A DNA stretch of 50,165 nucleotides from the IMG/VR virus record IMGVR_UViG_3300025781_000014, positions 1 through 50,165 of that record; one strand, 5' to 3'. Numbering within the stretch: the first letter of the stretch is position 1; each line of letters starts with the position of its first letter. Both the position numbers and the translations under genes were made by a program. Shown piece by piece: positions 1-50,165 of this stretch. The DNA comes from a virus. The notes beneath the pieces are model-generated. The model ran no database searches. It worked only from the letters and a program-made list of their open reading frames with translations, and had not been told where the DNA came from.

Positions 1-33
1 GGTGTCATATTCGGTAACGTCACTTTTGTACAT
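1..33 (-). CDS. 5' end of a gene running off the window (11 residues visible)
   Basis: Start codon at 33 with a good Shine-Dalgarno (AAGGAGCAGAT before ATG) that overlaps the stop codon of the gene upstream. The visible residues are MYKSDVTEYDT; nothing can be said of function. It continues the small-gene operon that begins at the early promoter near 550. Confidence 0.6.
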   Translation of the reverse strand, partial: MYKSDVTEYDT

Positions 34-42
34 ATCTGCTCC

Positions 43-267
43 TTAGGTGTTTAGGGGGTGCGAGACAAATCTATAAAATCTAATCTGGGCTGGATCCATA
101 CCTTGCAACATGAGTTCATAATCGGCCCAACTACAGTAAGCTACTTCTCTACCATACCCGGCATAGAGCTGTTTGTTCAGTCTAGTGACCTGGGCTTTCG
201 CTACAGACTCTTTTTTGTAGTAGTGTTGGGCACCACCATATTCTTTTTCGTAGACTACATAACCCAT
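43..267 (-). CDS. hypothetical small phage protein, 74 aa
   Basis: I do not recognise this protein. It is rich in Tyr and Lys near the N terminus (YVVYEKEYGG, HYYKK) and has no signal peptide or membrane helix. It lies 8 nt downstream of the 76-aa gene and its stop codon overlaps the ribosome binding site of the next gene, so it is part of an early operon served by the promoter at 537-565. The ribosome binding site at its own start is weak (AAGAACC). Confidence 0.65.
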   Translation of the reverse strand: MGYVVYEKEYGGAQHYYKKESVAKAQVTRLNKQLYAGYGREVAYCSWADYELMLQGMDPAQIRFYRFVSHPLNT

Positions 268-275
268 AGTGGTTC

Positions 276-506
276 TTAGGCTGTTTGTTTGGATTCAAGT
301 ATCTCACACAGGATAAACTTGGCAATGTTGATCTGTTTACGCACAGCATCTTTGCTGGCGCCACCTGTCAACATTTCTTGAGCATCACTCAAAACACCCA
401 TGGCTGTCATTTCAAGACCGCTGAGTTTGGCACTGATGCCTTGTAAATAATCTCTGCGGATTTGTGCTTCTGAGATACCATAACAATTACGTTCGAATTC
501 AGTCAT
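276..506 (-). CDS. hypothetical early protein, 76 aa
   Basis: First gene after the strong early promoter at 537-565, with Shine-Dalgarno AAGGAG 4 nt before ATG. The product is predicted helical, with a hydrophobic stretch IAKFILCEIL near the C terminus that is too short and polar to be a clear membrane segment. No family was recognised. Position behind an early promoter suggests a host-takeover or accessory role, which is inference. Confidence 0.7.
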   Translation of the reverse strand: MTEFERNCYGISEAQIRRDYLQGISAKLSGLEMTAMGVLSDAQEMLTGGASKDAVRKQINIAKFILCEILESKQTA

Positions 507-536
507 TTAATGCTCCTTGTTGTTTACTATACTACT

Positions 537-565
537 ATTATAACCGATCTGTCATTTTGGGTCAA
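537..565 (-). promoter_or_regulatory. early sigma70-type promoter (family member 1)
   Basis: On the minus strand TTGACC (560-565), 17-bp spacer, TATAAT (537-542), followed by the shared downstream sequence AGTAGTATAGTAAACAA. The same arrangement recurs at 2638, 28214, 28502 and 28778. A second TTGACC just upstream overlaps the stop codon of the gene ending at 574. Confidence 0.88.
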
Positions 566-573
566 CCGTTTGG

Positions 574-792
574 TCAATCTGGATCAACAGGAATGCACAG
601 GAAATCTCTCTGATATTGCAATTTTATGTCAACCGCTTGCTGTGTCTGTGGCGTGTTTGCAACACCGGGCGGAAACATTCTGGCTTGCCAAACTGCACGC
701 AGAACTCGCTGACAGGCGTTTTGTGTGTGATAGGTGCCCAAAATGGCCGGACTAGTGCCGGCTGTGACAGCTAGGAAAATCAAAGCATACAT
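574..792 (-). CDS. hypothetical protein with hydrophobic N terminus, 72 aa
   Basis: The N terminus MYALIFLAVTAGTSPA resembles a short signal peptide or membrane anchor but lacks a basic n-region, so export is uncertain. The rest is Gln-rich with two cysteines. Start at 792 has AAGGAACC upstream and overlaps the preceding gene by 13 nt. The stop codon TGA sits within a TTGACC element just upstream of the early promoter at 537-565. Confidence 0.6.
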   Translation of the reverse strand: MYALIFLAVTAGTSPAILGTYHTQNACQRVLRAVWQARMFPPGVANTPQTQQAVDIKLQYQRDFLCIPVDPD

Positions 793-1064
793 GTCAACGG
801 TTCCTTAAAGTAAACGGTAAAAGCTCTGGCAAGATGTTTGTGCGTGTCTTGTTGCTGTTTGTGCGGTCCTCGGTAGCGGATCCGGGCTCGATAACCCAAC
901 TGCTTGAGAGCAGATCTCATGGGTTCCAGATATTGTATGGGTACCATTCTGAGATCAGGATTGTGATTGACCAAATCGTACAAGTCAACATGACCGATCA
1001 TGAACAACCGGGCTCTGAGATCTGATCTGGGCACACAGGTGTTTTGGGCATGATAAGTGTACAC
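780..1064 (-). CDS. hypothetical protein, 94 aa, GTG start
   Basis: The start GTG overlaps the stop of the glycosyltransferase gene (TAGTG), suggesting translational coupling; an internal ATG at codon 22 (MIGHVDLYDL) is an alternative start. The protein is basic (many Arg and His) with no recognised domain. It ends inside the next gene, as is usual in this compact operon. Confidence 0.6.
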   Translation of the reverse strand: MYTYHAQNTCVPRSDLRARLFMIGHVDLYDLVNHNPDLRMVPIQYLEPMRSALKQLGYRARIRYRGPHKQQQDTHKHLARAFTVYFKEPLTCML

Positions 1065-2134
1065 TAGATCAGTCCTCGCAGTTCTAGGCTGGCCACTGCT
1101 TGATCGGCGCTGGCTGACCAGGTAAATCGAGACCGTATGATTGTGCTGTTGGCCCGTGCCTTTGCGCTCAAGTCTGCATGATTGTCACGTGCCGTTTGCA
1201 AGGCCTGTTGGATGCTGGCTATCCTAGGCACCGCCCATTGTCCCCAGTCGCCATCCGGAAATGGATAGTAACTTTTGTATTCGTCACAGTCCACAGGACG
1301 CAGATTCCAGGCCACGTCCAGCACACTGGTGCGTATGGGTTTGAGAAATTCAGCATGACCCGAGTACATGGTGCTGATAATGGGCAAGCCACTGGCAGCT
1401 GCTTCTATGATGGGCAAGCCCCAGGCTTCGCCTCTGGGTGCGCTCAAGAACACATCTGCGGTGCGATACATTTCGGCTATGCTTGTGAGATCCGCATAAC
1501 CCCAGTTGAGTCGCCAGTTGTCAAATCCGTAACTCTTGATCGCAGCAATCATCTGCTGGGCCTTGGCATCACCGTTGCGGAAGTAGTCGCTTTTCATGAC
1601 CAGTTCCACGCCCGGATCATTGCCAAATGTGCGACCAAACGCTTCAAACAGCTCGGCATAGCTCTTGCGTACTTCATACTTGCCCACGATCAGGAATCTA
1701 AAAGGACGCGGTTGCTGGGATCTAGCGTGGGGATGGAACAAGGTATGATTGACACCTTCGGGCACTATGTCTATCTTGTCACTGTCGATGCCGTTGGCGA
1801 TCAAGACATCCCGTCCCCACTTGGTAGGTACCCATACCAGATCGGCCTGTTCAGCCGACCGTAACACATCGACTGGAATACGAGTGCTTTCAAAAACTAT
1901 CCACTGTATCCGGGTGCCTCGGAACAGATCGTGTATGTTCATGCCCACAAAGCTGATGGTCACATCCTGTTCGGTACTGGCACGTGCTGCCGACACTATG
2001 GCATCGGTATTCTGGAAATCCAGTTCCTGCACACAGCTACCCACAGTGTCCAGTGCCTGTATGGCATCTGCAAAGGCTGCAAAATGATTGCCAATGCCCG
2101 AACTGTTGCGTTGTCCAATTAGATTTATTCGCAT
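1064..2134 (-). CDS. glycosyltransferase, GT4 (GT-B fold) family
   Basis: Transfers a sugar from an activated (probably nucleotide) donor; acceptor unknown. 356 aa, the normal size for GT4. The N-terminal domain starts with MRINLIGQRNSSGIGNH (Gly-rich loop of the acceptor domain). The C-terminal donor domain begins at about residue 147 (FLIVGKYEVRKSY) and has the family E-x7-E element at E236-E244 (GEAWGLPIIEAA) and the SGLPIISTMYSGHAEFL donor-binding region. No signal peptide, so cytoplasmic. Phage GT4 enzymes usually modify DNA, virion glycans or host surface sugars; with several other sugar- and group-transfer genes in the window, surface modification is plausible but not shown. The gene heads a run ending near 574. 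Confidence 0.9.
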   Translation of the reverse strand: MRINLIGQRNSSGIGNHFAAFADAIQALDTVGSCVQELDFQNTDAIVSAARASTEQDVTISFVGMNIHDLFRGTRIQWIVFESTRIPVDVLRSAEQADLVWVPTKWGRDVLIANGIDSDKIDIVPEGVNHTLFHPHARSQQPRPFRFLIVGKYEVRKSYAELFEAFGRTFGNDPGVELVMKSDYFRNGDAKAQQMIAAIKSYGFDNWRLNWGYADLTSIAEMYRTADVFLSAPRGEAWGLPIIEAAASGLPIISTMYSGHAEFLKPIRTSVLDVAWNLRPVDCDEYKSYYPFPDGDWGQWAVPRIASIQQALQTARDNHADLSAKARANSTIIRSRFTWSASADQAVASLELRGLI

Positions 2135-2174
2135 GAGCTATTCTAGATCCAGCAAGATTGTGATTGTGTACATG

Positions 2175-2609
2175 TCAGTTGGCTTCGAATGCGACTCGCA
2201 CCTGTTCGTTGAATTCGGCACGGATCTCAGCAGCCTGTTTGGCTGTGAGTTTTTCAAACTTGACCGTGGCACCAGTCAACTTGACCTTGGCCATGTTTGG
2301 TACTGTTACTTTGACCGGATTGCGTGGCTTTTTTTGAGCTTGTGGCTTGGCTGACGGGTTCTTATCTTGTATCAACCCTTCCAATAAAGCCGTTGCTTCA
2401 ACATTATTGAAATCTGGATAACTGACAGCCAAGTTAGTGAGCACAAACCGAGCAGCATCATTCTTGGTCATTTCTGTAGGCAATGCAAGGATAACCACAT
2501 CAGTGTCGCCCAGTTTACGCAACTGATCGATACGTTTGACGTCGTTGGCAGTACGGAATTTTAACTCACCATTCAAACGACTAAAACCTGCAAATTGAAC
2601 TGTTGTCAT
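2175..2609 (-). CDS. hypothetical early protein, 144 aa
   Basis: Immediately downstream of the early promoter at 2638-2666, with Shine-Dalgarno AAGGAG before ATG. The N-terminal part (to about residue 75) is mixed alpha/beta. A Lys/Pro/Gln-rich linker (about 80-100) leads to a helical C-terminal segment with KLTAKQAAEIRAEFNEQVR. No family recognised. Confidence 0.7.
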   Translation of the reverse strand: MTTVQFAGFSRLNGELKFRTANDVKRIDQLRKLGDTDVVILALPTEMTKNDAARFVLTNLAVSYPDFNNVEATALLEGLIQDKNPSAKPQAQKKPRNPVKVTVPNMAKVKLTGATVKFEKLTAKQAAEIRAEFNEQVRVAFEAN

Positions 2610-2637
2610 ATCTACTCCTTATTGTTAATATACTACT

Positions 2638-2666
2638 ATTATAACCGAAATGCCGTTTTGGGTCAA
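2638..2666 (-). promoter_or_regulatory. early sigma70-type promoter (family member 2)
   Basis: TTGACC (2661-2666), 17 bp, TATAAT (2638-2643), then AGTAGTATA as in the other members. Its -35 box contains the TGA stop codon of the small open frame at 2663-2809. Confidence 0.88.
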
Positions 2667-2809
2667 CCAAAATCCACACGATTCTTGTGTTTTTCTTGGC
2701 GACGATATAGGTTTTTGGGCTCCACACGCTGGGGGCGGAATGGAGTGTTGCGAATAAACAACACCATGTGTGACCGGGTTCGACGTGGTTTTTGCTGGAT
2801 TTTTATCAT
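2663..2809 (-). CDS. possible 48-aa very basic early peptide
   Basis: An ATG-initiated frame of 48 codons, rich in Arg and Lys (RRTRSH, NLYRRQEKHKNR). It begins 6 nt downstream of the -10 of a plausible promoter (2816-2844) and stops exactly inside the -35 box of the next promoter, the same stop/promoter overlap seen for the gene ending at 28527. There is no visible Shine-Dalgarno, so translation may be leaderless or the frame may not be expressed. Small basic early peptides are common in T4-like phages; the function is unknown. Confidence 0.42.
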   Translation of the reverse strand: MIKIQQKPRRTRSHMVLFIRNTPFRPQRVEPKNLYRRQEKHKNRVDFG

Positions 2810-2815
2810 AATATT

Positions 2816-2844
2816 AGTATATTATAATAGCCATTTTGAGTCAA
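2816..2844 (-). promoter_or_regulatory. probable sigma70-type promoter
   Basis: TTGACT (2839-2844), 17-bp spacer starting CAAAATGG as in the early family, and TATACT (2816-2821). It lies at the end of the beta-rich protein gene and points to the 48-codon frame. Confidence 0.6.
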
Positions 2845-3305
2845 TCATAAATCCAACCCAGATTTTGCACATGGTGTATCCAGCTGAAAACAGGTACACC
2901 AAATGTCAGCGTCCACTTGCCATTCCACCCCAAATAGGTATTCAGACTAAGCTGTTGCTCTAGTACAACACCTTGATTGCGTTGTTGGGTTGCCCATGGT
3001 TCGGGATATACAGGCTCATAGATGCCAGCCCACGCAAATTTAGGATCTGTGATATCAAAAAAACTCACAGATTCTATGACCACGGCTTTGTCCAAAATTT
3101 GATCTGGAATACAATCTTGATCAGTCTTGTTTAAAAATTCCACGCTTAGACAGACTGGCTGATCAGTTTCAAACTCAAAATCAAATTTGGTAGTTTCTGT
3201 CAACCAAATTTTGGTCAGATCGGGTTCAATACCTACCCGTATCTGCGGCGGTTCGGCGTGCCAGATGGGTCGTAATACCACCGACAGTTTAACTGGATAT
3301 GTCAT
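2841..3305 (-). CDS. hypothetical beta-rich protein next to the radical SAM gene, 154 aa
   Basis: Start chosen at MTYPVKLSVVL because this ATG lies within the last codons of the radical SAM gene (17-nt overlap) and the upstream part of the frame is clearly that gene in another frame. Alternating hydrophobic residues (KLSVVLRPIW, KFDFEFETD, KWTLTFGVPVF) suggest a beta-sandwich; there is no signal peptide. No family recognised. Tight coupling with the radical SAM gene suggests a substrate or partner, which is inference. Confidence 0.65.
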   Translation of the reverse strand: MTYPVKLSVVLRPIWHAEPPQIRVGIEPDLTKIWLTETTKFDFEFETDQPVCLSVEFLNKTDQDCIPDQILDKAVVIESVSFFDITDPKFAWAGIYEPVYPEPWATQQRNQGVVLEQQLSLNTYLGWNGKWTLTFGVPVFSWIHHVQNLGWIYD

Positions 3306-4611
3306 AGGTGTGTTGCGACAGTATGTTTTGTAATTCAGGAAACAGGAGCATGGCGTCGTGCCCGTACACACGATCCCAACGTTCGCAATGGCGAGTCATC
3401 AATTCCAACTGCTGATCACTGTCGGGCGGTGTCGCGGTTTTCAGTAGATTCAAACACAGTTTGGCCTGTTCCTTGATTATTTTTTTGTAGTTGTGCGGAT
3501 CACTGGCATTGTAATCACCACCAATTTCCACATCTTCAATCGATTCCAGGAATGTTTCAAACTGCGGTCGATACAGTTGTTTTATCTCAGAAGGCAATAT
3601 CTCCACACTCAAAAATCTAGGCGTCTGACAGATCAGGCCTTTTACAATCAATTCGCGATCCAGAGCATACTGTAACAGTCCAACATAGGACCCAATAGTC
3701 AGCAGACTTATTGCCGGTCTCAACGTCAGTGTGATCGAGCTGTTGTTGCAATAATCAAGATAAAGTTGAATGTTCTCCAAAACTTGTGCAGTATCTGTGC
3801 CTTGACGAGTGTACGAATTACGAGCGTCCAGAGTTTCTATACTGACCTCAATGCCCACGCGACGGAATTGTTTCAGTTTGTTTAACAAATCAGGCTTGAA
3901 CACAGTGCCATTGGAAACAAAACTGAAACACAGATCAAATTTTTCATGCTCGATCATGGTATCTACCAGATCCTCCATTCTCGGAGTCAACAAGGTCTCA
4001 CCACCCATAAAATGCAGGTTGGTCAGTTGTGGTATTTCCAACAACTGCTGTTTGAAATCGTTCCAGACTGACTGGTCCTTGGTCCAGTCAGTGCCCAGAT
4101 ATGATCTACTGGATTCTATGCCCCACTTGACCTGCTGACTGGCAATGGTGCTACTGGCTTCGGGTCCGCACATTTTACAAGCCAAATTGCAAAAATTTCC
4201 TAGATCAATATGCAAATCTATTGGATGCCTGGTAGAATAACCGTCATGGTCGGCACTGTAAGAAAAATGTTTGTAACCAGGACTTTGTGGAAAACTGTCA
4301 TTAAACGCAGTACGAGTAAAGATTACGCTCTTTTGATTGCTTTTGAAACGCCGGCTGTTACCGCCATGATCCTCCTCACTATAACAACGACTGCACTGAG
4401 AAACCTTGCTTGATCCTAAAATGCTGTTGCGAAAATTTCGTACTGGCTCGCTGTTGAACCATTCCATGATGGTCATGTGTTTGATATTGTATTGTGTCTG
4501 ATCTGGCGAATACAGTTTGTGAGATTCTTGGCAACAGATTCCTAGACTACCATCCCAATAGACATGGAGTTCGTACCATGGAGAGTTGCAAAATATAGAT
4601 TGATTGGGCAT
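3289..4611 (-). CDS. radical SAM protein with SPASM/twitch-like cysteines
   Basis: A 440-aa cytoplasmic enzyme expected to bind a [4Fe-4S] cluster and cleave S-adenosylmethionine to make a 5'-deoxyadenosyl radical. The cluster motif CNLACKMC (C141, C145, C148) is the canonical CX3CX2C. Downstream, LHFMGGETLL and LCFSFVSNGT match the GGE and beta-strand motifs of the family. Extra cysteines at C8, C26, C27, C73 and C76 sit N-terminal to the core, in segments (YWDGSLGICCQE) like those of twitch/SPASM auxiliary-cluster domains, here placed before rather than after the core. Such proteins often modify peptides or sugars; the substrate is unknown. The phage also encodes Fe-S assembly proteins (iscU, A-type carrier), which could support it. 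Confidence 0.88.
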   Translation of the reverse strand: MPNQSIFCNSPWYELHVYWDGSLGICCQESHKLYSPDQTQYNIKHMTIMEWFNSEPVRNFRNSILGSSKVSQCSRCYSEEDHGGNSRRFKSNQKSVIFTRTAFNDSFPQSPGYKHFSYSADHDGYSTRHPIDLHIDLGNFCNLACKMCGPEASSTIASQQVKWGIESSRSYLGTDWTKDQSVWNDFKQQLLEIPQLTNLHFMGGETLLTPRMEDLVDTMIEHEKFDLCFSFVSNGTVFKPDLLNKLKQFRRVGIEVSIETLDARNSYTRQGTDTAQVLENIQLYLDYCNNSSITLTLRPAISLLTIGSYVGLLQYALDRELIVKGLICQTPRFLSVEILPSEIKQLYRPQFETFLESIEDVEIGGDYNASDPHNYKKIIKEQAKLCLNLLKTATPPDSDQQLELMTRHCERWDRVYGHDAMLLFPELQNILSQHTYDISS

Positions 4612-4661
4612 GTGTAGTAGTTGGTGGTGAATTTGAACTAGTATATAGTTGATCTTCCATA

Positions 4662-4690
4662 AGTATATTATACTTAATTGAAAAAATCAA
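4662..4690 (-). promoter_or_regulatory. probable promoter for the radical SAM gene, in a divergent intergenic region
   Basis: TTGATT (4685-4690), 17 bp, TATACT (4662-4667) on the minus strand, about 50 nt before the radical SAM start. The 79-bp region 4612-4690 separates divergent genes. A plus-strand TATACT at 4669-4674 has no well-placed -35 box. Confidence 0.5.
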
Positions 4691-6244
4691 ATGCGCGATC
4701 TTTTAAACTTACTCGATAATCTGGCCGAAAGCCGCGGACTCAGTGGCCGTAAACCTGGTGCTGTGTACAAGCGAGGAGATAATCCAGATGACCAAATCGT
4801 TTTCCAAAATCTCACATTCTATCCCAAAGTAGGCAATTATGCCACTCGAGAAGAAACAGAAAGTGTTTTTGATCAGGTCCAAGCAGAGATCGGTCATCCC
4901 ATTGAGCAGGTCAATCAACCTAGCAACAGCAATCGAGCATTTGCCATTGCAACATTTGATACCGCGGTTGGCACACGCTATCTGGCCAAATTCGCACAAA
5001 CCATCAAACCTGTCCACGATCAAAACAAATTCTTCCAAACCGATGACATACCAGGCGGATTCAGCCAAGGTGATGCTCGTGGCAGCAAAGAAAAAGCAGG
5101 TTACAAGCCCAGCGATGTTTTGACCGAATTCAAGAGCCAAACTCCCGAATCCATCCTGGTACAGATTGGAGATAGGTTTGGATTGGACAGCGCAGAATAT
5201 CGTGCCGCTGAAATAGTTTCTAGCGCCGACAGTTTTCCAGTCACAGTGCCAGCCGGTAACATGGATTTTGCCGGCTTCAGAGATTACTTTTGCGAAATGC
5301 TACAACCTATAGTACTGATACGTGGTATTCCGGTACGAGGAAACGCTGCCAAGGCTGCCGAGGTATTCATGGATGGGTCATTTGCAGATTGTGTGGTCAG
5401 TTTCAATCAATCGGTTTCAGGAAATCTCTACGACAGTCTCTTGATCAATCCTGCTGGCAAGCAGATCAAGTTGAGCTCAAAAGGGGCCAAGGGTGCCATG
5501 GCATCCAGCGTAAATCTATTAAAAAGTGTGCGCGAACTTGAAGCAGCCGGTATGACACAATTTAGAGAACAGTATGCTGATACCATAGACATTTTGGAAA
5601 CTATAGATCGAGGGGATCACAACACTGGTCCATTAGAGCTGGCCATAGATTTAGGCATGATCACCCAGGCAGAAGCCAAACAAGTCATGGACTTGACAAA
5701 ATACAGCGGGGACCCAAACTTTGATATTGATCAAGTACCGGGGCTAAGTGTCAATCTCAAAAAAATCTATCACGACCGCACCGCTGACGATGCCAGCAAG
5801 ATCATACCAATCAATCACATGGTGTCCAGTATTGCCTACAAAGTCTGCAACGAGATCAATACCAAGACCAATTTCAGTGAGGCTGCTGCTGATATCTTGA
5901 ACAATTCAGCCTTTGTGCAGATGTATACCGAAGCCAAAAAAGGTCGAGACGAGTTTGTGATCCAGGGATTCAACACAGTATGGCCCAGCAAGCTGTTTAC
6001 CGAAGTTACCCTTGAGGCATCCAAGAGTTACAGCTCAACTGCCAGTTCGGGCGGCAAACTGGTATTCAATATCAACAAGGAACCCAAGGCTGTACCTAAC
6101 AAAGAAGACTCTGCCACTACAGGTAGTGCTGATAAAGCCGGCGAGCTGGTTGATTATATTCCGCCCAGAAGCTCAGTTAAGGCCACAGGCGATAACGGAC
6201 GTTTGGGTACTGAAAAGTCTCTGGGACGCAAGCGCCAACGTTGA
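4691..6244 (+). CDS. large hypothetical phage protein, 517 aa
   Basis: One of few plus-strand genes and convergent with clpP, with only one base between the two stop codons. Mostly alpha/beta with no signal peptide. A segment around residues 225-275 (FADCVVSF, then INPAGKQIKLSSKGAKGA) faintly resembles the D...(x)K core of PD-(D/E)XK nucleases, but the match is too weak to assign. The last 60 residues are Ser/Gly/Lys-rich and end in RKRQR, probably disordered. No clear Shine-Dalgarno precedes the ATG. It may be a nuclease or a virion protein. Confidence 0.75.
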   Translation: MRDLLNLLDNLAESRGLSGRKPGAVYKRGDNPDDQIVFQNLTFYPKVGNYATREETESVFDQVQAEIGHPIEQVNQPSNSNRAFAIATFDTAVGTRYLAKFAQTIKPVHDQNKFFQTDDIPGGFSQGDARGSKEKAGYKPSDVLTEFKSQTPESILVQIGDRFGLDSAEYRAAEIVSSADSFPVTVPAGNMDFAGFRDYFCEMLQPIVLIRGIPVRGNAAKAAEVFMDGSFADCVVSFNQSVSGNLYDSLLINPAGKQIKLSSKGAKGAMASSVNLLKSVRELEAAGMTQFREQYADTIDILETIDRGDHNTGPLELAIDLGMITQAEAKQVMDLTKYSGDPNFDIDQVPGLSVNLKKIYHDRTADDASKIIPINHMVSSIAYKVCNEINTKTNFSEAAADILNNSAFVQMYTEAKKGRDEFVIQGFNTVWPSKLFTEVTLEASKSYSSTASSGGKLVFNINKEPKAVPNKEDSATTGSADKAGELVDYIPPRSSVKATGDNGRLGTEKSLGRKRQR

Positions 6245-6245
6245 T

Positions 6246-6821
6246 CTACTTGCCCAGATCCGACACATAATCGCAGATACCCAGTGCCAGTGCTTCGTTG
6301 GCACTGAGCCATACATCTGTGGCCGGCAACAGTCGTTCCCGTATCACACTGTCATCCAGTCCCGTGGTTGCTTTGTACAGTTCAATCATGCGAGTCTGGC
6401 ATAAGTCAAATTCCTTGGTCATGGAAAACAGTTCATGATGTTTGCCTTCAGTTCCCCAACTATACTGATGACTCAAGATTGATGTGTTGGGTGTAAGCAC
6501 CCGTCGACCCCGAGTACCTGCCAGAAATATCATGAGTCCACAACTGGCTATCTGACCCAGACCCACTGTCTTGACTGGAATCTTGCTGGACTGCATGATA
6601 TCGATCAGGGCAAACGCTGGTTCCATTTCGCCTCCTGGACTGCATATCATGAGCAACAGTTCTTTTTTCTTTTTCTTGACTGCATGATTTTCGACCAAGA
6701 TCCATTCGGCTATGGGCTTGACAGTTTCAGCTGAAACATCGCCCATGAATATGTACATGCCAACATCTTGCAACTGTTGGCTAGCATCTTTGATGCTGTC
6801 TAGTTCGTTTGAAGCGGGCAT
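6246..6821 (-). CDS. clpP: ClpP-like serine protease subunit
   Basis: Proteolytic subunit that with an AAA+ unfoldase degrades proteins in the cytoplasm. 191 aa from the chosen ATG, which has Shine-Dalgarno CAGGAG 6 nt upstream; an in-frame ATG nine codons earlier lacks one. The triad is intact: Ser93 in GQIASCGLMIF, His118 in ILSHQYSWG, Asp169 in ATDVWLSANEAL. The substrate-binding SPGG is at 61-64. A Lys-rich insert (VKKKKKELLL) replaces the usual short loop before it. A TATAAT-like element lies just upstream. The phage also encodes ClpX and ClpS, so a dedicated protease is likely; it could also form mixed particles with the host ClpXP. Confidence 0.92.
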   Translation of the reverse strand: MPASNELDSIKDASQQLQDVGMYIFMGDVSAETVKPIAEWILVENHAVKKKKKELLLMICSPGGEMEPAFALIDIMQSSKIPVKTVGLGQIASCGLMIFLAGTRGRRVLTPNTSILSHQYSWGTEGKHHELFSMTKEFDLCQTRMIELYKATTGLDDSVIRERLLPATDVWLSANEALALGICDYVSDLGK

Positions 6822-6876
6822 GTGATCTCCTGATGGTAGTGTATCCATATATTATAATGGATTTTTAAACTATTTG

Positions 6877-7893
6877 CTACTGATTACGACCATATAGCAT
6901 GGGTTTTGAACATTCTGTCAATCTAACTACCTGTAGCTCTACTCGTCCCAGATCACTCACAGTCAGTCCTTGTACTGGCAGAGTTATTTCACTGCGCAAT
7001 CGCATGCCAGGATTTAACCACACACCAGTTGTTGGCAGTTCCACAAAGTAGTGCGCAAGATTGGAGTTGCTGTGAGTCAAGGCCACGTAATCCAGGCAGT
7101 CCTGGTACACCACGTGGCCGGTCTGGCTCTGTATGGTCACTAGCACCCGCGGCTGGCTCTGCACCAAATGCTCATATAATAAATCCTGGGTGAGCCGATC
7201 AGTTTCACATCCGTTCCAACCGCAAGTGCTCACTGTTTTTAATGCCGTGGTATAGCTGTCCACATAGCGACGGTTCCATCGCAGTTCAAAAGGTATGACC
7301 AATTCGGGCACACGCGATTGAGTGATCTCGGTACGGGTGGTCTTGAGCTCGATATCAAAACTGCGACGCGGAAAGTCGTTCAACACTGTGCCCAGGACTC
7401 GGTCGCCTTGCGATCTTGAATATTCGGCTGTGTCAATTGACACCGATGCCCGATTGCCGTCGATCTGTCCTGCTGTCCGATCCTGTGCCAACAAGCGTTC
7501 AGCCAGATTGGTTCGTTGTATCCATACCTGCATGCGTACACGATATCCCGGAGTGCCTGGCACAGTGTCCATTATTTTGTAATGATCCACAAATCCGGCT
7601 GCATACGAAATCACTTCATCGCGCCGGATATGACTGTTGACCGATTGGGTCTCAGAGGCTATCACTGTGCCCAACGCCTGCTCAACGGCCAGTCTAAATC
7701 CGTTGAGCCTGGCTTCTTGGGCATCGACACCTTGTCCTTCTACTTCGATATAGTACAATCGTTTGCTGTCCAACAAGATCCATTGCCCCACAGTCATGAC
7801 TATGCCAAACGGTGTAGGAGCCAAGGCAGACCATTGTGCTTGCGCCGAGCACATCATAGCTGTGGTAGTCAACGCCAGTATCAATCTGCGCAT
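6877..7893 (-). CDS. exported protein with FlgT/LPP20-like N-terminal region
   Basis: 338 aa. A clear Sec signal peptide is followed by a mature protein starting near residue 20 (MMCSAQA cleavage). Residues about 50-110 (YIEVEGQGVDAQEARLNG, AVEQALGTVIASETQ) resemble the N-terminal domain of the flagellar FlgT / LPP20 lipoprotein group; the remainder is beta-rich with a cysteine pair (CGWNGC). Expected in the periplasm. It follows the lipoprotein gene by one base and both have this LPP20-like pattern, so the two probably act together at the envelope. No phage role is known to me. Confidence 0.7.
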   Translation of the reverse strand: MRRLILALTTTAMMCSAQAQWSALAPTPFGIVMTVGQWILLDSKRLYYIEVEGQGVDAQEARLNGFRLAVEQALGTVIASETQSVNSHIRRDEVISYAAGFVDHYKIMDTVPGTPGYRVRMQVWIQRTNLAERLLAQDRTAGQIDGNRASVSIDTAEYSRSQGDRVLGTVLNDFPRRSFDIELKTTRTEITQSRVPELVIPFELRWNRRYVDSYTTALKTVSTCGWNGCETDRLTQDLLYEHLVQSQPRVLVTIQSQTGHVVYQDCLDYVALTHSNSNLAHYFVELPTTGVWLNPGMRLRSEITLPVQGLTVSDLGRVELQVVRLTECSKPMLYGRNQ

Positions 7894-7894
7894 G

Positions 7895-8575
7895 TTATTG
7901 CATCATCATGCCACGAACTTGCAAACGGATGTCTTGATGACGGGCATCCCAGCGCATGACCACTTGTACAGCTCGACCATTGTTGATCACTTCGCCTTCT
8001 TTGAGATACAGTCCGCCCAGGATACCTTGATTGTTATTGGTGATAGTGGTATTGACTGTGCTGGAAATTTTCAAGGCATCTGTACGTGCGGCTGTGTTGT
8101 TGTCAGCCACAGTGGCTGATTTATTGGCCACATCATCGATGTCATCGGTGGCAATCAGCTCGTTCGAACCTGTTCGATTGGACGTGAATTGATTGCTTTT
8201 TTGATCCTTGGCCTGTTCTAGATTCTGGCTGATCATTTTGACCGATACTGCACTGGTAATGGTTTCCTTGTGGATAAAGTCGTTCATGCGTTTCTTGGCT
8301 TCCAGCTCAGCCACACGGTAAGATTCGCGCAAGGCATTTTCGCTGTTGCCCCAAACTGGCGCATAACCAGTGGCTTCGATGGCCTCCAAATTGCCGGTCA
8401 AGGTATAATGCACACGGATGCCCTGGCGCTTGAAATCGCTGGTGGCACGCTGTTCACTGATGGCCGTGGTAGCTGTGGTGCCAGGATTGATGCCTGCTGT
8501 GGTGTTGGAGGATTTGGTTGAACTACAGGCCGACAACAGCGCAAGTGCGGTCAGGGCCAAGATATGTTTTTTCAT
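7895..8575 (-). CDS. LPP20-like lipoprotein
   Basis: 226 aa with a textbook lipoprotein signal: MKKHILALTALALLSAC, lipobox LSAC, then a Ser/Thr-rich linker. The core (about 50-115: VHYTLTGNLEAIEATGYA, then AELEAKKRMNDFI) fits the LPP20 pattern of an alternating strand followed by a helix of Ala/Glu/Lys. Expected on the periplasmic face of the inner or outer membrane. It precedes the exported 338-aa protein by one base in an operon insulated upstream by the terminator at 8601-8637. Phage lipoproteins often block superinfection; this is a guess here. Confidence 0.75.
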   Translation of the reverse strand: MKKHILALTALALLSACSSTKSSNTTAGINPGTTATTAISEQRATSDFKRQGIRVHYTLTGNLEAIEATGYAPVWGNSENALRESYRVAELEAKKRMNDFIHKETITSAVSVKMISQNLEQAKDQKSNQFTSNRTGSNELIATDDIDDVANKSATVADNNTAARTDALKISSTVNTTITNNNQGILGGLYLKEGEVINNGRAVQVVMRWDARHQDIRLQVRGMMMQ

Positions 8576-8600
8576 GATTGTCCTTTGTTTAGATATGAAA

Positions 8601-8637
8601 AATCCAGCTTATGCACATATTATGCACGAGCTGGATT
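8601..8637 (-). terminator. intrinsic terminator after the 96-aa gene
   Basis: Perfect 9-bp stem (AATCCAGCT / AGCTGGATT) with a 19-nt loop that contains an inner TGCA palindrome, followed on the minus strand by TTTTTC. It separates the 96-aa gene from the lipoprotein operon. Confidence 0.75.
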
Positions 8638-8657
8638 AAAAGGTCAATCGAGTTGGA

Positions 8658-8948
8658 TTACTTGTTTTTGGCAGAGCCAGTGGTCCAACCAATTGAATTG
8701 ATAAATTTGGACCATTGATCGTTGATATCGGTCAAGCCAGCCTGCATGGAACTTGATGTCTGGCTGGCACTCTCAGCTAGATTTTTGACCATTTTGGACA
8801 TGCCGTTGACCATGGTTTTGGTGTATGTGGTTTGGGCATCGATGATCTGGTTGATTGGGTCTACCAAACCGGTCTGCTTGAGAGCAGTTTCGGTGATTTG
8901 TTTTTTTCCATCTTGTACTGCATCTATGAACTTTTCTACATCGAACAT
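8658..8948 (-). CDS. small helical protein, weakly phasin-like
   Basis: 96 aa, predicted almost entirely amphipathic helix (FIDAVQDGKKQITETALKQ, then MVNGMSKMVKNLAESASQT) with no cysteine and no signal peptide. The pattern recalls phasins, which coat polyhydroxyalkanoate granules in many betaproteobacteria, but a generic coiled-coil phage protein is equally possible. It is transcribed alone: late box at 8989-8996, Shine-Dalgarno AAGGAGAAAAC, terminator at 8601-8637. This suggests high late expression. Confidence 0.6.
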   Translation of the reverse strand: MFDVEKFIDAVQDGKKQITETALKQTGLVDPINQIIDAQTTYTKTMVNGMSKMVKNLAESASQTSSSMQAGLTDINDQWSKFINSIGWTTGSAKNK

Positions 8949-8988
8949 TGTTTTCTCCTTGGGTTAAATGTTTTGTTGTGCTGCAACA

Positions 8989-8996
8989 TATTTATG
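8989..8996 (-). promoter_or_regulatory. late promoter box CATAAATA
   Basis: CATAAATA on the minus strand, 40 nt upstream of the start of the monocistronic 96-aa gene. It matches the (N)TAAATA boxes found before other late genes here. Confidence 0.6.
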
Positions 8997-9041
8997 TATT
9001 ATATGCTGTACTGCAACATTTTCCTACGGATCCGGTTAAAT

Positions 9042-9746
9042 TCATGTTCGCAGTGTGGCCAGTCCCAGTCCACGCAGTATCTGTATATACATCCAACCAA
9101 TATCAAATTCCCACCAGCGTCGACTCAAGCGTGGATTGGCAGGATCAAGATGGTGGTTGTTGTGCAATAGCTCACCACCAACAACAAGGTCGATGGGCAC
9201 AACATTTCTGCTTTGGTCACGTGTTTGGCCATTTCTATAGCCAACCCAGTGTCCAATGCCGTTGACCACACCTGCGGCCCAGAATGGAATCCAGGCTATT
9301 TGCACCGCCCAAACCAGCATTCCTGTCCAACCAAACACGGCCATATCAATGGTTGCCATCACAGCCACGCCCAACCAGTTGTATCTGGTGTACAGGTGCC
9401 GTTCGATCCAATCAGTTGGAGTACCGCGACCATAGGCCATCATGGTTTGAGTGTTACGTCCTTCGGTCACATAGTACCAGACTCCACGTGTCACAATGTT
9501 CCAGATACCATGCACATGCGGGCTGTGCGGATCTCCTGGTTGGTCACTGAATCTGTGATGTTTTCTGTGTATGGCCACCCATTGTCGTGTGATCATGCCC
9601 GTGGTCAACCATAACCATGCACGCATGGCATGTGCCACCACAGGATGGAATTCGACTCCGCGATGTGCTTGGCTGCGGTGTAAGTATAGTGTCACACATA
9701 TTATGGTTATGTGTGTCATGACCAGGGTAGCGATGATTGTGTTCAT
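9042..9746 (-). CDS. membrane fatty acid desaturase
   Basis: Di-iron membrane enzyme that introduces a double bond in acyl chains, of the acyl-CoA/acyl-lipid delta-9 group. 234 aa, shorter than host enzymes (about 300-400) but with all three histidine boxes: HRSQAH (23-28), HRKHH (60-64) and HNNHH (195-199). Hydrophobic segments at about 3-21, 37-53 and 125-165 fit the usual hairpin membrane topology. Desaturases of this type occur in several large T4-like aquatic phages, where they may alter membrane fluidity or modify phage-specific lipids; the substrate is unknown here. The gene stands alone after the GNAT gene. Confidence 0.9.
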   Translation of the reverse strand: MNTIIATLVMTHITIICVTLYLHRSQAHRGVEFHPVVAHAMRAWLWLTTGMITRQWVAIHRKHHRFSDQPGDPHSPHVHGIWNIVTRGVWYYVTEGRNTQTMMAYGRGTPTDWIERHLYTRYNWLGVAVMATIDMAVFGWTGMLVWAVQIAWIPFWAAGVVNGIGHWVGYRNGQTRDQSRNVVPIDLVVGGELLHNNHHLDPANPRLSRRWWEFDIGWMYIQILRGLGLATLRT

Positions 9747-9780
9747 CTAGTACTTAGTCTGATATCTCTTGAAATATTAT

Positions 9781-10308
9781 TCAGCTTTTTTGCAACCAGC
9801 TGTACCAGATATTCTTATAGTTGGTGTTTATTTCGCTGATCATGGTCAACCAAGTGGGCGGACTCAATCTTAGATGTACTTGGCTGTCACCGTGCATGTT
9901 GCGTGCCGGTAATCCGTGCTTGGCACACAGATGCTGTATCGGACGGTTGTGCCCCAGGCAATGCATGAACAGCTCTTGATAGCCGCGATTCTTGACCCAG
10001 GTCAAGGCCTGTTCCAGCATGACGGATGCAATGCCTTGGCCCCTACAATCAGATCGTACTATGAGACCAAATTCTACGGTACGTCCGGACATGGCCATGT
10101 GCAATGTTCCCACCCATTGATTTCCGTCCTGAGCTACCAGAATCCGGTGGTCATGCAAATTGTTGTGTACACGGTCCATGAGGCTGTCGATCACAGCGTC
10201 AGACGTGGCCATACCAAAATACAAATTGCGTGTTTCCTGATCCTGCCGTTTGATCCATTCACCGTATTGATCAAAATTTGCCGATGGCAGAAATCGGGTA
10301 GTTATCAT
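9781..10308 (-). CDS. GNAT-family N-acetyltransferase
   Basis: 175 aa from the ATG that overlaps the stop of the previous gene (ATGA); an upstream in-frame ATG is less likely. The acetyl-CoA-binding motif A is clear: VRSDCRGQGIASVMLEQAL. Motif B follows (GYQELFMHCLGHNRPIQHL). Transfers an acetyl group from acetyl-CoA to an amine; the target cannot be told from sequence. Cytoplasmic. Confidence 0.87.
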   Translation of the reverse strand: MITTRFLPSANFDQYGEWIKRQDQETRNLYFGMATSDAVIDSLMDRVHNNLHDHRILVAQDGNQWVGTLHMAMSGRTVEFGLIVRSDCRGQGIASVMLEQALTWVKNRGYQELFMHCLGHNRPIQHLCAKHGLPARNMHGDSQVHLRLSPPTWLTMISEINTNYKNIWYSWLQKS

Positions 10309-10469
10309 ATGATTCGACCGCAAACGCCTCTTGCTAGATATTGTCTAGTAAGATTTTCAATTTCGGCCACACTGGTTGGTCGTTTGCTGTTGATGTAGTC
10401 ATCCAGTCCGGTACTGATAGAACCGGTTGTGGTCAACAAGCGGGCAAGTGATTTGATAAGTTTTAACAT
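10305..10469 (-). CDS. hypothetical small protein, 54 aa
   Basis: Start taken at MLKLIKSL because AAGGAAAAC precedes it; the frame upstream runs through the promoter region. Helical N terminus, then a polar segment with RPTSVAEIENLTRQYLARG, a pattern seen in short helical motifs of several proteins. Overlaps the GNAT gene by 4 nt. Late box at 10526-10532. Confidence 0.65.
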   Translation of the reverse strand: MLKLIKSLARLLTTTGSISTGLDDYINSKRPTSVAEIENLTRQYLARGVCGRII

Positions 10470-10525
10470 TGTGTGTTTTCCTTGAGTTGGACTATAGTGG
10501 TTTTCACTAATAGTAATTGTACTGA

Positions 10526-10532
10526 TATTTAC
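10526..10532 (-). promoter_or_regulatory. late promoter box GTAAATA (minus strand)
   Basis: GTAAATATCAG lies about 57 nt upstream of the 54-aa gene. It is divergently paired with CTAAATATCAG at 10584 on the plus strand. Confidence 0.55.
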
Positions 10533-10583
10533 CACGCAACACAACAAATATAATATAAGTTTTCGAGGTTCGGCAAAATTGAA

Positions 10584-10590
10584 CTAAATA
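10584..10590 (+). promoter_or_regulatory. late promoter box CTAAATA (plus strand)
   Basis: CTAAATATCAG, 20 nt upstream of the start at 10611, followed by Shine-Dalgarno AAGGAG. The same layout (CTAAATATC, then AGGAGA, then CAGTATG) is repeated before the plus-strand gene at 36287. Confidence 0.65.
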
Positions 10591-10610
10591 TCAGACACAA
10601 GGAGATCAGT

Positions 10611-10925
10611 ATGCAATCATTTTTAAAGAAGTTGTTCGGTATCAAACCAAAAGTGGATCCTGCTGGACATTGGCCATGGCCTACACCCAAGAGTCAGCCA
10701 GCCGATGTTGAACCAACACCTGAGCCAGCCGACACAACGCCTGCAAAGGGCAATTTAACCTTTGGTGGTATTATTGCCAAGCCCGAAACAACACCTGAGC
10801 CAGCCGACACAGCGCCTGTCAAACGCAAACCGGTCAAAAAACCAGTGGCCAAACCAGCTGCGACCGATACTGCGACCACTGCCAAACGCAAACCGCGCAA
10901 GCCCAGAGCCAAAAAATCTCAGTGA
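10611..10925 (+). CDS. Pro/Lys/Ala-rich low-complexity protein, 104 aa
   Basis: A short amphipathic N terminus (MQSFLKKLFGIKPK) is followed by Pro-rich sequence with two copies of TPEPADT (about residues 36-42 and 61-67), each followed by a PAK or PVK stretch. It ends in a very basic histone-H1-like tail (KRKPVKKPVAKPA, KRKPRKPRAKKSQ). Probably disordered and nucleic-acid-binding by charge; DNA compaction or packaging is a guess. It ends overlapping a convergent gene by 7 nt. Confidence 0.75.
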   Translation: MQSFLKKLFGIKPKVDPAGHWPWPTPKSQPADVEPTPEPADTTPAKGNLTFGGIIAKPETTPEPADTAPVKRKPVKKPVAKPAATDTATTAKRKPRKPRAKKSQ

Positions 10926-11209
10926 AGCAGTAGGCGTGTGAGACCTACACAGTCAATCACGATCATGAACACATAGTTAGACAGCAGTCCAAAACTCCTA
11001 CGAGTCCAGCAGGCCCAAGCGGCTGCAACACAGCCGCTGATAAACACCATGTACAGTGGTATCAAAGGAATATCAGGCACAGTGGCCGCAAAGGTCACTG
11101 CCGAGGTCACGCTACATAACCAGGCAAACAGCTCGGCAAAAAATCTAGTTCGATTGGCTTGATAATCGTTGCGTACATACGCAATCATACCCAACATAGT
11201 CTGTTTCAT
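10919..11209 (-). CDS. small inner-membrane protein, 96 aa
   Basis: About three hydrophobic segments: AELFAWLCSVTSAVTFAA, IPLIPLYMVFISGCVAAAWA and LLSNYVFMIVIDCVGLTRLL. Start chosen at the ATG that overlaps the stop of the upstream gene (ATGA); another ATG three codons earlier is possible. The arrangement resembles one half of small transporter-like proteins such as PnuC, but it is too short for that assignment. Confidence 0.65.
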   Translation of the reverse strand: MKQTMLGMIAYVRNDYQANRTRFFAELFAWLCSVTSAVTFAATVPDIPLIPLYMVFISGCVAAAWACWTRRSFGLLSNYVFMIVIDCVGLTRLLLH

Positions 11210-11436
11210 ATTTCCCATCGTAATTTAAAAAATACAGCATCTTGGGGATTTTCAAATCTAAAAGCAAATCCTTCCACAGACCGATAACCGTGCAGATGAT
11301 ACTGCCCACCAGGTTGACATTCAACCCATTCAATAATCTCATGCGGGCTGTGGTTCGCATGGGCCAACATGGTACTCCATGGTATCACTACCTGGGTCCA
11401 ATTGTTAGGTGGTGGCCATGCTTGAAATTGATCCAT
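11206..11436 (-). CDS. hypothetical protein, 76 aa
   Basis: Begins MDQFQAWPPPNNW and ends FRFENPQDAVFFKLRWEI. A C-terminal segment of this form (aromatic, DA, FKLRW) recurs, from memory, in small proteins of many T4-like aquatic phages, but no function is known to me. Coupled to the membrane protein gene by a 4-nt overlap. Confidence 0.65.
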   Translation of the reverse strand: MDQFQAWPPPNNWTQVVIPWSTMLAHANHSPHEIIEWVECQPGGQYHLHGYRSVEGFAFRFENPQDAVFFKLRWEI

Positions 11437-11459
11437 TGTTTATTGTAGCATAAAATATA

Positions 11460-11466
11460 CTAAATA
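11460..11466 (+). promoter_or_regulatory. late promoter box CTAAATA, distal to the GIY-YIG gene
   Basis: CTAAATATCAAG on the plus strand, 32 nt before the start codon at 11499 and upstream of a second box at 11487. Confidence 0.5.
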
Positions 11467-11486
11467 TCAAGTCTGACGCCAATACA

Positions 11487-11493
11487 CTAAATA
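11487..11493 (+). promoter_or_regulatory. late promoter box CTAAATA immediately before a homing endonuclease start
   Basis: CTAAATA, five bases (CTATT), then ATG, with no Shine-Dalgarno. The identical spacing occurs before the endonuclease genes starting at 38925 and 40947. Confidence 0.65.
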
Positions 11494-11498
11494 CTATT

Positions 11499-12188
11499 AT
11501 GAACAATTATTATGTATATCGACTGATTGATCCAAGAAACGGAAAGACGTTTTATGTGGGCGAAGGCAAAGAACAACGGGCTTGGTCGCACTTGAAATTT
11601 ACCAGTGGGTGTAATAATCCGCACAAAGATCGAGTTATTAGAAAAATACAATCATTGGGTCTTGAAGTCGGAGTCGAATTGGTCGAAACCAACTTAACCA
11701 AACAACAATCTATACAATTTGAAGAACAGTTGATAGAAGATATTGGTATTGAAAATTTAACCAACATTTGCAAAAACGCTAATCCTCCAATATTATTTGG
11801 TGAACAAAATGGATTCCACGGCAAGACTCATACTGACGCTAACAAGAAAAAATGTGGTGATGCTAATAGAGGAAAGAATAATAAAACAAGGGCTGGCGCG
11901 GAATCCATTTCAAAATCAATGCAAGCACGATGGCAGGATCCCAAATTGAGAGAAAATCAAATAAATGCTCTCAAATCTCGCAAAGGCGAAAAACGCAGTT
12001 TAGCAGCAATAGAGTCTTATAAAAAATCAGCGGCTCAACGAAATGCAAAAATGACCCCGGCACAACGATCAGCCAGAACACTTGCCGGTTGCGAAACTAA
12101 GAAAATAAAATATGCAGGACTCAAAAGAAAATCTTATACCGACGAGACCGGAAAAAAAAGATTTAGATGGATTCCTGCCACTGATTAA
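11499..12188 (+). CDS. GIY-YIG homing endonuclease with NUMOD3 motif
   Basis: Free-standing mobile endonuclease, 229 aa. The GIY-YIG core is at the N terminus: YYVYRLIDPRNGKTFYVGEG, a conserved Arg (about 28) in the following helix, and E74 in the FEEQLIEDIG helix. A NUMOD3 DNA-binding repeat follows (GEQNGFHGKTHTDANKKK), then a Lys/Arg-rich tail. Its base composition is more AT-rich than its neighbours, as expected for a recent arrival. It lies between a hypothetical gene and uvsE and overlaps the convergent uvsE 3' end by 26 nt. Confidence 0.9.
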   Translation: MNNYYVYRLIDPRNGKTFYVGEGKEQRAWSHLKFTSGCNNPHKDRVIRKIQSLGLEVGVELVETNLTKQQSIQFEEQLIEDIGIENLTNICKNANPPILFGEQNGFHGKTHTDANKKKCGDANRGKNNKTRAGAESISKSMQARWQDPKLRENQINALKSRKGEKRSLAAIESYKKSAAQRNAKMTPAQRSARTLAGCETKKIKYAGLKRKSYTDETGKKRFRWIPATD

Positions 12189-13182
12189 ACAGCTGCCCGG
12201 CAGCCAGATTTTTTCCCTTGCTTTCTGTTTGTATATCTGCCCACTCTAGATGTGTCAACGCCCATGCATTGAGTTGTTTATTGTTGTAAAAATCACTGTG
12301 GGATCTCAATTTGGCTTTGTTGGTGATTGTTAACAGTTGTTCCAGCGACGGCATGATATCAATAAATTCGGCAATGTGTTCTTCTCTTGATTGACTGTAA
12401 TGTATTGCTGGTCTAACGCCTTGCCAACTGTCAATTACTTGAGAAATACGATGATCTTGCGAGTTAATGTATTCCCCGGTATTGATAAAATGATGATGTA
12501 TGTCTAGCACTATGCCAACACGCTTGCCTAATGGTAACAGGACATCAAGACCGGCTTGATATTCGTCATTTTCTAATGTAAGACAATTTCGTAGTTCCGG
12601 GCTCATTTTTTGCCAAGCTGTATCAAATCCAGCAACACCTAATTTGCCGCTCAGATGCACATTGATCTTGAAATCCAACTTGGATTTACCGTAGCCCATC
12701 CAGCGAGCCATGTCAGCATGATATTCTAATTCTTCTAATGATCTTTCCACAATACCAGGATTATTGCTGACTATACAACAGAACTGTCCGGGATGGAAAC
12801 TGAGTCGCACGTCCAGTCGTCTGGCCGTTTCACCGATGGGAGCAAATATTCTCTCAAGGTGATTTTGCACATCGGTCTGTTGCCACCACGCTTTCCAGTC
12901 TTTCTCGGTATAGCCCTGTAGCATCTCCGACCCCAGTCTAACCATTCTGCGTTCGGCAGGCAAGGTGGCCACACGTTCAATCATTTTCACTGCGGCCGTG
13001 GTGTTGTGATTCATGATGTCCCACTGGCGTTGTTCGGCTTCAAGCGGATGTTCACGCAACCAACGCATGGTTGTACTACGACCATTCAATTCCCTATCCA
13101 CGGCGTTCACTTTCATGCCGCCGCATTCGCTGGGATCGTTGAGCCATTTGCAACAGAAACCAATTCGTTTTAGAGTATCCAT
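12163..13182 (-). CDS. uvsE: UV damage endonuclease UvsE/UvdE
   Basis: TIM-barrel, metal-dependent endonuclease that nicks DNA 5' of UV photoproducts and starts an alternative excision repair route. 339 aa, within the family range. Characteristic strands and metal ligands: IGFCCKWLND, RLSFHPGQF, CLTLENDEY, GIVLDIHHHF, AIHYSQSR and KLRSHSDF, in the expected order. Transcription probably starts at its own sigma70-type promoter (13190-13219), only 7 nt from the ATG, so the mRNA may be leaderless. In T4-like phages this role is often taken by DenV; a UvdE-type enzyme is the less common choice. Confidence 0.92.
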   Translation of the reverse strand: MDTLKRIGFCCKWLNDPSECGGMKVNAVDRELNGRSTTMRWLREHPLEAEQRQWDIMNHNTTAAVKMIERVATLPAERRMVRLGSEMLQGYTEKDWKAWWQQTDVQNHLERIFAPIGETARRLDVRLSFHPGQFCCIVSNNPGIVERSLEELEYHADMARWMGYGKSKLDFKINVHLSGKLGVAGFDTAWQKMSPELRNCLTLENDEYQAGLDVLLPLGKRVGIVLDIHHHFINTGEYINSQDHRISQVIDSWQGVRPAIHYSQSREEHIAEFIDIMPSLEQLLTITNKAKLRSHSDFYNNKQLNAWALTHLEWADIQTESKGKNLAAGQLFNQWQESI

Positions 13183-13189
13183 AGCATAT

Positions 13190-13219
13190 ATTATATGCTG
13201 AGATTGTTTATTGAGTCAA
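13190..13219 (-). promoter_or_regulatory. sigma70-type promoter of uvsE
   Basis: TTGACT (13214-13219), 18 bp, TATAAT (13190-13195). The -10 lies in a palindrome, AGCATATAATATATGCT, and the -35 overlaps the stop codon of the upstream gene. The -10 to ATG distance is 7 nt. Confidence 0.7.
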
Positions 13220-13773
13220 CCAGCTAGTAGCCCAAGCACACCGGCCATAGTGTCCTGGGTCAGATTCTCCAATTTGGAGAAATTTGGGTGCAGTTCGGCA
13301 ACATGATCAATCAAGACCCATTGTGTGCCAGGGTTATCACGTATGACCTGGGCAGTCAATCCCAGGTAGTGTTGAGCTTGGTGTTCTGTCAATCTATTGG
13401 AATTTTTTTCGTGCGTGCTCCAGTCAAATCCGATCAACAGCACGATGTCGCTGGTCGAGGCCGACAGGTGCATGGCCACTATTTCTTCTTTACGGATCAC
13501 GTCGTGAACAAAATCACCTTGGTAGACTTGTACACCATCAGGTCGAGCTAGACCGGTATAGATCGATTCGGGTATGTAAAGATTACAACTGCGTTGGAAT
13601 TCGCGCCGGAGCAATTCGTCAGCACGGGCCAGATCATGACAGATCACGTTGTCGGTCAGATAGGCACGCCAGGTGCGCCAGCTGCCCCAGAATGGTCCAA
13701 TGTGTTTGAGAATTTCCAATTCCTGTGTGGGATCTATAGTGGCCGCGTCGGCCAATACCCAGCTGATATTCAT
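13216..13773 (-). CDS. hypothetical protein, third gene of the amidinotransferase operon
   Basis: 185 aa, no signal peptide. A central strand-loop (SDIVLLIGFDWSTHEK) and TQWVLIDHVAEL suggest an alpha/beta Rossmann-like fold. No family recognised. The start overlaps the amidinotransferase stop (ATGA) with AGGAG upstream, so it is translationally coupled to it and probably works in the same process. Confidence 0.7.
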   Translation of the reverse strand: MNISWVLADAATIDPTQELEILKHIGPFWGSWRTWRAYLTDNVICHDLARADELLRREFQRSCNLYIPESIYTGLARPDGVQVYQGDFVHDVIRKEEIVAMHLSASTSDIVLLIGFDWSTHEKNSNRLTEHQAQHYLGLTAQVIRDNPGTQWVLIDHVAELHPNFSKLENLTQDTMAGVLGLLAG

Positions 13774-14684
13774 GTTTGTCTCCTAGTGTCCAGGGTCACA
13801 CAATGGAATCCACCTCCCAAAGTGCGACTGTGTCTCAGTTCCAGTGGTATCACCGTAAAATGCCAATTTTCCAAACTTTTGATCAGATCAGTCTGATGAC
13901 GATCCACTATGACTGTGTGTGGGTCAACAACTAACATGTTCATGGCTATCCATTTGGATGCATACGGATACTGATAAAAATCTTGCGCTATCACATCGTG
14001 TACATAAATCTTGTGCCAGTTTTGGAACACTCTGGGACAGTTATCCCAGGTCACTCGACTACCATTCAACAGTACCAGGCCTTCACGCAACGGCACTATG
14101 GTGCTGTCAATATGCACACCCGAATAAAAGTTGCACAGTTCAATTGATACCTCAGGAAACTGCAAACACAACCATTCATAGGCCTTGCGATTGCCCGATG
14201 CTGATTCCAAAAACAGCATGCTGTCGCCTAGACGCAACACATTGGCTGCATCCAAGACCAAGCCTTGGTCTCTCGGCATGTGTATCACTCGACCAGCCTG
14301 TTCGATCACACAATCCAGTTGTTGTATTTCCATATCTCTACCCGGGTACATCATGGCACAGTCAATCACGATGTCACCATAGATCAAAAGTCGATCTCTA
14401 GGGCAATAGTTGTACATGCCCCCTGCTTGTTGGAAGTCAAACGTCTGTGGTCTCAAGACTTCCACACCCAATGTGGTCAAGGTAGTTGCCAAACAGTCAA
14501 GATCTTCATTGGCTTCGTCTATGATTCGTTGTGCTACCGGACCGGACGGTACCGGTGAAGTATGCCAAGTGGTCTTGCGAGACTCCTGGGCAAATACCGG
14601 ATCGTTTGTGGGCCAATTGGCATGAGTGGCCGATCCTACCACAACCTGCTTCAGTGTGCTCCATTCGTTGACAGAATTGATCAT
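13770..14684 (-). CDS. amidinotransferase (glycine/inosamine amidinotransferase superfamily)
   Basis: 304 aa from MINSVNEWSTLKQVVVGS, the typical family start, at an ATG overlapping the upstream stop (ATGA). Catalytic residues are visible: His191 in SGVHIDSTIV, and the nucleophile Cys295 in GGGFHCVTLD; LDAANVLRLG (144-153) matches the FDAADF-type substrate loop with Asn in place of one Asp. Members move an amidino group from arginine to an amine (glycine, inosamine phosphate, antibiotic precursors) or act as hydrolases. Cytoplasmic. The neighbours, a 2OG-oxygenase-like protein and a protein of unknown function, suggest a small biosynthetic or base/protein-modification pathway; the acceptor is unknown. 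Confidence 0.9.
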   Translation of the reverse strand: MINSVNEWSTLKQVVVGSATHANWPTNDPVFAQESRKTTWHTSPVPSGPVAQRIIDEANEDLDCLATTLTTLGVEVLRPQTFDFQQAGGMYNYCPRDRLLIYGDIVIDCAMMYPGRDMEIQQLDCVIEQAGRVIHMPRDQGLVLDAANVLRLGDSMLFLESASGNRKAYEWLCLQFPEVSIELCNFYSGVHIDSTIVPLREGLVLLNGSRVTWDNCPRVFQNWHKIYVHDVIAQDFYQYPYASKWIAMNMLVVDPHTVIVDRHQTDLIKSLENWHFTVIPLELRHSRTLGGGFHCVTLDTRRQT

Positions 14685-15187
14685 ACCCAACCTGTGATCT
14701 GCAGAGTATACCTGGGAGTCAGACCCAGATTGGCTGCCATGTGCGGAGCATCGTAAACCCATTCAACCACGTCCCCAGCATGCCAGCTCACAAATGGATG
14801 ATCCTCGTACTCGGCATAGTGCCCGGGTTGCCAGTCCTCTAAAAAAATCAACGCACGTCTGATGCGTGATTCCTGTCCTTGCAGATCAAACAGTTCGATA
14901 TATTTTTTGTAGAGATCGCGGTGTGTGGGCAAGATGACTCCTGACCCCATGCGATAATAACTGGTTCCCACATCGTTCCAACCACGGTCAACAAACTGTT
15001 GCACGATCTGATCGTTCCAGCTGGGTTGTGGACTGCGCATATCGCACATGAAACCGGTGGCTACATTTTGATAGCCTAGCTGTTTCCATTCCGCTATTTT
15101 ATCAGGATCATTGAATCGTTCTTGCACATAATCAAGAGTCTTGAATTCGTCGTCCCAAACAACTTGGATTTTGTGATATAGTATCAT
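14681..15187 (-). CDS. 2-oxoglutarate/Fe(II) oxygenase-like protein
   Basis: 168 aa with a double-stranded beta-helix pattern. Likely iron ligands are His89 and Asp91 (LPTHRDLY, an HxD motif) and His149 (DAPHMAANLG), with Arg159 (LTPRYTLQITG) placed to bind the 2-oxoglutarate carboxylate. The layout recalls small aspartyl/asparaginyl hydroxylase-like phage proteins. Substrate unknown. First gene of a three-gene operon with the amidinotransferase. Confidence 0.75.
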   Translation of the reverse strand: MILYHKIQVVWDDEFKTLDYVQERFNDPDKIAEWKQLGYQNVATGFMCDMRSPQPSWNDQIVQQFVDRGWNDVGTSYYRMGSGVILPTHRDLYKKYIELFDLQGQESRIRRALIFLEDWQPGHYAEYEDHPFVSWHAGDVVEWVYDAPHMAANLGLTPRYTLQITGWV

Positions 15188-15211
15188 TTTTTTATGTAGT
15201 TAAAGTCTGTT

Positions 15212-15218
15212 GTAAATA
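15212..15218 (+). promoter_or_regulatory. late promoter box GTAAATA
   Basis: GTAAATA followed by six bases and the ATG at 15225; no Shine-Dalgarno is visible, so the transcript may be leaderless. Confidence 0.5.
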
Positions 15219-15224
15219 CCAGTC

Positions 15225-16538
15225 ATGAGTATACCATTAGATCGCCTGTATCAGTACATTGAAGATACTGCACAATCCATTTTCAAAGATCGTGTTATAA
15301 TTTATCGTTTTTACCCGCACGGGTCAAAAAATCTACTAGATTTGACTACAACAAGGCTTATAGACTTTTACCTTGAGGTGATGCATCCACACATATACTG
15401 TCACGATCAGGAACCTCTCGCTTATGATTTTTATAAAAATATGGTGAGATATGACTCATTATTTGGAAAATTTAAGCATTTTAAATACCCTAGTATGCGT
15501 CAACAGTCGGTGTTGTTGCATAGCGAAAAAAGAAGCACAAATCTAGAACAATATACACAAGATAATTATGTACCAAGTTATTGGTGGAGTCATGCTGTTA
15601 TTGCCCTAGACTGGTTTAGGTATGCTCGGCACGTAGTACTACATCCTTGCCCACAAAAAACATTTCTAGCGTACAACAGATCTTGGGGCGGCACCAGAGA
15701 ATACCGGTTGAAATTTTTGGATTACCTGATAGACCACGATTTGGTTAATAGTTGTCGTACTTGGTTCAATCCTGTAGATCCTGGTTGTCAAGCACACTTT
15801 CAACAACATCAATTTGATAACCCAAAATGGAAACCAATTCACAATCTTGAAAAATATTTCCATCCAACCGACGCCGACAGTAACAGTAGCGCAGACTTTG
15901 ATCTTGACGATTATAATACGTTCGACATCGAAGTGGTATTGGAAACCTTGTTTGACGACGGGCGCTTGCACCTGACAGAAAAAATATTACGACCCATTGC
16001 TTTAGGCAAACCATTCATATTGGCCGGTACTTATGGAAGTCTGGAATATTTACGCGACTATGGATTTAGGACTTTTGACGAGATCTGGCCCGAGCAGTAC
16101 GACCTTGAAACCGATTCTGATTCAAGACTGAAACAGATTACCAGTCTTATGCGAGATATAGAAAACTGGGATCCTAAAATACGCCAAGAACGTGTTGCAC
16201 AAGCTCAGATCATAGCTGATCATAATCGCAAACATTTTTTTAGCACAGAATTTTTTGATCAGGTAGTAACCGAACTCAAAACCAATCTAGACACTGCTAT
16301 ACAACAAGTATCACAATCTAAAGATTATCAGGGATTTTTAAATTTTTGGAATGATCAGACAGCTGATCCTATCAAACTGCAGGCGTTGATTGATGAAACT
16401 AGCATTCTCCTTCCTAACATTGCAGATATCAATCGTATAAAAAAAATAATGTCTGCACAAACCCAAGATCCTGACAAGATATGCCTTAGTCTCGATCAAC
16501 GACCGCTGTCCATGATGGACCTGGATCCTGGATCTTGA
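15225..16538 (+). CDS. glycosyltransferase-like protein (GT10-type C-terminal region)
   Basis: 437 aa, AT-richer than its neighbours. The middle/C-terminal region (about 230-300) has VVLETLFDDG, LHLTEKILRPIALGKPFI and YLRDYGFRTFDEIW. This pattern (ET, TEK, P-I, GKPFI, GF-TFD) is found in fucosyltransferase-like GT-B proteins and in many aquatic phages. The gene at 18580-19575 has the same order of motifs, so the two are paralogues. Sugar and acceptor are unknown. The 3' end overlaps the convergent 118-aa gene by 53 nt, unusually long for this genome. Confidence 0.7.
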   Translation: MSIPLDRLYQYIEDTAQSIFKDRVIIYRFYPHGSKNLLDLTTTRLIDFYLEVMHPHIYCHDQEPLAYDFYKNMVRYDSLFGKFKHFKYPSMRQQSVLLHSEKRSTNLEQYTQDNYVPSYWWSHAVIALDWFRYARHVVLHPCPQKTFLAYNRSWGGTREYRLKFLDYLIDHDLVNSCRTWFNPVDPGCQAHFQQHQFDNPKWKPIHNLEKYFHPTDADSNSSADFDLDDYNTFDIEVVLETLFDDGRLHLTEKILRPIALGKPFILAGTYGSLEYLRDYGFRTFDEIWPEQYDLETDSDSRLKQITSLMRDIENWDPKIRQERVAQAQIIADHNRKHFFSTEFFDQVVTELKTNLDTAIQQVSQSKDYQGFLNFWNDQTADPIKLQALIDETSILLPNIADINRIKKIMSAQTQDPDKICLSLDQRPLSMMDLDPGS

Positions 16539-16842
16539 ATTCCGTGACACGGGCCAACATGATCTCATAGAAACTGTCCAGCTCGGTACCCCAGGCGTGC
16601 ATGAGTTGTTGCAACTTCTTTTCACACTCGTTCCAGGCACGGGTCTTGTAATCCTGTAACATGGCATCGTGAAGATTTTTCATTTCTTCCAATCGTGTCA
16701 GCTCGTCGACTGGTATCTTCTCTACCACACAATAGGCTGTGCTCAGTTGGCCGGTGGATATCACACGTATGGTATCCAATTCCAACAGGGTGTGTTTTTG
16801 CGCTATGCCTTCGACTAGGTCGGTTCCAAATATTATGTTCAT
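16486..16842 (-). CDS. hypothetical protein, 118 aa
   Basis: Beta-rich N terminus (MNIIFGTDLVEGIAQKHTLL, then IRVISTG) followed by a long helical segment (LTRLEEMKNLHDAMLQDYK) and a second helix. Similar in layout to small conserved proteins of T4-like phages; function unknown. Shine-Dalgarno AAGGAAATGCA precedes the ATG. Confidence 0.65.
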   Translation of the reverse strand: MNIIFGTDLVEGIAQKHTLLELDTIRVISTGQLSTAYCVVEKIPVDELTRLEEMKNLHDAMLQDYKTRAWNECEKKLQQLMHAWGTELDSFYEIMLARVTEFKIQDPGPSWTAVVDRD

Positions 16843-16853
16843 TGCATTTCCTT

Positions 16854-16860
16854 TTAAATA
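16854..16860 (+). promoter_or_regulatory. late promoter box TTAAATA
   Basis: TTAAATA, six bases, then ATG at 16867, with no clear ribosome binding site; same layout as at 15212. Confidence 0.45.
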
Positions 16861-16866
16861 TGTATC

Positions 16867-17655
16867 ATGACATTTGCCTTTGATTTAATTTCTGATCTAC
16901 ACGTTGATACCTGGCCGCAGTTTGACTGGACCGGGCAAGCCACCAGTCCCTATTGTGTGGTAGCCGGCGATGTTGGCCGAGATCCAGCAGCCATGGAAGA
17001 TGCACTCGGGCACCTGGCTTGTTGCTACCAGGCTGTGTTTTATATAGATGGCAACGACGAACATAGACATCAACTGGATGACCTCAACGGCAGTTATCAA
17101 GCTGTAGAACAAACCCTGAAATCCATACCCGGTGTGGTTTATTTGCACAGCGATGTGGTCATAATCAATGGTGTGGCCATCTTGGCTGCCAACGGTTGGT
17201 GGAGTTACGATTTTGATGCCGACATAGATCTTGAAGAAACCCGAGTCTGGACGCAGGATCGCTATGGTTTTCCTGCACCGGTCAGTAACGAAATCGAACT
17301 CAGGGCATACCAGGATGCCATGTATCTGATCAACAGTGTCAAAAGATTGCAAACACATCAAGAAGTGCGACGCATTGTGTTGGTCACTCATACTGTGCCA
17401 GCCAGCTGGCTTATCGAACACGATCTGGACCTGCGTGGTGAGTACAGGTTCAACACCATGGGCAACAGTCTCATGAGCACTGTGCTCACTCGCGATACCG
17501 AACACAAGATTGACACCTGGTGCTTTGGGCACTATCACAAATCAGTGGATCGTATCAGCCAAGGAGTCCGTTATGTGAACAACTGTCGCGGACGTGGCAA
17601 CACCGAATGGAAACAGTCGGTGTACCATCCCAAACGCATTGAAATAAAGTTCTAG
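16867..17655 (+). CDS. calcineurin-like metallophosphoesterase
   Basis: 262 aa. All five metal-binding motifs are present in order: SDLHVD (9-14), AGDVGRD, GNDEH (canonical GNHE with the His shifted one place, so this motif is slightly unusual), VTHTVPASW and FGHYHKS. Hydrolyses phosphomonoesters or diesters; the substrate is not predictable. No signal peptide. Stand-alone plus-strand gene with its own late box. Confidence 0.9.
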   Translation: MTFAFDLISDLHVDTWPQFDWTGQATSPYCVVAGDVGRDPAAMEDALGHLACCYQAVFYIDGNDEHRHQLDDLNGSYQAVEQTLKSIPGVVYLHSDVVIINGVAILAANGWWSYDFDADIDLEETRVWTQDRYGFPAPVSNEIELRAYQDAMYLINSVKRLQTHQEVRRIVLVTHTVPASWLIEHDLDLRGEYRFNTMGNSLMSTVLTRDTEHKIDTWCFGHYHKSVDRISQGVRYVNNCRGRGNTEWKQSVYHPKRIEIKF

Positions 17656-17694
17656 ATTGAGAGTTGTCCGCCCGGGTGTTATGCTGTACTAGTT

Positions 17695-18003
17695 TTATGG
17701 CACTTCGGGTTCTAGCTTGATCTGTAGCGGGAAATTTTGTGTGCGAGCATGTACTGTGACTTCGATACCCTTTTGCTCGGCTATTTCATATGGCAACACT
17801 GCCACAGTGGCTGCACCTAGAGTATGTATATCTTCGGTGATCTTGACAGCAGTTTCGGTGGTATAATTAAAAAAACTCATCAAGGTTTCAATCACGAACT
17901 CCATGGTGGTCAGGCTATCATTGAGGTATATGACCTTGAACATGGGTGGTTCTGCCAACTCGTGATTGATTTTTATTTTTGTTATGGCGTCTGATTGTGA
18001 CAT
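17695..18003 (-). CDS. clpS: ClpS-like N-degron adaptor
   Basis: 102 aa, normal ClpS length. In bacteria ClpS delivers N-end-rule substrates to ClpAP. The signature PPMFKVIYLNDSLTTMEFV (19-37) is clear, and residues that form the N-degron pocket in E. coli ClpS are kept as Asn28, Asp29, Met34 and His60; one pocket Asp is Ser30. The flexible N-terminal extension is present (residues 1-17). No ClpA is visible in the window, only ClpX and ClpP, so it may redirect host ClpAP or work with the phage ClpX. Late box at 18055 and a stable hairpin lie in the leader. Confidence 0.92.
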   Translation of the reverse strand: MSQSDAITKIKINHELAEPPMFKVIYLNDSLTTMEFVIETLMSFFNYTTETAVKITEDIHTLGAATVAVLPYEIAEQKGIEVTVHARTQNFPLQIKLEPEVP

Positions 18004-18031
18004 GCTGGTTCCTTTTACCTTGGTTGTATAG

Positions 18032-18054
18032 CAGTGGGCGAGACTCGCCCACTG
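18032..18054. other. perfect 10-bp inverted repeat between hsp20 and clpS
   Basis: CAGTGGGCGA, GAC, TCGCCCACTG. It could terminate the hsp20 transcript, but there is no run of T afterwards. It lies directly downstream of the late box at 18055-18061, so it would also form a 5' hairpin on a clpS late mRNA. Confidence 0.7.
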
Positions 18055-18061
18055 TATTTAC
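18055..18061 (-). promoter_or_regulatory. late promoter box GTAAATA upstream of clpS
   Basis: GTAAATACAG on the minus strand, about 50 nt before the clpS start, abutting the inverted repeat. Confidence 0.5.
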
Positions 18062-18070
18062 ACTAGTTTA

Positions 18071-18502
18071 CTACTTTGAGTAAGTGATAGCAATGGTCTT
18101 TGGCTTCTTTTCCTCTGGAATGATACGTTCCAGATTGATAGTCAAGATGCCATCTTTTTGCACTGCATGATTCACTTCCACATGCTCGGCCAAGGTGAAA
18201 TTTCTTACGAAATCACGATCACTGATACCTTTGTGTAGATAGTCATGTGCTGATGCTGTCTTGGTTCCTCGCACAGTCAACACACGATTTTCCAACTGGA
18301 TATCGATTTCATCTCGAGCAAATCCGGCCACAGCGATTTCAATCAGGAAGTTGTCTTCTGAAATTTTCACTATATTGTACGGCGGATAGTTGGTTTGTTG
18401 ATTCTGTATTCGATTGAGTTCATCAAACATGGAATCAAATCCGATACCAAATTTGTGTATCGAAGGAAGGTCAAGAGACCGTAAGGTTAAAGTGTTTGTC
18501 AT
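18071..18502 (-). CDS. hsp20: Hsp20 small heat-shock protein
   Basis: ATP-independent holdase chaperone; phage Hsp20 is a hallmark of many T4-like cyanophages. 143 aa from MTNTLTLRSLD, chosen for AAGGAGAAAAAT just upstream. The alpha-crystallin domain spans about 35-128, with YPPYNIVK, FLIEIAVAGFARDEIDI and the signature DGILTINLERIIPEEKKP. The C-terminal tail carries an I-x-I motif (TIAITY) used in oligomer assembly. The leader contains both a sigma70-type promoter and a T4-like late box, so it may be expressed throughout infection. Likely protects unfolding proteins during infection, and could hand clients to the phage Clp protease. Confidence 0.95.
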   Translation of the reverse strand: MTNTLTLRSLDLPSIHKFGIGFDSMFDELNRIQNQQTNYPPYNIVKISEDNFLIEIAVAGFARDEIDIQLENRVLTVRGTKTASAHDYLHKGISDRDFVRNFTLAEHVEVNHAVQKDGILTINLERIIPEEKKPKTIAITYSK

Positions 18503-18562
18503 ATTTTTCTCCTTTATTAAGCAAGATGACTGTGTAGACCCGACCATCGGCATCTACATGTT

Positions 18563-18593
18563 TATTTATAACAGTTTTTTCACTGCGTGTCAA
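18563..18593 (-). promoter_or_regulatory. overlapping early promoter and late box upstream of hsp20
   Basis: TTGACA (18588-18593), 17 bp, TATAAA (18565-18570); the -10 is part of TATAAATA (18563-18570), the T4 late consensus. Either polymerase form could use it. Confidence 0.75.
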
Positions 18594-19575
18594 TCAATTC
18601 GGCTATCAACTGATCCTGGGTGTGATTGTATTGAGCAGTCAGTTGGTCCAGCCGGTCTCGGTTGGCCAACAGCCGTGGCCATACTTGTGTGCGCAACTGT
18701 TGACAATCTGCTAGACTGTGATCAGCGTCCAGCTGTTGTATCTGAGCTATCACCCGACTGGATCGAATTTTGGGATCCGGTTCAGAATCATAGCTGTGAT
18801 CAACCAGATCATCAAACAGATCAAATCCCAGCCGACGCACCTGATTGACCAGACCTGGAACCGCGAACCATACAGGTATCTGATACAGATCAAACGCCTT
18901 GAATGTTTTTTCTGTTATAAAAATGCTGGTCCATCCTTCAGTATCGATCTGATTGCTGGTTTCGACCACGATGTTGAACAGGCAGGTGCGGAACAGGTCC
19001 GACGCCAAATTGTGTTGGTATTGTTGAGCATCGCCATCGAACAGTATGGGCAACACATGATCGGGGAAATGTTTTTGAAAATCGCGGCTGTGTGTAGGAA
19101 AACCGCTGCCAAAACTGGCACGCACATTGGGCACTGCGGACAACAATTGACTGACAAACAAGGCCCGTCCCAGACTTGGCCTGCGTACCGGACACAGGAA
19201 TTTTTGTTCCAATACCACATTGGCTTGATCTCCGTCATTGACAAATCTTCCATCCCAACTGGCAAAATGGGTCACAAATGACCTGGCGCGGTAGGGCAAT
19301 GAGTCGGTGTCGACCGCGGCATTGAACAACACCCGTATCTGGGCAACGTCGATCATGGTGCTGAGATACTTGATCAAGGGGTCGATCACGTCGGGGTCAT
19401 GTCCTTCGGCCAGGAAATCTATCAGCAACAGATTGCTGGTCAAATCATGCACAGTCAATGAATTTTTAGACAGATCTGACAGAACCAGTGCCGAGCTGTG
19501 TTGTAGTGCCTGTCGAGAATATTGGCTACAACTGTAGCGTAGCACTCCGGGATTGACTATCCTGCAATAGGCCAT
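18580..19575 (-). CDS. glycosyltransferase-like protein, paralogue of the one at 15225
   Basis: 331 aa. Residues about 200-275 carry NIVVETSN, SIFITEKTFKAFDLYQIPV and VRRLGFDLFDDLVDHSYD, which align by eye with the 437-aa protein (ET, TEK, GF-FD). N-terminal half alpha/beta, with LLLIDFLAEGH. It starts 3-4 nt after the stop-side boundary of rpsU in the same orientation and its 3' end covers the hsp20 promoter. The gene probably modifies a glycan; donor and acceptor unknown. Confidence 0.7.
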   Translation of the reverse strand: MAYCRIVNPGVLRYSCSQYSRQALQHSSALVLSDLSKNSLTVHDLTSNLLLIDFLAEGHDPDVIDPLIKYLSTMIDVAQIRVLFNAAVDTDSLPYRARSFVTHFASWDGRFVNDGDQANVVLEQKFLCPVRRPSLGRALFVSQLLSAVPNVRASFGSGFPTHSRDFQKHFPDHVLPILFDGDAQQYQHNLASDLFRTCLFNIVVETSNQIDTEGWTSIFITEKTFKAFDLYQIPVWFAVPGLVNQVRRLGFDLFDDLVDHSYDSEPDPKIRSSRVIAQIQQLDADHSLADCQQLRTQVWPRLLANRDRLDQLTAQYNHTQDQLIAELIDTQ

Positions 19576-19578
19576 GGA

Positions 19579-19800
19579 TCAGTATAATTTTTTTGGAAGT
19601 TGTTGTGCCTGCAACTGCTTGCGCCACCGATTTTGCGCTGCGGCTTTTTTCTTTTTACGGGCAGTGGTTGGTTTGGTATAGGTTTCGCGGTCGCGCAGTT
19701 CGTTCAAGAGACCGCTATCGGCTATCTTTTTCTTGAACTTGCGCAAGGCCTTTTCTACATTGTCGTCCTTGACCAAGACTGATCGACCATATAATTTCAT
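19579..19800 (-). CDS. rpsU: ribosomal protein bS21
   Basis: Small basic 30S subunit protein near the anti-Shine-Dalgarno end of 16S rRNA, needed for initiation in many bacteria. 73 aa, standard length. Conserved features: [36 protein letters not shown] and the terminal LY. The start overlaps the clpX stop by 4 nt (ATGA), so it is co-translated with clpX. Phage copies of bS21 are known in aquatic phages and are thought to favour translation of phage mRNA; that is established only by inference. Confidence 0.95.
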
Positions 19801-20993
19801 GTGTTTTCCTGTAACAGAGTCATGGGAGTATTTACCAGATCTTTGTTGATGACCACGTGAAGTATGTTGTTGCGACTGTAGCGTGGCAGATCGTACATGT
19901 GTGGCAACAACACACGTTCGATTTCGGCCTGTAGACCACGTGCGCCGGTGCCGGACTTGAGTGCGCGACCGGCAATGAGTGCCAGACTGTCTGAATCAAA
20001 TACCAGATCTACTCCGTCCTGCTGGAACAACCAACGATACTGATCTACCAGATTGTTTTTTATAGTGATCAATATGGCTCGCAGTTGATCGAGATCGAGC
20101 TCTTGCAGGACCACAGTGCCAGAAAACCTTCCAACAAATTCAGGTATGAGTCCGTAGCGTACCAGATCGTCGGGCATGGGTGCAAGATCGGTTGAGACTA
20201 TGGCAGTGTTGGCGCCAAACCCCATAGTGGTGCCAGCTGTGCGTTTTTTTATTATTTCCGACAGACCAACAAAAGCCCCGCTGGCCACAAACAGGATATT
20301 TCGAGTGTCTATCTCAACCGAATCACTGGACTGATTGCGCCGATTCCCTGCTGGATTGATGCGGCATCGAGTGCCTTCTATCAGTTTGAGCAGGGCCTGT
20401 TGTACGCCTTCGCCTGATACATCTTTGCTGACGGTGTTGCTTTCGCTTTTGCGTGCTATCTTGTCTACTTCATCCAGGAACACGATACCACGTTGACATT
20501 GATCAACATCACCGTCCGCAGCAACATACAGTCGACTGATCAACACATCTACATCATCACCCACGTAACCGGCTTCGGTCAAGGTTGTGGCGTCGGCAAT
20601 CACGAACGGCACGTTGAGATACTTGGCCACCACTCGGGCCATAAGGGTCTTGCCTACCCCGGTCGGACCCAACAGCATGATGTTGTTTTTTTGCAGTTCC
20701 AGGTCTAGACCGTCATAACTGATTCTTTTGTAATGGTTCACGATGGCCACGCTCAAGGCACGCTTGGCTGTTTCTTGACCAATCACGAACTGATCCAGGT
20801 ATTCATACAGCTCTTTTGGGTCCGGTATACGAAATTTGCGATCACGCTTGCGTGTGTTTTTCTTGGGATCAGTCAGCAGTCCACTGCACAGGTCCACACA
20901 TTCGTTGCAGATGGCTGCATCATCAACCACGATCAGTTTTACCACCTGATCCTTGTGCTTGATGCAGAAGCTGCACTTGTCTGGTGTGGCCAT
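19797..20993 (-). CDS. clpX: ClpX-like AAA+ unfoldase
   Basis: ATP-driven unfoldase that feeds ClpP. 398 aa, slightly shorter than E. coli ClpX (424). N-terminal zinc finger with C7, C10, C29, C32; Walker A GPTGVGKT (109-116); pore-1 loop GYVG (142-145); Walker [10 protein letters not shown] (170-178); sensor 2 GTGARGL (349-355). The ClpP-docking loop, IGF in E. coli, is present as MGF (257-259), so docking to ClpP is plausible. The stop overlaps the bS21 start. Which ClpP it uses (phage or host) cannot be told from sequence. Confidence 0.95.
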
Positions 20994-20997
20994 ACAG

Positions 20998-22530
20998 TCA
21001 GATATCTAGTCGTCTTGCTATGGCTTCACGCTCGGTGTCGCTCAAAAGTTCAGGATCATACTCGCCCGAATCGATACGAGCTATCAGATAGTCCAGGTAG
21101 TTGTCTTGGTAAAGGTAGCTGTTGCTGGTTTCTTTGTCCACGTTGATCCATTCACGACCGTTGTACTTGTACAAAGTACTGGGCAATCGATCTACTCGCA
21201 CAAAGGTATCACCTTTGCTGGGATCAGACGGAAAGTCTGTACCAAACCCGGCCTGTGTGGCCTGTGTGACGGGCTCGTTGTCAGCTTGTAGGCGGGCTGC
21301 ACGCTGTCGTTCCACTGCATGGCCAGCATCGATACTGGCCGGGTCAAAGGCCTTGTGGTGCATCCGTTTGCCGTTGACTTCCACGTACTCGCCACCGGCC
21401 GAGGCCACTTCAGCCTGCACTGGTTCTGGTAAATCTGATTCTGGATATTTGCCAGCGTTCCGGGTCTCTACAAACTGTTCGTATGCGGCTTTTTCTTCCT
21501 CTGTTGGCTTTTCACCCACATCGGTATCGAGTGTATCATCCCATTCATATTCGGGATGGTCATCATGGTACTCAAAGACTGGACCAGTCTGTATCCAGTC
21601 GCTGTTGGGTTCTCGAACTGCTTCAAAATCTTGAAATAGGGTTTGTTTGGCTCGGACCGGGCCAGTGGGCTGTTGTTGTTTGCTGTGTTGTCGTAGCTGT
21701 TCGATCTGTTTGTCTGTGAGGGGTCCATCGTTGGGTGGATAGGCGGATGTGTCGTGGACGAATCCTCCTGTGCCTTGTCGAGCCCATTCAAACTGCTTGT
21801 TGGCGGCCAAGATCAGGCACAGGGCCAAGGGATCAAAAACCAACACGATCAAAATGATCACCCAGCGCACTGCACGTTCCAGCACATTGCTGTCAGGATT
21901 ATCACCGTACAGCAGGGCCGCTATATACTTTATCGGTCCGACCTCCGCTTCCACTTTCCTAACTTCTGCGGCAATAGGTGCCCGCTCCTCGTTGAGAGAG
22001 GCGATCCTCTGCTGACTCGCTGTAATGTCCTGAGCGAGGCGAGCACGTTCTTTCTGCTGGCCTCGGCGAATTGCACCGGATCTACTTGCCCCTTCTTCCG
22101 AAGTTGAGCGTGCCATAACTTGGTCCACAGCCTCATCCATTTGCTTGAGAGCCTTGCGATCTGCATCTATGTTGTCCTTTTCAGTTTGAATTTTTTCATC
22201 GTATATGGCAATCTTGGCTGCGACGTCACCTGATACTAGGCTTTGATCCGAATGAGCTTTTGACAGTAGTCCAAAAATGCCCATGCTGGTCAACAGCATC
22301 AAAAAGAACACAGCCGGAATCATGTAGGTCTTGAATACCCAACTGGCTCTAGACCAGTTGTTGTGCAACCATACTGTGGTCACGACCTTGCCCAGTTCCA
22401 GGATGGCACCCATGATCATGACCGGTAGCACGGCCGCAGCAAATATGGCCGTGAGTCCCATGATTGAGTAGTAAGCAGCCACAGTACTGAGCAACAATGC
22501 GGTGGCGAGAATAACAGATCCAAATATCAT
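20998..22530 (-). CDS. four-helix membrane protein with coiled coil, 510 aa
   Basis: Three N-terminal membrane segments (about 1-22, 24-44 and 70-92), a charged coiled coil (about 105-205; EKIQTEKDNIDADRKALKQM, RARLAQDITASQQRIASL), a fourth helix (about 235-256, VIILIVLVFDPLALCLILAA) and a long acidic, Pro/Gln-rich C-terminal tail. Similar layouts occur in proteins of unknown function in large T4-like phages. Expected in the inner membrane. Lies 4 nt upstream of clpX; the start is preceded by AAAGG and TTAAATA. Confidence 0.75.
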   Translation of the reverse strand: MIFGSVILATALLLSTVAAYYSIMGLTAIFAAAVLPVMIMGAILELGKVVTTVWLHNNWSRASWVFKTYMIPAVFFLMLLTSMGIFGLLSKAHSDQSLVSGDVAAKIAIYDEKIQTEKDNIDADRKALKQMDEAVDQVMARSTSEEGASRSGAIRRGQQKERARLAQDITASQQRIASLNEERAPIAAEVRKVEAEVGPIKYIAALLYGDNPDSNVLERAVRWVIILIVLVFDPLALCLILAANKQFEWARQGTGGFVHDTSAYPPNDGPLTDKQIEQLRQHSKQQQPTGPVRAKQTLFQDFEAVREPNSDWIQTGPVFEYHDDHPEYEWDDTLDTDVGEKPTEEEKAAYEQFVETRNAGKYPESDLPEPVQAEVASAGGEYVEVNGKRMHHKAFDPASIDAGHAVERQRAARLQADNEPVTQATQAGFGTDFPSDPSKGDTFVRVDRLPSTLYKYNGREWINVDKETSNSYLYQDNYLDYLIARIDSGEYDPELLSDTEREAIARRLDI

Positions 22531-22534
22531 GGTG

Positions 22535-22541
22535 TATTTAA
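22535..22541 (-). promoter_or_regulatory. possible late promoter box TTAAATA
   Basis: TTAAATA, four bases, then the ATG of the membrane protein gene. It would serve the membrane protein, clpX and rpsU, but the spacing is short. Confidence 0.4.
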
Positions 22542-22548
22542 CCTTTTT

Positions 22549-23103
22549 TTATTTCCAGATGCGATGTTTTTCAGCCACCCATTCGCGACCATCGTATTCT
22601 TGTATCTGCCACTCAATGTTGGCCGGAATTTGTACTATGGCCAAATCTGCATGTTCGCCATTGGCCGCTGGTCCCATTTCACGCACCACGCTGACTAGTA
22701 CCGGATCATCGCGTTCAATAGCTTCAATAGCTTGACTGCTCCAATATCGTCCGTTGATCATGATACGTTGCCCTTGTTGAATGGTTGAAGCACGATCTTC
22801 ACGATCTACTAATGTGTAAACTGTTCCGGTGCGATCTAGATAGGCCAGTTCGGCGGCTCGGCTGAGACCAAACCCTCCATAATTTCCATTTATCACAATG
22901 TAGCGTACACCTTTGAGATGTTCGATCAGTTCATCGTGTTCAGGATGTTCTTGATCCATAAACTGGCCGGCCATGTCGCACATGCAACTGAAGCAGGTAG
23001 GGCAGAAACTCACTGGCAACATGCCAAAGTGGCCGTCTATGCCACCTTCATCATCGGTGTAGTCACAGTTGCAGACCGAGCACTGGTTCAAAGTCCGATC
23101 CAT
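22549..23103 (-). CDS. zinc-ribbon-like hypothetical protein, 184 aa
   Basis: The N terminus has a cysteine array suited to two zinc sites: CSVCNCDY (8-15) and CPTCFSCMCDM (about 34-44). The middle has VRYIVINGNYGGFGLSRAA and the C-terminal part ends WQIQEYDGREWVAEKHRIW. From memory, this combination is shared by proteins of other large phages, with no known function. Overlaps the methyltransferase gene by 16 nt. Confidence 0.7.
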   Translation of the reverse strand: MDRTLNQCSVCNCDYTDDEGGIDGHFGMLPVSFCPTCFSCMCDMAGQFMDQEHPEHDELIEHLKGVRYIVINGNYGGFGLSRAAELAYLDRTGTVYTLVDREDRASTIQQGQRIMINGRYWSSQAIEAIERDDPVLVSVVREMGPAANGEHADLAIVQIPANIEWQIQEYDGREWVAEKHRIWK

Positions 23104-23735
23104 CCTATTTGATACTGTGCAAACAAGGGTTCAATACCAACCTGTTGTGCATACTCGGCCAACAAGCGACCTTTGCCGGCTGGCTTGGCGCCGGATATTA
23201 TTGTGCGTTCTCCGGATTCCATGATGTGCGTGACTGCAGGACTGTCGTCTGTCACTGTCAGTGTGTTGGGTTTGAGCAAAGGATGTATGGCCGAGAATTC
23301 CTTGAGACAGTGTGCAGCACTGGGGAACCAGTAATCCCAATCTAGATCGTAGCTGTCAAGATAGACCAAATTGGGGTGGAGGCCATCGGCAGTACGCACC
23401 AGGTGGTCCAGATAACGCACGCTGTCGGCCTGTGCCACTGTGGTTTGATCACCTACCAAAAGCCTACAGGCCACTACCGATTGTTCGCTCAGGTCCACAG
23501 TGATCACTTGGCTGTCTGTACCACGTTCGGTCACGTATCTATCAAACAACACAGTGCTTTGTCCATCACCGGCCCAATTACCGGCTGCTCTGGCACACCC
23601 GGTTTCTATAATACAAATCGGACCCGATTGCTGATCCAGATATTCAAACATCTGCCTAAATGTGCTGGCTCGATGCGCCAGGTTGGGCTCGGCTTCTTGT
23701 TCAAACCAGGTCCAAAATGCATTTTTTTTAACCAA
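23088..23735 (-). CDS. class I SAM-dependent methyltransferase
   Basis: 215 aa. Motif I-like ICIIETGCARAAGNWAGDG, a second strand ending in acidic VITVDLSEQ, and HPNLVYLDSYD fit the Methyltransf_24/FkbM-like Rossmann fold. A small-molecule or glycan substrate is more likely than DNA. In a run with the zinc-ribbon protein and methyltransferase-adjacent genes. Confidence 0.8.
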   Translation of the reverse strand: MVKKNAFWTWFEQEAEPNLAHRASTFRQMFEYLDQQSGPICIIETGCARAAGNWAGDGQSTVLFDRYVTERGTDSQVITVDLSEQSVVACRLLVGDQTTVAQADSVRYLDHLVRTADGLHPNLVYLDSYDLDWDYWFPSAAHCLKEFSAIHPLLKPNTLTVTDDSPAVTHIMESGERTIISGAKPAGKGRLLAEYAQQVGIEPLFAQYQIGWIGL

Positions 23736-23736
23736 A

Positions 23737-24246
23737 TCAATCTTCCTCTTTGAAATCTACCACGTTGCCATCCGCATCAGCACAAATAATGCGTACACGT
23801 TCACCAGACACTGTGTTAGAGATCTCGATCGGGCCCCAGACCCAGCATTCAGTGTCGCTATGGTGCCAAGGATCTTGTTCGCGATCTTCGAGATCCCAGG
23901 TACTGTTTTCATCAAGGAATTCCTGGATTTCTTCTTCGGCCTCGTCATCCAGCCCTTCGATTTCCACGTCATACCAACATCCACCGTCGAACATTTCGAC
24001 AAGATCTACGCTTTCTATGTTGGAGCCTTGGCAGTTGTACATGTCGATGCTGTCTCGTTTGCCATTGCCGCCGGGTACTTCTGTAAATTCGAATTCTGGA
24101 GGATTGTCATCAGTGGTTTCCACAGTCCACTCACCGTAACGATAACCGTTGGTGACTGTGATCCGACCATCTCCGTTGTCTTGACTCCAGTGTTCAACTT
24201 CTTGGCAGTTTTTTTTATGATAGGTTTTGATAGTCCATGTGGCCAT
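23737..24246 (-). CDS. acidic hypothetical protein, 169 aa
   Basis: Start at MATWTIKTYHKKN; an upstream ATG lies in the previous gene. Very acidic (DDEAEEEIQEFLDE near 120), Trp-rich (ENSTWDLEDREQDPWHH) with two or three cysteines. Beta-rich. Strongly acidic small phage proteins sometimes mimic DNA; this is only a speculation here. No family recognised. Confidence 0.7.
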   Translation of the reverse strand: MATWTIKTYHKKNCQEVEHWSQDNGDGRITVTNGYRYGEWTVETTDDNPPEFEFTEVPGGNGKRDSIDMYNCQGSNIESVDLVEMFDGGCWYDVEIEGLDDEAEEEIQEFLDENSTWDLEDREQDPWHHSDTECWVWGPIEISNTVSGERVRIICADADGNVVDFKEED

Positions 24247-24248
24247 GA

Positions 24249-24443
24249 TTAATTGTCCACGTCCATTGAATTCCACTCTCGGATCACAGCGATCATTTCT
24301 TCTTCGGTGCTACACATGATCTTGGCAGTTTTCCAATCTTCTTTCTTGTCTCGGCCGCCGATTTCGACCATGAAGCCGTTGTCATAGCGATTGAGGGTAA
24401 TTGATTCATTTACCTTGGTCAATTTTGTTAACGTTGATGCCAT
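24249..24443 (-). CDS. hypothetical protein, 64 aa
   Basis: First gene of a short operon, with AGGAG 6 nt before ATG. Two strands (SITLNRYDNGFMVEIGG) followed by a helix (EEEMIAVIREW): a beta-beta-alpha element like several small phage proteins. A possible promoter lies at 24498-24526. Confidence 0.65.
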   Translation of the reverse strand: MASTLTKLTKVNESITLNRYDNGFMVEIGGRDKKEDWKTAKIMCSTEEEMIAVIREWNSMDVDN

Positions 24444-24497
24444 TTGATTCTCCTATCGGTTAAGGTGTTGCTACCACGCCCACATTGATATTTTGTA

Positions 24498-24526
24498 AGT
24501 GTAGTAAATTTTAGTGTTTCGATCAA
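24498..24526 (-). promoter_or_regulatory. possible sigma70-type promoter
   Basis: TTGATC (24521-24526), 17 bp, TACACT (24498-24503), about 55 nt before the 64-aa gene. Weaker match than the early family. Confidence 0.4.
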
Positions 24527-24577
24527 TTGTTGTTTTTCCTCTACTTTTGTTATGTCACATGCTCACTTTCGTATAAG

Positions 24578-25327
24578 TTAAATTTTTTGACCAACCAAGA
24601 TACATCGTTTGGTACGCCTGCCAACTGGAGTATTGAATTCAATTATTTCATTGTAAGTCAGTTTGAAACCAAGCTGTTTCAAACTCTGTTCAATCCATTT
24701 GTGATTTGGTATTCCAACAAAGGTAGTTGATTGGGTGTCTTCAAAACCAGAAGTTGGACTGTCAGTATTTTCCATGCGCCAGTTGACGATTGGATACTCT
24801 GCAATATCGATCGCATGCTCGATACTGGATTCTAATATCAAGGTCTGTGCTGATGAGTCTGCTATGGTTTTCAACAGTTGGTAATGATTGTTTACATGAT
24901 ATAATATACCACTTAGTAATATGGTATCATGTGCATCGCACAATTTGTAAAATTCTTCAATGTTGTAGATATTTGAGTTTACGAATTCACAATTGGTATA
25001 ACCGGCCAACTGGACTATTTCTCTTGCAATCGACAGTTCTCTGTCTCTTATGTTTGTACCAGTCACCTGCGCGGCACCGTTGTGCAAACAAAACAAACTC
25101 AAATATCCCAAATGGCAGGCCACATCCAACACACGCTTGTTATGTATGTGAGCAATTTGCTGTCCTATGATATGATCAAATCTCAATAGATCTCTATCAG
25201 GATAATTCCACTCGTTCCAGGGCGTCCAATCGGCATAGCTGACTTCAGGATTAAAAAACTTATGATAGGCATACTCATAATATTTTTTATCCGGCAACCA
25301 CGCAAGATTCTGTGTTTGAGTTTTCAT
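24578..25327 (-). CDS. class I SAM-dependent methyltransferase
   Basis: 249 aa, AT-rich relative to its neighbours. SAM-binding motif I is RVLDVACHLGYLSLF, followed by VTGTNIRDREL and the catalytic-side TILLSGILYHVNNHYQLL typical of tRNA-cmoB-like and small-molecule methyltransferases. Shine-Dalgarno AGGAG precedes the ATG. Substrate unknown; with the neighbouring glycan genes a sugar or lipid is possible. Confidence 0.85.
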   Translation of the reverse strand: MKTQTQNLAWLPDKKYYEYAYHKFFNPEVSYADWTPWNEWNYPDRDLLRFDHIIGQQIAHIHNKRVLDVACHLGYLSLFCLHNGAAQVTGTNIRDRELSIAREIVQLAGYTNCEFVNSNIYNIEEFYKLCDAHDTILLSGILYHVNNHYQLLKTIADSSAQTLILESSIEHAIDIAEYPIVNWRMENTDSPTSGFEDTQSTTFVGIPNHKWIEQSLKQLGFKLTYNEIIEFNTPVGRRTKRCILVGQKI

Positions 25328-25336
25328 TTGATTCTC

Positions 25337-25528
25337 CTATCGTTGAAGTTGTTGCCACGCCAGCCATTGCGTAAAACTATTATACACTTGTTCAGCTTCA
25401 CAGTCATCCTGTTCGAGCCTTTGTCCACGTACATAAAAACCTGTTCGAGTGATTCGGAGCATCTCGTCTCCGCCGCAAACGAATGTCACTGTATATTCAT
25501 CAAATCCATCTCGATCCCCAAAGTTCAC
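25337..25528 (-). CDS. hypothetical conserved phage protein, 63 aa, GTG start
   Basis: GTG overlaps the ligase stop (TTGTGA) with GGAGAG upstream. The pattern MLRITRTGFYVRGQ, then EAEQVYNSFTQWLAWQ resembles, from memory, short proteins common in T4-like phages (strand, RG, helix ending in W-L). No function known. Confidence 0.7.
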   Translation of the reverse strand: MNFGDRDGFDEYTVTFVCGGDEMLRITRTGFYVRGQRLEQDDCEAEQVYNSFTQWLAWQQLQR

Positions 25529-26907
25529 AATTTCTCTCCGGCTTCAAATCCTCTGAATCTCACAAATCGAGGAAATCTCAAACTGTAAGAGCCATCTTGA
25601 TTTTGGGTGACGGCATCTGCTGCCACTTCAACCACTCGACCAAGCAGGTCATCTCGGGCGGTCCAATATTGATCGCGATCAGCGTCGGAAAGACCACTGC
25701 CCACATTGACACGAATATTACGATCATCATCTACTCCTTCACATATTATAGCACCCAGGCGTCCACGATTGCGACCGGTACCTTCTTCAAAACCCACTAT
25801 ATTCAAATCCACTGTCATGACCGGTTTCCATTTCATCCAGAATGTCGACCGCTTGCATTCATATGGAGCATTGACATCTTTGATCATGATACCTTCATAA
25901 CCGGCCGCAACAGCGTCTGTAGCAAACCTGCGCATGACATCGTGTCCTTCGGCTGTGTCTAAATCCACATCCATACCAGGCATGATTCGGACCGACCGGG
26001 TAGATTCGAATATTTCTTTTTTTGATTCTAACAGATTGGTGCGTTTGTGTTGTTGAGCGTTCCAATAACCACGTTCAAAATCAGCGATAGGAATCCAGTC
26101 AAACACATAGTAGGTCATGTCCTTGGTTTCCACATTGGTTTTACGTTGTGCCTGTTTCATCAAGGCCTGGAAACTTTCGCCCACAATTTCACCATCCAAC
26201 ACTATACCACTGCCATCCAGCTTGCCCAGATGTATGTTCAGCTGTGGTCTGATACTTTCAAGTTCAGCTTCAATCTGTGGAAAATTGTCAAATCTTTTGC
26301 CATTGCGGCTGTAGAGATTTATGGTGTTTTTGGTTATCACTGCCAACACACGCACACCATCTAGCTTGCATTCAATTCGCTTGGTGCCGGTCATTTTGCT
26401 TTGATGATCGTTTGAATCTGTTGCCAGTTGACAAGTAAATGTAGGAATTTTCCATTCCGTATTACCCAACACCTTGTTCAAGGTCTTTTCTGTGATACCA
26501 CAGCGCAGGTCCTTGATGATGACCCTACGGCATAGGTTGTTCCATTCTATGCTGTCAAACTGTTCACTCATCGATTCGATAGCGGTCTTGGCATTGTGTC
26601 CGGTAAGACTACGAGTGCGTAAACCTTCTAGCATGGCCCAGAACTTGGGCCAAGGATTGGGTCTGTTTTCTAAGCCTTTGGTTTCTAGAACTTTCTTGAC
26701 ACCAAACACATAGTAGGGATTGTAGGCCTGATAGCAGTTGAACAAGAAACATTGGGCATTGGCCGAGCCCAACTGAGCAGCTACCAGGGCCCGTTCAATC
26801 ACAAGCTCTTTGTGCTTGCGGCTGTCGTTGTCTTCTAGGTCTCTGATCCAGTCTGCGGCCACTTTGATCCTGTTGAATTGTTCTGATCCATAATCTATAG
26901 TTGTCAT
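25525..26907 (-). CDS. ATP-dependent DNA ligase (T4 gp30-like)
   Basis: Seals nicks in duplex DNA; needed for replication and repair. 460 aa from MTTIDYG (T4 ligase is 487). The adenylated lysine is Lys181 in ECKLDGVRV. Other motifs: SRNGKRFDNFP (motif Ia/III region), VLDGEIVG, YEGIMIKD (motif IV) and FWMKWKPV (motif V). An OB-fold domain follows. An upstream in-frame ATG overlapping the previous gene is possible. The operon continues with the 63-aa gene. Confidence 0.93.
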   Translation of the reverse strand: MTTIDYGSEQFNRIKVAADWIRDLEDNDSRKHKELVIERALVAAQLGSANAQCFLFNCYQAYNPYYVFGVKKVLETKGLENRPNPWPKFWAMLEGLRTRSLTGHNAKTAIESMSEQFDSIEWNNLCRRVIIKDLRCGITEKTLNKVLGNTEWKIPTFTCQLATDSNDHQSKMTGTKRIECKLDGVRVLAVITKNTINLYSRNGKRFDNFPQIEAELESIRPQLNIHLGKLDGSGIVLDGEIVGESFQALMKQAQRKTNVETKDMTYYVFDWIPIADFERGYWNAQQHKRTNLLESKKEIFESTRSVRIMPGMDVDLDTAEGHDVMRRFATDAVAAGYEGIMIKDVNAPYECKRSTFWMKWKPVMTVDLNIVGFEEGTGRNRGRLGAIICEGVDDDRNIRVNVGSGLSDADRDQYWTARDDLLGRVVEVAADAVTQNQDGSYSLRFPRFVRFRGFEAGEKL

Positions 26908-26914
26908 ATATTTA

Positions 26915-27343
26915 CTACCAGCTGGAGTTGTAAAATACACGCAGACCTAAAAACAAGTCGGCACGGGCACGCCGTACGAACGCTAGATCTTTTTCACGAT
27001 AGTAATCGTCACTGTCACTGCCAAAAAAGAATCCAGTGGTGCCAGGTAGCAGATTGTTGGTTACATCATGCTCCAGATTGTCAAGGTCTTCTCTGGTCAG
27101 TTCCAGTTCAATACCATTGAAGCTGTCCTCATCAATATTCTGCCCGGATTCTCGACAGCGGTGATACCAAAGCCGTTCCATCCAGCCATGTAGATTAGGA
27201 TGCTTGCGCCAGTAGGCTATTTCTACAGGTTGAGATACCACTGTACTGGTAAACTCTTTATCATCCTGCAATTCGGCTGACTGCCAAAATTCTGTGTATT
27301 GCCCAGCACGAGCGGAACTGTAAGCATACATGTCTAATCCCAT
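26915..27343 (-). CDS. conserved hypothetical phage protein starting MGLDMYAY, 142 aa
   Basis: Belongs by eye to a family widespread in phages and bacteria, recognised by MGLDMY, EIAYWRKHPNLHGWMERL, ELTREDLDNLEHD and the C-terminal TGFFFGSDSDDYY. No established function; some databases carry misleading enzyme names. The start overlaps the stop of the next-upstream gene by one base. Confidence 0.8.
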   Translation of the reverse strand: MGLDMYAYSSARAGQYTEFWQSAELQDDKEFTSTVVSQPVEIAYWRKHPNLHGWMERLWYHRCRESGQNIDEDSFNGIELELTREDLDNLEHDVTNNLLPGTTGFFFGSDSDDYYREKDLAFVRRARADLFLGLRVFYNSSW

Positions 27344-27525
27344 TATTTCAGTCCTCGTATGTGATTGATAATTTGGTTTGCTTCTGGGTAGCCCAGGAAG
27401 CCTTTGTCCTCCAGGGCCTCTTCGATCATGTCGGCTTGTATGTCATGTAACCCACCTACCCACGACATGATCTGATCTGGGGTCAAAGTGTACTTGACCA
27501 AGTTGATTCGTTTATTGAATTCCAT
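27343..27525 (-). CDS. hypothetical protein, 60 aa
   Basis: Small helical protein (TLTPDQIMSWVGGL, DIQADMIEEALEDKGF). Overlaps both neighbours by one base, so it is tightly co-translated in the early run from 28184 to 25337. No family recognised. Confidence 0.65.
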   Translation of the reverse strand: MEFNKRINLVKYTLTPDQIMSWVGGLHDIQADMIEEALEDKGFLGYPEANQIINHIRGLK

Positions 27526-27941
27526 TATTCAATCTCCTCTTTCTTTGTACAGAAATTTACAAATTCTTTGACATTGCCGTCAAAGATATAGTCGTTCTTG
27601 TCGCTCATGATGAGCCCAAACATATTACAGCCTTTATTTCCCACCACTACGCGGAATGTATCTTGTTGCTGGTAGATGTGATACTCATAGTCCTGTCCGC
27701 AGTCTTTGGCAGTAACTGGATAAAGATAGAACTGACCTGGTCCGTCTTTAAAGTTAGCTACCAACTGAGCTGCCAAACACGACATACCATTGCTCTTGAC
27801 CGTTGATAAGAATTCAGCCAGCTCTGCGCCGTGTCCTGTAGGATAACCGTCATACTGACGATAAAGATTTATGATCGGCTGTGGTTCGTCGCCGGGATTA
27901 AATGCTTCTTCATACACAAAAGTAAGTGATCTTGTTCCCAT
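27525..27941 (-). CDS. conserved hypothetical phage protein starting MGTRSLTFVY, 138 aa
   Basis: The start MGTRSLTFVYEE and YRQYDGYPTGHGAELAEFL identify a family common, from memory, to phages and some bacteria; role unknown. Mixed alpha/beta with three cysteines. Shine-Dalgarno AGGAG before ATG. Confidence 0.8.
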   Translation of the reverse strand: MGTRSLTFVYEEAFNPGDEPQPIINLYRQYDGYPTGHGAELAEFLSTVKSNGMSCLAAQLVANFKDGPGQFYLYPVTAKDCGQDYEYHIYQQQDTFRVVVGNKGCNMFGLIMSDKNDYIFDGNVKEFVNFCTKKEEIE

Positions 27942-27953
27942 GTTGTTCTCCTA

Positions 27954-28184
27954 TTAGAAATGTGGGTCCATGTAGTCGTGTTTGCCCGGAATCAAATAAC
28001 AGTACTTGCAACCGGTCTGCGTGTAATAAACACGACCATTTTTGTCCTCTTTGCGAGTGTATCGACGACCGGAATCGGTGAAAATAAATCGCTTGGTCAT
28101 ACGAGTAATTTTACCATCGTAATAGCGATCGCCACCGATACCGTGGCTAACATCATCGCCCACTTTGTATTGTACTGTTGTCAT
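27954..28184 (-). CDS. hypothetical early protein, 76 aa, SH3-like
   Basis: Strand-rich start (YKVGDDVSHGIGGDRYYDGKI) typical of small SH3/KOW-like barrels, with two cysteines (CKYC). First gene after early promoter 28214-28242, Shine-Dalgarno AAGGAGC. Function unknown. Confidence 0.7.
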   Translation of the reverse strand: MTTVQYKVGDDVSHGIGGDRYYDGKITRMTKRFIFTDSGRRYTRKEDKNGRVYYTQTGCKYCYLIPGKHDYMDPHF

Positions 28185-28213
28185 TTCAGCTCCTTGTTAT
28201 CGACTATACTACT

Positions 28214-28242
28214 ATTATAACAAACGGGTCATTTTGGGTCAA
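28214..28242 (-). promoter_or_regulatory. early sigma70-type promoter (family member 3)
   Basis: TTGACC (28237-28242), 17 bp, TATAAT (28214-28219), then AGTAGTATAGTCG. It probably drives the run from 28184 through DNA ligase. Confidence 0.88.
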
Positions 28243-28248
28243 CCGTTT

Positions 28249-28470
28249 TTAGGCCAGCTGTGCCAGGGTTTTATCGGCATTTTCACGGGCACGCATCAGG
28301 GCAAATTGCACTTTTTTCTCAAGGAAACTGGTGAAAGAACTGTATGATCTCATACCGTTGGCCTGTAATTCGAACTTGATTTCGCAGTAATTTTCGTACA
28401 TGCGCTCGCGATCTGCGTCGCTTACAATACCCAAGGTATTCATCAATTGGGTTTGTTTTGCATTAAACAT
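28249..28470 (-). CDS. hypothetical early protein, 73 aa
   Basis: All-helical (AKQTQLMNTLGIV, DADRERMYENYCEIKFEL, EKKVQFALMRARENADKTLAQL). First and only gene between two early promoters. AAGGAGC Shine-Dalgarno. No family recognised. Confidence 0.7.
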   Translation of the reverse strand: MFNAKQTQLMNTLGIVSDADRERMYENYCEIKFELQANGMRSYSSFTSFLEKKVQFALMRARENADKTLAQLA

Positions 28471-28501
28471 TTGGGCTCCTTAAAAATTTAACTATACTAC
28501 T

Positions 28502-28530
28502 ATTATAACCGAAATGGCATTTTTGGTCAA
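28502..28530 (-). promoter_or_regulatory. early sigma70-type promoter (family member 4)
   Basis: TTGACC (28525-28530), 17 bp, TATAAT (28502-28507). The -35 contains the TGA stop codon of the upstream gene. Confidence 0.88.
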
Positions 28531-28748
28531 CCAAAACGTAATTGGGTATGCCTGCCCGGATCGGAGTATGCTTTAAGGCCTTGAATTATAAACTCTAACT
28601 CTAGTAGAGCTTCCTCTTCAGTGTCAAATCCCACTGTGTCGTGGCCGTTGACATAGCACTTGACATAGTATCGACCATTGCCTGGGCTGGCTTCTGAGTC
28701 TATACCCACTTCGCCCCAACCTTCAATTTGTTTAGTCATTTGGTCCAT
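28527..28748 (-). CDS. hypothetical early protein, 73 aa
   Basis: Beta-rich (RYYVKCYVNGHDTVGFD) followed by a helix (EEEALLELEFIIQGLKAY). Stop overlaps the -35 box of the next promoter. No family recognised. Confidence 0.7.
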   Translation of the reverse strand: MDQMTKQIEGWGEVGIDSEASPGNGRYYVKCYVNGHDTVGFDTEEEALLELEFIIQGLKAYSDPGRHTQLRFG

Positions 28749-28777
28749 GTTTGACTCCGTTCGTTTACTATACTACT

Positions 28778-28806
28778 ATTATAACCGAACGGGCGTTTTT
28801 GGTCAA
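28778..28806 (-). promoter_or_regulatory. early sigma70-type promoter (family member 5)
   Basis: TTGACC (28801-28806), 17 bp, TATAAT (28778-28783), then AGTAGTATAGTAAACGA. First promoter of the 28.8 to 25.3 kb early block, lying just after the end of the baseplate genes. Confidence 0.88.
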
Positions 28807-28848
28807 CCAAAATTGACCCCGTCGAACAGGGCTTGAAAAGTGTTGTTT

Positions 28849-29799
28849 TTATACAACGACTATATTTGCGGCTTGTTGAGCTGTGTAGGTGCTGGGTATA
28901 AGATTGGCCTGTAGTGGAGGCGGATTTGGATCTGCCGGAATTGGACCATTGGTGGTGATTCCCACTGATTGCAAACCAATCTGATTGCGACCTTCTCGCA
29001 TGGCAGCTATCACGGCTTGACCGGTAAATGTGGTCAGATCGCCCACACCTTCGATCAGCTGTGCTTGACCACCCACCTGTGTATCATTTCCATACGAGTT
29101 CATGTTGAACACAAAGCTGTACATGGAACTGGTACTGTTGGGCACCAGATTGGCAAAATTCAGTCCGGCTTGCGCCTGCAACTGTTTTTCCAAGGTCAAC
29201 TGAGTAGCCATGTTGTTCCAGTCGGTATTCATGGCCGAAGTCTGCGTGGGATATCGCACGATCAGGTCAGCAATCTCGGCCTGGGCCAAGGGTATCAGAG
29301 CCTGTATGGCCAAGTCTTGGCTGGCATAGGTTCCGGCAGCCGGATAGCCTGCCGGGATAGTGGTGGTCGTGACGGTTGGACTCAACGGTTCGAATGTGGT
29401 CCAAATGCCCGATGCCACCTGCGCCATGGTATAATAGATCGTGGTCAGACTGGCAAGATCCATGGTCGAGAATCTAGATATGGTATTGCCCAGAGCCGGG
29501 GCACTGACAAATCCGCTGGCGGTGCCCAGAACATCACAGATCACGATACTGTTTCCTGTTCCTGTTCCAACAGCCACGTTGCTGGTAAAATAATTGGCCA
29601 CCGCAGGCGGTACTGCCACAGTCAGGGCCGAAATTAACGGCAAGTCTCGAGTGGTCTCTTGGCCGCTGACCACAGTGGCCAAGCTGGGCAAGGTCATGGT
29701 CGTGATGCCGGCGATCTGGTTCAGACTCACACTGATGGCCTTGCAGGCCAGAGCCTGGTCGGCTGGTACTATCTGGCTGAGTCTATCGTAGGGTATCAT
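28849..29799 (-). CDS. probable baseplate/tail structural protein, 316 aa
   Basis: Rich in Ala, Thr, Gln and Asn with low charge, as in phage structural proteins; no signal peptide. Helical elements (LAIQALIPLAQAEIADLIV) and a Pro-rich tail (PIPADPNPPPLQA). It is the third gene after the PAAR protein, all with ATGA-type overlaps, so a baseplate-hub or tip-associated role is likely. No sequence family recognised. Confidence 0.65.
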   Translation of the reverse strand: MIPYDRLSQIVPADQALACKAISVSLNQIAGITTMTLPSLATVVSGQETTRDLPLISALTVAVPPAVANYFTSNVAVGTGTGNSIVICDVLGTASGFVSAPALGNTISRFSTMDLASLTTIYYTMAQVASGIWTTFEPLSPTVTTTTIPAGYPAAGTYASQDLAIQALIPLAQAEIADLIVRYPTQTSAMNTDWNNMATQLTLEKQLQAQAGLNFANLVPNSTSSMYSFVFNMNSYGNDTQVGGQAQLIEGVGDLTTFTGQAVIAAMREGRNQIGLQSVGITTNGPIPADPNPPPLQANLIPSTYTAQQAANIVVV

Positions 29800-30758
29800 G
29801 CGAGGCTGTTTATTATGTAGGATGGCAATTCGTTGATCAGGGCCCGATCCACGCTGGCAGTGCTGTTGACATAGATGGGTCGTGGCTGGCCCTTGGCCGG
29901 GACAGTGAGACTGGCATAGCTGTTGGGGAACAACTTGATCGGATTCAGTAGATCAGCCATGGTCGTGATACCCAAAGTGGTCACTTTTAACACACTCAGT
30001 ATCTGTGCTAGGTCGTTGCCGGTGATCTGTTGCATGGCAGTGTACATGAGGCGTTGTATGCTGTCAGTGACACTGATTGTGGGGTCAACAAGACCAAGTA
30101 CCACGTTGACTGGTATACCCACTGCCACAAACATGATACTGACACTGGGTATGGCGCCAGTCACACTGTATATCTGTTGTATCAGACCCAGCGGACTGCC
30201 AAAATTGCCCAGATCGTTCAAGTTAATCAAGTCTCCCAGATTGGCCAGATCCTGACCAAAAGCCTGAGTGGCCAAGTTCACTGTGGTGATATCACCCGTG
30301 ATGGTATTGTTCATGCTGGTAAATGTGTTGCCCAGATAGGTCTGGCTATTGATGGCCGAATTGACAAAGATCGCAGTCAGATCCACATAGCTTTGTGCCT
30401 GGCTCAGGGCCTGTGCAAATTTGGTAAGATCCCCTTGACCCATGTACAATGTAGCTGTGTTGCTCAGCAGTCCAGTAAACAAGGTGGTATCCACGGTCAG
30501 AGTGGTGTAGCCGGTGGGCAAGCTGTCAGCCAAGGCCGGACAGGTGTTGCTGGCCAGGCTCTCGAGACTTTGTATGGTCACATTGGAAAGATTGGCCAAG
30601 GTCGAATTGGCCAAGGTACTCAGCAGATTGCCGATTGGATCGGTGCTGTTGTAGGTGCCAATGGCCGTGGTCAGGGCCGCATTGGCTGCAAGGCCTGTGT
30701 TTTGCAACAGACCGGCTGCGGCATCCAGTTGCAGTGCAGTCAGGTAAGTGACAGTCAA
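29796..30758 (-). CDS. probable baseplate/tail structural protein, 320 aa, TTG start
   Basis: Composition like the next gene: many Asn, Thr, Ala, Leu. Start codon is TTG at 30758, 9 nt after AGGA; no ATG lies nearby, and the frame is preceded by the PAAR stop two bases away. Several amphipathic helical repeats (NLLSTLANSTLANLSNVT, LGDLINLNDLGNFGSPL). A structural role next to PAAR is inference. Confidence 0.65.
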   Translation of the reverse strand: MTVTYLTALQLDAAAGLLQNTGLAANAALTTAIGTYNSTDPIGNLLSTLANSTLANLSNVTIQSLESLASNTCPALADSLPTGYTTLTVDTTLFTGLLSNTATLYMGQGDLTKFAQALSQAQSYVDLTAIFVNSAINSQTYLGNTFTSMNNTITGDITTVNLATQAFGQDLANLGDLINLNDLGNFGSPLGLIQQIYSVTGAIPSVSIMFVAVGIPVNVVLGLVDPTISVTDSIQRLMYTAMQQITGNDLAQILSVLKVTTLGITTMADLLNPIKLFPNSYASLTVPAKGQPRPIYVNSTASVDRALINELPSYIINSLA

Positions 30759-30759
30759 T

Positions 30760-31050
30760 TTACAATCCTGCTATGACGGTGAAGGCCCCAGTCACACGCG
30801 GATGGCCGCAGGTGTCAATAGTGCCAGCTGTGGTTATGGGACGGAATCCGGCCAAGATGGTAGGACTGTTGGTAGTGGTCACGGCTGCACAGTGCAGTGC
30901 ACCGCCCGGGTGGCCGCAAGGAGGATGTGGACTGACCAAACTGCCCACAGTGGCTATGGGCCTAAAATTGACCAACACAGTGGGCTCGCCGGTTAGAATC
31001 ACTCCTCCGCCCACATCAGCATCACCCACACGTTGTACAAAGCCTGGCAT
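30760..31050 (-). CDS. PAAR-motif baseplate spike tip protein
   Basis: 96 aa. PAAR proteins cap the central spike of contractile tails and type VI secretion systems, sharpening it with a metal site. Here two Gly/Pro-rich repeats are seen, PTVLVNFRPIATVGSLV and PTILAGFRPITTAGTI, with potential zinc ligands in HPPCGHPGGALHC and CGHP. Length and composition fit a minimal PAAR tip. Neighbours fit a baseplate block. Confidence 0.85.
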   Translation of the reverse strand: MPGFVQRVGDADVGGGVILTGEPTVLVNFRPIATVGSLVSPHPPCGHPGGALHCAAVTTTNSPTILAGFRPITTAGTIDTCGHPRVTGAFTVIAGL

Positions 31051-31051
31051 G

Positions 31052-31348
31052 TTATCCCATCAAGATCTTGTTGCGCACTGGCTTGATGCCAGTGGTGGCT
31101 TCTAGATAGCTGTCGCATACTTCTTGCCTGGCCACAGCATACAGTGCCACCTGTGATTTATTTATAGTGACTGGTTCGTCGGGGCCGACTGTGAATAAAC
31201 TGTTGACCATGTTGATTCCTTCACGTCCGGGAATTACCGTGAGCGGTCTGATCACGGTGTACGTGTCCACATCTTCAGCGACCACCTTGGCCACTATTTC
31301 GTCACCGTTGGCTATCTTGATGGTGTAAACTTGATCTAGAGTAAGCAT
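31052..31348 (-). CDS. Sm-like small protein, 98 aa
   Basis: Start at MLTLDQVYTIKI with AAGGAT upstream; a longer frame would run into the glutaredoxin gene. The N-terminal region (VYTIKIANGDEIVAKVVAED) has the strand pattern of an Sm/Hfq-like barrel. Short related proteins occur in other T4-like phages; RNA binding is not shown. Confidence 0.65.
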   Translation of the reverse strand: MLTLDQVYTIKIANGDEIVAKVVAEDVDTYTVIRPLTVIPGREGINMVNSLFTVGPDEPVTINKSQVALYAVARQEVCDSYLEATTGIKPVRNKILMG

Positions 31349-31349
31349 G

Positions 31350-31574
31350 CTATCCTTGTAAAAGTTGTCGAAGTTCGTTAAATCCACCTACTAATTTATC
31401 GTCTAGAAAAATCTGTGGCACAGTTCTGGCAGAGGGCACAGCAGCCATGAGGTCCTCGCGGTCCCATCCTTGGTTGATGTTTCTTTCTTCGTATTCGATA
31501 CCTTTGAGTTTCAGCAAGTTTTTGGCCTGATCACAATAGGGGCAGTGATTCTTTGACCATACGATGGCTTTCAT
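31350..31574 (-). CDS. grx: glutaredoxin
   Basis: 74 aa thiol-disulfide oxidoreductase. Active site CPYC (11-14), cis-Pro motif ARTVPQIFLDD and the glutathione-side GGFNEL are all present. Next to nrdB and nrdA, so it most likely reduces the phage ribonucleotide reductase, as T4 NrdC does. AAGGAG Shine-Dalgarno. Confidence 0.93.
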   Translation of the reverse strand: MKAIVWSKNHCPYCDQAKNLLKLKGIEYEERNINQGWDREDLMAAVPSARTVPQIFLDDKLVGGFNELRQLLQG

Positions 31575-31594
31575 TTTTGTTCTCCTTTGAGTTA

Positions 31595-32695
31595 TTATAG
31601 CGCAGGTAATGCGTCGTAATCTAGAACATCACTCATGACTCCGATCACATAGTTGGTGCTTTCTGACTCTTGCAACGCTGTCTGTTTGTTTGATGTGTTC
31701 ACATGCTTGTTGAACCATGGCACCGGCGTAGTACGCGGTGCCGGTGAGCGATACTTGATACCAATTTCTTTTAGCGCACCCACAGCAATGAAATCTACAA
31801 AATCTTTCAGTATGTTGGCATTGAGACCAATTACTGGTCCTTTCTGGAACAGATAGTCGGCCCAGGCCTTTTCTTCTCGTATCACGTCTGCGTACATGGC
31901 ATAAACTTCTTCCTCGCAGTCGATGCGTGCTTGTGCAAATCTGGGATCTTCTTTGACCACTTGGTTGATGATCCAAGCTGTCCAGTCCTTGTGCAGGATC
32001 TCATCCTGTAGGATCAAGCTGATGATGTTGCCGTTGCCAATAAAGATGCGATTCTCCACCATGGCCAAGCTGGTAGCAAAGCTAACCATGAATCTGAATG
32101 CTTCCAGCCCGTAACTGGCATTGAGTGCCAACCAGATAGCACGGATGTGTTCCTGTTCGTCTACGTCGAGCTCTATTTCTTTGTTGCTGTTCAGTCGGTG
32201 CAAGCGATCATAGTAAGTTCCGATGTTGGATGCCATGCCCACTATCTCTTCGATGTCGTGTATTCTATTGAACTCGTCCTTGGGCACATTGTAGATGTTG
32301 CGAATGATATGACTGTAGCTGCGACTGTGAATGTTTGTTTCCATAAACGACCACACCATCACCAGTGCTTCGAGTTCAGGAATGGAACATACAGGACTGA
32401 ACACTTGCACTGGACCACGACCTTGCAAACTATCTAAAGCAGTCTGTCGCAATAAATTACTTGTAAAGATATGACGAACTGTGTCACTTGCCTCTTTAAA
32501 GTCGTTAGCATCTTTGGTTAACGATACTTCTTCAGGTACCCAAAAGAACCCTCTTTGTTCCTGCTCAAACTTACCAAGTTTTTGATATTTAATTTCTTCA
32601 AACCGTTGTATTGTGACAGGTCCAGCAGGATCGAGGAACATTTTCCTGCGTGTATAATCTGTTTTTGTTGATAAATCATATTGCGCTCGTGACAT
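31595..32695 (-). CDS. nrdB: ribonucleotide reductase class Ia, beta subunit
   Basis: Carries the diferric-tyrosyl radical cofactor for deoxynucleotide synthesis. 366 aa from MSRAQYDLST (AAGGA 6 nt upstream). Metal ligands by alignment with E. coli NrdB: Asp88 (ALDSLQG), Glu119 and His123 (METNIHSRSY), Glu214, Glu232 and His235 (DEILH); radical Tyr127. Glu119 and His123 are four residues apart, whereas E. coli NrdB has three, so one residue is inserted (Asn or Thr). The first 85 codons are AT-rich compared with the rest. Overlaps the endonuclease remnant by 20 nt. Confidence 0.95.
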   Translation of the reverse strand: MSRAQYDLSTKTDYTRRKMFLDPAGPVTIQRFEEIKYQKLGKFEQEQRGFFWVPEEVSLTKDANDFKEASDTVRHIFTSNLLRQTALDSLQGRGPVQVFSPVCSIPELEALVMVWSFMETNIHSRSYSHIIRNIYNVPKDEFNRIHDIEEIVGMASNIGTYYDRLHRLNSNKEIELDVDEQEHIRAIWLALNASYGLEAFRFMVSFATSLAMVENRIFIGNGNIISLILQDEILHKDWTAWIINQVVKEDPRFAQARIDCEEEVYAMYADVIREEKAWADYLFQKGPVIGLNANILKDFVDFIAVGALKEIGIKYRSPAPRTTPVPWFNKHVNTSNKQTALQESESTNYVIGVMSDVLDYDALPAL

Positions 32696-32912
32696 ATTTT
32701 TCCTTACAGTTGTCAAAGTGCCAACGACTCATTGATAAGAATCCGCCTTCTTTTTTACAATGCGGACATACTTTATTAGCTCGCGGCTTTAATTTCATTG
32801 ATGCTTTAGTTTTGTTTTTTGATTCTTCTTTGTGTTTAGCAGGTCCATTACCGCCATTAGCCCGTTGTGCTTTACTTATTATTAGATTAGTGTAAATCTG
32901 TTGATAGTTCAT
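32676..32912 (-). CDS. miniature remnant of an HNH-type homing endonuclease (mobE-like position)
   Basis: 78 aa. It begins MNYQQIYTNLIISKAQ, the usual start of phage HNH homing endonucleases, and ends in the zinc-finger-like tail CPHCKKEGGFLSMSRWHFDNC that closes many of them, but the catalytic HNH block (about 100 residues) is missing, replaced by a Lys-rich linker. It sits between nrdA and nrdB, where T-even phages and relatives carry mobE. ATG overlaps the nrdA stop. Probably an internally deleted remnant, possibly still DNA-binding. Confidence 0.75.
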   Translation of the reverse strand: MNYQQIYTNLIISKAQRANGGNGPAKHKEESKNKTKASMKLKPRANKVCPHCKKEGGFLSMSRWHFDNCKEKYVTSAI

Positions 32913-35233
32913 AGTTTACAGGCCACACAATCCTCCTCAGATTCGTCAAAATCAATCACTTCCAATTCAGTTGCTTCCTCGTCATCTTGGCCTTTACTAC
33001 CTTGTTTGTTTATTAGTGAGTAGTATAGAGTTTTGAGGCCAAACTTATGGGCCAACATCAAGTTCTTGGCAATCAATGTAGTAGGAACTTTTCTATCTGG
33101 ATAGTGTGCAGGATTATAGAAAGTATTTGAACTCAGGCTTTGATCCGTGTATGCCGCAATAACAGCTGCGGTTTTAAGATATTCAATACAGTCCTTCTGA
33201 TCCCACATAAGTTGATATTTTGATTTTAACTTGTTGTATTCAGGAGCCACCTGGATGAGCGATCCTGCTTTTGATTCTTTAACGGTAATAAGGCTCATGG
33301 GCATTTCAATGCCGTTAGTTGAGTTGATTACTACACTGCTTGATTCTACAGGTGCCACAGCCATAACAGTGGCATTACGAACACCATATTGTTTCATTTG
33401 TTCACGTAATGCTTCCCAGTCAAGTTCTGGCGTAAAGTTAGTAAGTTCGTTTACTCCGGCGGCTCTTAATTCCCACGGGAATATTCCTTGTCCGTATCGT
33501 GTTTTAGCAGAATGTAAACAAGCTCCTCGCTCCTTAGCAAGTTCCACAGTAGCTTCTGTTAAGTAATACGCTTGGTGTTCGGTCCAAGTTTTAACTTCGG
33601 CTAATGCTTCCGGGGTTCCGTATTTTAATCCACGTTTAGCGTGCCAATAGGCCAAGTTAGTAATACCAATGCCAATAGGGCGAATCTCGTCGTTGCTTAA
33701 CTTACTCTGAATAGATAAGAAGTCTTGATAGTCAAGTATGTTATTCAGTGAACGCAACAAAATTCTATTTGCTCTACGCATATCTTCTGGATTACGAAAT
33801 GCTCCCCAGTTTAGCGACCCAAGAGTGCATAAACTAATTCTGCCTTCGTCATCGTCTAAGCGTTTGAAGCTCTTGGTAGGCAACAGGATCTCCATACACA
33901 AGTTACTCTGATAAATGGTATGGAATTCAGGATCAAACGGTCCTTGACGTTGCACGTTGTCGATGAACACCAGATAGATTCGACCGGTGTCAGTTCTTTC
34001 CTTGAGTATGCCACCCTTGAACACATCCTCGGCTGCCATGGTCTTGGTACGTAGATCCTGCCGCTTCTCATAACGCACATACAGTTCTTCAAATCGTGCA
34101 GTGTCTTTGTAGAAAGCTTCATACAGGTCGGGCACTTGATTGGGATCAAAAAATGTAATATTCTCTCGGTTCTTGAATCTACGCCAGAAAAATGCGCTGA
34201 GTACCACACCATAGTCCATGTGTCTCACACGAGTCTCTTCGGTACCTTGGTTGTTTTTGAGCACGATAAGATCGTCAAACTGTAGATGCCAGATGGGATA
34301 AAACACCGTGGCACTGGCATTGCGAATACCACCTTGACTACAACTGCGTAGATCACCAAACCATTTTTTCAGGAACGGTATCATGCCTGTGTGCATGATT
34401 TCGCCACCACGAATAGGACTGCCCAGCGGTCTTAGACGTCCCACTTCTAGACCAATGCCAGCACGCTTGCTGGCATATTTGGCCATCATCTCGCCCGATG
34501 CAAAAATACTATCCAGATCATCATCTGCACGTATAAGCACACATGAACTAAACTGTTTAGTAGGAGTTCCAAGCCCTGCAAGCACAGGAGTGGCAAGAGT
34601 GAACAGTCCGTCACTGGCACAGTTGTAGTACTCCTTGATGTAGCGCAGGCGTGCGTTGTTGGGTTCTTCGGCATGAAACACAGTAGCGGCCGCGACCATG
34701 TATCTAACTTGTGGAGTTTCATAAATTTCCTTTGTTGCTCTGTTACGCACTAGATATTTTTCAATCATTTGCTCGATAGCAGCATATCCGTACAGTTCGT
34801 CCTTGTCGTGGTCGATCATGTCGTTCATTCGGTTCCAATCGTCCTCGCTGTACCATGACAGCAGTTCGGACGAATACAGGCCTACAGCAACATTGCGTTT
34901 GACGATTTCGTAAAGATGCGGAGGATCATAGCTGCCATATACATCTTTCCTCAGCATGCTGAGTCGTTGTTTGCCAGCCACATACTGATAGTTCACATTG
35001 CCTATGTCCGGATTGCTTTCTACGTCGATCAGATCCACGATGCTTCTTAGCGTGATTCCATCTATTTCCGTGGTGGTGATTCCATCATAAAAATGCAACT
35101 GGCTTTTGATTTCAATCATGCTTTGGCTGACGTCGGCGATGCCTTGGCATACCTTGGCTATCTGTGCCTGCCATTTGACTAGATCCAATGGTTCGCGACG
35201 GCCACTGCGTTTTACTACGGTGATTTGGTTCAT
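32909..35233 (-). CDS. nrdA: ribonucleotide reductase class Ia, alpha subunit
   Basis: Large catalytic subunit, 774 aa, normal size. ATP-cone start (ITVVKRSGRREPLDLVKW); active-site cysteines in FSSCVLI and ISLCTLGSLNWGAF; catalytic NLCMEILLPT with the Asn-Cys-Glu triad; two adjacent tyrosines (TLYYSLINK) that relay the radical; C-terminal redox pair in CVACKL. The codon usage changes visibly: the last third (about 32909-33870) is AT-rich, the rest GC-richer. This fits co-conversion next to the endonuclease remnant. Confidence 0.95.
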   Translation of the reverse strand: MNQITVVKRSGRREPLDLVKWQAQIAKVCQGIADVSQSMIEIKSQLHFYDGITTTEIDGITLRSIVDLIDVESNPDIGNVNYQYVAGKQRLSMLRKDVYGSYDPPHLYEIVKRNVAVGLYSSELLSWYSEDDWNRMNDMIDHDKDELYGYAAIEQMIEKYLVRNRATKEIYETPQVRYMVAAATVFHAEEPNNARLRYIKEYYNCASDGLFTLATPVLAGLGTPTKQFSSCVLIRADDDLDSIFASGEMMAKYASKRAGIGLEVGRLRPLGSPIRGGEIMHTGMIPFLKKWFGDLRSCSQGGIRNASATVFYPIWHLQFDDLIVLKNNQGTEETRVRHMDYGVVLSAFFWRRFKNRENITFFDPNQVPDLYEAFYKDTARFEELYVRYEKRQDLRTKTMAAEDVFKGGILKERTDTGRIYLVFIDNVQRQGPFDPEFHTIYQSNLCMEILLPTKSFKRLDDDEGRISLCTLGSLNWGAFRNPEDMRRANRILLRSLNNILDYQDFLSIQSKLSNDEIRPIGIGITNLAYWHAKRGLKYGTPEALAEVKTWTEHQAYYLTEATVELAKERGACLHSAKTRYGQGIFPWELRAAGVNELTNFTPELDWEALREQMKQYGVRNATVMAVAPVESSSVVINSTNGIEMPMSLITVKESKAGSLIQVAPEYNKLKSKYQLMWDQKDCIEYLKTAAVIAAYTDQSLSSNTFYNPAHYPDRKVPTTLIAKNLMLAHKFGLKTLYYSLINKQGSKGQDDEEATELEVIDFDESEEDCVACKL

Positions 35234-35240
35234 TGTTGTT

Positions 35241-35666
35241 CTATTCGTATTTTTGTGCGATCTCGGATAATTTGAGACTTCGTTGTATCTGTATATCGGA
35301 GGAAGTATTTACTACTGTGTCCGGGCTCCAATTAAGTATATATTTTGATTGACCGACCGAGACTAAATTATGTCCATTTTGTGACATGATCAATTCGGCA
35401 TCGGCAAGGTCCTGACGTTCCAACATGCTTATAGTATACATGATTCCAAGACTTCTTGCAAGATCACAATACACATCATCGCTCAAAAGAGCCCACGGAT
35501 CAGGCCAAGTCTCTACATCGTCCCAGTGTAGATAATACGGTTGCCACGGAGTACCAAACCACCAAGCATTGATTTGTTCTAGTGCAGTCCGAGCATCCAG
35601 ATCTTGGCATGTCATGCGGAGATTCTTCCACCCGGCCAAACGCTCAGGAAAGCTGGTGGACCACAT
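35241..35666 (-). CDS. conserved phage protein, possibly baseplate-related, 141 aa
   Basis: The pattern NAWWFGTPWQPYYLHWDDVETWPDPWALLSDD splits into well-kept Trp-rich blocks (NAWWFGTPW, ETWPDPWALL, DDVYCDLARSLG), followed by KYILNWSPDTVVN. Similar proteins sit near tail genes in other T4-like aquatic phages, from memory. TGATG coupling to the tail-fibre-like gene. Confidence 0.7.
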   Translation of the reverse strand: MWSTSFPERLAGWKNLRMTCQDLDARTALEQINAWWFGTPWQPYYLHWDDVETWPDPWALLSDDVYCDLARSLGIMYTISMLERQDLADAELIMSQNGHNLVSVGQSKYILNWSPDTVVNTSSDIQIQRSLKLSEIAQKYE

Positions 35667-36220
35667 CAGGCCAGGTAGTAGATAGAATAGTTGAGTATCG
35701 CGTTGTTGCCGGTACTGGTGGTAGTGTAGCTTACTGTTATGGTGGTGAGATTCTGTGTGATAGCAAGCGTGACTCCGGTACTGGTGTTCTCAGTGCCCGA
35801 ATCCACAGTTGCCAGCGTGGCCGATCCGGCTGCGGCCGCTCGCCAAGTCCCCACGCGATAGGCTCCTGATCTAGCAATCGAATAATCGAAACTGAAAGTG
35901 GGTGTACGCACTGTGTCTATCGTGAACAACGTGGTTGCGGACCCAGTGTTGTCCAACAGGGTCACAGTTTGACCGTTGATCCTGGTGTAACTGCCTTGCG
36001 TGAACTGACTCTGTGTGGAAGAAAACAAAGCACCTATGTTGCTGTATTCGGTCAAGATCTCGGTATTACCAATGACCGGAGCACCGTCTTGCAAGGTACC
36101 GTTTCCGATAAACAGCTGACGTGTGTCCGTGCTCCATCCAAACTCGGCACCAGCCAGTTGCGGCAATTCTGATTGTAAACCTTTTCGATTGGTGATCTGA
36201 CTGATCTGTACTATGGCCAT
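35666..36220 (-). CDS. tail-fibre-like protein with phage N-terminal motif
   Basis: 184 aa. The N terminus has ELPQLAGAEFGWSTDTRQL and FIGNGTLQDGAPV, the repeated 'GWSTDT-LFIGNG' motif of tail-fibre and hyaluronidase-type phage proteins. The rest is Ser/Thr-rich beta (TGSATTLFTIDTVRTPTF). AGAGGAC precedes ATG. Its late box lies at 36245. Confidence 0.8.
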   Translation of the reverse strand: MAIVQISQITNRKGLQSELPQLAGAEFGWSTDTRQLFIGNGTLQDGAPVIGNTEILTEYSNIGALFSSTQSQFTQGSYTRINGQTVTLLDNTGSATTLFTIDTVRTPTFSFDYSIARSGAYRVGTWRAAAAGSATLATVDSGTENTSTGVTLAITQNLTTITVSYTTTSTGNNAILNYSIYYLA

Positions 36221-36244
36221 TTGTTGTCCTCTGTGTCTATGATG

Positions 36245-36251
36245 TATTTAG
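36245..36251 (-). promoter_or_regulatory. late box CTAAATA (minus strand)
   Basis: CTAAATACATC, 24 nt before the tail-fibre-like gene; divergent with the plus-strand box at 36258. Confidence 0.65.
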
Positions 36252-36257
36252 TTTGGG

Positions 36258-36264
36258 CTAAATA
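36258..36264 (+). promoter_or_regulatory. late box CTAAATA (plus strand)
   Basis: CTAAATATCCTGAC, 22 nt before the start at 36287. Only 6 bp separate it from the divergent box. Confidence 0.65.
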
Positions 36265-36286
36265 TCCTGACAAAACAGGAGACAGT

Positions 36287-36487
36287 ATGGCAGGCTATTG
36301 GGAAAGAGATGAAAGAATCGATCCAGATTCAGCGATGAGAACTCTAGAAATGAAAGTGCATTTTTTGATGCAACAACTGGTAGGTGCCGGAATCGTGGCC
36401 AGCCGAGGCGGCAATCAGATCGACATACCCAATGACATCGATGCTGACGGCAACGAAGTGCTGGGCGGTGTCCCAGTCAATCAGTGA
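36287..36487 (+). CDS. small hypothetical protein, 66 aa
   Basis: Start at MAGYWERDERIDPD, chosen because AGGAGA precedes it. Acidic helical protein (AMRTLEMKVHFLMQQLVGAG) with an Asp-rich, Gly-rich end. Plus-strand, monocistronic, with its own late box, like the gene at 10611. The 3' end overlaps the convergent exonuclease gene by 7 nt. Function unknown. Confidence 0.75.
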   Translation: MAGYWERDERIDPDSAMRTLEMKVHFLMQQLVGAGIVASRGGNQIDIPNDIDADGNEVLGGVPVNQ

Positions 36488-37197
36488 TTCGCTAGATAGT
36501 ACTGTTCAACCCTGTGCCACCATAGCTGGCGATACAGTTCAAACTCGGCGCCCTCAATGACAAATTCTTGATATTGCGGCTGAGTGATCAAGTTACCTTG
36601 GTCATCCATCTCGGGTTTGACACACATGAGTACCACACCTTTTTGTATGTCGGTGCCATGTACTGCATTGTGCGCTTCGGCGTAGGCACACAGTTGCAAG
36701 AAATAGTCCTCAATCCACTCACGTCGTTTGGGCTTGTTGGTCTGCTTGTAATCCAGAATGCTCGGTTGATACAGATGTAGACCAGCGGCATCCGTGGTTC
36801 CGGCATAGATGCCAGGAAAATACAGCGGAACCTCATAGCCCCAGACCTCGCTCACGTGGCACAGACCGTTTGTTATAATAGTCTGTGCCATGGTATGGCT
36901 TTGTTGGCTATAAGGATTGGATCCAGGATCAGCAATGGCACCTGTTTTTGTATAATCTTCCAGATACTTGTGCATCCTGGTGCCTCTATTGGCCGCTTCA
37001 GTCGTGATGGCCTGTGCCTGTGTATGCCCCACACGATTGCGCCAGTTTTGCAATGCCTGGCGTTTCTCTTCAGGTTTGGTGGCCTCCAGTATGGTAGTCA
37101 CGCTGGGCAGTCGACCGCCATCGGGTGTGGCATACAAGCGTCGACCATCCACAGTTTCTCTGGGTATGGGTTGGTAATTGAATCGAGGATTGTACAT
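36481..37197 (-). CDS. PD-(D/E)XK exonuclease (MGME1/RecB-like)
   Basis: 238 aa. The nuclease core has RLPSVTTILEATKP, ANRGTRMHKYLED, AGTTDAAG (Asp136), and ILDYKQT (Asp149, Lys151), giving the D...D-x-K pattern; then IEDYFLQLCAYAEAHN, the Q-x3-Y motif of the RecB/MGME1 family. Degrades DNA ends, probably in recombination or host-DNA breakdown. Strong promoter at 37204-37233. Confidence 0.85.
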   Translation of the reverse strand: MYNPRFNYQPIPRETVDGRRLYATPDGGRLPSVTTILEATKPEEKRQALQNWRNRVGHTQAQAITTEAANRGTRMHKYLEDYTKTGAIADPGSNPYSQQSHTMAQTIITNGLCHVSEVWGYEVPLYFPGIYAGTTDAAGLHLYQPSILDYKQTNKPKRREWIEDYFLQLCAYAEAHNAVHGTDIQKGVVLMCVKPEMDDQGNLITQPQYQEFVIEGAEFELYRQLWWHRVEQYYLANH

Positions 37198-37203
37198 TGT
37201 GTT

Positions 37204-37233
37204 ATTATAACACTATCACTGCGTCAATGTCAA
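37204..37233 (-). promoter_or_regulatory. strong sigma70-type promoter of the exonuclease gene
   Basis: TTGACA (37228-37233), 18 bp, TATAAT (37204-37209). The stop codon of the sulfotransferase-like gene lies in the spacer. Confidence 0.8.
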
Positions 37234-37884
37234 CTGTTGTAACTGTTCTTTGTAGATATGGTATAACTGCATTATGCTATTGTAGTTTTTAATTATGGTA
37301 CTGTATTGATAATTGGTCTTCACATGAGACACATCGGTATTTCCAAGATTGTCTCTAACAAATTCTGGAATATCCTCATAGTATAACTGTGTGAATTTAA
37401 TATTTTTATTCAAGAAATACGATTGTAATTCGGCCATAATATGCTCGCTATACACATAATGTTTTACATCTTTGTGATATTGCTCGGTTAGTTCGATAGG
37501 CTCCACAAATTCGAGAGACGGATTATCTTGATTGTAGTTCCACATATTTAGATGGCGGGCTACCAAATTGCTGCTGATTGCATCTGCTATACACCGTCTA
37601 GCAGTTAGATAGATGTGGGTGTACTGTTCAAAATTAAACAGGTCAAATTCGCAGATGATTTTTTTGTATGCAAGCTGAGCAGGATGTAATCTTATTACTC
37701 CAACCGGTTTGGTTAGTATTCCAGCCAGCAATTTCATGTACTGCTCAGAGTGTGGGGCTATGTTAGGTAAGCTAACAATCTGTTCCAAGTCTTGACCCAA
37801 AATAGGTATTCCATGATGATTTCCGATAGCTTCTAAAAGAAGACTACTTCTAGATCTAGGAAATCCTACTATGCAGATTTTCAT
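37216..37884 (-). CDS. P-loop sulfotransferase-like protein
   Basis: 222 aa from MKICIVGFPRSRSSLLLEA; the phosphosulfate-binding loop GFPRSRSS at the N terminus is the family signature, and IYLTARRCIADAISS matches the 3'-phosphate-binding strand-loop (R, S). No signal peptide or membrane helix. It would transfer a sulfo group from PAPS to a sugar or peptide; the acceptor is unknown. AT-rich compared with the genome. Overlaps the A-type carrier by 4 nt (ATGA). Confidence 0.75.
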   Translation of the reverse strand: MKICIVGFPRSRSSLLLEAIGNHHGIPILGQDLEQIVSLPNIAPHSEQYMKLLAGILTKPVGVIRLHPAQLAYKKIICEFDLFNFEQYTHIYLTARRCIADAISSNLVARHLNMWNYNQDNPSLEFVEPIELTEQYHKDVKHYVYSEHIMAELQSYFLNKNIKFTQLYYEDIPEFVRDNLGNTDVSHVKTNYQYSTIIKNYNSIMQLYHIYKEQLQQLTLTQ

Positions 37885-38207
37885 ACGCGAAAACTTTCTC
37901 CACACCCGCAACGATCCCGTTCGTTGGGATTCACGAATTCAAATCCTTCGTTGAGTCCTTGACGCACATAGTCTATGGTCATGCCTTCGAGATAGGCAAT
38001 ATCACGTTGGTCTATTCTTATGACAAAATCGTCATGAGCATGATCGATGGCCCCAGAAGTCTTGGTTATGTCATCTATATATTCCAACACATAGGCCAAG
38101 CCCGAACACCCAGTGGTGCGCACACCCACTCGGATACCCACACCGTGTCCGCGGCGTTGGAGATTCTGCGCAATCTTTTTACTGGCCGTGTCGGTTACGG
38201 TAATCAT
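37881..38207 (-). CDS. iscA: A-type iron-sulfur carrier (IscA-like)
   Basis: 108 aa. The three cluster-binding cysteines are Cys34 (TTGCSGLAYV), Cys100 and Cys102 (DRCGCGESF), the family signature. Passes Fe-S clusters from IscU to target enzymes. Downstream of iscU; the phage itself encodes a possible client, the radical SAM protein. The start region overlaps the downstream end of the homing endonuclease by 29 nt. Confidence 0.92.
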   Translation of the reverse strand: MITVTDTASKKIAQNLQRRGHGVGIRVGVRTTGCSGLAYVLEYIDDITKTSGAIDHAHDDFVIRIDQRDIAYLEGMTIDYVRQGLNEGFEFVNPNERDRCGCGESFRV

Positions 38208-38925
38208 CTAATTCGCTTTCCCATATTATTTCTACTGTGTATCCTAAAGATTCAAAATACTGTTGTCTAGTTAAATCTAATAACCATTTTTCTTCGGCTG
38301 TCTTTTTCAGCTGAGGATGATAAAAATCTTTATTGAATAATTTTGGATTACAATGCCAGTAATCACCATAAATTTCTATTATGTGTTTAGTTGATTCATT
38401 CACATAATCTGGTTTGTATTTTCCAATTTTAACATTGATCTCATAATCAATTAAAATTGTTTCTAGAGATTTTTCTTTTTTACTACGAGGAGAAGTTTTA
38501 GCAAAATGTCCAACATTTTCTACACCATATCTTTCAAGATTGGTCTTTTTAACTTTTTCAATATAATCAGAACTGTGCCTCTTTCCCTTAAAATTACCAG
38601 GTAACCCTTTATTCCACGCTACTTGTAATCCTTGCGTATCTTTATTCCAAGGAGTTCTACCTTTGCAAGCATTTGACAAGTTTTTAACCCAAGTATCTCT
38701 ATTCTGTTCTCTAGTAGCATATCGTTCAGCATTCCAGGTTCTAGATTCTGCCATATCTGGATTTCTTTGCCAGTGTAGTTTAGCAGAGCAAGATTTTGAA
38801 CAGCACTCTATACTTGAGCCCTTTATCAGTGTACCGCAAATAGGGCATGGTTTATGACCTTTTTGGTATCCAGTTCTATTATCTTTTCTAAGTGATATTC
38901 CACAACCACATTTACACCTATTCAT
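38179..38925 (-). CDS. homing endonuclease with NUMOD3 repeats and Vsr-like (EDxHD) nuclease domain
   Basis: 248 aa from MNRCKCGCGISLR. Two zinc-finger-like cysteine pairs at the N terminus, NUMOD3-type repeats (GRTPWNKDTQG, GLPGNFKGKRHSSDYIEKV), then a Vsr-like domain: EKSLETILIDY (Glu), YKPDYVN (Asp), HIIEIYGDYWHCN (His). Free-standing, inserted between iscU and iscA. Late box at 38931. AT-rich. Confidence 0.85.
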   Translation of the reverse strand: MNRCKCGCGISLRKDNRTGYQKGHKPCPICGTLIKGSSIECCSKSCSAKLHWQRNPDMAESRTWNAERYATREQNRDTWVKNLSNACKGRTPWNKDTQGLQVAWNKGLPGNFKGKRHSSDYIEKVKKTNLERYGVENVGHFAKTSPRSKKEKSLETILIDYEINVKIGKYKPDYVNESTKHIIEIYGDYWHCNPKLFNKDFYHPQLKKTAEEKWLLDLTRQQYFESLGYTVEIIWESELDDYRNRHGQ

Positions 38926-38930
38926 AACTT

Positions 38931-38937
38931 TATTTAG
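38931..38937 (-). promoter_or_regulatory. late box CTAAATA before the Vsr-like endonuclease gene
   Basis: CTAAATA, AAGTT, ATG; no Shine-Dalgarno. Identical spacing to 11487 and 40953. Confidence 0.65.
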
Positions 38938-38951
38938 CAAAGTTATTTGTT

Positions 38952-40358
38952 CTATGTTAGGTTATGTCTTTTCTTATAGTCGTCAATTGCCGCTGTAATG
39001 GCGGATTCTGCCAATATGCTACAATGTATTTTGACGGGCGGGAGCGCCAACTCTTCAGCAATTTGGCTGTTCTTAATGCTTCCTGCTTCGTCCAGTGTTT
39101 TCCCTTTGACCCATTCAGTGATAAGACTGGATGATGCAATAGCCGATCCACAATTATGTGACCCAACTCTGTTAGAGAAAAACACATGAGCTCCACCCTC
39201 TAATTTTAAATCATATACCACAACTGATTTTCCATCTCTTTCACAACCGCGTAACTGATTTAAATGAGTAATTGGTGAAACATCTACAATTTTCATTCCG
39301 TTATGAATGAAATTTTGCACTTCTGACAATGATTTATCAATATCTTCTATTGCTAAAAATAATGAATCGTAGCCGGCTGTGGCCAACTGTTTGCGACGAT
39401 TCACTACATAATTTGATTCTTCTGACCTATCTTGCATGAATTTGGGCATACGCTTTGTATACACTTCTATGCATTTTTTCTTACCAGGAACAATAAAATC
39501 TGGGCTTGCTGGTCCTGCATCAGTTTGAATCCATATCTTTCCAGCACTCCATTTTATTGCTACATTGTTTTCTTCAAATAAATCAATATATTTTTGTTCA
39601 ATACTAGTAGGTTTAGACCAATCTCTTCGTGCCATTCCCTGTTGCCATTTTTTGACATAATCAGAATCTTTCCAATTTTTTAAAGAAGCAATCCTAGATT
39701 TTTTCTTTTTGGTTTCTAAATCTTTACACACATACCCGGATTGATTTTGTGGTAATACTGAATGATCAAAAATTTGATTCCATTCTTTCATTCTATTGCT
39801 ATTTTTTTGTTTGAGTTCTGTGCGATGTCTATTATTTGTAAGAATTCGTAACTCGTGTTCGGTTATTTCATACAACTCTTGACCTACTTGTAGTTGTTGT
39901 GCTTCTACTGGTGTATTATCGGCATTCCAAAATATATGTTCTTTTGTGCAAATTAATGAGAAGGTGCCAGGATTGGTATTTTTTCTACTCGTCTCGCGTT
40001 TAAAAGTAATAATCAACAACTCATCAACATCAACCGAATGTTTAATTATATTTTGTATTTTTTGATTAACAATTTTTTCACCGTTCCAGGCCAACACCTC
40101 GTCGCCGATTTTTAAATCTTTTATTTTTTTAATGCAGGTTGGAGTATTAACAGGAGCATTACTAGTTAAACAGCCGTAAGTTTTAAACCGGGCGTCTGTA
40201 ATAATTCCAACATCATTTACCTTTATACTTAACTGTAAAACATCTCCACAACTAGGTGCCCCCACAAGTCCAACTCCAACACCCTCGTCACCCTTCTTAA
40301 ACGATCCCACATTTCTTGGATTTTCGTAATGATCCAAAACAGCATCACTATAAGCCAT
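38952..40358 (-). CDS. iscU: IscU-like Fe-S scaffold interrupted by an intein
   Basis: 468-aa precursor. N-extein residues 1-62 and C-extein 403-468 would join into a 128-aa protein, exactly the length of E. coli IscU. Conserved IscU residues: Cys37 (GAPSCGD), the catalytic Cys63 equivalent at the splice junction (KTYG|CGSAIASS), LPPVK and HCSILAE. The scaffold holds the nascent [2Fe-2S] cluster. Intein residues are 63-402. AGGAGA lies in the overlapping end of the HNH gene. The exteins are AT-richer than the OmpA-like neighbour. A diverged iscU stub lies upstream at 41024-41113. Confidence 0.93.
   Translation of the reverse strand: MAYSDAVLDHYENPRNVGSFKKGDEGVGVGLVGAPSCGDVLQLSIKVNDVGIITDARFKTYGCLTSNAPVNTPTCIKKIKDLKIGDEVLAWNGEKIVNQKIQNIIKHSVDVDELLIITFKRETSRKNTNPGTFSLICTKEHIFWNADNTPVEAQQLQVGQELYEITEHELRILTNNRHRTELKQKNSNRMKEWNQIFDHSVLPQNQSGYVCKDLETKKKKSRIASLKNWKDSDYVKKWQQGMARRDWSKPTSIEQKYIDLFEENNVAIKWSAGKIWIQTDAGPASPDFIVPGKKKCIEVYTKRMPKFMQDRSEESNYVVNRRKQLATAGYDSLFLAIEDIDKSLSEVQNFIHNGMKIVDVSPITHLNQLRGCERDGKSVVVYDLKLEGGAHVFFSNRVGSHNCGSAIASSSLITEWVKGKTLDEAGSIKNSQIAEELALPPVKIHCSILAESAITAAIDDYKKRHNLT
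39153..40172 (-). mobile_element. intein with Vsr-like endonuclease domain in IscU
   Basis: 340-residue intein. Block A starts at Cys1 (CLTSNAPVNTP) with LKIGDEVLAWNG; block B has ICTKEHIFW (T-x2-H); block F has VVYDLKLEGGAHVFF; block G ends VGSHN followed by Cys+1. All splicing residues are present, so it is probably active. The internal domain (about residues 290-370 of the precursor) has SIEQKYIDLFEE, SPDFIVPGKKKCIEVY: a PD-(D/E)XK/Vsr-like nuclease, not LAGLIDADG. Confidence 0.88.
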
Positions 40359-40947
40359 ATGTTTCTCCTGTTATTGACTCTATTACATCGTTAGTTTGAA
40401 AACTATCCCACTTGGATCTGTTTTCTTCACCTTTAATAAATTGTATATTTTTTTTACTACCAAGTAAATAGGGATCTATTCCCAATTCAAACCCTTGAAC
40501 TATAGGAATGATATGATCTATTTGCCAACTATGTTTATATTTGCCAAACACAGGAACCCACTCATTATTAACTTTCATTTCTTTAATAGTTCTATATGTA
40601 GCATAACGAACTTTTCCTCGATAAAGTTTGAGAGCATCGTTACAAGGTTTTTTAGTTCTTAGATTATTTAATTTGCCGTCTGCATTAGGATTATTTTCTT
40701 TCCATTTTTGACTCTGTCTTTTGTTTGGTAAACCTTTATTCCAACCGTGTCCTTTTTTAAGACCTTCGATATTTAATTTAGACTTTTGTTCGTTAGTAAG
40801 TTTAATACCTTTATTCCAAGCAGTGTTTCCAGGACGATTGATTGGATTTTTACAAGGAGTTGAACAATACTCTAAGTATCTAGGTTTTGTTTCAAAATCT
40901 TGGTTACAATGAAGACATTTTTTAATTAAACCATACTTGCTTTTCAT
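40348..40947 (-). CDS. HNH homing endonuclease with NUMOD3 motifs
   Basis: 199 aa. N-terminal zinc-finger-like CLHCNQDF and CSTPC, two NUMOD3 motifs (NTAWNKGIKLTNEQK, GHGWNKGLPNKRQS), and an HNH nuclease: WQIDHIIPI, NIQFIKGEENRSKWD. Ends overlapping the iscU start by 11 nt. AT-rich. Own late box at 40953. Inserted between an iscU stub and the full iscU. Confidence 0.9.
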   Translation of the reverse strand: MKSKYGLIKKCLHCNQDFETKPRYLEYCSTPCKNPINRPGNTAWNKGIKLTNEQKSKLNIEGLKKGHGWNKGLPNKRQSQKWKENNPNADGKLNNLRTKKPCNDALKLYRGKVRYATYRTIKEMKVNNEWVPVFGKYKHSWQIDHIIPIVQGFELGIDPYLLGSKKNIQFIKGEENRSKWDSFQTNDVIESITGETYGL

Positions 40948-40952
40948 ATAAG

Positions 40953-40959
40953 TATTTAG
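40953..40959 (-). promoter_or_regulatory. late box CTAAATA before the HNH gene
   Basis: CTAAATA, CTTAT, ATG; no Shine-Dalgarno. Confidence 0.65.
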
Positions 40960-41023
40960 TCTTGGAGTACCTGTATGTGGTCATTTATAAATGCCTATAT
41001 TAAGATTATACACGTTTTTTAAT

Positions 41024-41113
41024 TCAGGTGCCTATGCCTTCCTCGTCTTTGGCAAAAGAACCCACATTGCGTGGATTCTCATAATGATCGAGTAACTTTT
41101 CTGAATAGGCCAT
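41024..41113 (-). pseudogene. iscU: 5' stub of a second iscU gene (29 codons)
   Basis: Begins MAYSEKLLDHYENPRNVGSF and ends in a TGA after AKDEEGIGT. It matches the full IscU start (MAYSDAVLDHYENPRNVGSF) but the DNA has diverged at many third positions and in the KKGDEG region. The start overlaps the stop of the OmpA-like gene (TGATG), so this was the original, translationally coupled gene. Its remainder is gone, replaced by the HNH and intein-bearing copy. Confidence 0.85.
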
Positions 41114-41700
41114 CAGTCGGCTGTTCCGTAGACTTCTACAACCACTCGTCGATTCATGGAACGACCATATGCTGTGCTGTTGGTGCTAGCTGGCTCGCGT
41201 TCGCCTTTGCTGTCAGCAAACACACGATTGGCCTCTATGCCTTGCCCGATCAGATAATCAGCCACTGCTCGAGCTCGTCGTTGCCCCAATCGCATGTTGT
41301 AAGCATCGGTGCCCACACTGTCGGTGTGTCCCACCACGATCACGCTGTCAACATGGACCGATTTTAACCGTTTTACCAATTGATCAAGAGTGTGAAGACC
41401 TTGTGGTTTGATCACGGCACGGTCAAAATCGAACAAGGACTGTGCCAAATATGTCACTGGAGGCAATTGCACGATTGCGACTGATTTTTCAACTTTGGGC
41501 ACAACAACAGGCTCGGCAGATTTTGTGATCGCTGGCTGTGTGGCTCCGTCGCAGTTGGTTTCGGCTGTGGCCGGTGTCCATGCACTGTTTCTCCAGCATA
41601 ATCCAGTGGAATTGGTCACTGGACCAGCTAGTCCGGTCCAGTTGTTAGAAGCTTGTGCGGCCCCTGTTACTACTAATAATGCTAACAATAACGATTTCAT
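41113..41700 (-). CDS. OmpA-like peptidoglycan-binding exported protein
   Basis: 195 aa. Signal peptide MKSLLLALLVVTGAAQA, then a short region with GLCWRNSAWTPATAETNCDG (typical, from memory, of Burkholderiales OmpA just after the signal), then an OmpA C-terminal domain: SLFDFDRAVIKPQG, VIVVGHTDSVGTDAYNM, LGQRRARAVADYL, GRSMNRRVVVEVYG. No beta-barrel, so it is a barrel-less, periplasmic peptidoglycan binder. Probably acquired from the host. Possible roles: stabilising the envelope or controlling lysis; not shown. Confidence 0.9.
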   Translation of the reverse strand: MKSLLLALLVVTGAAQASNNWTGLAGPVTNSTGLCWRNSAWTPATAETNCDGATQPAITKSAEPVVVPKVEKSVAIVQLPPVTYLAQSLFDFDRAVIKPQGLHTLDQLVKRLKSVHVDSVIVVGHTDSVGTDAYNMRLGQRRARAVADYLIGQGIEANRVFADSKGEREPASTNSTAYGRSMNRRVVVEVYGTAD

Positions 41701-41708
41701 AATTTCCT

Positions 41709-42014
41709 TTAGTTTGGTATCAAGGCCATTTTGCTTTGGCCAGTTTGTGGATCTGTCATCTGTTGCCAATGATATCCTGGGGGATCAACCGGAGTCGGTT
41801 GTTGAACCACTACCGGCGGTTGAACTAGTACCACTGGCGGCGGAGCATAGTAATAGGGTCTCGACAGTTCGTAACCGATCACACCACCAATCAAGGCCGG
41901 CGCCACCCAGCCACTGTAACCGCGATAGCAACAACCGTTGCGCCAATGTGCTTCAGCTGGTAGTGAACTGGTCACAGCGAGTGTTAGAATACCTGTTGCA
42001 ATAAGTTTTTTCAT
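41709..42014 (-). CDS. exported small protein, glycine/proline-rich, 101 aa
   Basis: Start at MKKLIATGILTLAV with AGGAG 7 nt before; signal peptide cleaved near SLPAEAHW. The mature part has GWVAPALIGGVIGYELSRPYYY and a Pro/Val-rich tract (APPPVVLVQPPVVVQQPTPV). Resembles small host periplasmic proteins with a glycine-zipper-like segment. Precedes the OmpA-like gene by 8 nt. Both may be host-derived. Confidence 0.75.
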   Translation of the reverse strand: MKKLIATGILTLAVTSSLPAEAHWRNGCCYRGYSGWVAPALIGGVIGYELSRPYYYAPPPVVLVQPPVVVQQPTPVDPPGYHWQQMTDPQTGQSKMALIPN

Positions 42015-42033
42015 GGTCAACTCCTAGTGTATA

Positions 42034-42062
42034 AGTGTAGTATACTTATAACAGATTGTCAA
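42034..42062 (-). promoter_or_regulatory. sigma70-type promoter of the secreted-protein pair
   Basis: TTGACA (42057-42062), 17 bp, TACACT (42034-42039), about 20 nt before the ATG at 42014. Confidence 0.65.
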
Positions 42063-42066
42063 CCAT

Positions 42067-42414
42067 TTAGGTGCGTCTTTTTAGAGCTGCCTTGGCGTTT
42101 TTGTCTACCACGGCTCGGGCCTGGTCTACCGGCATGCCCACATCTCCACCGGCAGGGTTGCCAACAAAACGTATCACATCCGACCCCGGATCCATGGGCT
42201 CAAGTATGTCCTTGAGCGGTTCTTGTTGCAGGTAATCAGAAAGATTGTTGGCATTGAGTTCTACTCCTAGACTTTTGGCAGCCTGGATAAAAGCGTCAGT
42301 GCTGATCTGTTTTTGGGCATTTTGATCGTTGGCTCGACCAGCCAAGAACTGACTCAAGGCCAGTAGTTTTTGAGAGCTGACGTCGTTGCCCTCAAATATT
42401 TCTCTCATGCGCAT
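42067..42414 (-). CDS. hypothetical phage protein, possibly virion-internal, 115 aa
   Basis: Starts MRMREIFEG (second ATG two codons in is possible); the stop of the next gene overlaps the start (TAATG). Helical core (SQKLLALSQFLAGRA) and an Asp/Gly-rich loop. Its N terminus resembles those of several nearby genes (MKLQEL, MNIFEGG, MQIHEL), a capsid-targeting-like pattern. No family recognised. Confidence 0.65.
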   Translation of the reverse strand: MRMREIFEGNDVSSQKLLALSQFLAGRANDQNAQKQISTDAFIQAAKSLGVELNANNLSDYLQQEPLKDILEPMDPGSDVIRFVGNPAGGDVGMPVDQARAVVDKNAKAALKRRT

Positions 42415-43307
42415 TATCTGCGACCACGACCCAGTGCAGCCGGAGGCGAGCCTAGATTGGAGTCCAGATCCATGTCGGCTTCTAGATCACTGTTGCCAGC
42501 ATCAGGTGCTGGTTCAGGTTCGCCCATCGCGGGCTGTTCACTGTCCACTGCACCCATGGCCGGAGGCATGCCGGCATCTTGTCCGGTTACCACACTCAGG
42601 GCCTGTTCCAGTTGCTGTTTGCTGGCCTGTAGGTTTTGTACCAGGCCACCCAAGGCAGCTGAGGCATCTTGGTTGAACTGTGCGGCCTGTTGTGCGCCAA
42701 CTTCGTTCTTGATCTGATCTGCCAAAGCTGGCAAATCTTTGAACTGCATGCTGGTCACGTCTTCCAGTATCTTTTGTACACGATCTACCATGTCCTGCGC
42801 AGCCAAAACCACTTGTGCCTGCTGTATTTCGCTTTCGCTCAAGCGACGATACAGGCTATTGCGTCTACCACGATTTTCCATGGTTGGCGAATTCATTTGC
42901 TGTTGTATCTGGCTACGTTGTGCTTGCAATGCACGTATCTGGTCATCGATCTGTTTGAGCTGATCTTGGTCGGCTTTTTTCTTCTGAGAAAGATTTTGTG
43001 CAGCCATGGCTGCTGCTTGTGCCGGGCTCTGTGTCTGTGTCTGTGTTGGAGGCGGCATCATGTCTTCTTTGAGACGCGAGCTCAATACCTGTTCCATCAT
43101 GATCAACTTGAGATAAGCCGGATCGCGTTCGCTGTGATGAAAATCTGGAGTAGCACGGTGTTCTTGCACCAGACCACGCACACGTTGTAGCAGATTGCGT
43201 GCCTGACTCTTGGTCATGTTGCCGGGTCGCACGCGACCACCAAAATAGCTTTCAAATACCTTTGCGGCTTGTTTTGTTGGGCTTGCGGATAGTTCTTGCA
43301 GTTTCAT
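42414..43307 (-). CDS. probable virion or core protein with coiled coil, 297 aa
   Basis: Start at MKLQELSASPTKQ; the upstream in-frame codons overlap the previous gene. N-terminal VFESYFGGRVRPGNMTKSQ and HHSERDPAYLKL are shared, from memory, with virion proteins of T4-like cyanophages. A long Gln-rich coiled coil (about 105-225) follows, and an acidic Pro-rich C terminus ends AALGRGRR. Late box at 43331. Confidence 0.7.
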   Translation of the reverse strand: MKLQELSASPTKQAAKVFESYFGGRVRPGNMTKSQARNLLQRVRGLVQEHRATPDFHHSERDPAYLKLIMMEQVLSSRLKEDMMPPPTQTQTQSPAQAAAMAAQNLSQKKKADQDQLKQIDDQIRALQAQRSQIQQQMNSPTMENRGRRNSLYRRLSESEIQQAQVVLAAQDMVDRVQKILEDVTSMQFKDLPALADQIKNEVGAQQAAQFNQDASAALGGLVQNLQASKQQLEQALSVVTGQDAGMPPAMGAVDSEQPAMGEPEPAPDAGNSDLEADMDLDSNLGSPPAALGRGRR

Positions 43308-43755
43308 TATCGAATCCTCGTTGTTGATAATATTTAGCCTTTTCGACACAATTGATCAATTGAAGTTCCAGCTGTTTTTTCATGATGATCTTGCCTTCCA
43401 GCTTGATGGTTATATCTTCTCGAAATTGCGGGTCGGAACTGCGATCGCCTACTGCTGCACGCACCGTGATATCATCGGTGATGGCTGTGAGTTTTTGATC
43501 CAACCACAGCAGATCACGTGCCAGATCGTAGCAACGATATTTGTCGGCCACACACCAACTGATGGCATTGCGTGTGTTGGCAAACACACCCACGTCAGTG
43601 GCCGAACAAAATACTCGATAGCCAGGTTTTTCGGGCACTATACGGTATTTGCCAAATGCTTCGTATTCGCCGCTGTCTGTTTTACACACAAACAATTTTA
43701 ATAATTTAGGAAATTCAGTCGCAAGAGACCGTTCAATCTGTTGATCTATGTTCAT
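43252..43755 (-). CDS. hypothetical phage protein, 167 aa
   Basis: Start at MNIDQQIERSL because it overlaps the upstream stop (ATGA). Beta-rich N-terminal half (KLFVCKTDSGEYEAFGKYRI) and helical C-terminal half. Conserved-looking but no family recognised. Overlaps the next gene by 56 nt, the longest same-strand overlap in this block. Confidence 0.65.
   Translation of the reverse strand: MNIDQQIERSLATEFPKLLKLFVCKTDSGEYEAFGKYRIVPEKPGYRVFCSATDVGVFANTRNAISWCVADKYRCYDLARDLLWLDQKLTAITDDITVRAAVGDRSSDPQFREDITIKLEGKIIMKKQLELQLINCVEKAKYYQQRGFDNETARTIRKPNKTSRKGI
43331..43337 (-). promoter_or_regulatory. late box CTAAATA
   Basis: CTAAATATTATC, 23 nt before the start at 43307, inside the coding sequence of the upstream gene. 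Confidence 0.45.
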
Positions 43756-44015
43756 TTTACCGCGTAGTGTGAGATTAACCAACCAATGATGCTGAGCAAT
43801 ACACCAATCAGACCTGCTCCCCAGGTGATGAGTTGATCGTTGCGCTTGGTTGACATTTTTTGCAACATTACATGTACTTTTTCTACCATGAGACTGAGAG
43901 TGGAGATCTTTTCGTCCACATTATCTATGCGTGTTTCCAGTGCATTATATCGCTCGGCACACAGTTCCACATGTGCTTCGAGGCTTTTTTTCTCTATGTC
44001 AGTAGTTGAGCTCAT
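43752..44015 (-). CDS. tail-anchored coiled-coil membrane protein, 87 aa
   Basis: Coiled coil (about 8-55; ALETRIDNVDEKISTLSLMV) followed by one C-terminal membrane helix (LITWGAGLIGVLLSIIGWLI). This arrangement occurs in phage lysis or membrane-associated proteins, but holin function is not established. Late box CTAAATA at 44020, 4 nt before the ATG. Confidence 0.7.
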   Translation of the reverse strand: MSSTTDIEKKSLEAHVELCAERYNALETRIDNVDEKISTLSLMVEKVHVMLQKMSTKRNDQLITWGAGLIGVLLSIIGWLISHYAVK

Positions 44016-44437
44016 GATATATTTAGCTCTGCAGGCGCAAACCAGATATTTTGAGACGGACCAGACACTATCATCATGGCCGGCAAATCAGAACGATTGT
44101 CTAGATCCACGATCATGGGCACGCCTTGGGCATCTCTGAGCAGTATAGAGACTGGGTCATCATCAGTTCCGTACACACCCGGAGTCTCGGTTTCAAATTC
44201 AAACGTCCACGATAGTCCGGACCGCGACGGCAGAGTGGAGTCTGTGATCTGGGTACGTAGGCCTATGATCTGATTGATGGTTTCCCAGTTGCGTTGTTGA
44301 TTCCTGGCACGGGTCCAAGCAGCTTGATCTTCTATCCGATTGTTGGCCCTGTCCAGGAACGGCACTCGTGCGGGCTTGTAGTGTCCAGTGATACCGGTAA
44401 CTGTGATGTCAAACAAGGTGGTGCAAGAGAATCTCAT
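44012..44437 (-). CDS. conserved hypothetical phage protein, 141 aa
   Basis: Begins MRFSCTTLFDITVTGITGHY and contains WTRARNQQRNWETINQIIGL, a pattern I recall from structural-region proteins of T4-like aquatic phages. Beta-rich (LSWTFEFETETPGVYG). No function known. Its start lies just downstream of the terminator of the next-upstream gene. Confidence 0.7.
   Translation of the reverse strand: MRFSCTTLFDITVTGITGHYKPARVPFLDRANNRIEDQAAWTRARNQQRNWETINQIIGLRTQITDSTLPSRSGLSWTFEFETETPGVYGTDDDPVSILLRDAQGVPMIVDLDNRSDLPAMMIVSGPSQNIWFAPAELNIS
44020..44026 (-). promoter_or_regulatory. possible late box CTAAATA in coding sequence
   Basis: CTAAATATATC directly before the ATG at 44015, within the end of the upstream gene; spacing 4 nt. 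Confidence 0.35.
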
Positions 44438-44478
44438 GTAGCATATAGTTATGTACGCACAATGCGGCCAAAGAAAAA

Positions 44479-44499
44479 CCCCGGGATTTTACGCCGGGG
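44479..44499 (-). terminator. strong intrinsic terminator after the 138-aa gene
   Basis: On the minus strand AGCCCCGG, loop CGTAAAAT, CCGGGG, then TTTTTC. It ends the monocistronic unit of the 138-aa gene. Confidence 0.85.
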
Positions 44500-44520
44500 C
44501 TTTCTAACGACGAAAGTCGA

Positions 44521-44937
44521 TTACTGTGTTACGAATGAAGCAGTTGTATTGACATTGCCTGTGGAAATACCAATGTTTAAACCACCCGATGCATTGGCTG
44601 TTTGAGCCAAACCTACCAATGTAGCTGTGTTAGCAGCGCCAGTTGGGAAAATTGCAAGGTTTAAAACTTGTGGGTTAGTTGGGCTGACTTGGTACATTGC
44701 AACTGTGCTGATCTGCTGGATAGCCATCAATACATTTGAAACGTAACCCATTGCATTACCTGCACCTGCAACAGACAAATTGGCATTTGCTGTCAAACTA
44801 AAAAAGTCTAATTTAGGACCTTGGAAGTTGGTTACTGGTTGAGCAGCCAAGTTTGCTGATTGAGCCACAGAGCCATTTAATACGTCTGTTGCGAATACCG
44901 GTTGTGCGCCACCGGAAACTACGGTTATATAAGCCAT
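44521..44937 (-). CDS. abundant virion protein candidate, 138 aa
   Basis: Low-charge, Ala/Asn/Thr/Val/Gln-rich, no cysteine, begins MAYITVVSGGAQPVFATDV. Transcribed alone: late box CATAAATA at 44978, AAGGAG Shine-Dalgarno, strong terminator at 44479. Codon use is unusually even. This profile fits a highly expressed structural (fibre, decoration or tube-like) protein; identity unknown. Confidence 0.72.
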   Translation of the reverse strand: MAYITVVSGGAQPVFATDVLNGSVAQSANLAAQPVTNFQGPKLDFFSLTANANLSVAGAGNAMGYVSNVLMAIQQISTVAMYQVSPTNPQVLNLAIFPTGAANTATLVGLAQTANASGGLNIGISTGNVNTTASFVTQ

Positions 44938-44977
44938 TTTGATTCTCCTTTGTGTATGGACTCAGAGGTCCTACTAA

Positions 44978-44985
44978 TATTTATG
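44978..44985 (-). promoter_or_regulatory. late box CATAAATA of the 138-aa gene
   Basis: CATAAATATT, 40 nt before the ATG at 44937, overlapping the 3' end of the upstream gene. Confidence 0.65.
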
Positions 44986-46957
44986 CCGGAGAGGAAAAAT
45001 CCGGGGTTTGTCCAGGATTGTTTATGGCTCGGTTGGCAGCAGTAAATCCACCAGCCAGTCGATTCACGGCCTTGGCCATGCCACCTGTGGTGGCCATGAC
45101 CCAGCCTTCTTGTCCTGGATGTTGCAGATCCAGTTGGCGCAGTATGTCCATCTTGATGTCGTGTAGTAGGGCCCAGGCTTCAAATGCAGCAGCCATGCCT
45201 TCAAGATTGCTTCTGGGACTGGTCAGGTATTCCACTATGTTGGCATACTTTCTAGGAGTCTGTGTGCGTTGCAACCATGGACCAAATCCGTTGACCAAGT
45301 CGTCAAAATCGGTACCCACTCTACTGTTGATATAGTCAATGCACAGTCTGGGCAAGTCTGTGATCTGTAGTGCTCTAAGTTCGGCTGGGTTGAATAGTCC
45401 ATCTATGGCCGAGCCCGATGCTGAATACACGTTACGCAGAGCCTGCACTAGATTGCGATTTGGACGCACATTTTCTTTGGCGTATACCGGTTCCAGCAAT
45501 AACAAACCGGGCACACGTTTAAAATCAATCGAGCCAATGGGTTCTTTGGGGGCACCAGGTTCGGCATAGCGTGTGTGCATGGCTATGCCCACTTCACTTT
45601 GTGCTATACGCTGTCCAATGTCGCTGGCGATGGGTATACGGTACGTGATGGCATTGGGCGTGAACACAAAATTACCAGCCTCTTCGTCAGGACGATCGGT
45701 ATACAATAGATCGCCTTGCACATAGCCACGGAAATCCTTGGGCAAACTTGCACTCAGCATGGGCCATAGTTTTTCATAGATGGGACCAAGATAGGCCACA
45801 CGTCCGGCCGGACGTCCTTGACGCTGGGCTTCTTGATCACGTTGTGCCAGCAAAGAGATGGCCTGCTTGGGACTGGTGAACAGGCCGTTGTAGCCTCGGG
45901 CTGTAAATCCGGCCACATCGGTCAGCACAAAGGTGCCATCGGGTTCGCGACCAAATACCAGGGCTGGTCGACCATCCCATTTGACTGTGGCTGTGCGTCC
46001 AGTATCAGCGGCTGTGTGTTTGACGATATCCATGGCTCGTTTGATGCCAGCACTGCCGTTGCGGAACACAAGATCTTCCAGATGCTCAATTCCTTTGGCA
46101 CGACCGCCTTGTACATCTGCTTCGATGATGATCTGCATGCCCTGATTCACGATACGATCTCGCAGACGTGCCAGAAAGTTCACATCACTGTATTCGATAT
46201 AAGGGTCGGAGTTGGCCGTTTCCATAAACGGAATGCCTTCGCGTTTCATGTGTTCGCGGAAGTCGGCCAATTTGGCATCGCGTTTGGGATCTCGTTCCAA
46301 GGCTTTCAATATAGTTTCTACATTACGTAGATCACTACGGGTAGCACGCGGATTTAACAACAGCTTGGCTGTCTTGTCTGGATCGTCGGTAATCAATTGG
46401 TTGGTAGCACGGTCGGCAATGCCATCGTTTTGATTCAGTTTATAGCCCATGCTTTTGGCTATCGAATTCATCATGACGTTGCGTTCACGACCTTTGTATT
46501 GGCTACCTGATCCGCCGCTGAGCACAAATCGGCCCCATGGTGGTTTTGGTAAAAATGTAAAATCTGTTTGCACATAGCCCTGATCAGGGCGTCCTGTGAT
46601 TGGAGTCCTGAAATGCACAATACTGCCAGTTTTTTTAACATACTCTTGAGGGTTCAGGTTGTGACTGACACACCATTGGGTCAATCGCTGTTGTAAGGCA
46701 TCTTTGGTTGTGTCACTTGAATCAAGATCTAGGTCGCCCGATGTGGGTTTTTTGCCAGTGGTGCCCAACCATTTTTCTGGATATCCTTCGGGGTGTTGCG
46801 AATCGGCTGTGTCAGGATCCAAGTCGCCGTGTAGATCAAGACCAGTCAACTGCTCCAGCCAATTGACTGTCGGATCAACATCGGCCTGATTGATACGCTG
46901 TGTGAGCGCACGACCGTCTGCATCTTTGAATACGTTGCCACCTTCGAATATATTCAT
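44981..46957 (-). CDS. fused nucleotidyltransferase / ligase-like protein, 658 aa
   Basis: N-terminal domain (about 55-135): LGTTGKKPTSGDLDL with Asp75 and Asp77, then YVQTDFTF (Asp132), the pattern of a polymerase-beta-type nucleotidyltransferase. C-terminal domain (about 320-640): KWDGRPALVFGR (Lys326, ligase motif I KxDG), YVQGDLLYT (motif III-like), GIAMHTRY, and QEGWVM followed by a Lys (motif IV/V-like). Together this suggests a two-activity nucleic-acid end-repair enzyme. Starts MNIFEGGNVF, like neighbouring probable virion proteins. I believe relatives are annotated as an uncharacterised family (perhaps DUF6267), unverified. Confidence 0.75.
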   Translation of the reverse strand: MNIFEGGNVFKDADGRALTQRINQADVDPTVNWLEQLTGLDLHGDLDPDTADSQHPEGYPEKWLGTTGKKPTSGDLDLDSSDTTKDALQQRLTQWCVSHNLNPQEYVKKTGSIVHFRTPITGRPDQGYVQTDFTFLPKPPWGRFVLSGGSGSQYKGRERNVMMNSIAKSMGYKLNQNDGIADRATNQLITDDPDKTAKLLLNPRATRSDLRNVETILKALERDPKRDAKLADFREHMKREGIPFMETANSDPYIEYSDVNFLARLRDRIVNQGMQIIIEADVQGGRAKGIEHLEDLVFRNGSAGIKRAMDIVKHTAADTGRTATVKWDGRPALVFGREPDGTFVLTDVAGFTARGYNGLFTSPKQAISLLAQRDQEAQRQGRPAGRVAYLGPIYEKLWPMLSASLPKDFRGYVQGDLLYTDRPDEEAGNFVFTPNAITYRIPIASDIGQRIAQSEVGIAMHTRYAEPGAPKEPIGSIDFKRVPGLLLLEPVYAKENVRPNRNLVQALRNVYSASGSAIDGLFNPAELRALQITDLPRLCIDYINSRVGTDFDDLVNGFGPWLQRTQTPRKYANIVEYLTSPRSNLEGMAAAFEAWALLHDIKMDILRQLDLQHPGQEGWVMATTGGMAKAVNRLAGGFTAANRAINNPGQTPDFSSPA

Positions 46958-47802
46958 CCTGTGATCCGTATGCCCATGTTTTGTCGAAGGAAATCGTCCA
47001 AGTCGGTATTGCCGGTCGTTCTGGCCTGGGTAATTCCGGCGGCTCGTGCCTGTCGTTTGAGATTGAGTTGTTGTATGGGATCCAGTTTGATAGAAGACTC
47101 GGTGTTGGCATCAGCACGGGTCTGTGGACTGTATTGTCCTTGACGAGCCTGGTCCTGAACCACATGGTTGGCGATCACGGCCGTACTCAAAAACTCAGCC
47201 ACCAATTTGGTCTGGGCTGGCAAATTGTTCTGCGTGGCTTCGATCTGGGTTATCAGCGACTCTAGCTTGTTTTTGACCTCAGCATTCTGCTCTAGCGCAT
47301 CCAGTGTGACAGTTCTGAGCTGTTGATTGGCCCAGGTGCGGAACAGTGTGGCATAATTGTCTCCGGCAGCGGCTTCTGAAATACCCTGTTTTTTCATCTG
47401 ACTCAGTATCTGTGCGTGGGCCGGATTGTTGGGATCCAGCGTTTGTCCACCTATACTGACCGGAGCCGAGCCAGCAGTGGAAGCCGAAGCCACAGGTGCG
47501 TTGGTTGTTGTGGGTTGTGCCTGGGCTTTTATAGTTGCAGCTGCGGATGGCCACTTGGCCACAGCATTATTGACCCATTGTTGGGCAGCCGGATTGGCGT
47601 GGAATTTGGCCGAGGCCTGTGCCATGCGTGTGGCATCGGTCTGCAATGGTGCTGTGGTTCCTGCATTTTGGCTGACTTTTTTTTGTAATTTGCCGGCGTA
47701 CTTGGCCGCCTGGGCATTTATTTTGTCTTGTTTGCTTTTGCCCAAGCCAAAGATTTCATTCAGTTGCGGCTTGCGCGATAGAGTCAGTTCATGAATTTGC
47801 AT
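46954..47802 (-). CDS. probable internal virion protein, 282 aa
   Basis: Starts MQIHELTLSRKPQLNEIFG, a short helical signal with E-L/I-E elements like T4 capsid-targeting sequences. The body is Ala/Gln/Thr-rich with low-complexity linkers (QAQPTTTNAPVASASTAGSA) and helical parts (LESLITQIEATQNNL). No family recognised. ATGA coupling to the ligase-like gene. Confidence 0.65.
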   Translation of the reverse strand: MQIHELTLSRKPQLNEIFGLGKSKQDKINAQAAKYAGKLQKKVSQNAGTTAPLQTDATRMAQASAKFHANPAAQQWVNNAVAKWPSAAATIKAQAQPTTTNAPVASASTAGSAPVSIGGQTLDPNNPAHAQILSQMKKQGISEAAAGDNYATLFRTWANQQLRTVTLDALEQNAEVKNKLESLITQIEATQNNLPAQTKLVAEFLSTAVIANHVVQDQARQGQYSPQTRADANTESSIKLDPIQQLNLKRQARAAGITQARTTGNTDLDDFLRQNMGIRITG

Positions 47803-48037
47803 CGGTGCGTCTCACGGTTCTGGTGAACTTGGCTGGATCTCTCAATCGTATGGCATTGATCAACTTGCGTTGTAGATTTTCGGCCTGCTCGCTGGTATAG
47901 CTGGAATCAATCTGTTCCAGCAAGCGTATGGCGCTGGCAATCACGTTGGCAGCACGATTTTCGATCACGTGACGGCTGTCTCGCTCGGCATAGAGATTTT
48001 CTAGTTCTTCCAGGATACTACGAGTTTTCTTTTGCAT
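47789..48037 (-). CDS. hypothetical phage protein, 82 aa
   Basis: All-helical (SILEELENLYAERDSRHVI, NVIASAIRLLEQIDSSY). I recall similar short proteins next to helicase or virion genes of T4-like cyanophages. Late box CATAAATA at 48060. Confidence 0.7.
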   Translation of the reverse strand: MQKKTRSILEELENLYAERDSRHVIENRAANVIASAIRLLEQIDSSYTSEQAENLQRKLINAIRLRDPAKFTRTVRRTDANS

Positions 48038-48059
48038 ATGGGGTCCAGGATCTTTTTAT

Positions 48060-48067
48060 TATTTATG
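48060..48067 (-). promoter_or_regulatory. late box CATAAATA
   Basis: CATAAATAAT, 22 nt before the 82-aa gene; separates the late virion block from the helicase gene upstream. Confidence 0.6.
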
Positions 48068-48091
48068 GATCACTGATCAATCGAGTCCCAA

Positions 48092-49489
48092 TCAACCAGT
48101 CTTGATCTTGCCCAGTAATTGTTTGAGTTTGGCACTTTGTATATCCACTGCGCCAACTGCGCTGTCTGGTTCAAACGGCACATCTGCGGCAGTCACTGTA
48201 CTCTTGGCACGGATACTGTCCATGAGGTTGCCACCCGGACGTTTGAAACTATTTTGTTCTTCCTCGCCAGGGTCTGTGATACGCATGGTTTCAATGTTGT
48301 AGTCTAGGTCAATCTTCATGCCCACACCAGTACTGCTACGAGATTTCATGCATTGTATCTGATACTTGCCACGTTCACGCATGGCTCGACTGGTAAAGAT
48401 ACCAAACACATTGTCAGCTGTGTTGATTTTACTGATACCACCCGATATATGACTGTGATCGAATTCCACTTCTTCCACGGCCGATCTATTCAACTGACTT
48501 GCTGTCACAAACAGCACATTGAGTTCCTTGGCCAGGTTACGCAATTCCTCACTCACATACTTGTCTTTGACAAATAGGTCATTGGGGCTGACTTTGGCAC
48601 TGACCGGCATCAAGAGATCCAGGTAGTCAACCATGACAAAGTCCACACGTATGCCAGTCTGCACCTGCACTTCTTTGATATAACTGCGGATATCGTTGAT
48701 GTTGCTCTGTGCCGGCAAGGCCTTGATTCTATACTGTCCGGCTTTTTTACTGACCAGCTTGACCTTGAGTTCGGTTTGGTCAATGTCCTTGCGGATCTCC
48801 TTGGTGCTCATGCCAGCCAGCATGGCATCGGTCCTGAGCGCACACAGTTCTTCGCTCAATTCTAGACTCACATACACACCACTCAGTCCCATCTGCAACC
48901 AGCTCAAGGCTATGTTCATCATGACAAGACTCTTGCCTGATCCCGATCCACCAGCAAATATATTGAGTTCACCTCTGCTGAATCCACCGTACAAGATACG
49001 ATCCATCTGCGGCCAGCCTGTGCTGACTTGTCCACCTGAATTAAAGTATCGATCAATCCTGGCTCTGGGATCGGCCCAGTAGTCTGTGCCCATGTCCTTG
49101 GTCAAACTGATCTGTACCGCGTCCTTGATCAGTTTTTCTACCGGATCGTACTCGCCTTTTTCCAGGAGATCGGCGCTTTTCAAGATCGCACGTTCCAGTT
49201 CTTGGCGTCTAGTAAACTGCTCAAACTCGGCCATGAACCATTCAAAATGCCCTTCGTTGAGGTCAGGCAAGTGTTCTAGCACGATTCCGGTACTGGCCGA
49301 AATCTGTGCCACTGTGGGCAAGGTTTTGTGTTGGTCGCTGTGGTCGGCGATGAACTGGGCTGCTGATCTTAGGCTTCTATCAAAGTTTTCCGGATTGTAG
49401 ATGTTTTGCACACGCACATAGCTTTCTGCGTCTTGCAACATCATTTCTAGGAACAGGCGTTGGACTTCAAGTCCGTAATCTTTAAGCAT
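48092..49489 (-). CDS. DnaB-family replicative helicase (T4 gp41-like)
   Basis: 465 aa, hexameric 5'-3' helicase of the phage replisome. N-terminal helical domain (FLEMMLQDAESYV), then RecA-fold: Walker A GGSGSGKS (180-187), Walker B VDFVMVDYLDLL, TASQLNRSA (H3-like) and the C-terminal arginine finger region GKYQIQCMKSRSS. C-terminal tail acidic/variable. Preceded by AAAGGAATCGC. Confidence 0.92.
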   Translation of the reverse strand: MLKDYGLEVQRLFLEMMLQDAESYVRVQNIYNPENFDRSLRSAAQFIADHSDQHKTLPTVAQISASTGIVLEHLPDLNEGHFEWFMAEFEQFTRRQELERAILKSADLLEKGEYDPVEKLIKDAVQISLTKDMGTDYWADPRARIDRYFNSGGQVSTGWPQMDRILYGGFSRGELNIFAGGSGSGKSLVMMNIALSWLQMGLSGVYVSLELSEELCALRTDAMLAGMSTKEIRKDIDQTELKVKLVSKKAGQYRIKALPAQSNINDIRSYIKEVQVQTGIRVDFVMVDYLDLLMPVSAKVSPNDLFVKDKYVSEELRNLAKELNVLFVTASQLNRSAVEEVEFDHSHISGGISKINTADNVFGIFTSRAMRERGKYQIQCMKSRSSTGVGMKIDLDYNIETMRITDPGEEEQNSFKRPGGNLMDSIRAKSTVTAADVPFEPDSAVGAVDIQSAKLKQLLGKIKTG

Positions 49490-49498
49490 GCGATTCCT

Positions 49499-50165
49499 TT
49501 AAATTAATTTATTTCTTTCTAATGCTGGTATGATTGATTTTTCAAAATAATGCCTATTACCCCGAGGTCCATGATGGCCCATCCATCCGTGTTGTTTAAA
49601 ATCTGCTGGCTCATTGACATTTAAATTAATAGAATAGTATCCATCCTGGAACAATATGTTGCGTGAATGAGATAAACAATGTGTTAATAAAAAATCTCCA
49701 ACAGATGAATTATCTTGATAAAAATCCACAGACAAATTCAATATTAAGTAGTTGGCATTTTTTGAATCTAACCAGGTATTTAATAAAAAAATATTACGCA
49801 TAGCTTGAGTTTGGGTCCATGTGCTGTCTTCATGTATAGCAAATTTTTTATCTACATGACTTGAAATATTTTCCATACCGTGATGACACAAAACATTGAA
49901 TGCATCGTCTTGCCAAGAAATAGGGTCAATCTTATGGCCGATTGTTGTTTTTTTATCATCTTTACTGACTACAGTTAGTCGGGGCAATGGCGGAACTCCA
50001 ATCAGGAAAAAATCTTTTTTCCAATCATATGAATTCTGCTCACTGATCATGACATGAACTACACTATCAAAACTATTTCCTGGCCAGGCATAATTAAAAA
50101 TTGTGTTCGTCGACAGTAGATTAGCTGTTAATCCCCAGAAAGAATCTTTGGCGTCTACGCAAAAA
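49499..50165 (-). CDS. SGNH/GDSL-hydrolase-like protein, 5' end beyond the window
   Basis: The frame is open to the window edge; the ATG at 50050 is internal. Upstream of it the frame reads CVDAKDSFWGLTANLL (block I-like, DS near the start) and YAWPGNSFDSVV, as in SGNH hydrolases; the C-terminal HGWMGHHGPRGNRHYFEK resembles the block V His region. Such enzymes deacetylate or deacylate sugars. AT-rich, like other acquired genes. Ends 9 nt upstream of the helicase gene. Confidence 0.72.
   Translation of the reverse strand, partial: FCVDAKDSFWGLTANLLSTNTIFNYAWPGNSFDSVVHVMISEQNSYDWKKDFFLIGVPPLPRLTVVSKDDKKTTIGHKIDPISWQDDAFNVLCHHGMENISSHVDKKFAIHEDSTWTQTQAMRNIFLLNTWLDSKNANYLILNLSVDFYQDNSSVGDFLLTHCLSHSRNILFQDGYYSINLNVNEPADFKQHGWMGHHGPRGNRHYFEKSIIPALERNKLI

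Follow-up and report, generated by a model that had tools for sequence, protein, structure and literature searches.

The window analysed here is an entire IMG/VR virus record of 50,165 bases. An open reading frame of 468 amino acids on its minus strand (38952..40358) encodes the Fe-S scaffold IscU with an in-frame intein, as judged from the ORF list, profile matches and phmmer. Precursor residues 1-62 form the N-extein (IscU residues 1-62; 40173..40358, minus strand), residues 63-402 are an intein of 340 amino acids that runs from Cys1 to His339-Asn340 (39153..40172, minus strand), and residues 403-468 form the C-extein (IscU residues 63-128; 38955..39152, minus strand), whose first residue is the catalytic Cys63 in the +1 position. 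The extein limits are taken from phmmer and a comparison of junctions, and those of the intein from an alignment, a structure model and fold matches.

The family profile TIGR01999 matches the precursor in two stretches with 196.1 bits, above its cut-off of 192.4, and a phmmer search against solved chains identifies both precursor ends as IscU/NifU-like (best E 3.8e-53). Also present are Cys37, Asp39, Cys63, His105 and Cys106, which we take to be the IscU ligands (E. coli numbering). These matches bear out the preliminary description of this DNA, which proposed a phage IscU. Its residue count is correct as well, in that the exteins contribute 62 + 66 = 128 residues and are split between Gly62 and Cys63. 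The further proposal that Cys63 is both a cluster ligand and the +1 splicing nucleophile is supported, since one codon serves both roles. Viral iscU is itself already in print, with 11 mentions in the available portion of PMC5332604.

The neighbouring genes are on the same strand as iscU. Downstream lies iscA (37881..38207; TIGR02011 125.3 bits against a cut-off of 150.6, TIGR00049 above its cut-off), and between iscU and iscA there is a gene for a Vsr-like putative homing endonuclease (38179..38940; TIGR00632 E 1.1e-5, below the cut-off; phrog_3339, a homing endonuclease family, E 8.7e-4). Upstream is an HNH-like ORF of 199 amino acids (40348..40947; alignment of 28 members), the end of which overlaps the start of iscU. 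This ORF is preceded by a relic of the iscU 5' end (41024..41113; sequence comparison), which comprises 29 codons followed by a stop and stands directly after an OmpA-family gene (41113..41769; profile and sequence) whose stop codon overlaps the ATG of the relic.

Elsewhere on the minus strand, the same contig encodes ClpP-like, ClpS and ClpX proteins (6246-6848, 17695-18003 and 19797-20993), as well as Hsp20, a UvdE-type UV endonuclease, a fatty acid desaturase and a radical SAM/SPASM protein (18071-18553, 12163-13182, 9042-9746 and 3289-4611). A GIY-YIG ORF on the plus strand (11499-12188), with a sub-threshold NUMOD3 match, is another putative homing endonuclease gene.

The intein and its distribution

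The splicing motifs of the window intein are Cys1, T76-K-E-H79 in block B, and His339-Asn340 followed by Cys+1, which together constitute the class 1 pattern (Cys1, TxxH, terminal HN, Cys at +1). In an alignment of 29 inteins, whose members are 42-84% identical to that of the window, C1, H79, D321, H339 and N340 are invariant, and both T76 and the adjacent C75 are kept in at least 90%. The earlier claim that all splicing blocks can be seen in the sequence therefore holds. Alignment and model together place the N-terminal Hint part at intein residues 1-100 (39873..40172), an inserted endonuclease-like domain at residues 190-275 (39348..39605) and the C-terminal Hint part at residues 290-340 (39153..39305), all on the minus strand and with approximate boundaries.

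The preliminary description had proposed a profile search to establish whether the insert is a Hint domain. Pfam profiles give only weak matches: Hint reaches E 8e-5 on the precursor, which is under the gathering score, and at E<=0.01 PT-HINT matches 10 and Hom_end_hint 5 of the 29 inteins. The Hint fold is found instead in an AlphaFold2 model of the intein (pLDDT 82), which aligns to known inteins and Hint domains with Z 14-19 among the 50 matches listed. The best of these, with Z 18-19, are bacterial intein-like and RecA inteins, and 131 residues of 2lwy superimpose at 1.7 A with Z 19.3.

The inserted domain contributes E192, P224-D225-F226, K233 and E236, all of which are invariant in the 29 inteins. 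A Foldseek search matches this domain to 3r3p, the catalytic domain of the EDxHD homing endonuclease I-Bth0305I, with probability 1.00, a modest E-value of 0.009 and a TM-score of 0.63 by target length; 3r3p is the sole member of that family among the 50 Foldseek matches listed. I-Bth0305I comes from a phage intron. The likeness lies in the predicted Vsr-type fold, and on this basis the inserted domain resembles a Vsr/EDxHD-like homing endonuclease; E192, D225 and E236 are candidate members of its catalytic set.

The insert is no chance occurrence, given that there are 39 IMG/VR loci that encode a relative of this intein. Every locus that includes the N-terminal junction (37 of 37) is an IscU split at Gly62/Cys63, and every locus that includes the C-terminal junction (again 37 of 37) reads VGSHN/CGS, with Cys always following the intein. 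The frame is interrupted within the N-extein in three of these loci (L008, L011 and L034). A junction pattern independent of the intein itself recovers 39 viral stretches, most of which belong to contigs already counted, while L351, L370, L371 and L378 are additional. When the DNA pattern for HN/CGSAIASS was searched in bacterial contigs there were four loci, three of which are IscU inteins: Candidatus Achromatium palustre (L344), an alphaproteobacterial MAG (L345) and a Thiotrichaceae MAG (L346). The fourth (L347) is a chance match with no IscU intein. Thus, no fewer than 40 IMG/VR contigs, as well as the three bacterial genomes, have this intein at the identical position in IscU.

The intein-bearing gene of Achromatium is flanked by the end of iscS on one side and iscA on the other, and it is the sole iscU match found in its assembly. 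The Thiotrichaceae genome contains a further match, which is NifU-like. A peptide-pattern search of genome contigs for intein relatives returned 11 stretches, none of which was confirmed. In the INPHARED phage set there are 11 records with a match to IscU or SufU. In none of them does a single location account for 80% of the precursor, and the one annotated iscU is uninterrupted in both Phage C48C1 and Acinetobacter phage MD-2021a.

Intein and extein identities were compared by gapped DNA alignment of 21 loci (210 pairs). When the intein DNA is at least 80% identical (20 pairs), intein identity exceeds that of either extein in 18 pairs, with mean identities of 0.880 for the intein versus 0.727 and 0.789 for the exteins. 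The pair L016/L017 is an example (0.896 versus 0.684 and 0.725), and the exceptions are L009/L010, wherein the C-extein is identical and the N-extein is at 0.731, and L008/L011. In the full set of 210 pairs, intein identity is higher than both extein identities in 93, with almost equal means (0.728 versus 0.707 and 0.709). Judged by such identities, an apparent mark of homing is visible in recent pairs and absent in old ones, and only the closer pairs show what looks like horizontal spread. Together with the patchy spread over different phages and three bacteria, this is the pattern of a putative mobile element.

The IscU intein is real and, as far as we searched, unreported in IscU. The preliminary description knew of no reported example, and there is likewise none among the papers listed in searches of the openly licensed PMC literature; inteins of this kind were nevertheless already present in public sequence. 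The finding adds a new intein site, located at a catalytic cysteine of an Fe-S scaffold that is itself widespread, and occupied in both phages and bacteria.

The HNH-like cassette and the Cys37 motif

In an alignment of the window's HNH-like ORF with 27 of the 44 related ORFs listed, residues C11, C14, C28, C32, D144-H145, N167, N176 and K179 are invariant in all 28 members. Pfam HNH matches only two of the 28 at E<=0.01, which makes this a weak family assignment, and a fold comparison of the protein with the PDB gave no match at E<=0.001. No Rfam family matches positions 37000-42500 at E<=1, and on this basis a group I intron around the HNH-like or Vsr-like ORFs is rejected. A TAAATA stretch, presumably reminiscent of T4-type late promoters, is located just before the HNH start (about 40953-40958, minus strand) and also precedes the HNH-like ORF of L008, L033 and L149.

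The relic upstream of the HNH-like gene has 62% nucleotide identity over 87 positions with the complete window iscU. That complete gene reads VGVGLVGAPSCGDV, and most other phage genes read VGTGMVGAPACGDV. Its codons 22-38 (40245..40295, minus strand) correspond to a non-canonical VGVGLVGAPSCG (usually VGTGMVGAPACG) and, by motif comparison, are a putative recoded HNH target. At the Cys37 motif the window gene reads TGT GGA GAT with no insert.

Among the best 80 of 133 HNH relatives, the gene directly downstream is a readable iscU in 78, and the other two contigs end before it. None of these 78 genes has a canonical intact Cys37 motif: 50 have a stop after Gly38, two carry a 4-nt insert, and 26 are intact and non-canonical, four of which belong to the window's own species. 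The non-canonical changes are T29 to V, I or F, V32T with A34S, A36S, and V40L. By comparison, 76 iscU loci collected by C-extein similarity comprise 72 canonical, one non-canonical and three interrupted motifs. A canonical intact motif is seen in L019, L033 and L102 despite more distant HNH-like matches upstream.

The association is also apparent from the gene side. After deduplication there are 341 viral iscU genes, 316 of them with 700 nt or more of upstream sequence, and an HNH-like match is near 57 of 74 stop genes, both of two otherwise interrupted genes, and 3 of 240 intact genes, the intact set being pooled from several scans and omitting the window species. The HNH family and altered Cys37 motifs are thus closely linked, and the 17 stop genes without an HNH-like gene may have lost it. 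Relics of iscU are found upstream of an HNH-like gene or its remnant in three lineages, which are the window species, L149/L159, and L030/L032/L037 (decayed). The relic of L149/L159 ends exactly after the Cys37 codon, and that of the window ends at codon 29. In L041 an OmpA homologue (61%) is followed directly by iscU, without an HNH-like gene.

Linkage of an endonuclease gene to a target gene that is split or has become resistant is familiar from the WHO elements of yeasts and from the mobE insertion in nrdA of phage Aeh1. Here, the cassette is HNH-like and is found in phage iscU. A hidden HNH within a phage methylase is described in the available part of PMC11855218.

Interrupted iscU genes in related phages

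Interruptions were sought as TGCGG followed by 4-34 free bases and codons for DV(L/M).LQI. There are 106 such stretches, of which 105 are iscU genes interrupted at one codon; examples over iscU codons 22-40 come from L121-L226 (L061 = L124, L122, L175). In 102 of the 105, Gly38 is immediately followed by a stop and GAY is preceded by a Gly codon. All interrupted sets together comprise 117 loci, 83 distinct sequences and 30 insert types, with the caveat that the locus sets share members and that one contig may be represented by several loci (e.g. L008/L179 and L061/L124). In 27 of the 30 insert types no codon separates Gly38 from the stop, and in 29 a Gly codon stands before GAY; the scan pattern required the take-off GG but neither the stop nor the landing Gly. 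Inserts are 4-10 nt long and fall in all three frames (lengths modulo 3 of 1, 2 and 0 in 45, 23 and 15 sequences). Take-off and landing codons are identical in 30 of the 83 distinct sequences, are a GGT/GGC pair in 17, differ otherwise at the third base in 35, and do not include a landing Gly in one. Take-off codon, adjacent stop and landing codon are therefore all represented in these relatives. The window's own iscU has no insert with a stop, and a scan of the window for the bypass motif yielded no matches.

A variant of the scan with TGT recovers at least six interrupted genes, most of its matches being intact genes reached through VGTG codons. A sample that was not chosen for interruption comprises 111 viral iscU genes (111 of 120 stretches examined), of which two are interrupted, 108 are intact (five of these read GAPEC) and one is too short. 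The bypass motif has 258 matches in the loci examined, only one of which lacks the iscU peptide, and simple shuffling of some of the loci produced two motif matches in 1.13 million bases.

Selection was compared between groups of pooled phage genes using at most 4000 pairs per group with dS of 0.1-2. For codons 58-102, dN/dS is 0.107 in stop-interrupted genes versus 0.127 in intact genes, and for codons 39-47 it is 0.076 versus 0.042. Selection persists beyond the stop and is somewhat weaker right at the junction.

The stop genes also differ upstream of the insert. Gln or His occupies position 26 in all 79 stop genes versus 6 of 259 intact genes, seemingly because codons 25-28 pair with codons 34-38. 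The 10 outer pairs of this stem are standard in each of the 39 distinct stop sequences versus 3 of 251 intact ones; in several of these pairs the 3' letter is dictated by search pattern and protein. Four pair types occur where the third base of codon 26 faces that of codon 36. In the stop genes the stem is 95.4% paired with 38 doubly changed cells, and none of 500 shuffles attains either figure or the covariation score; the two measures based on counts of pairs and types are reached by 34 and 7 of 500 shuffles. Sliding the stem alignment lowers the paired share to 33-41%. An intact control (39 sequences from a random 66 of the 251 distinct intact genes) is 60.9% paired, a value that 225 of 500 shuffles equal or exceed, and has no covariation signal. 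Mean folding energies are -25.1 kcal/mol for stop genes versus -11.8 for intact genes. All 36 stop genes have a Shine-Dalgarno match of at least 5 bases immediately 5' of the stem, versus 27 of 193 intact genes. The stem is found without an insert in L026, L029 and L033, and with an insert that lacks an adjacent stop in L149, L207 and L236.

There are seven loci with an interruption at a second site, near the Cys106 motif (L128, L132, L148, L198, L202, L310 and L485). Each has a 6-nt insert, consisting of a stop and CTN, between Pro and Val of LPPVKIHC, and these inserts follow an AGGAGG sequence and a predicted stem. Downstream of the L148 gene is a Vsr-like ORF 65% identical to that of the window. 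No Vsr match is near the other six among the matches listed, and some of those contigs end soon after. The sequence AED is found in 338 of 354 distinct iscU genes. Of the Vsr-linked genes, those of the window, L043, L046 and L148 read AES, L277 reads ASD and L164 reads AED. L035 has a 1-nt deletion in an A run near VK/IHC, which is either an error or a real frameshift, with a distant Vsr-like ORF downstream. We regard the putative link between Vsr-like genes and changes at the Cys106 motif as a lead.

Interpretation of the iscU alterations

We consider it very probable that phage iscU is a shared target of homing elements, wherein a mobile intein occupies Cys63, an HNH-like cassette is accompanied by a recoded iscU, and a Vsr-like gene lies downstream. 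The splicing, DNA cleavage, resistance and homing that we infer would proceed as follows. The intein at the Cys63 codon would splice out after translation to restore the 128-residue IscU, and its Vsr/EDxHD-like domain would cut intein-free iscU, with the result that the intein is copied in. The HNH-like cassette would have invaded iscU and left the old start as the 29-codon relic. The complete iscU after the HNH gene has a recoded 5' part in which the otherwise near-invariant VGTGMVGAPACGD motif is altered, and it would thereby escape the HNH-like enzyme. Each nuclease might cut the conserved iscU of a co-infecting phage and be copied in along with the resident's resistant version. The possible routes to resistance would be recoding in the window, a bypassed short insert in its relatives, and the intein at Cys63. 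This suggests that different selfish nucleases attack iscU, one small gene, in the vicinity of all three cysteine motifs, and that some of them seemingly leave ribosome-skipping signals behind.

The preliminary description had instead read the intein as a regulatory switch, in which redox state or iron controls splicing and thereby gates Fe-S assembly, a claim that finds no support here and that we regard as very improbable. It draws on the double role of the +1 nucleophile as a cluster ligand, and the conservation of C75 leaves it a small opening. However, the N-extein ends in KTYG and lacks a Cys at -3, the usual redox trap, and only the catalytic C1 is invariant among the cysteines of the 29 inteins. 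The patchy occurrence, with closer pairs in which the intein is more alike than the exteins, also speaks against a switch. The other two conserved Cys motifs of iscU bear unrelated alterations in other phages, which indicates that conservation of the DNA explains the intein site; homing into conserved DNA accounts for this site better than gating. Possible precedents for gating are a mycobacterial DnaB intein, described as stress-responsive in the part of the literature available, and, in the accessible portion of PMC8891592, the SufB intein of Mycobacterium tuberculosis, which is likewise inside an Fe-S cluster assembly protein. The window differs from the latter in its host (IscU in a phage), its site (the catalytic Cys63 codon) and its Vsr/EDxHD-like domain. 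Even less credible is a dying intein within a non-functional phage IscU. The frameshift of L035 near the HC motif and the N-extein interruptions in three related genes would fit such decay, but the splicing residues C1, H79, H339 and N340 are invariant, codons 58-102 remain constrained in both intact and stop-interrupted genes, and the intein occurs in bacterial isc gene order with no further iscU match found there. A dead intein in the sole iscU match found in Achromatium would be costly. Somewhat less remote, but still improbable, is that the HNH-like gene is a mere neighbour that does not cut iscU. The gene order could be inherited by descent among related contigs that are not independent, and the canonical motifs of L019, L033 and L102 are exceptions to the association. 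Against this, five different motif positions are altered among the 26 intact genes linked to HNH, which represent 10 distinct motif strings, there are 24 distinct stop motif strings in addition, and relics that end at or before codon 37 are upstream of an HNH-like gene or remnant in three lineages.

The wider conflict over iscU, and above all the candidate bypass elements in relatives of the window, is the surprising part of these observations. We think it likely that phage iscU holds a new natural family of short ribosome-bypass elements at the Cys37 motif, with a second form at the Cys106 motif. Inserts of this kind would keep iscU translatable while destroying the target of the linked HNH (Cys37) or Vsr-like (Cys106) endonuclease, and the window would represent an alternative outcome, with target recoding and an intein at the third Cys motif. 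From the aligned genes, the candidate element consists of an SD-like sequence, a covarying stem-loop, a take-off codon, a stop, 0-4 further nucleotides and a landing codon. Perhaps the ribosome stalls before the stop with peptidyl-tRNA-Gly, the stem refolds behind it and the SD-like sequence holds the mRNA. The tRNA could then land on the next Gly codon, which would give the wild-type sequence for any insert length. The interrupted relatives might instead be pseudogenes, or might be read by stop readthrough, simple frameshifting or re-initiation, which is possible but which we find rather doubtful. This alternative could draw on the 15 of 83 distinct sequences whose insert is in frame, the ATG at codon 41 in 71 of the 83, the third-base differences beyond GGT/GGC, the relaxed constraint on codons 39-47 and the second-site take-off and landing codons (CCN and CTN), which do not match. 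Set against these points are the occurrence of inserts in all three frames with such consistent placement of stop and Gly, a codon 41 that is CTT, CTA or TTA in 12 of 83, the purifying selection on codons 58-102, and the covarying stem and SD-like sequence just upstream. Stop readthrough, re-initiation and a +1 shift of the known prfB type are each rated lower than bypass.

About a hundred phage contigs carry candidate short bypass elements, and there is no iscU bypass among the papers listed in searches of the openly licensed PMC literature. The available portion of a 2016 review (PMC5009743) treats the bypass of T4 gene 60 and its homing-endonuclease history, and states that short-distance counterparts had long been presumed and that no natural hop, either short or over an in-frame stop, was known; the candidates would make both directly testable. 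As described there, T4 gene 60 shares with the iscU relatives a take-off Gly, an adjacent stop, a landing Gly, a 5' stem-loop and an upstream homing endonuclease gene, with an insert thought to protect against cleavage. The relatives differ in that their net insert is 4-10 nt, as opposed to 50 in T4, their SD-like sequence is 5' of the stem, and their take-off and landing codons differ in some cases; in the window itself, iscU lacks an insert. The same portion of the review describes the byps of Magnusiomyces capitatus, which are also inserts tolerated by bypass and also include several imperfectly matched codons. However, byps are mitochondrial and seemingly independent of mRNA context, whereas the candidates described here have a structured context and are found in one phage gene.
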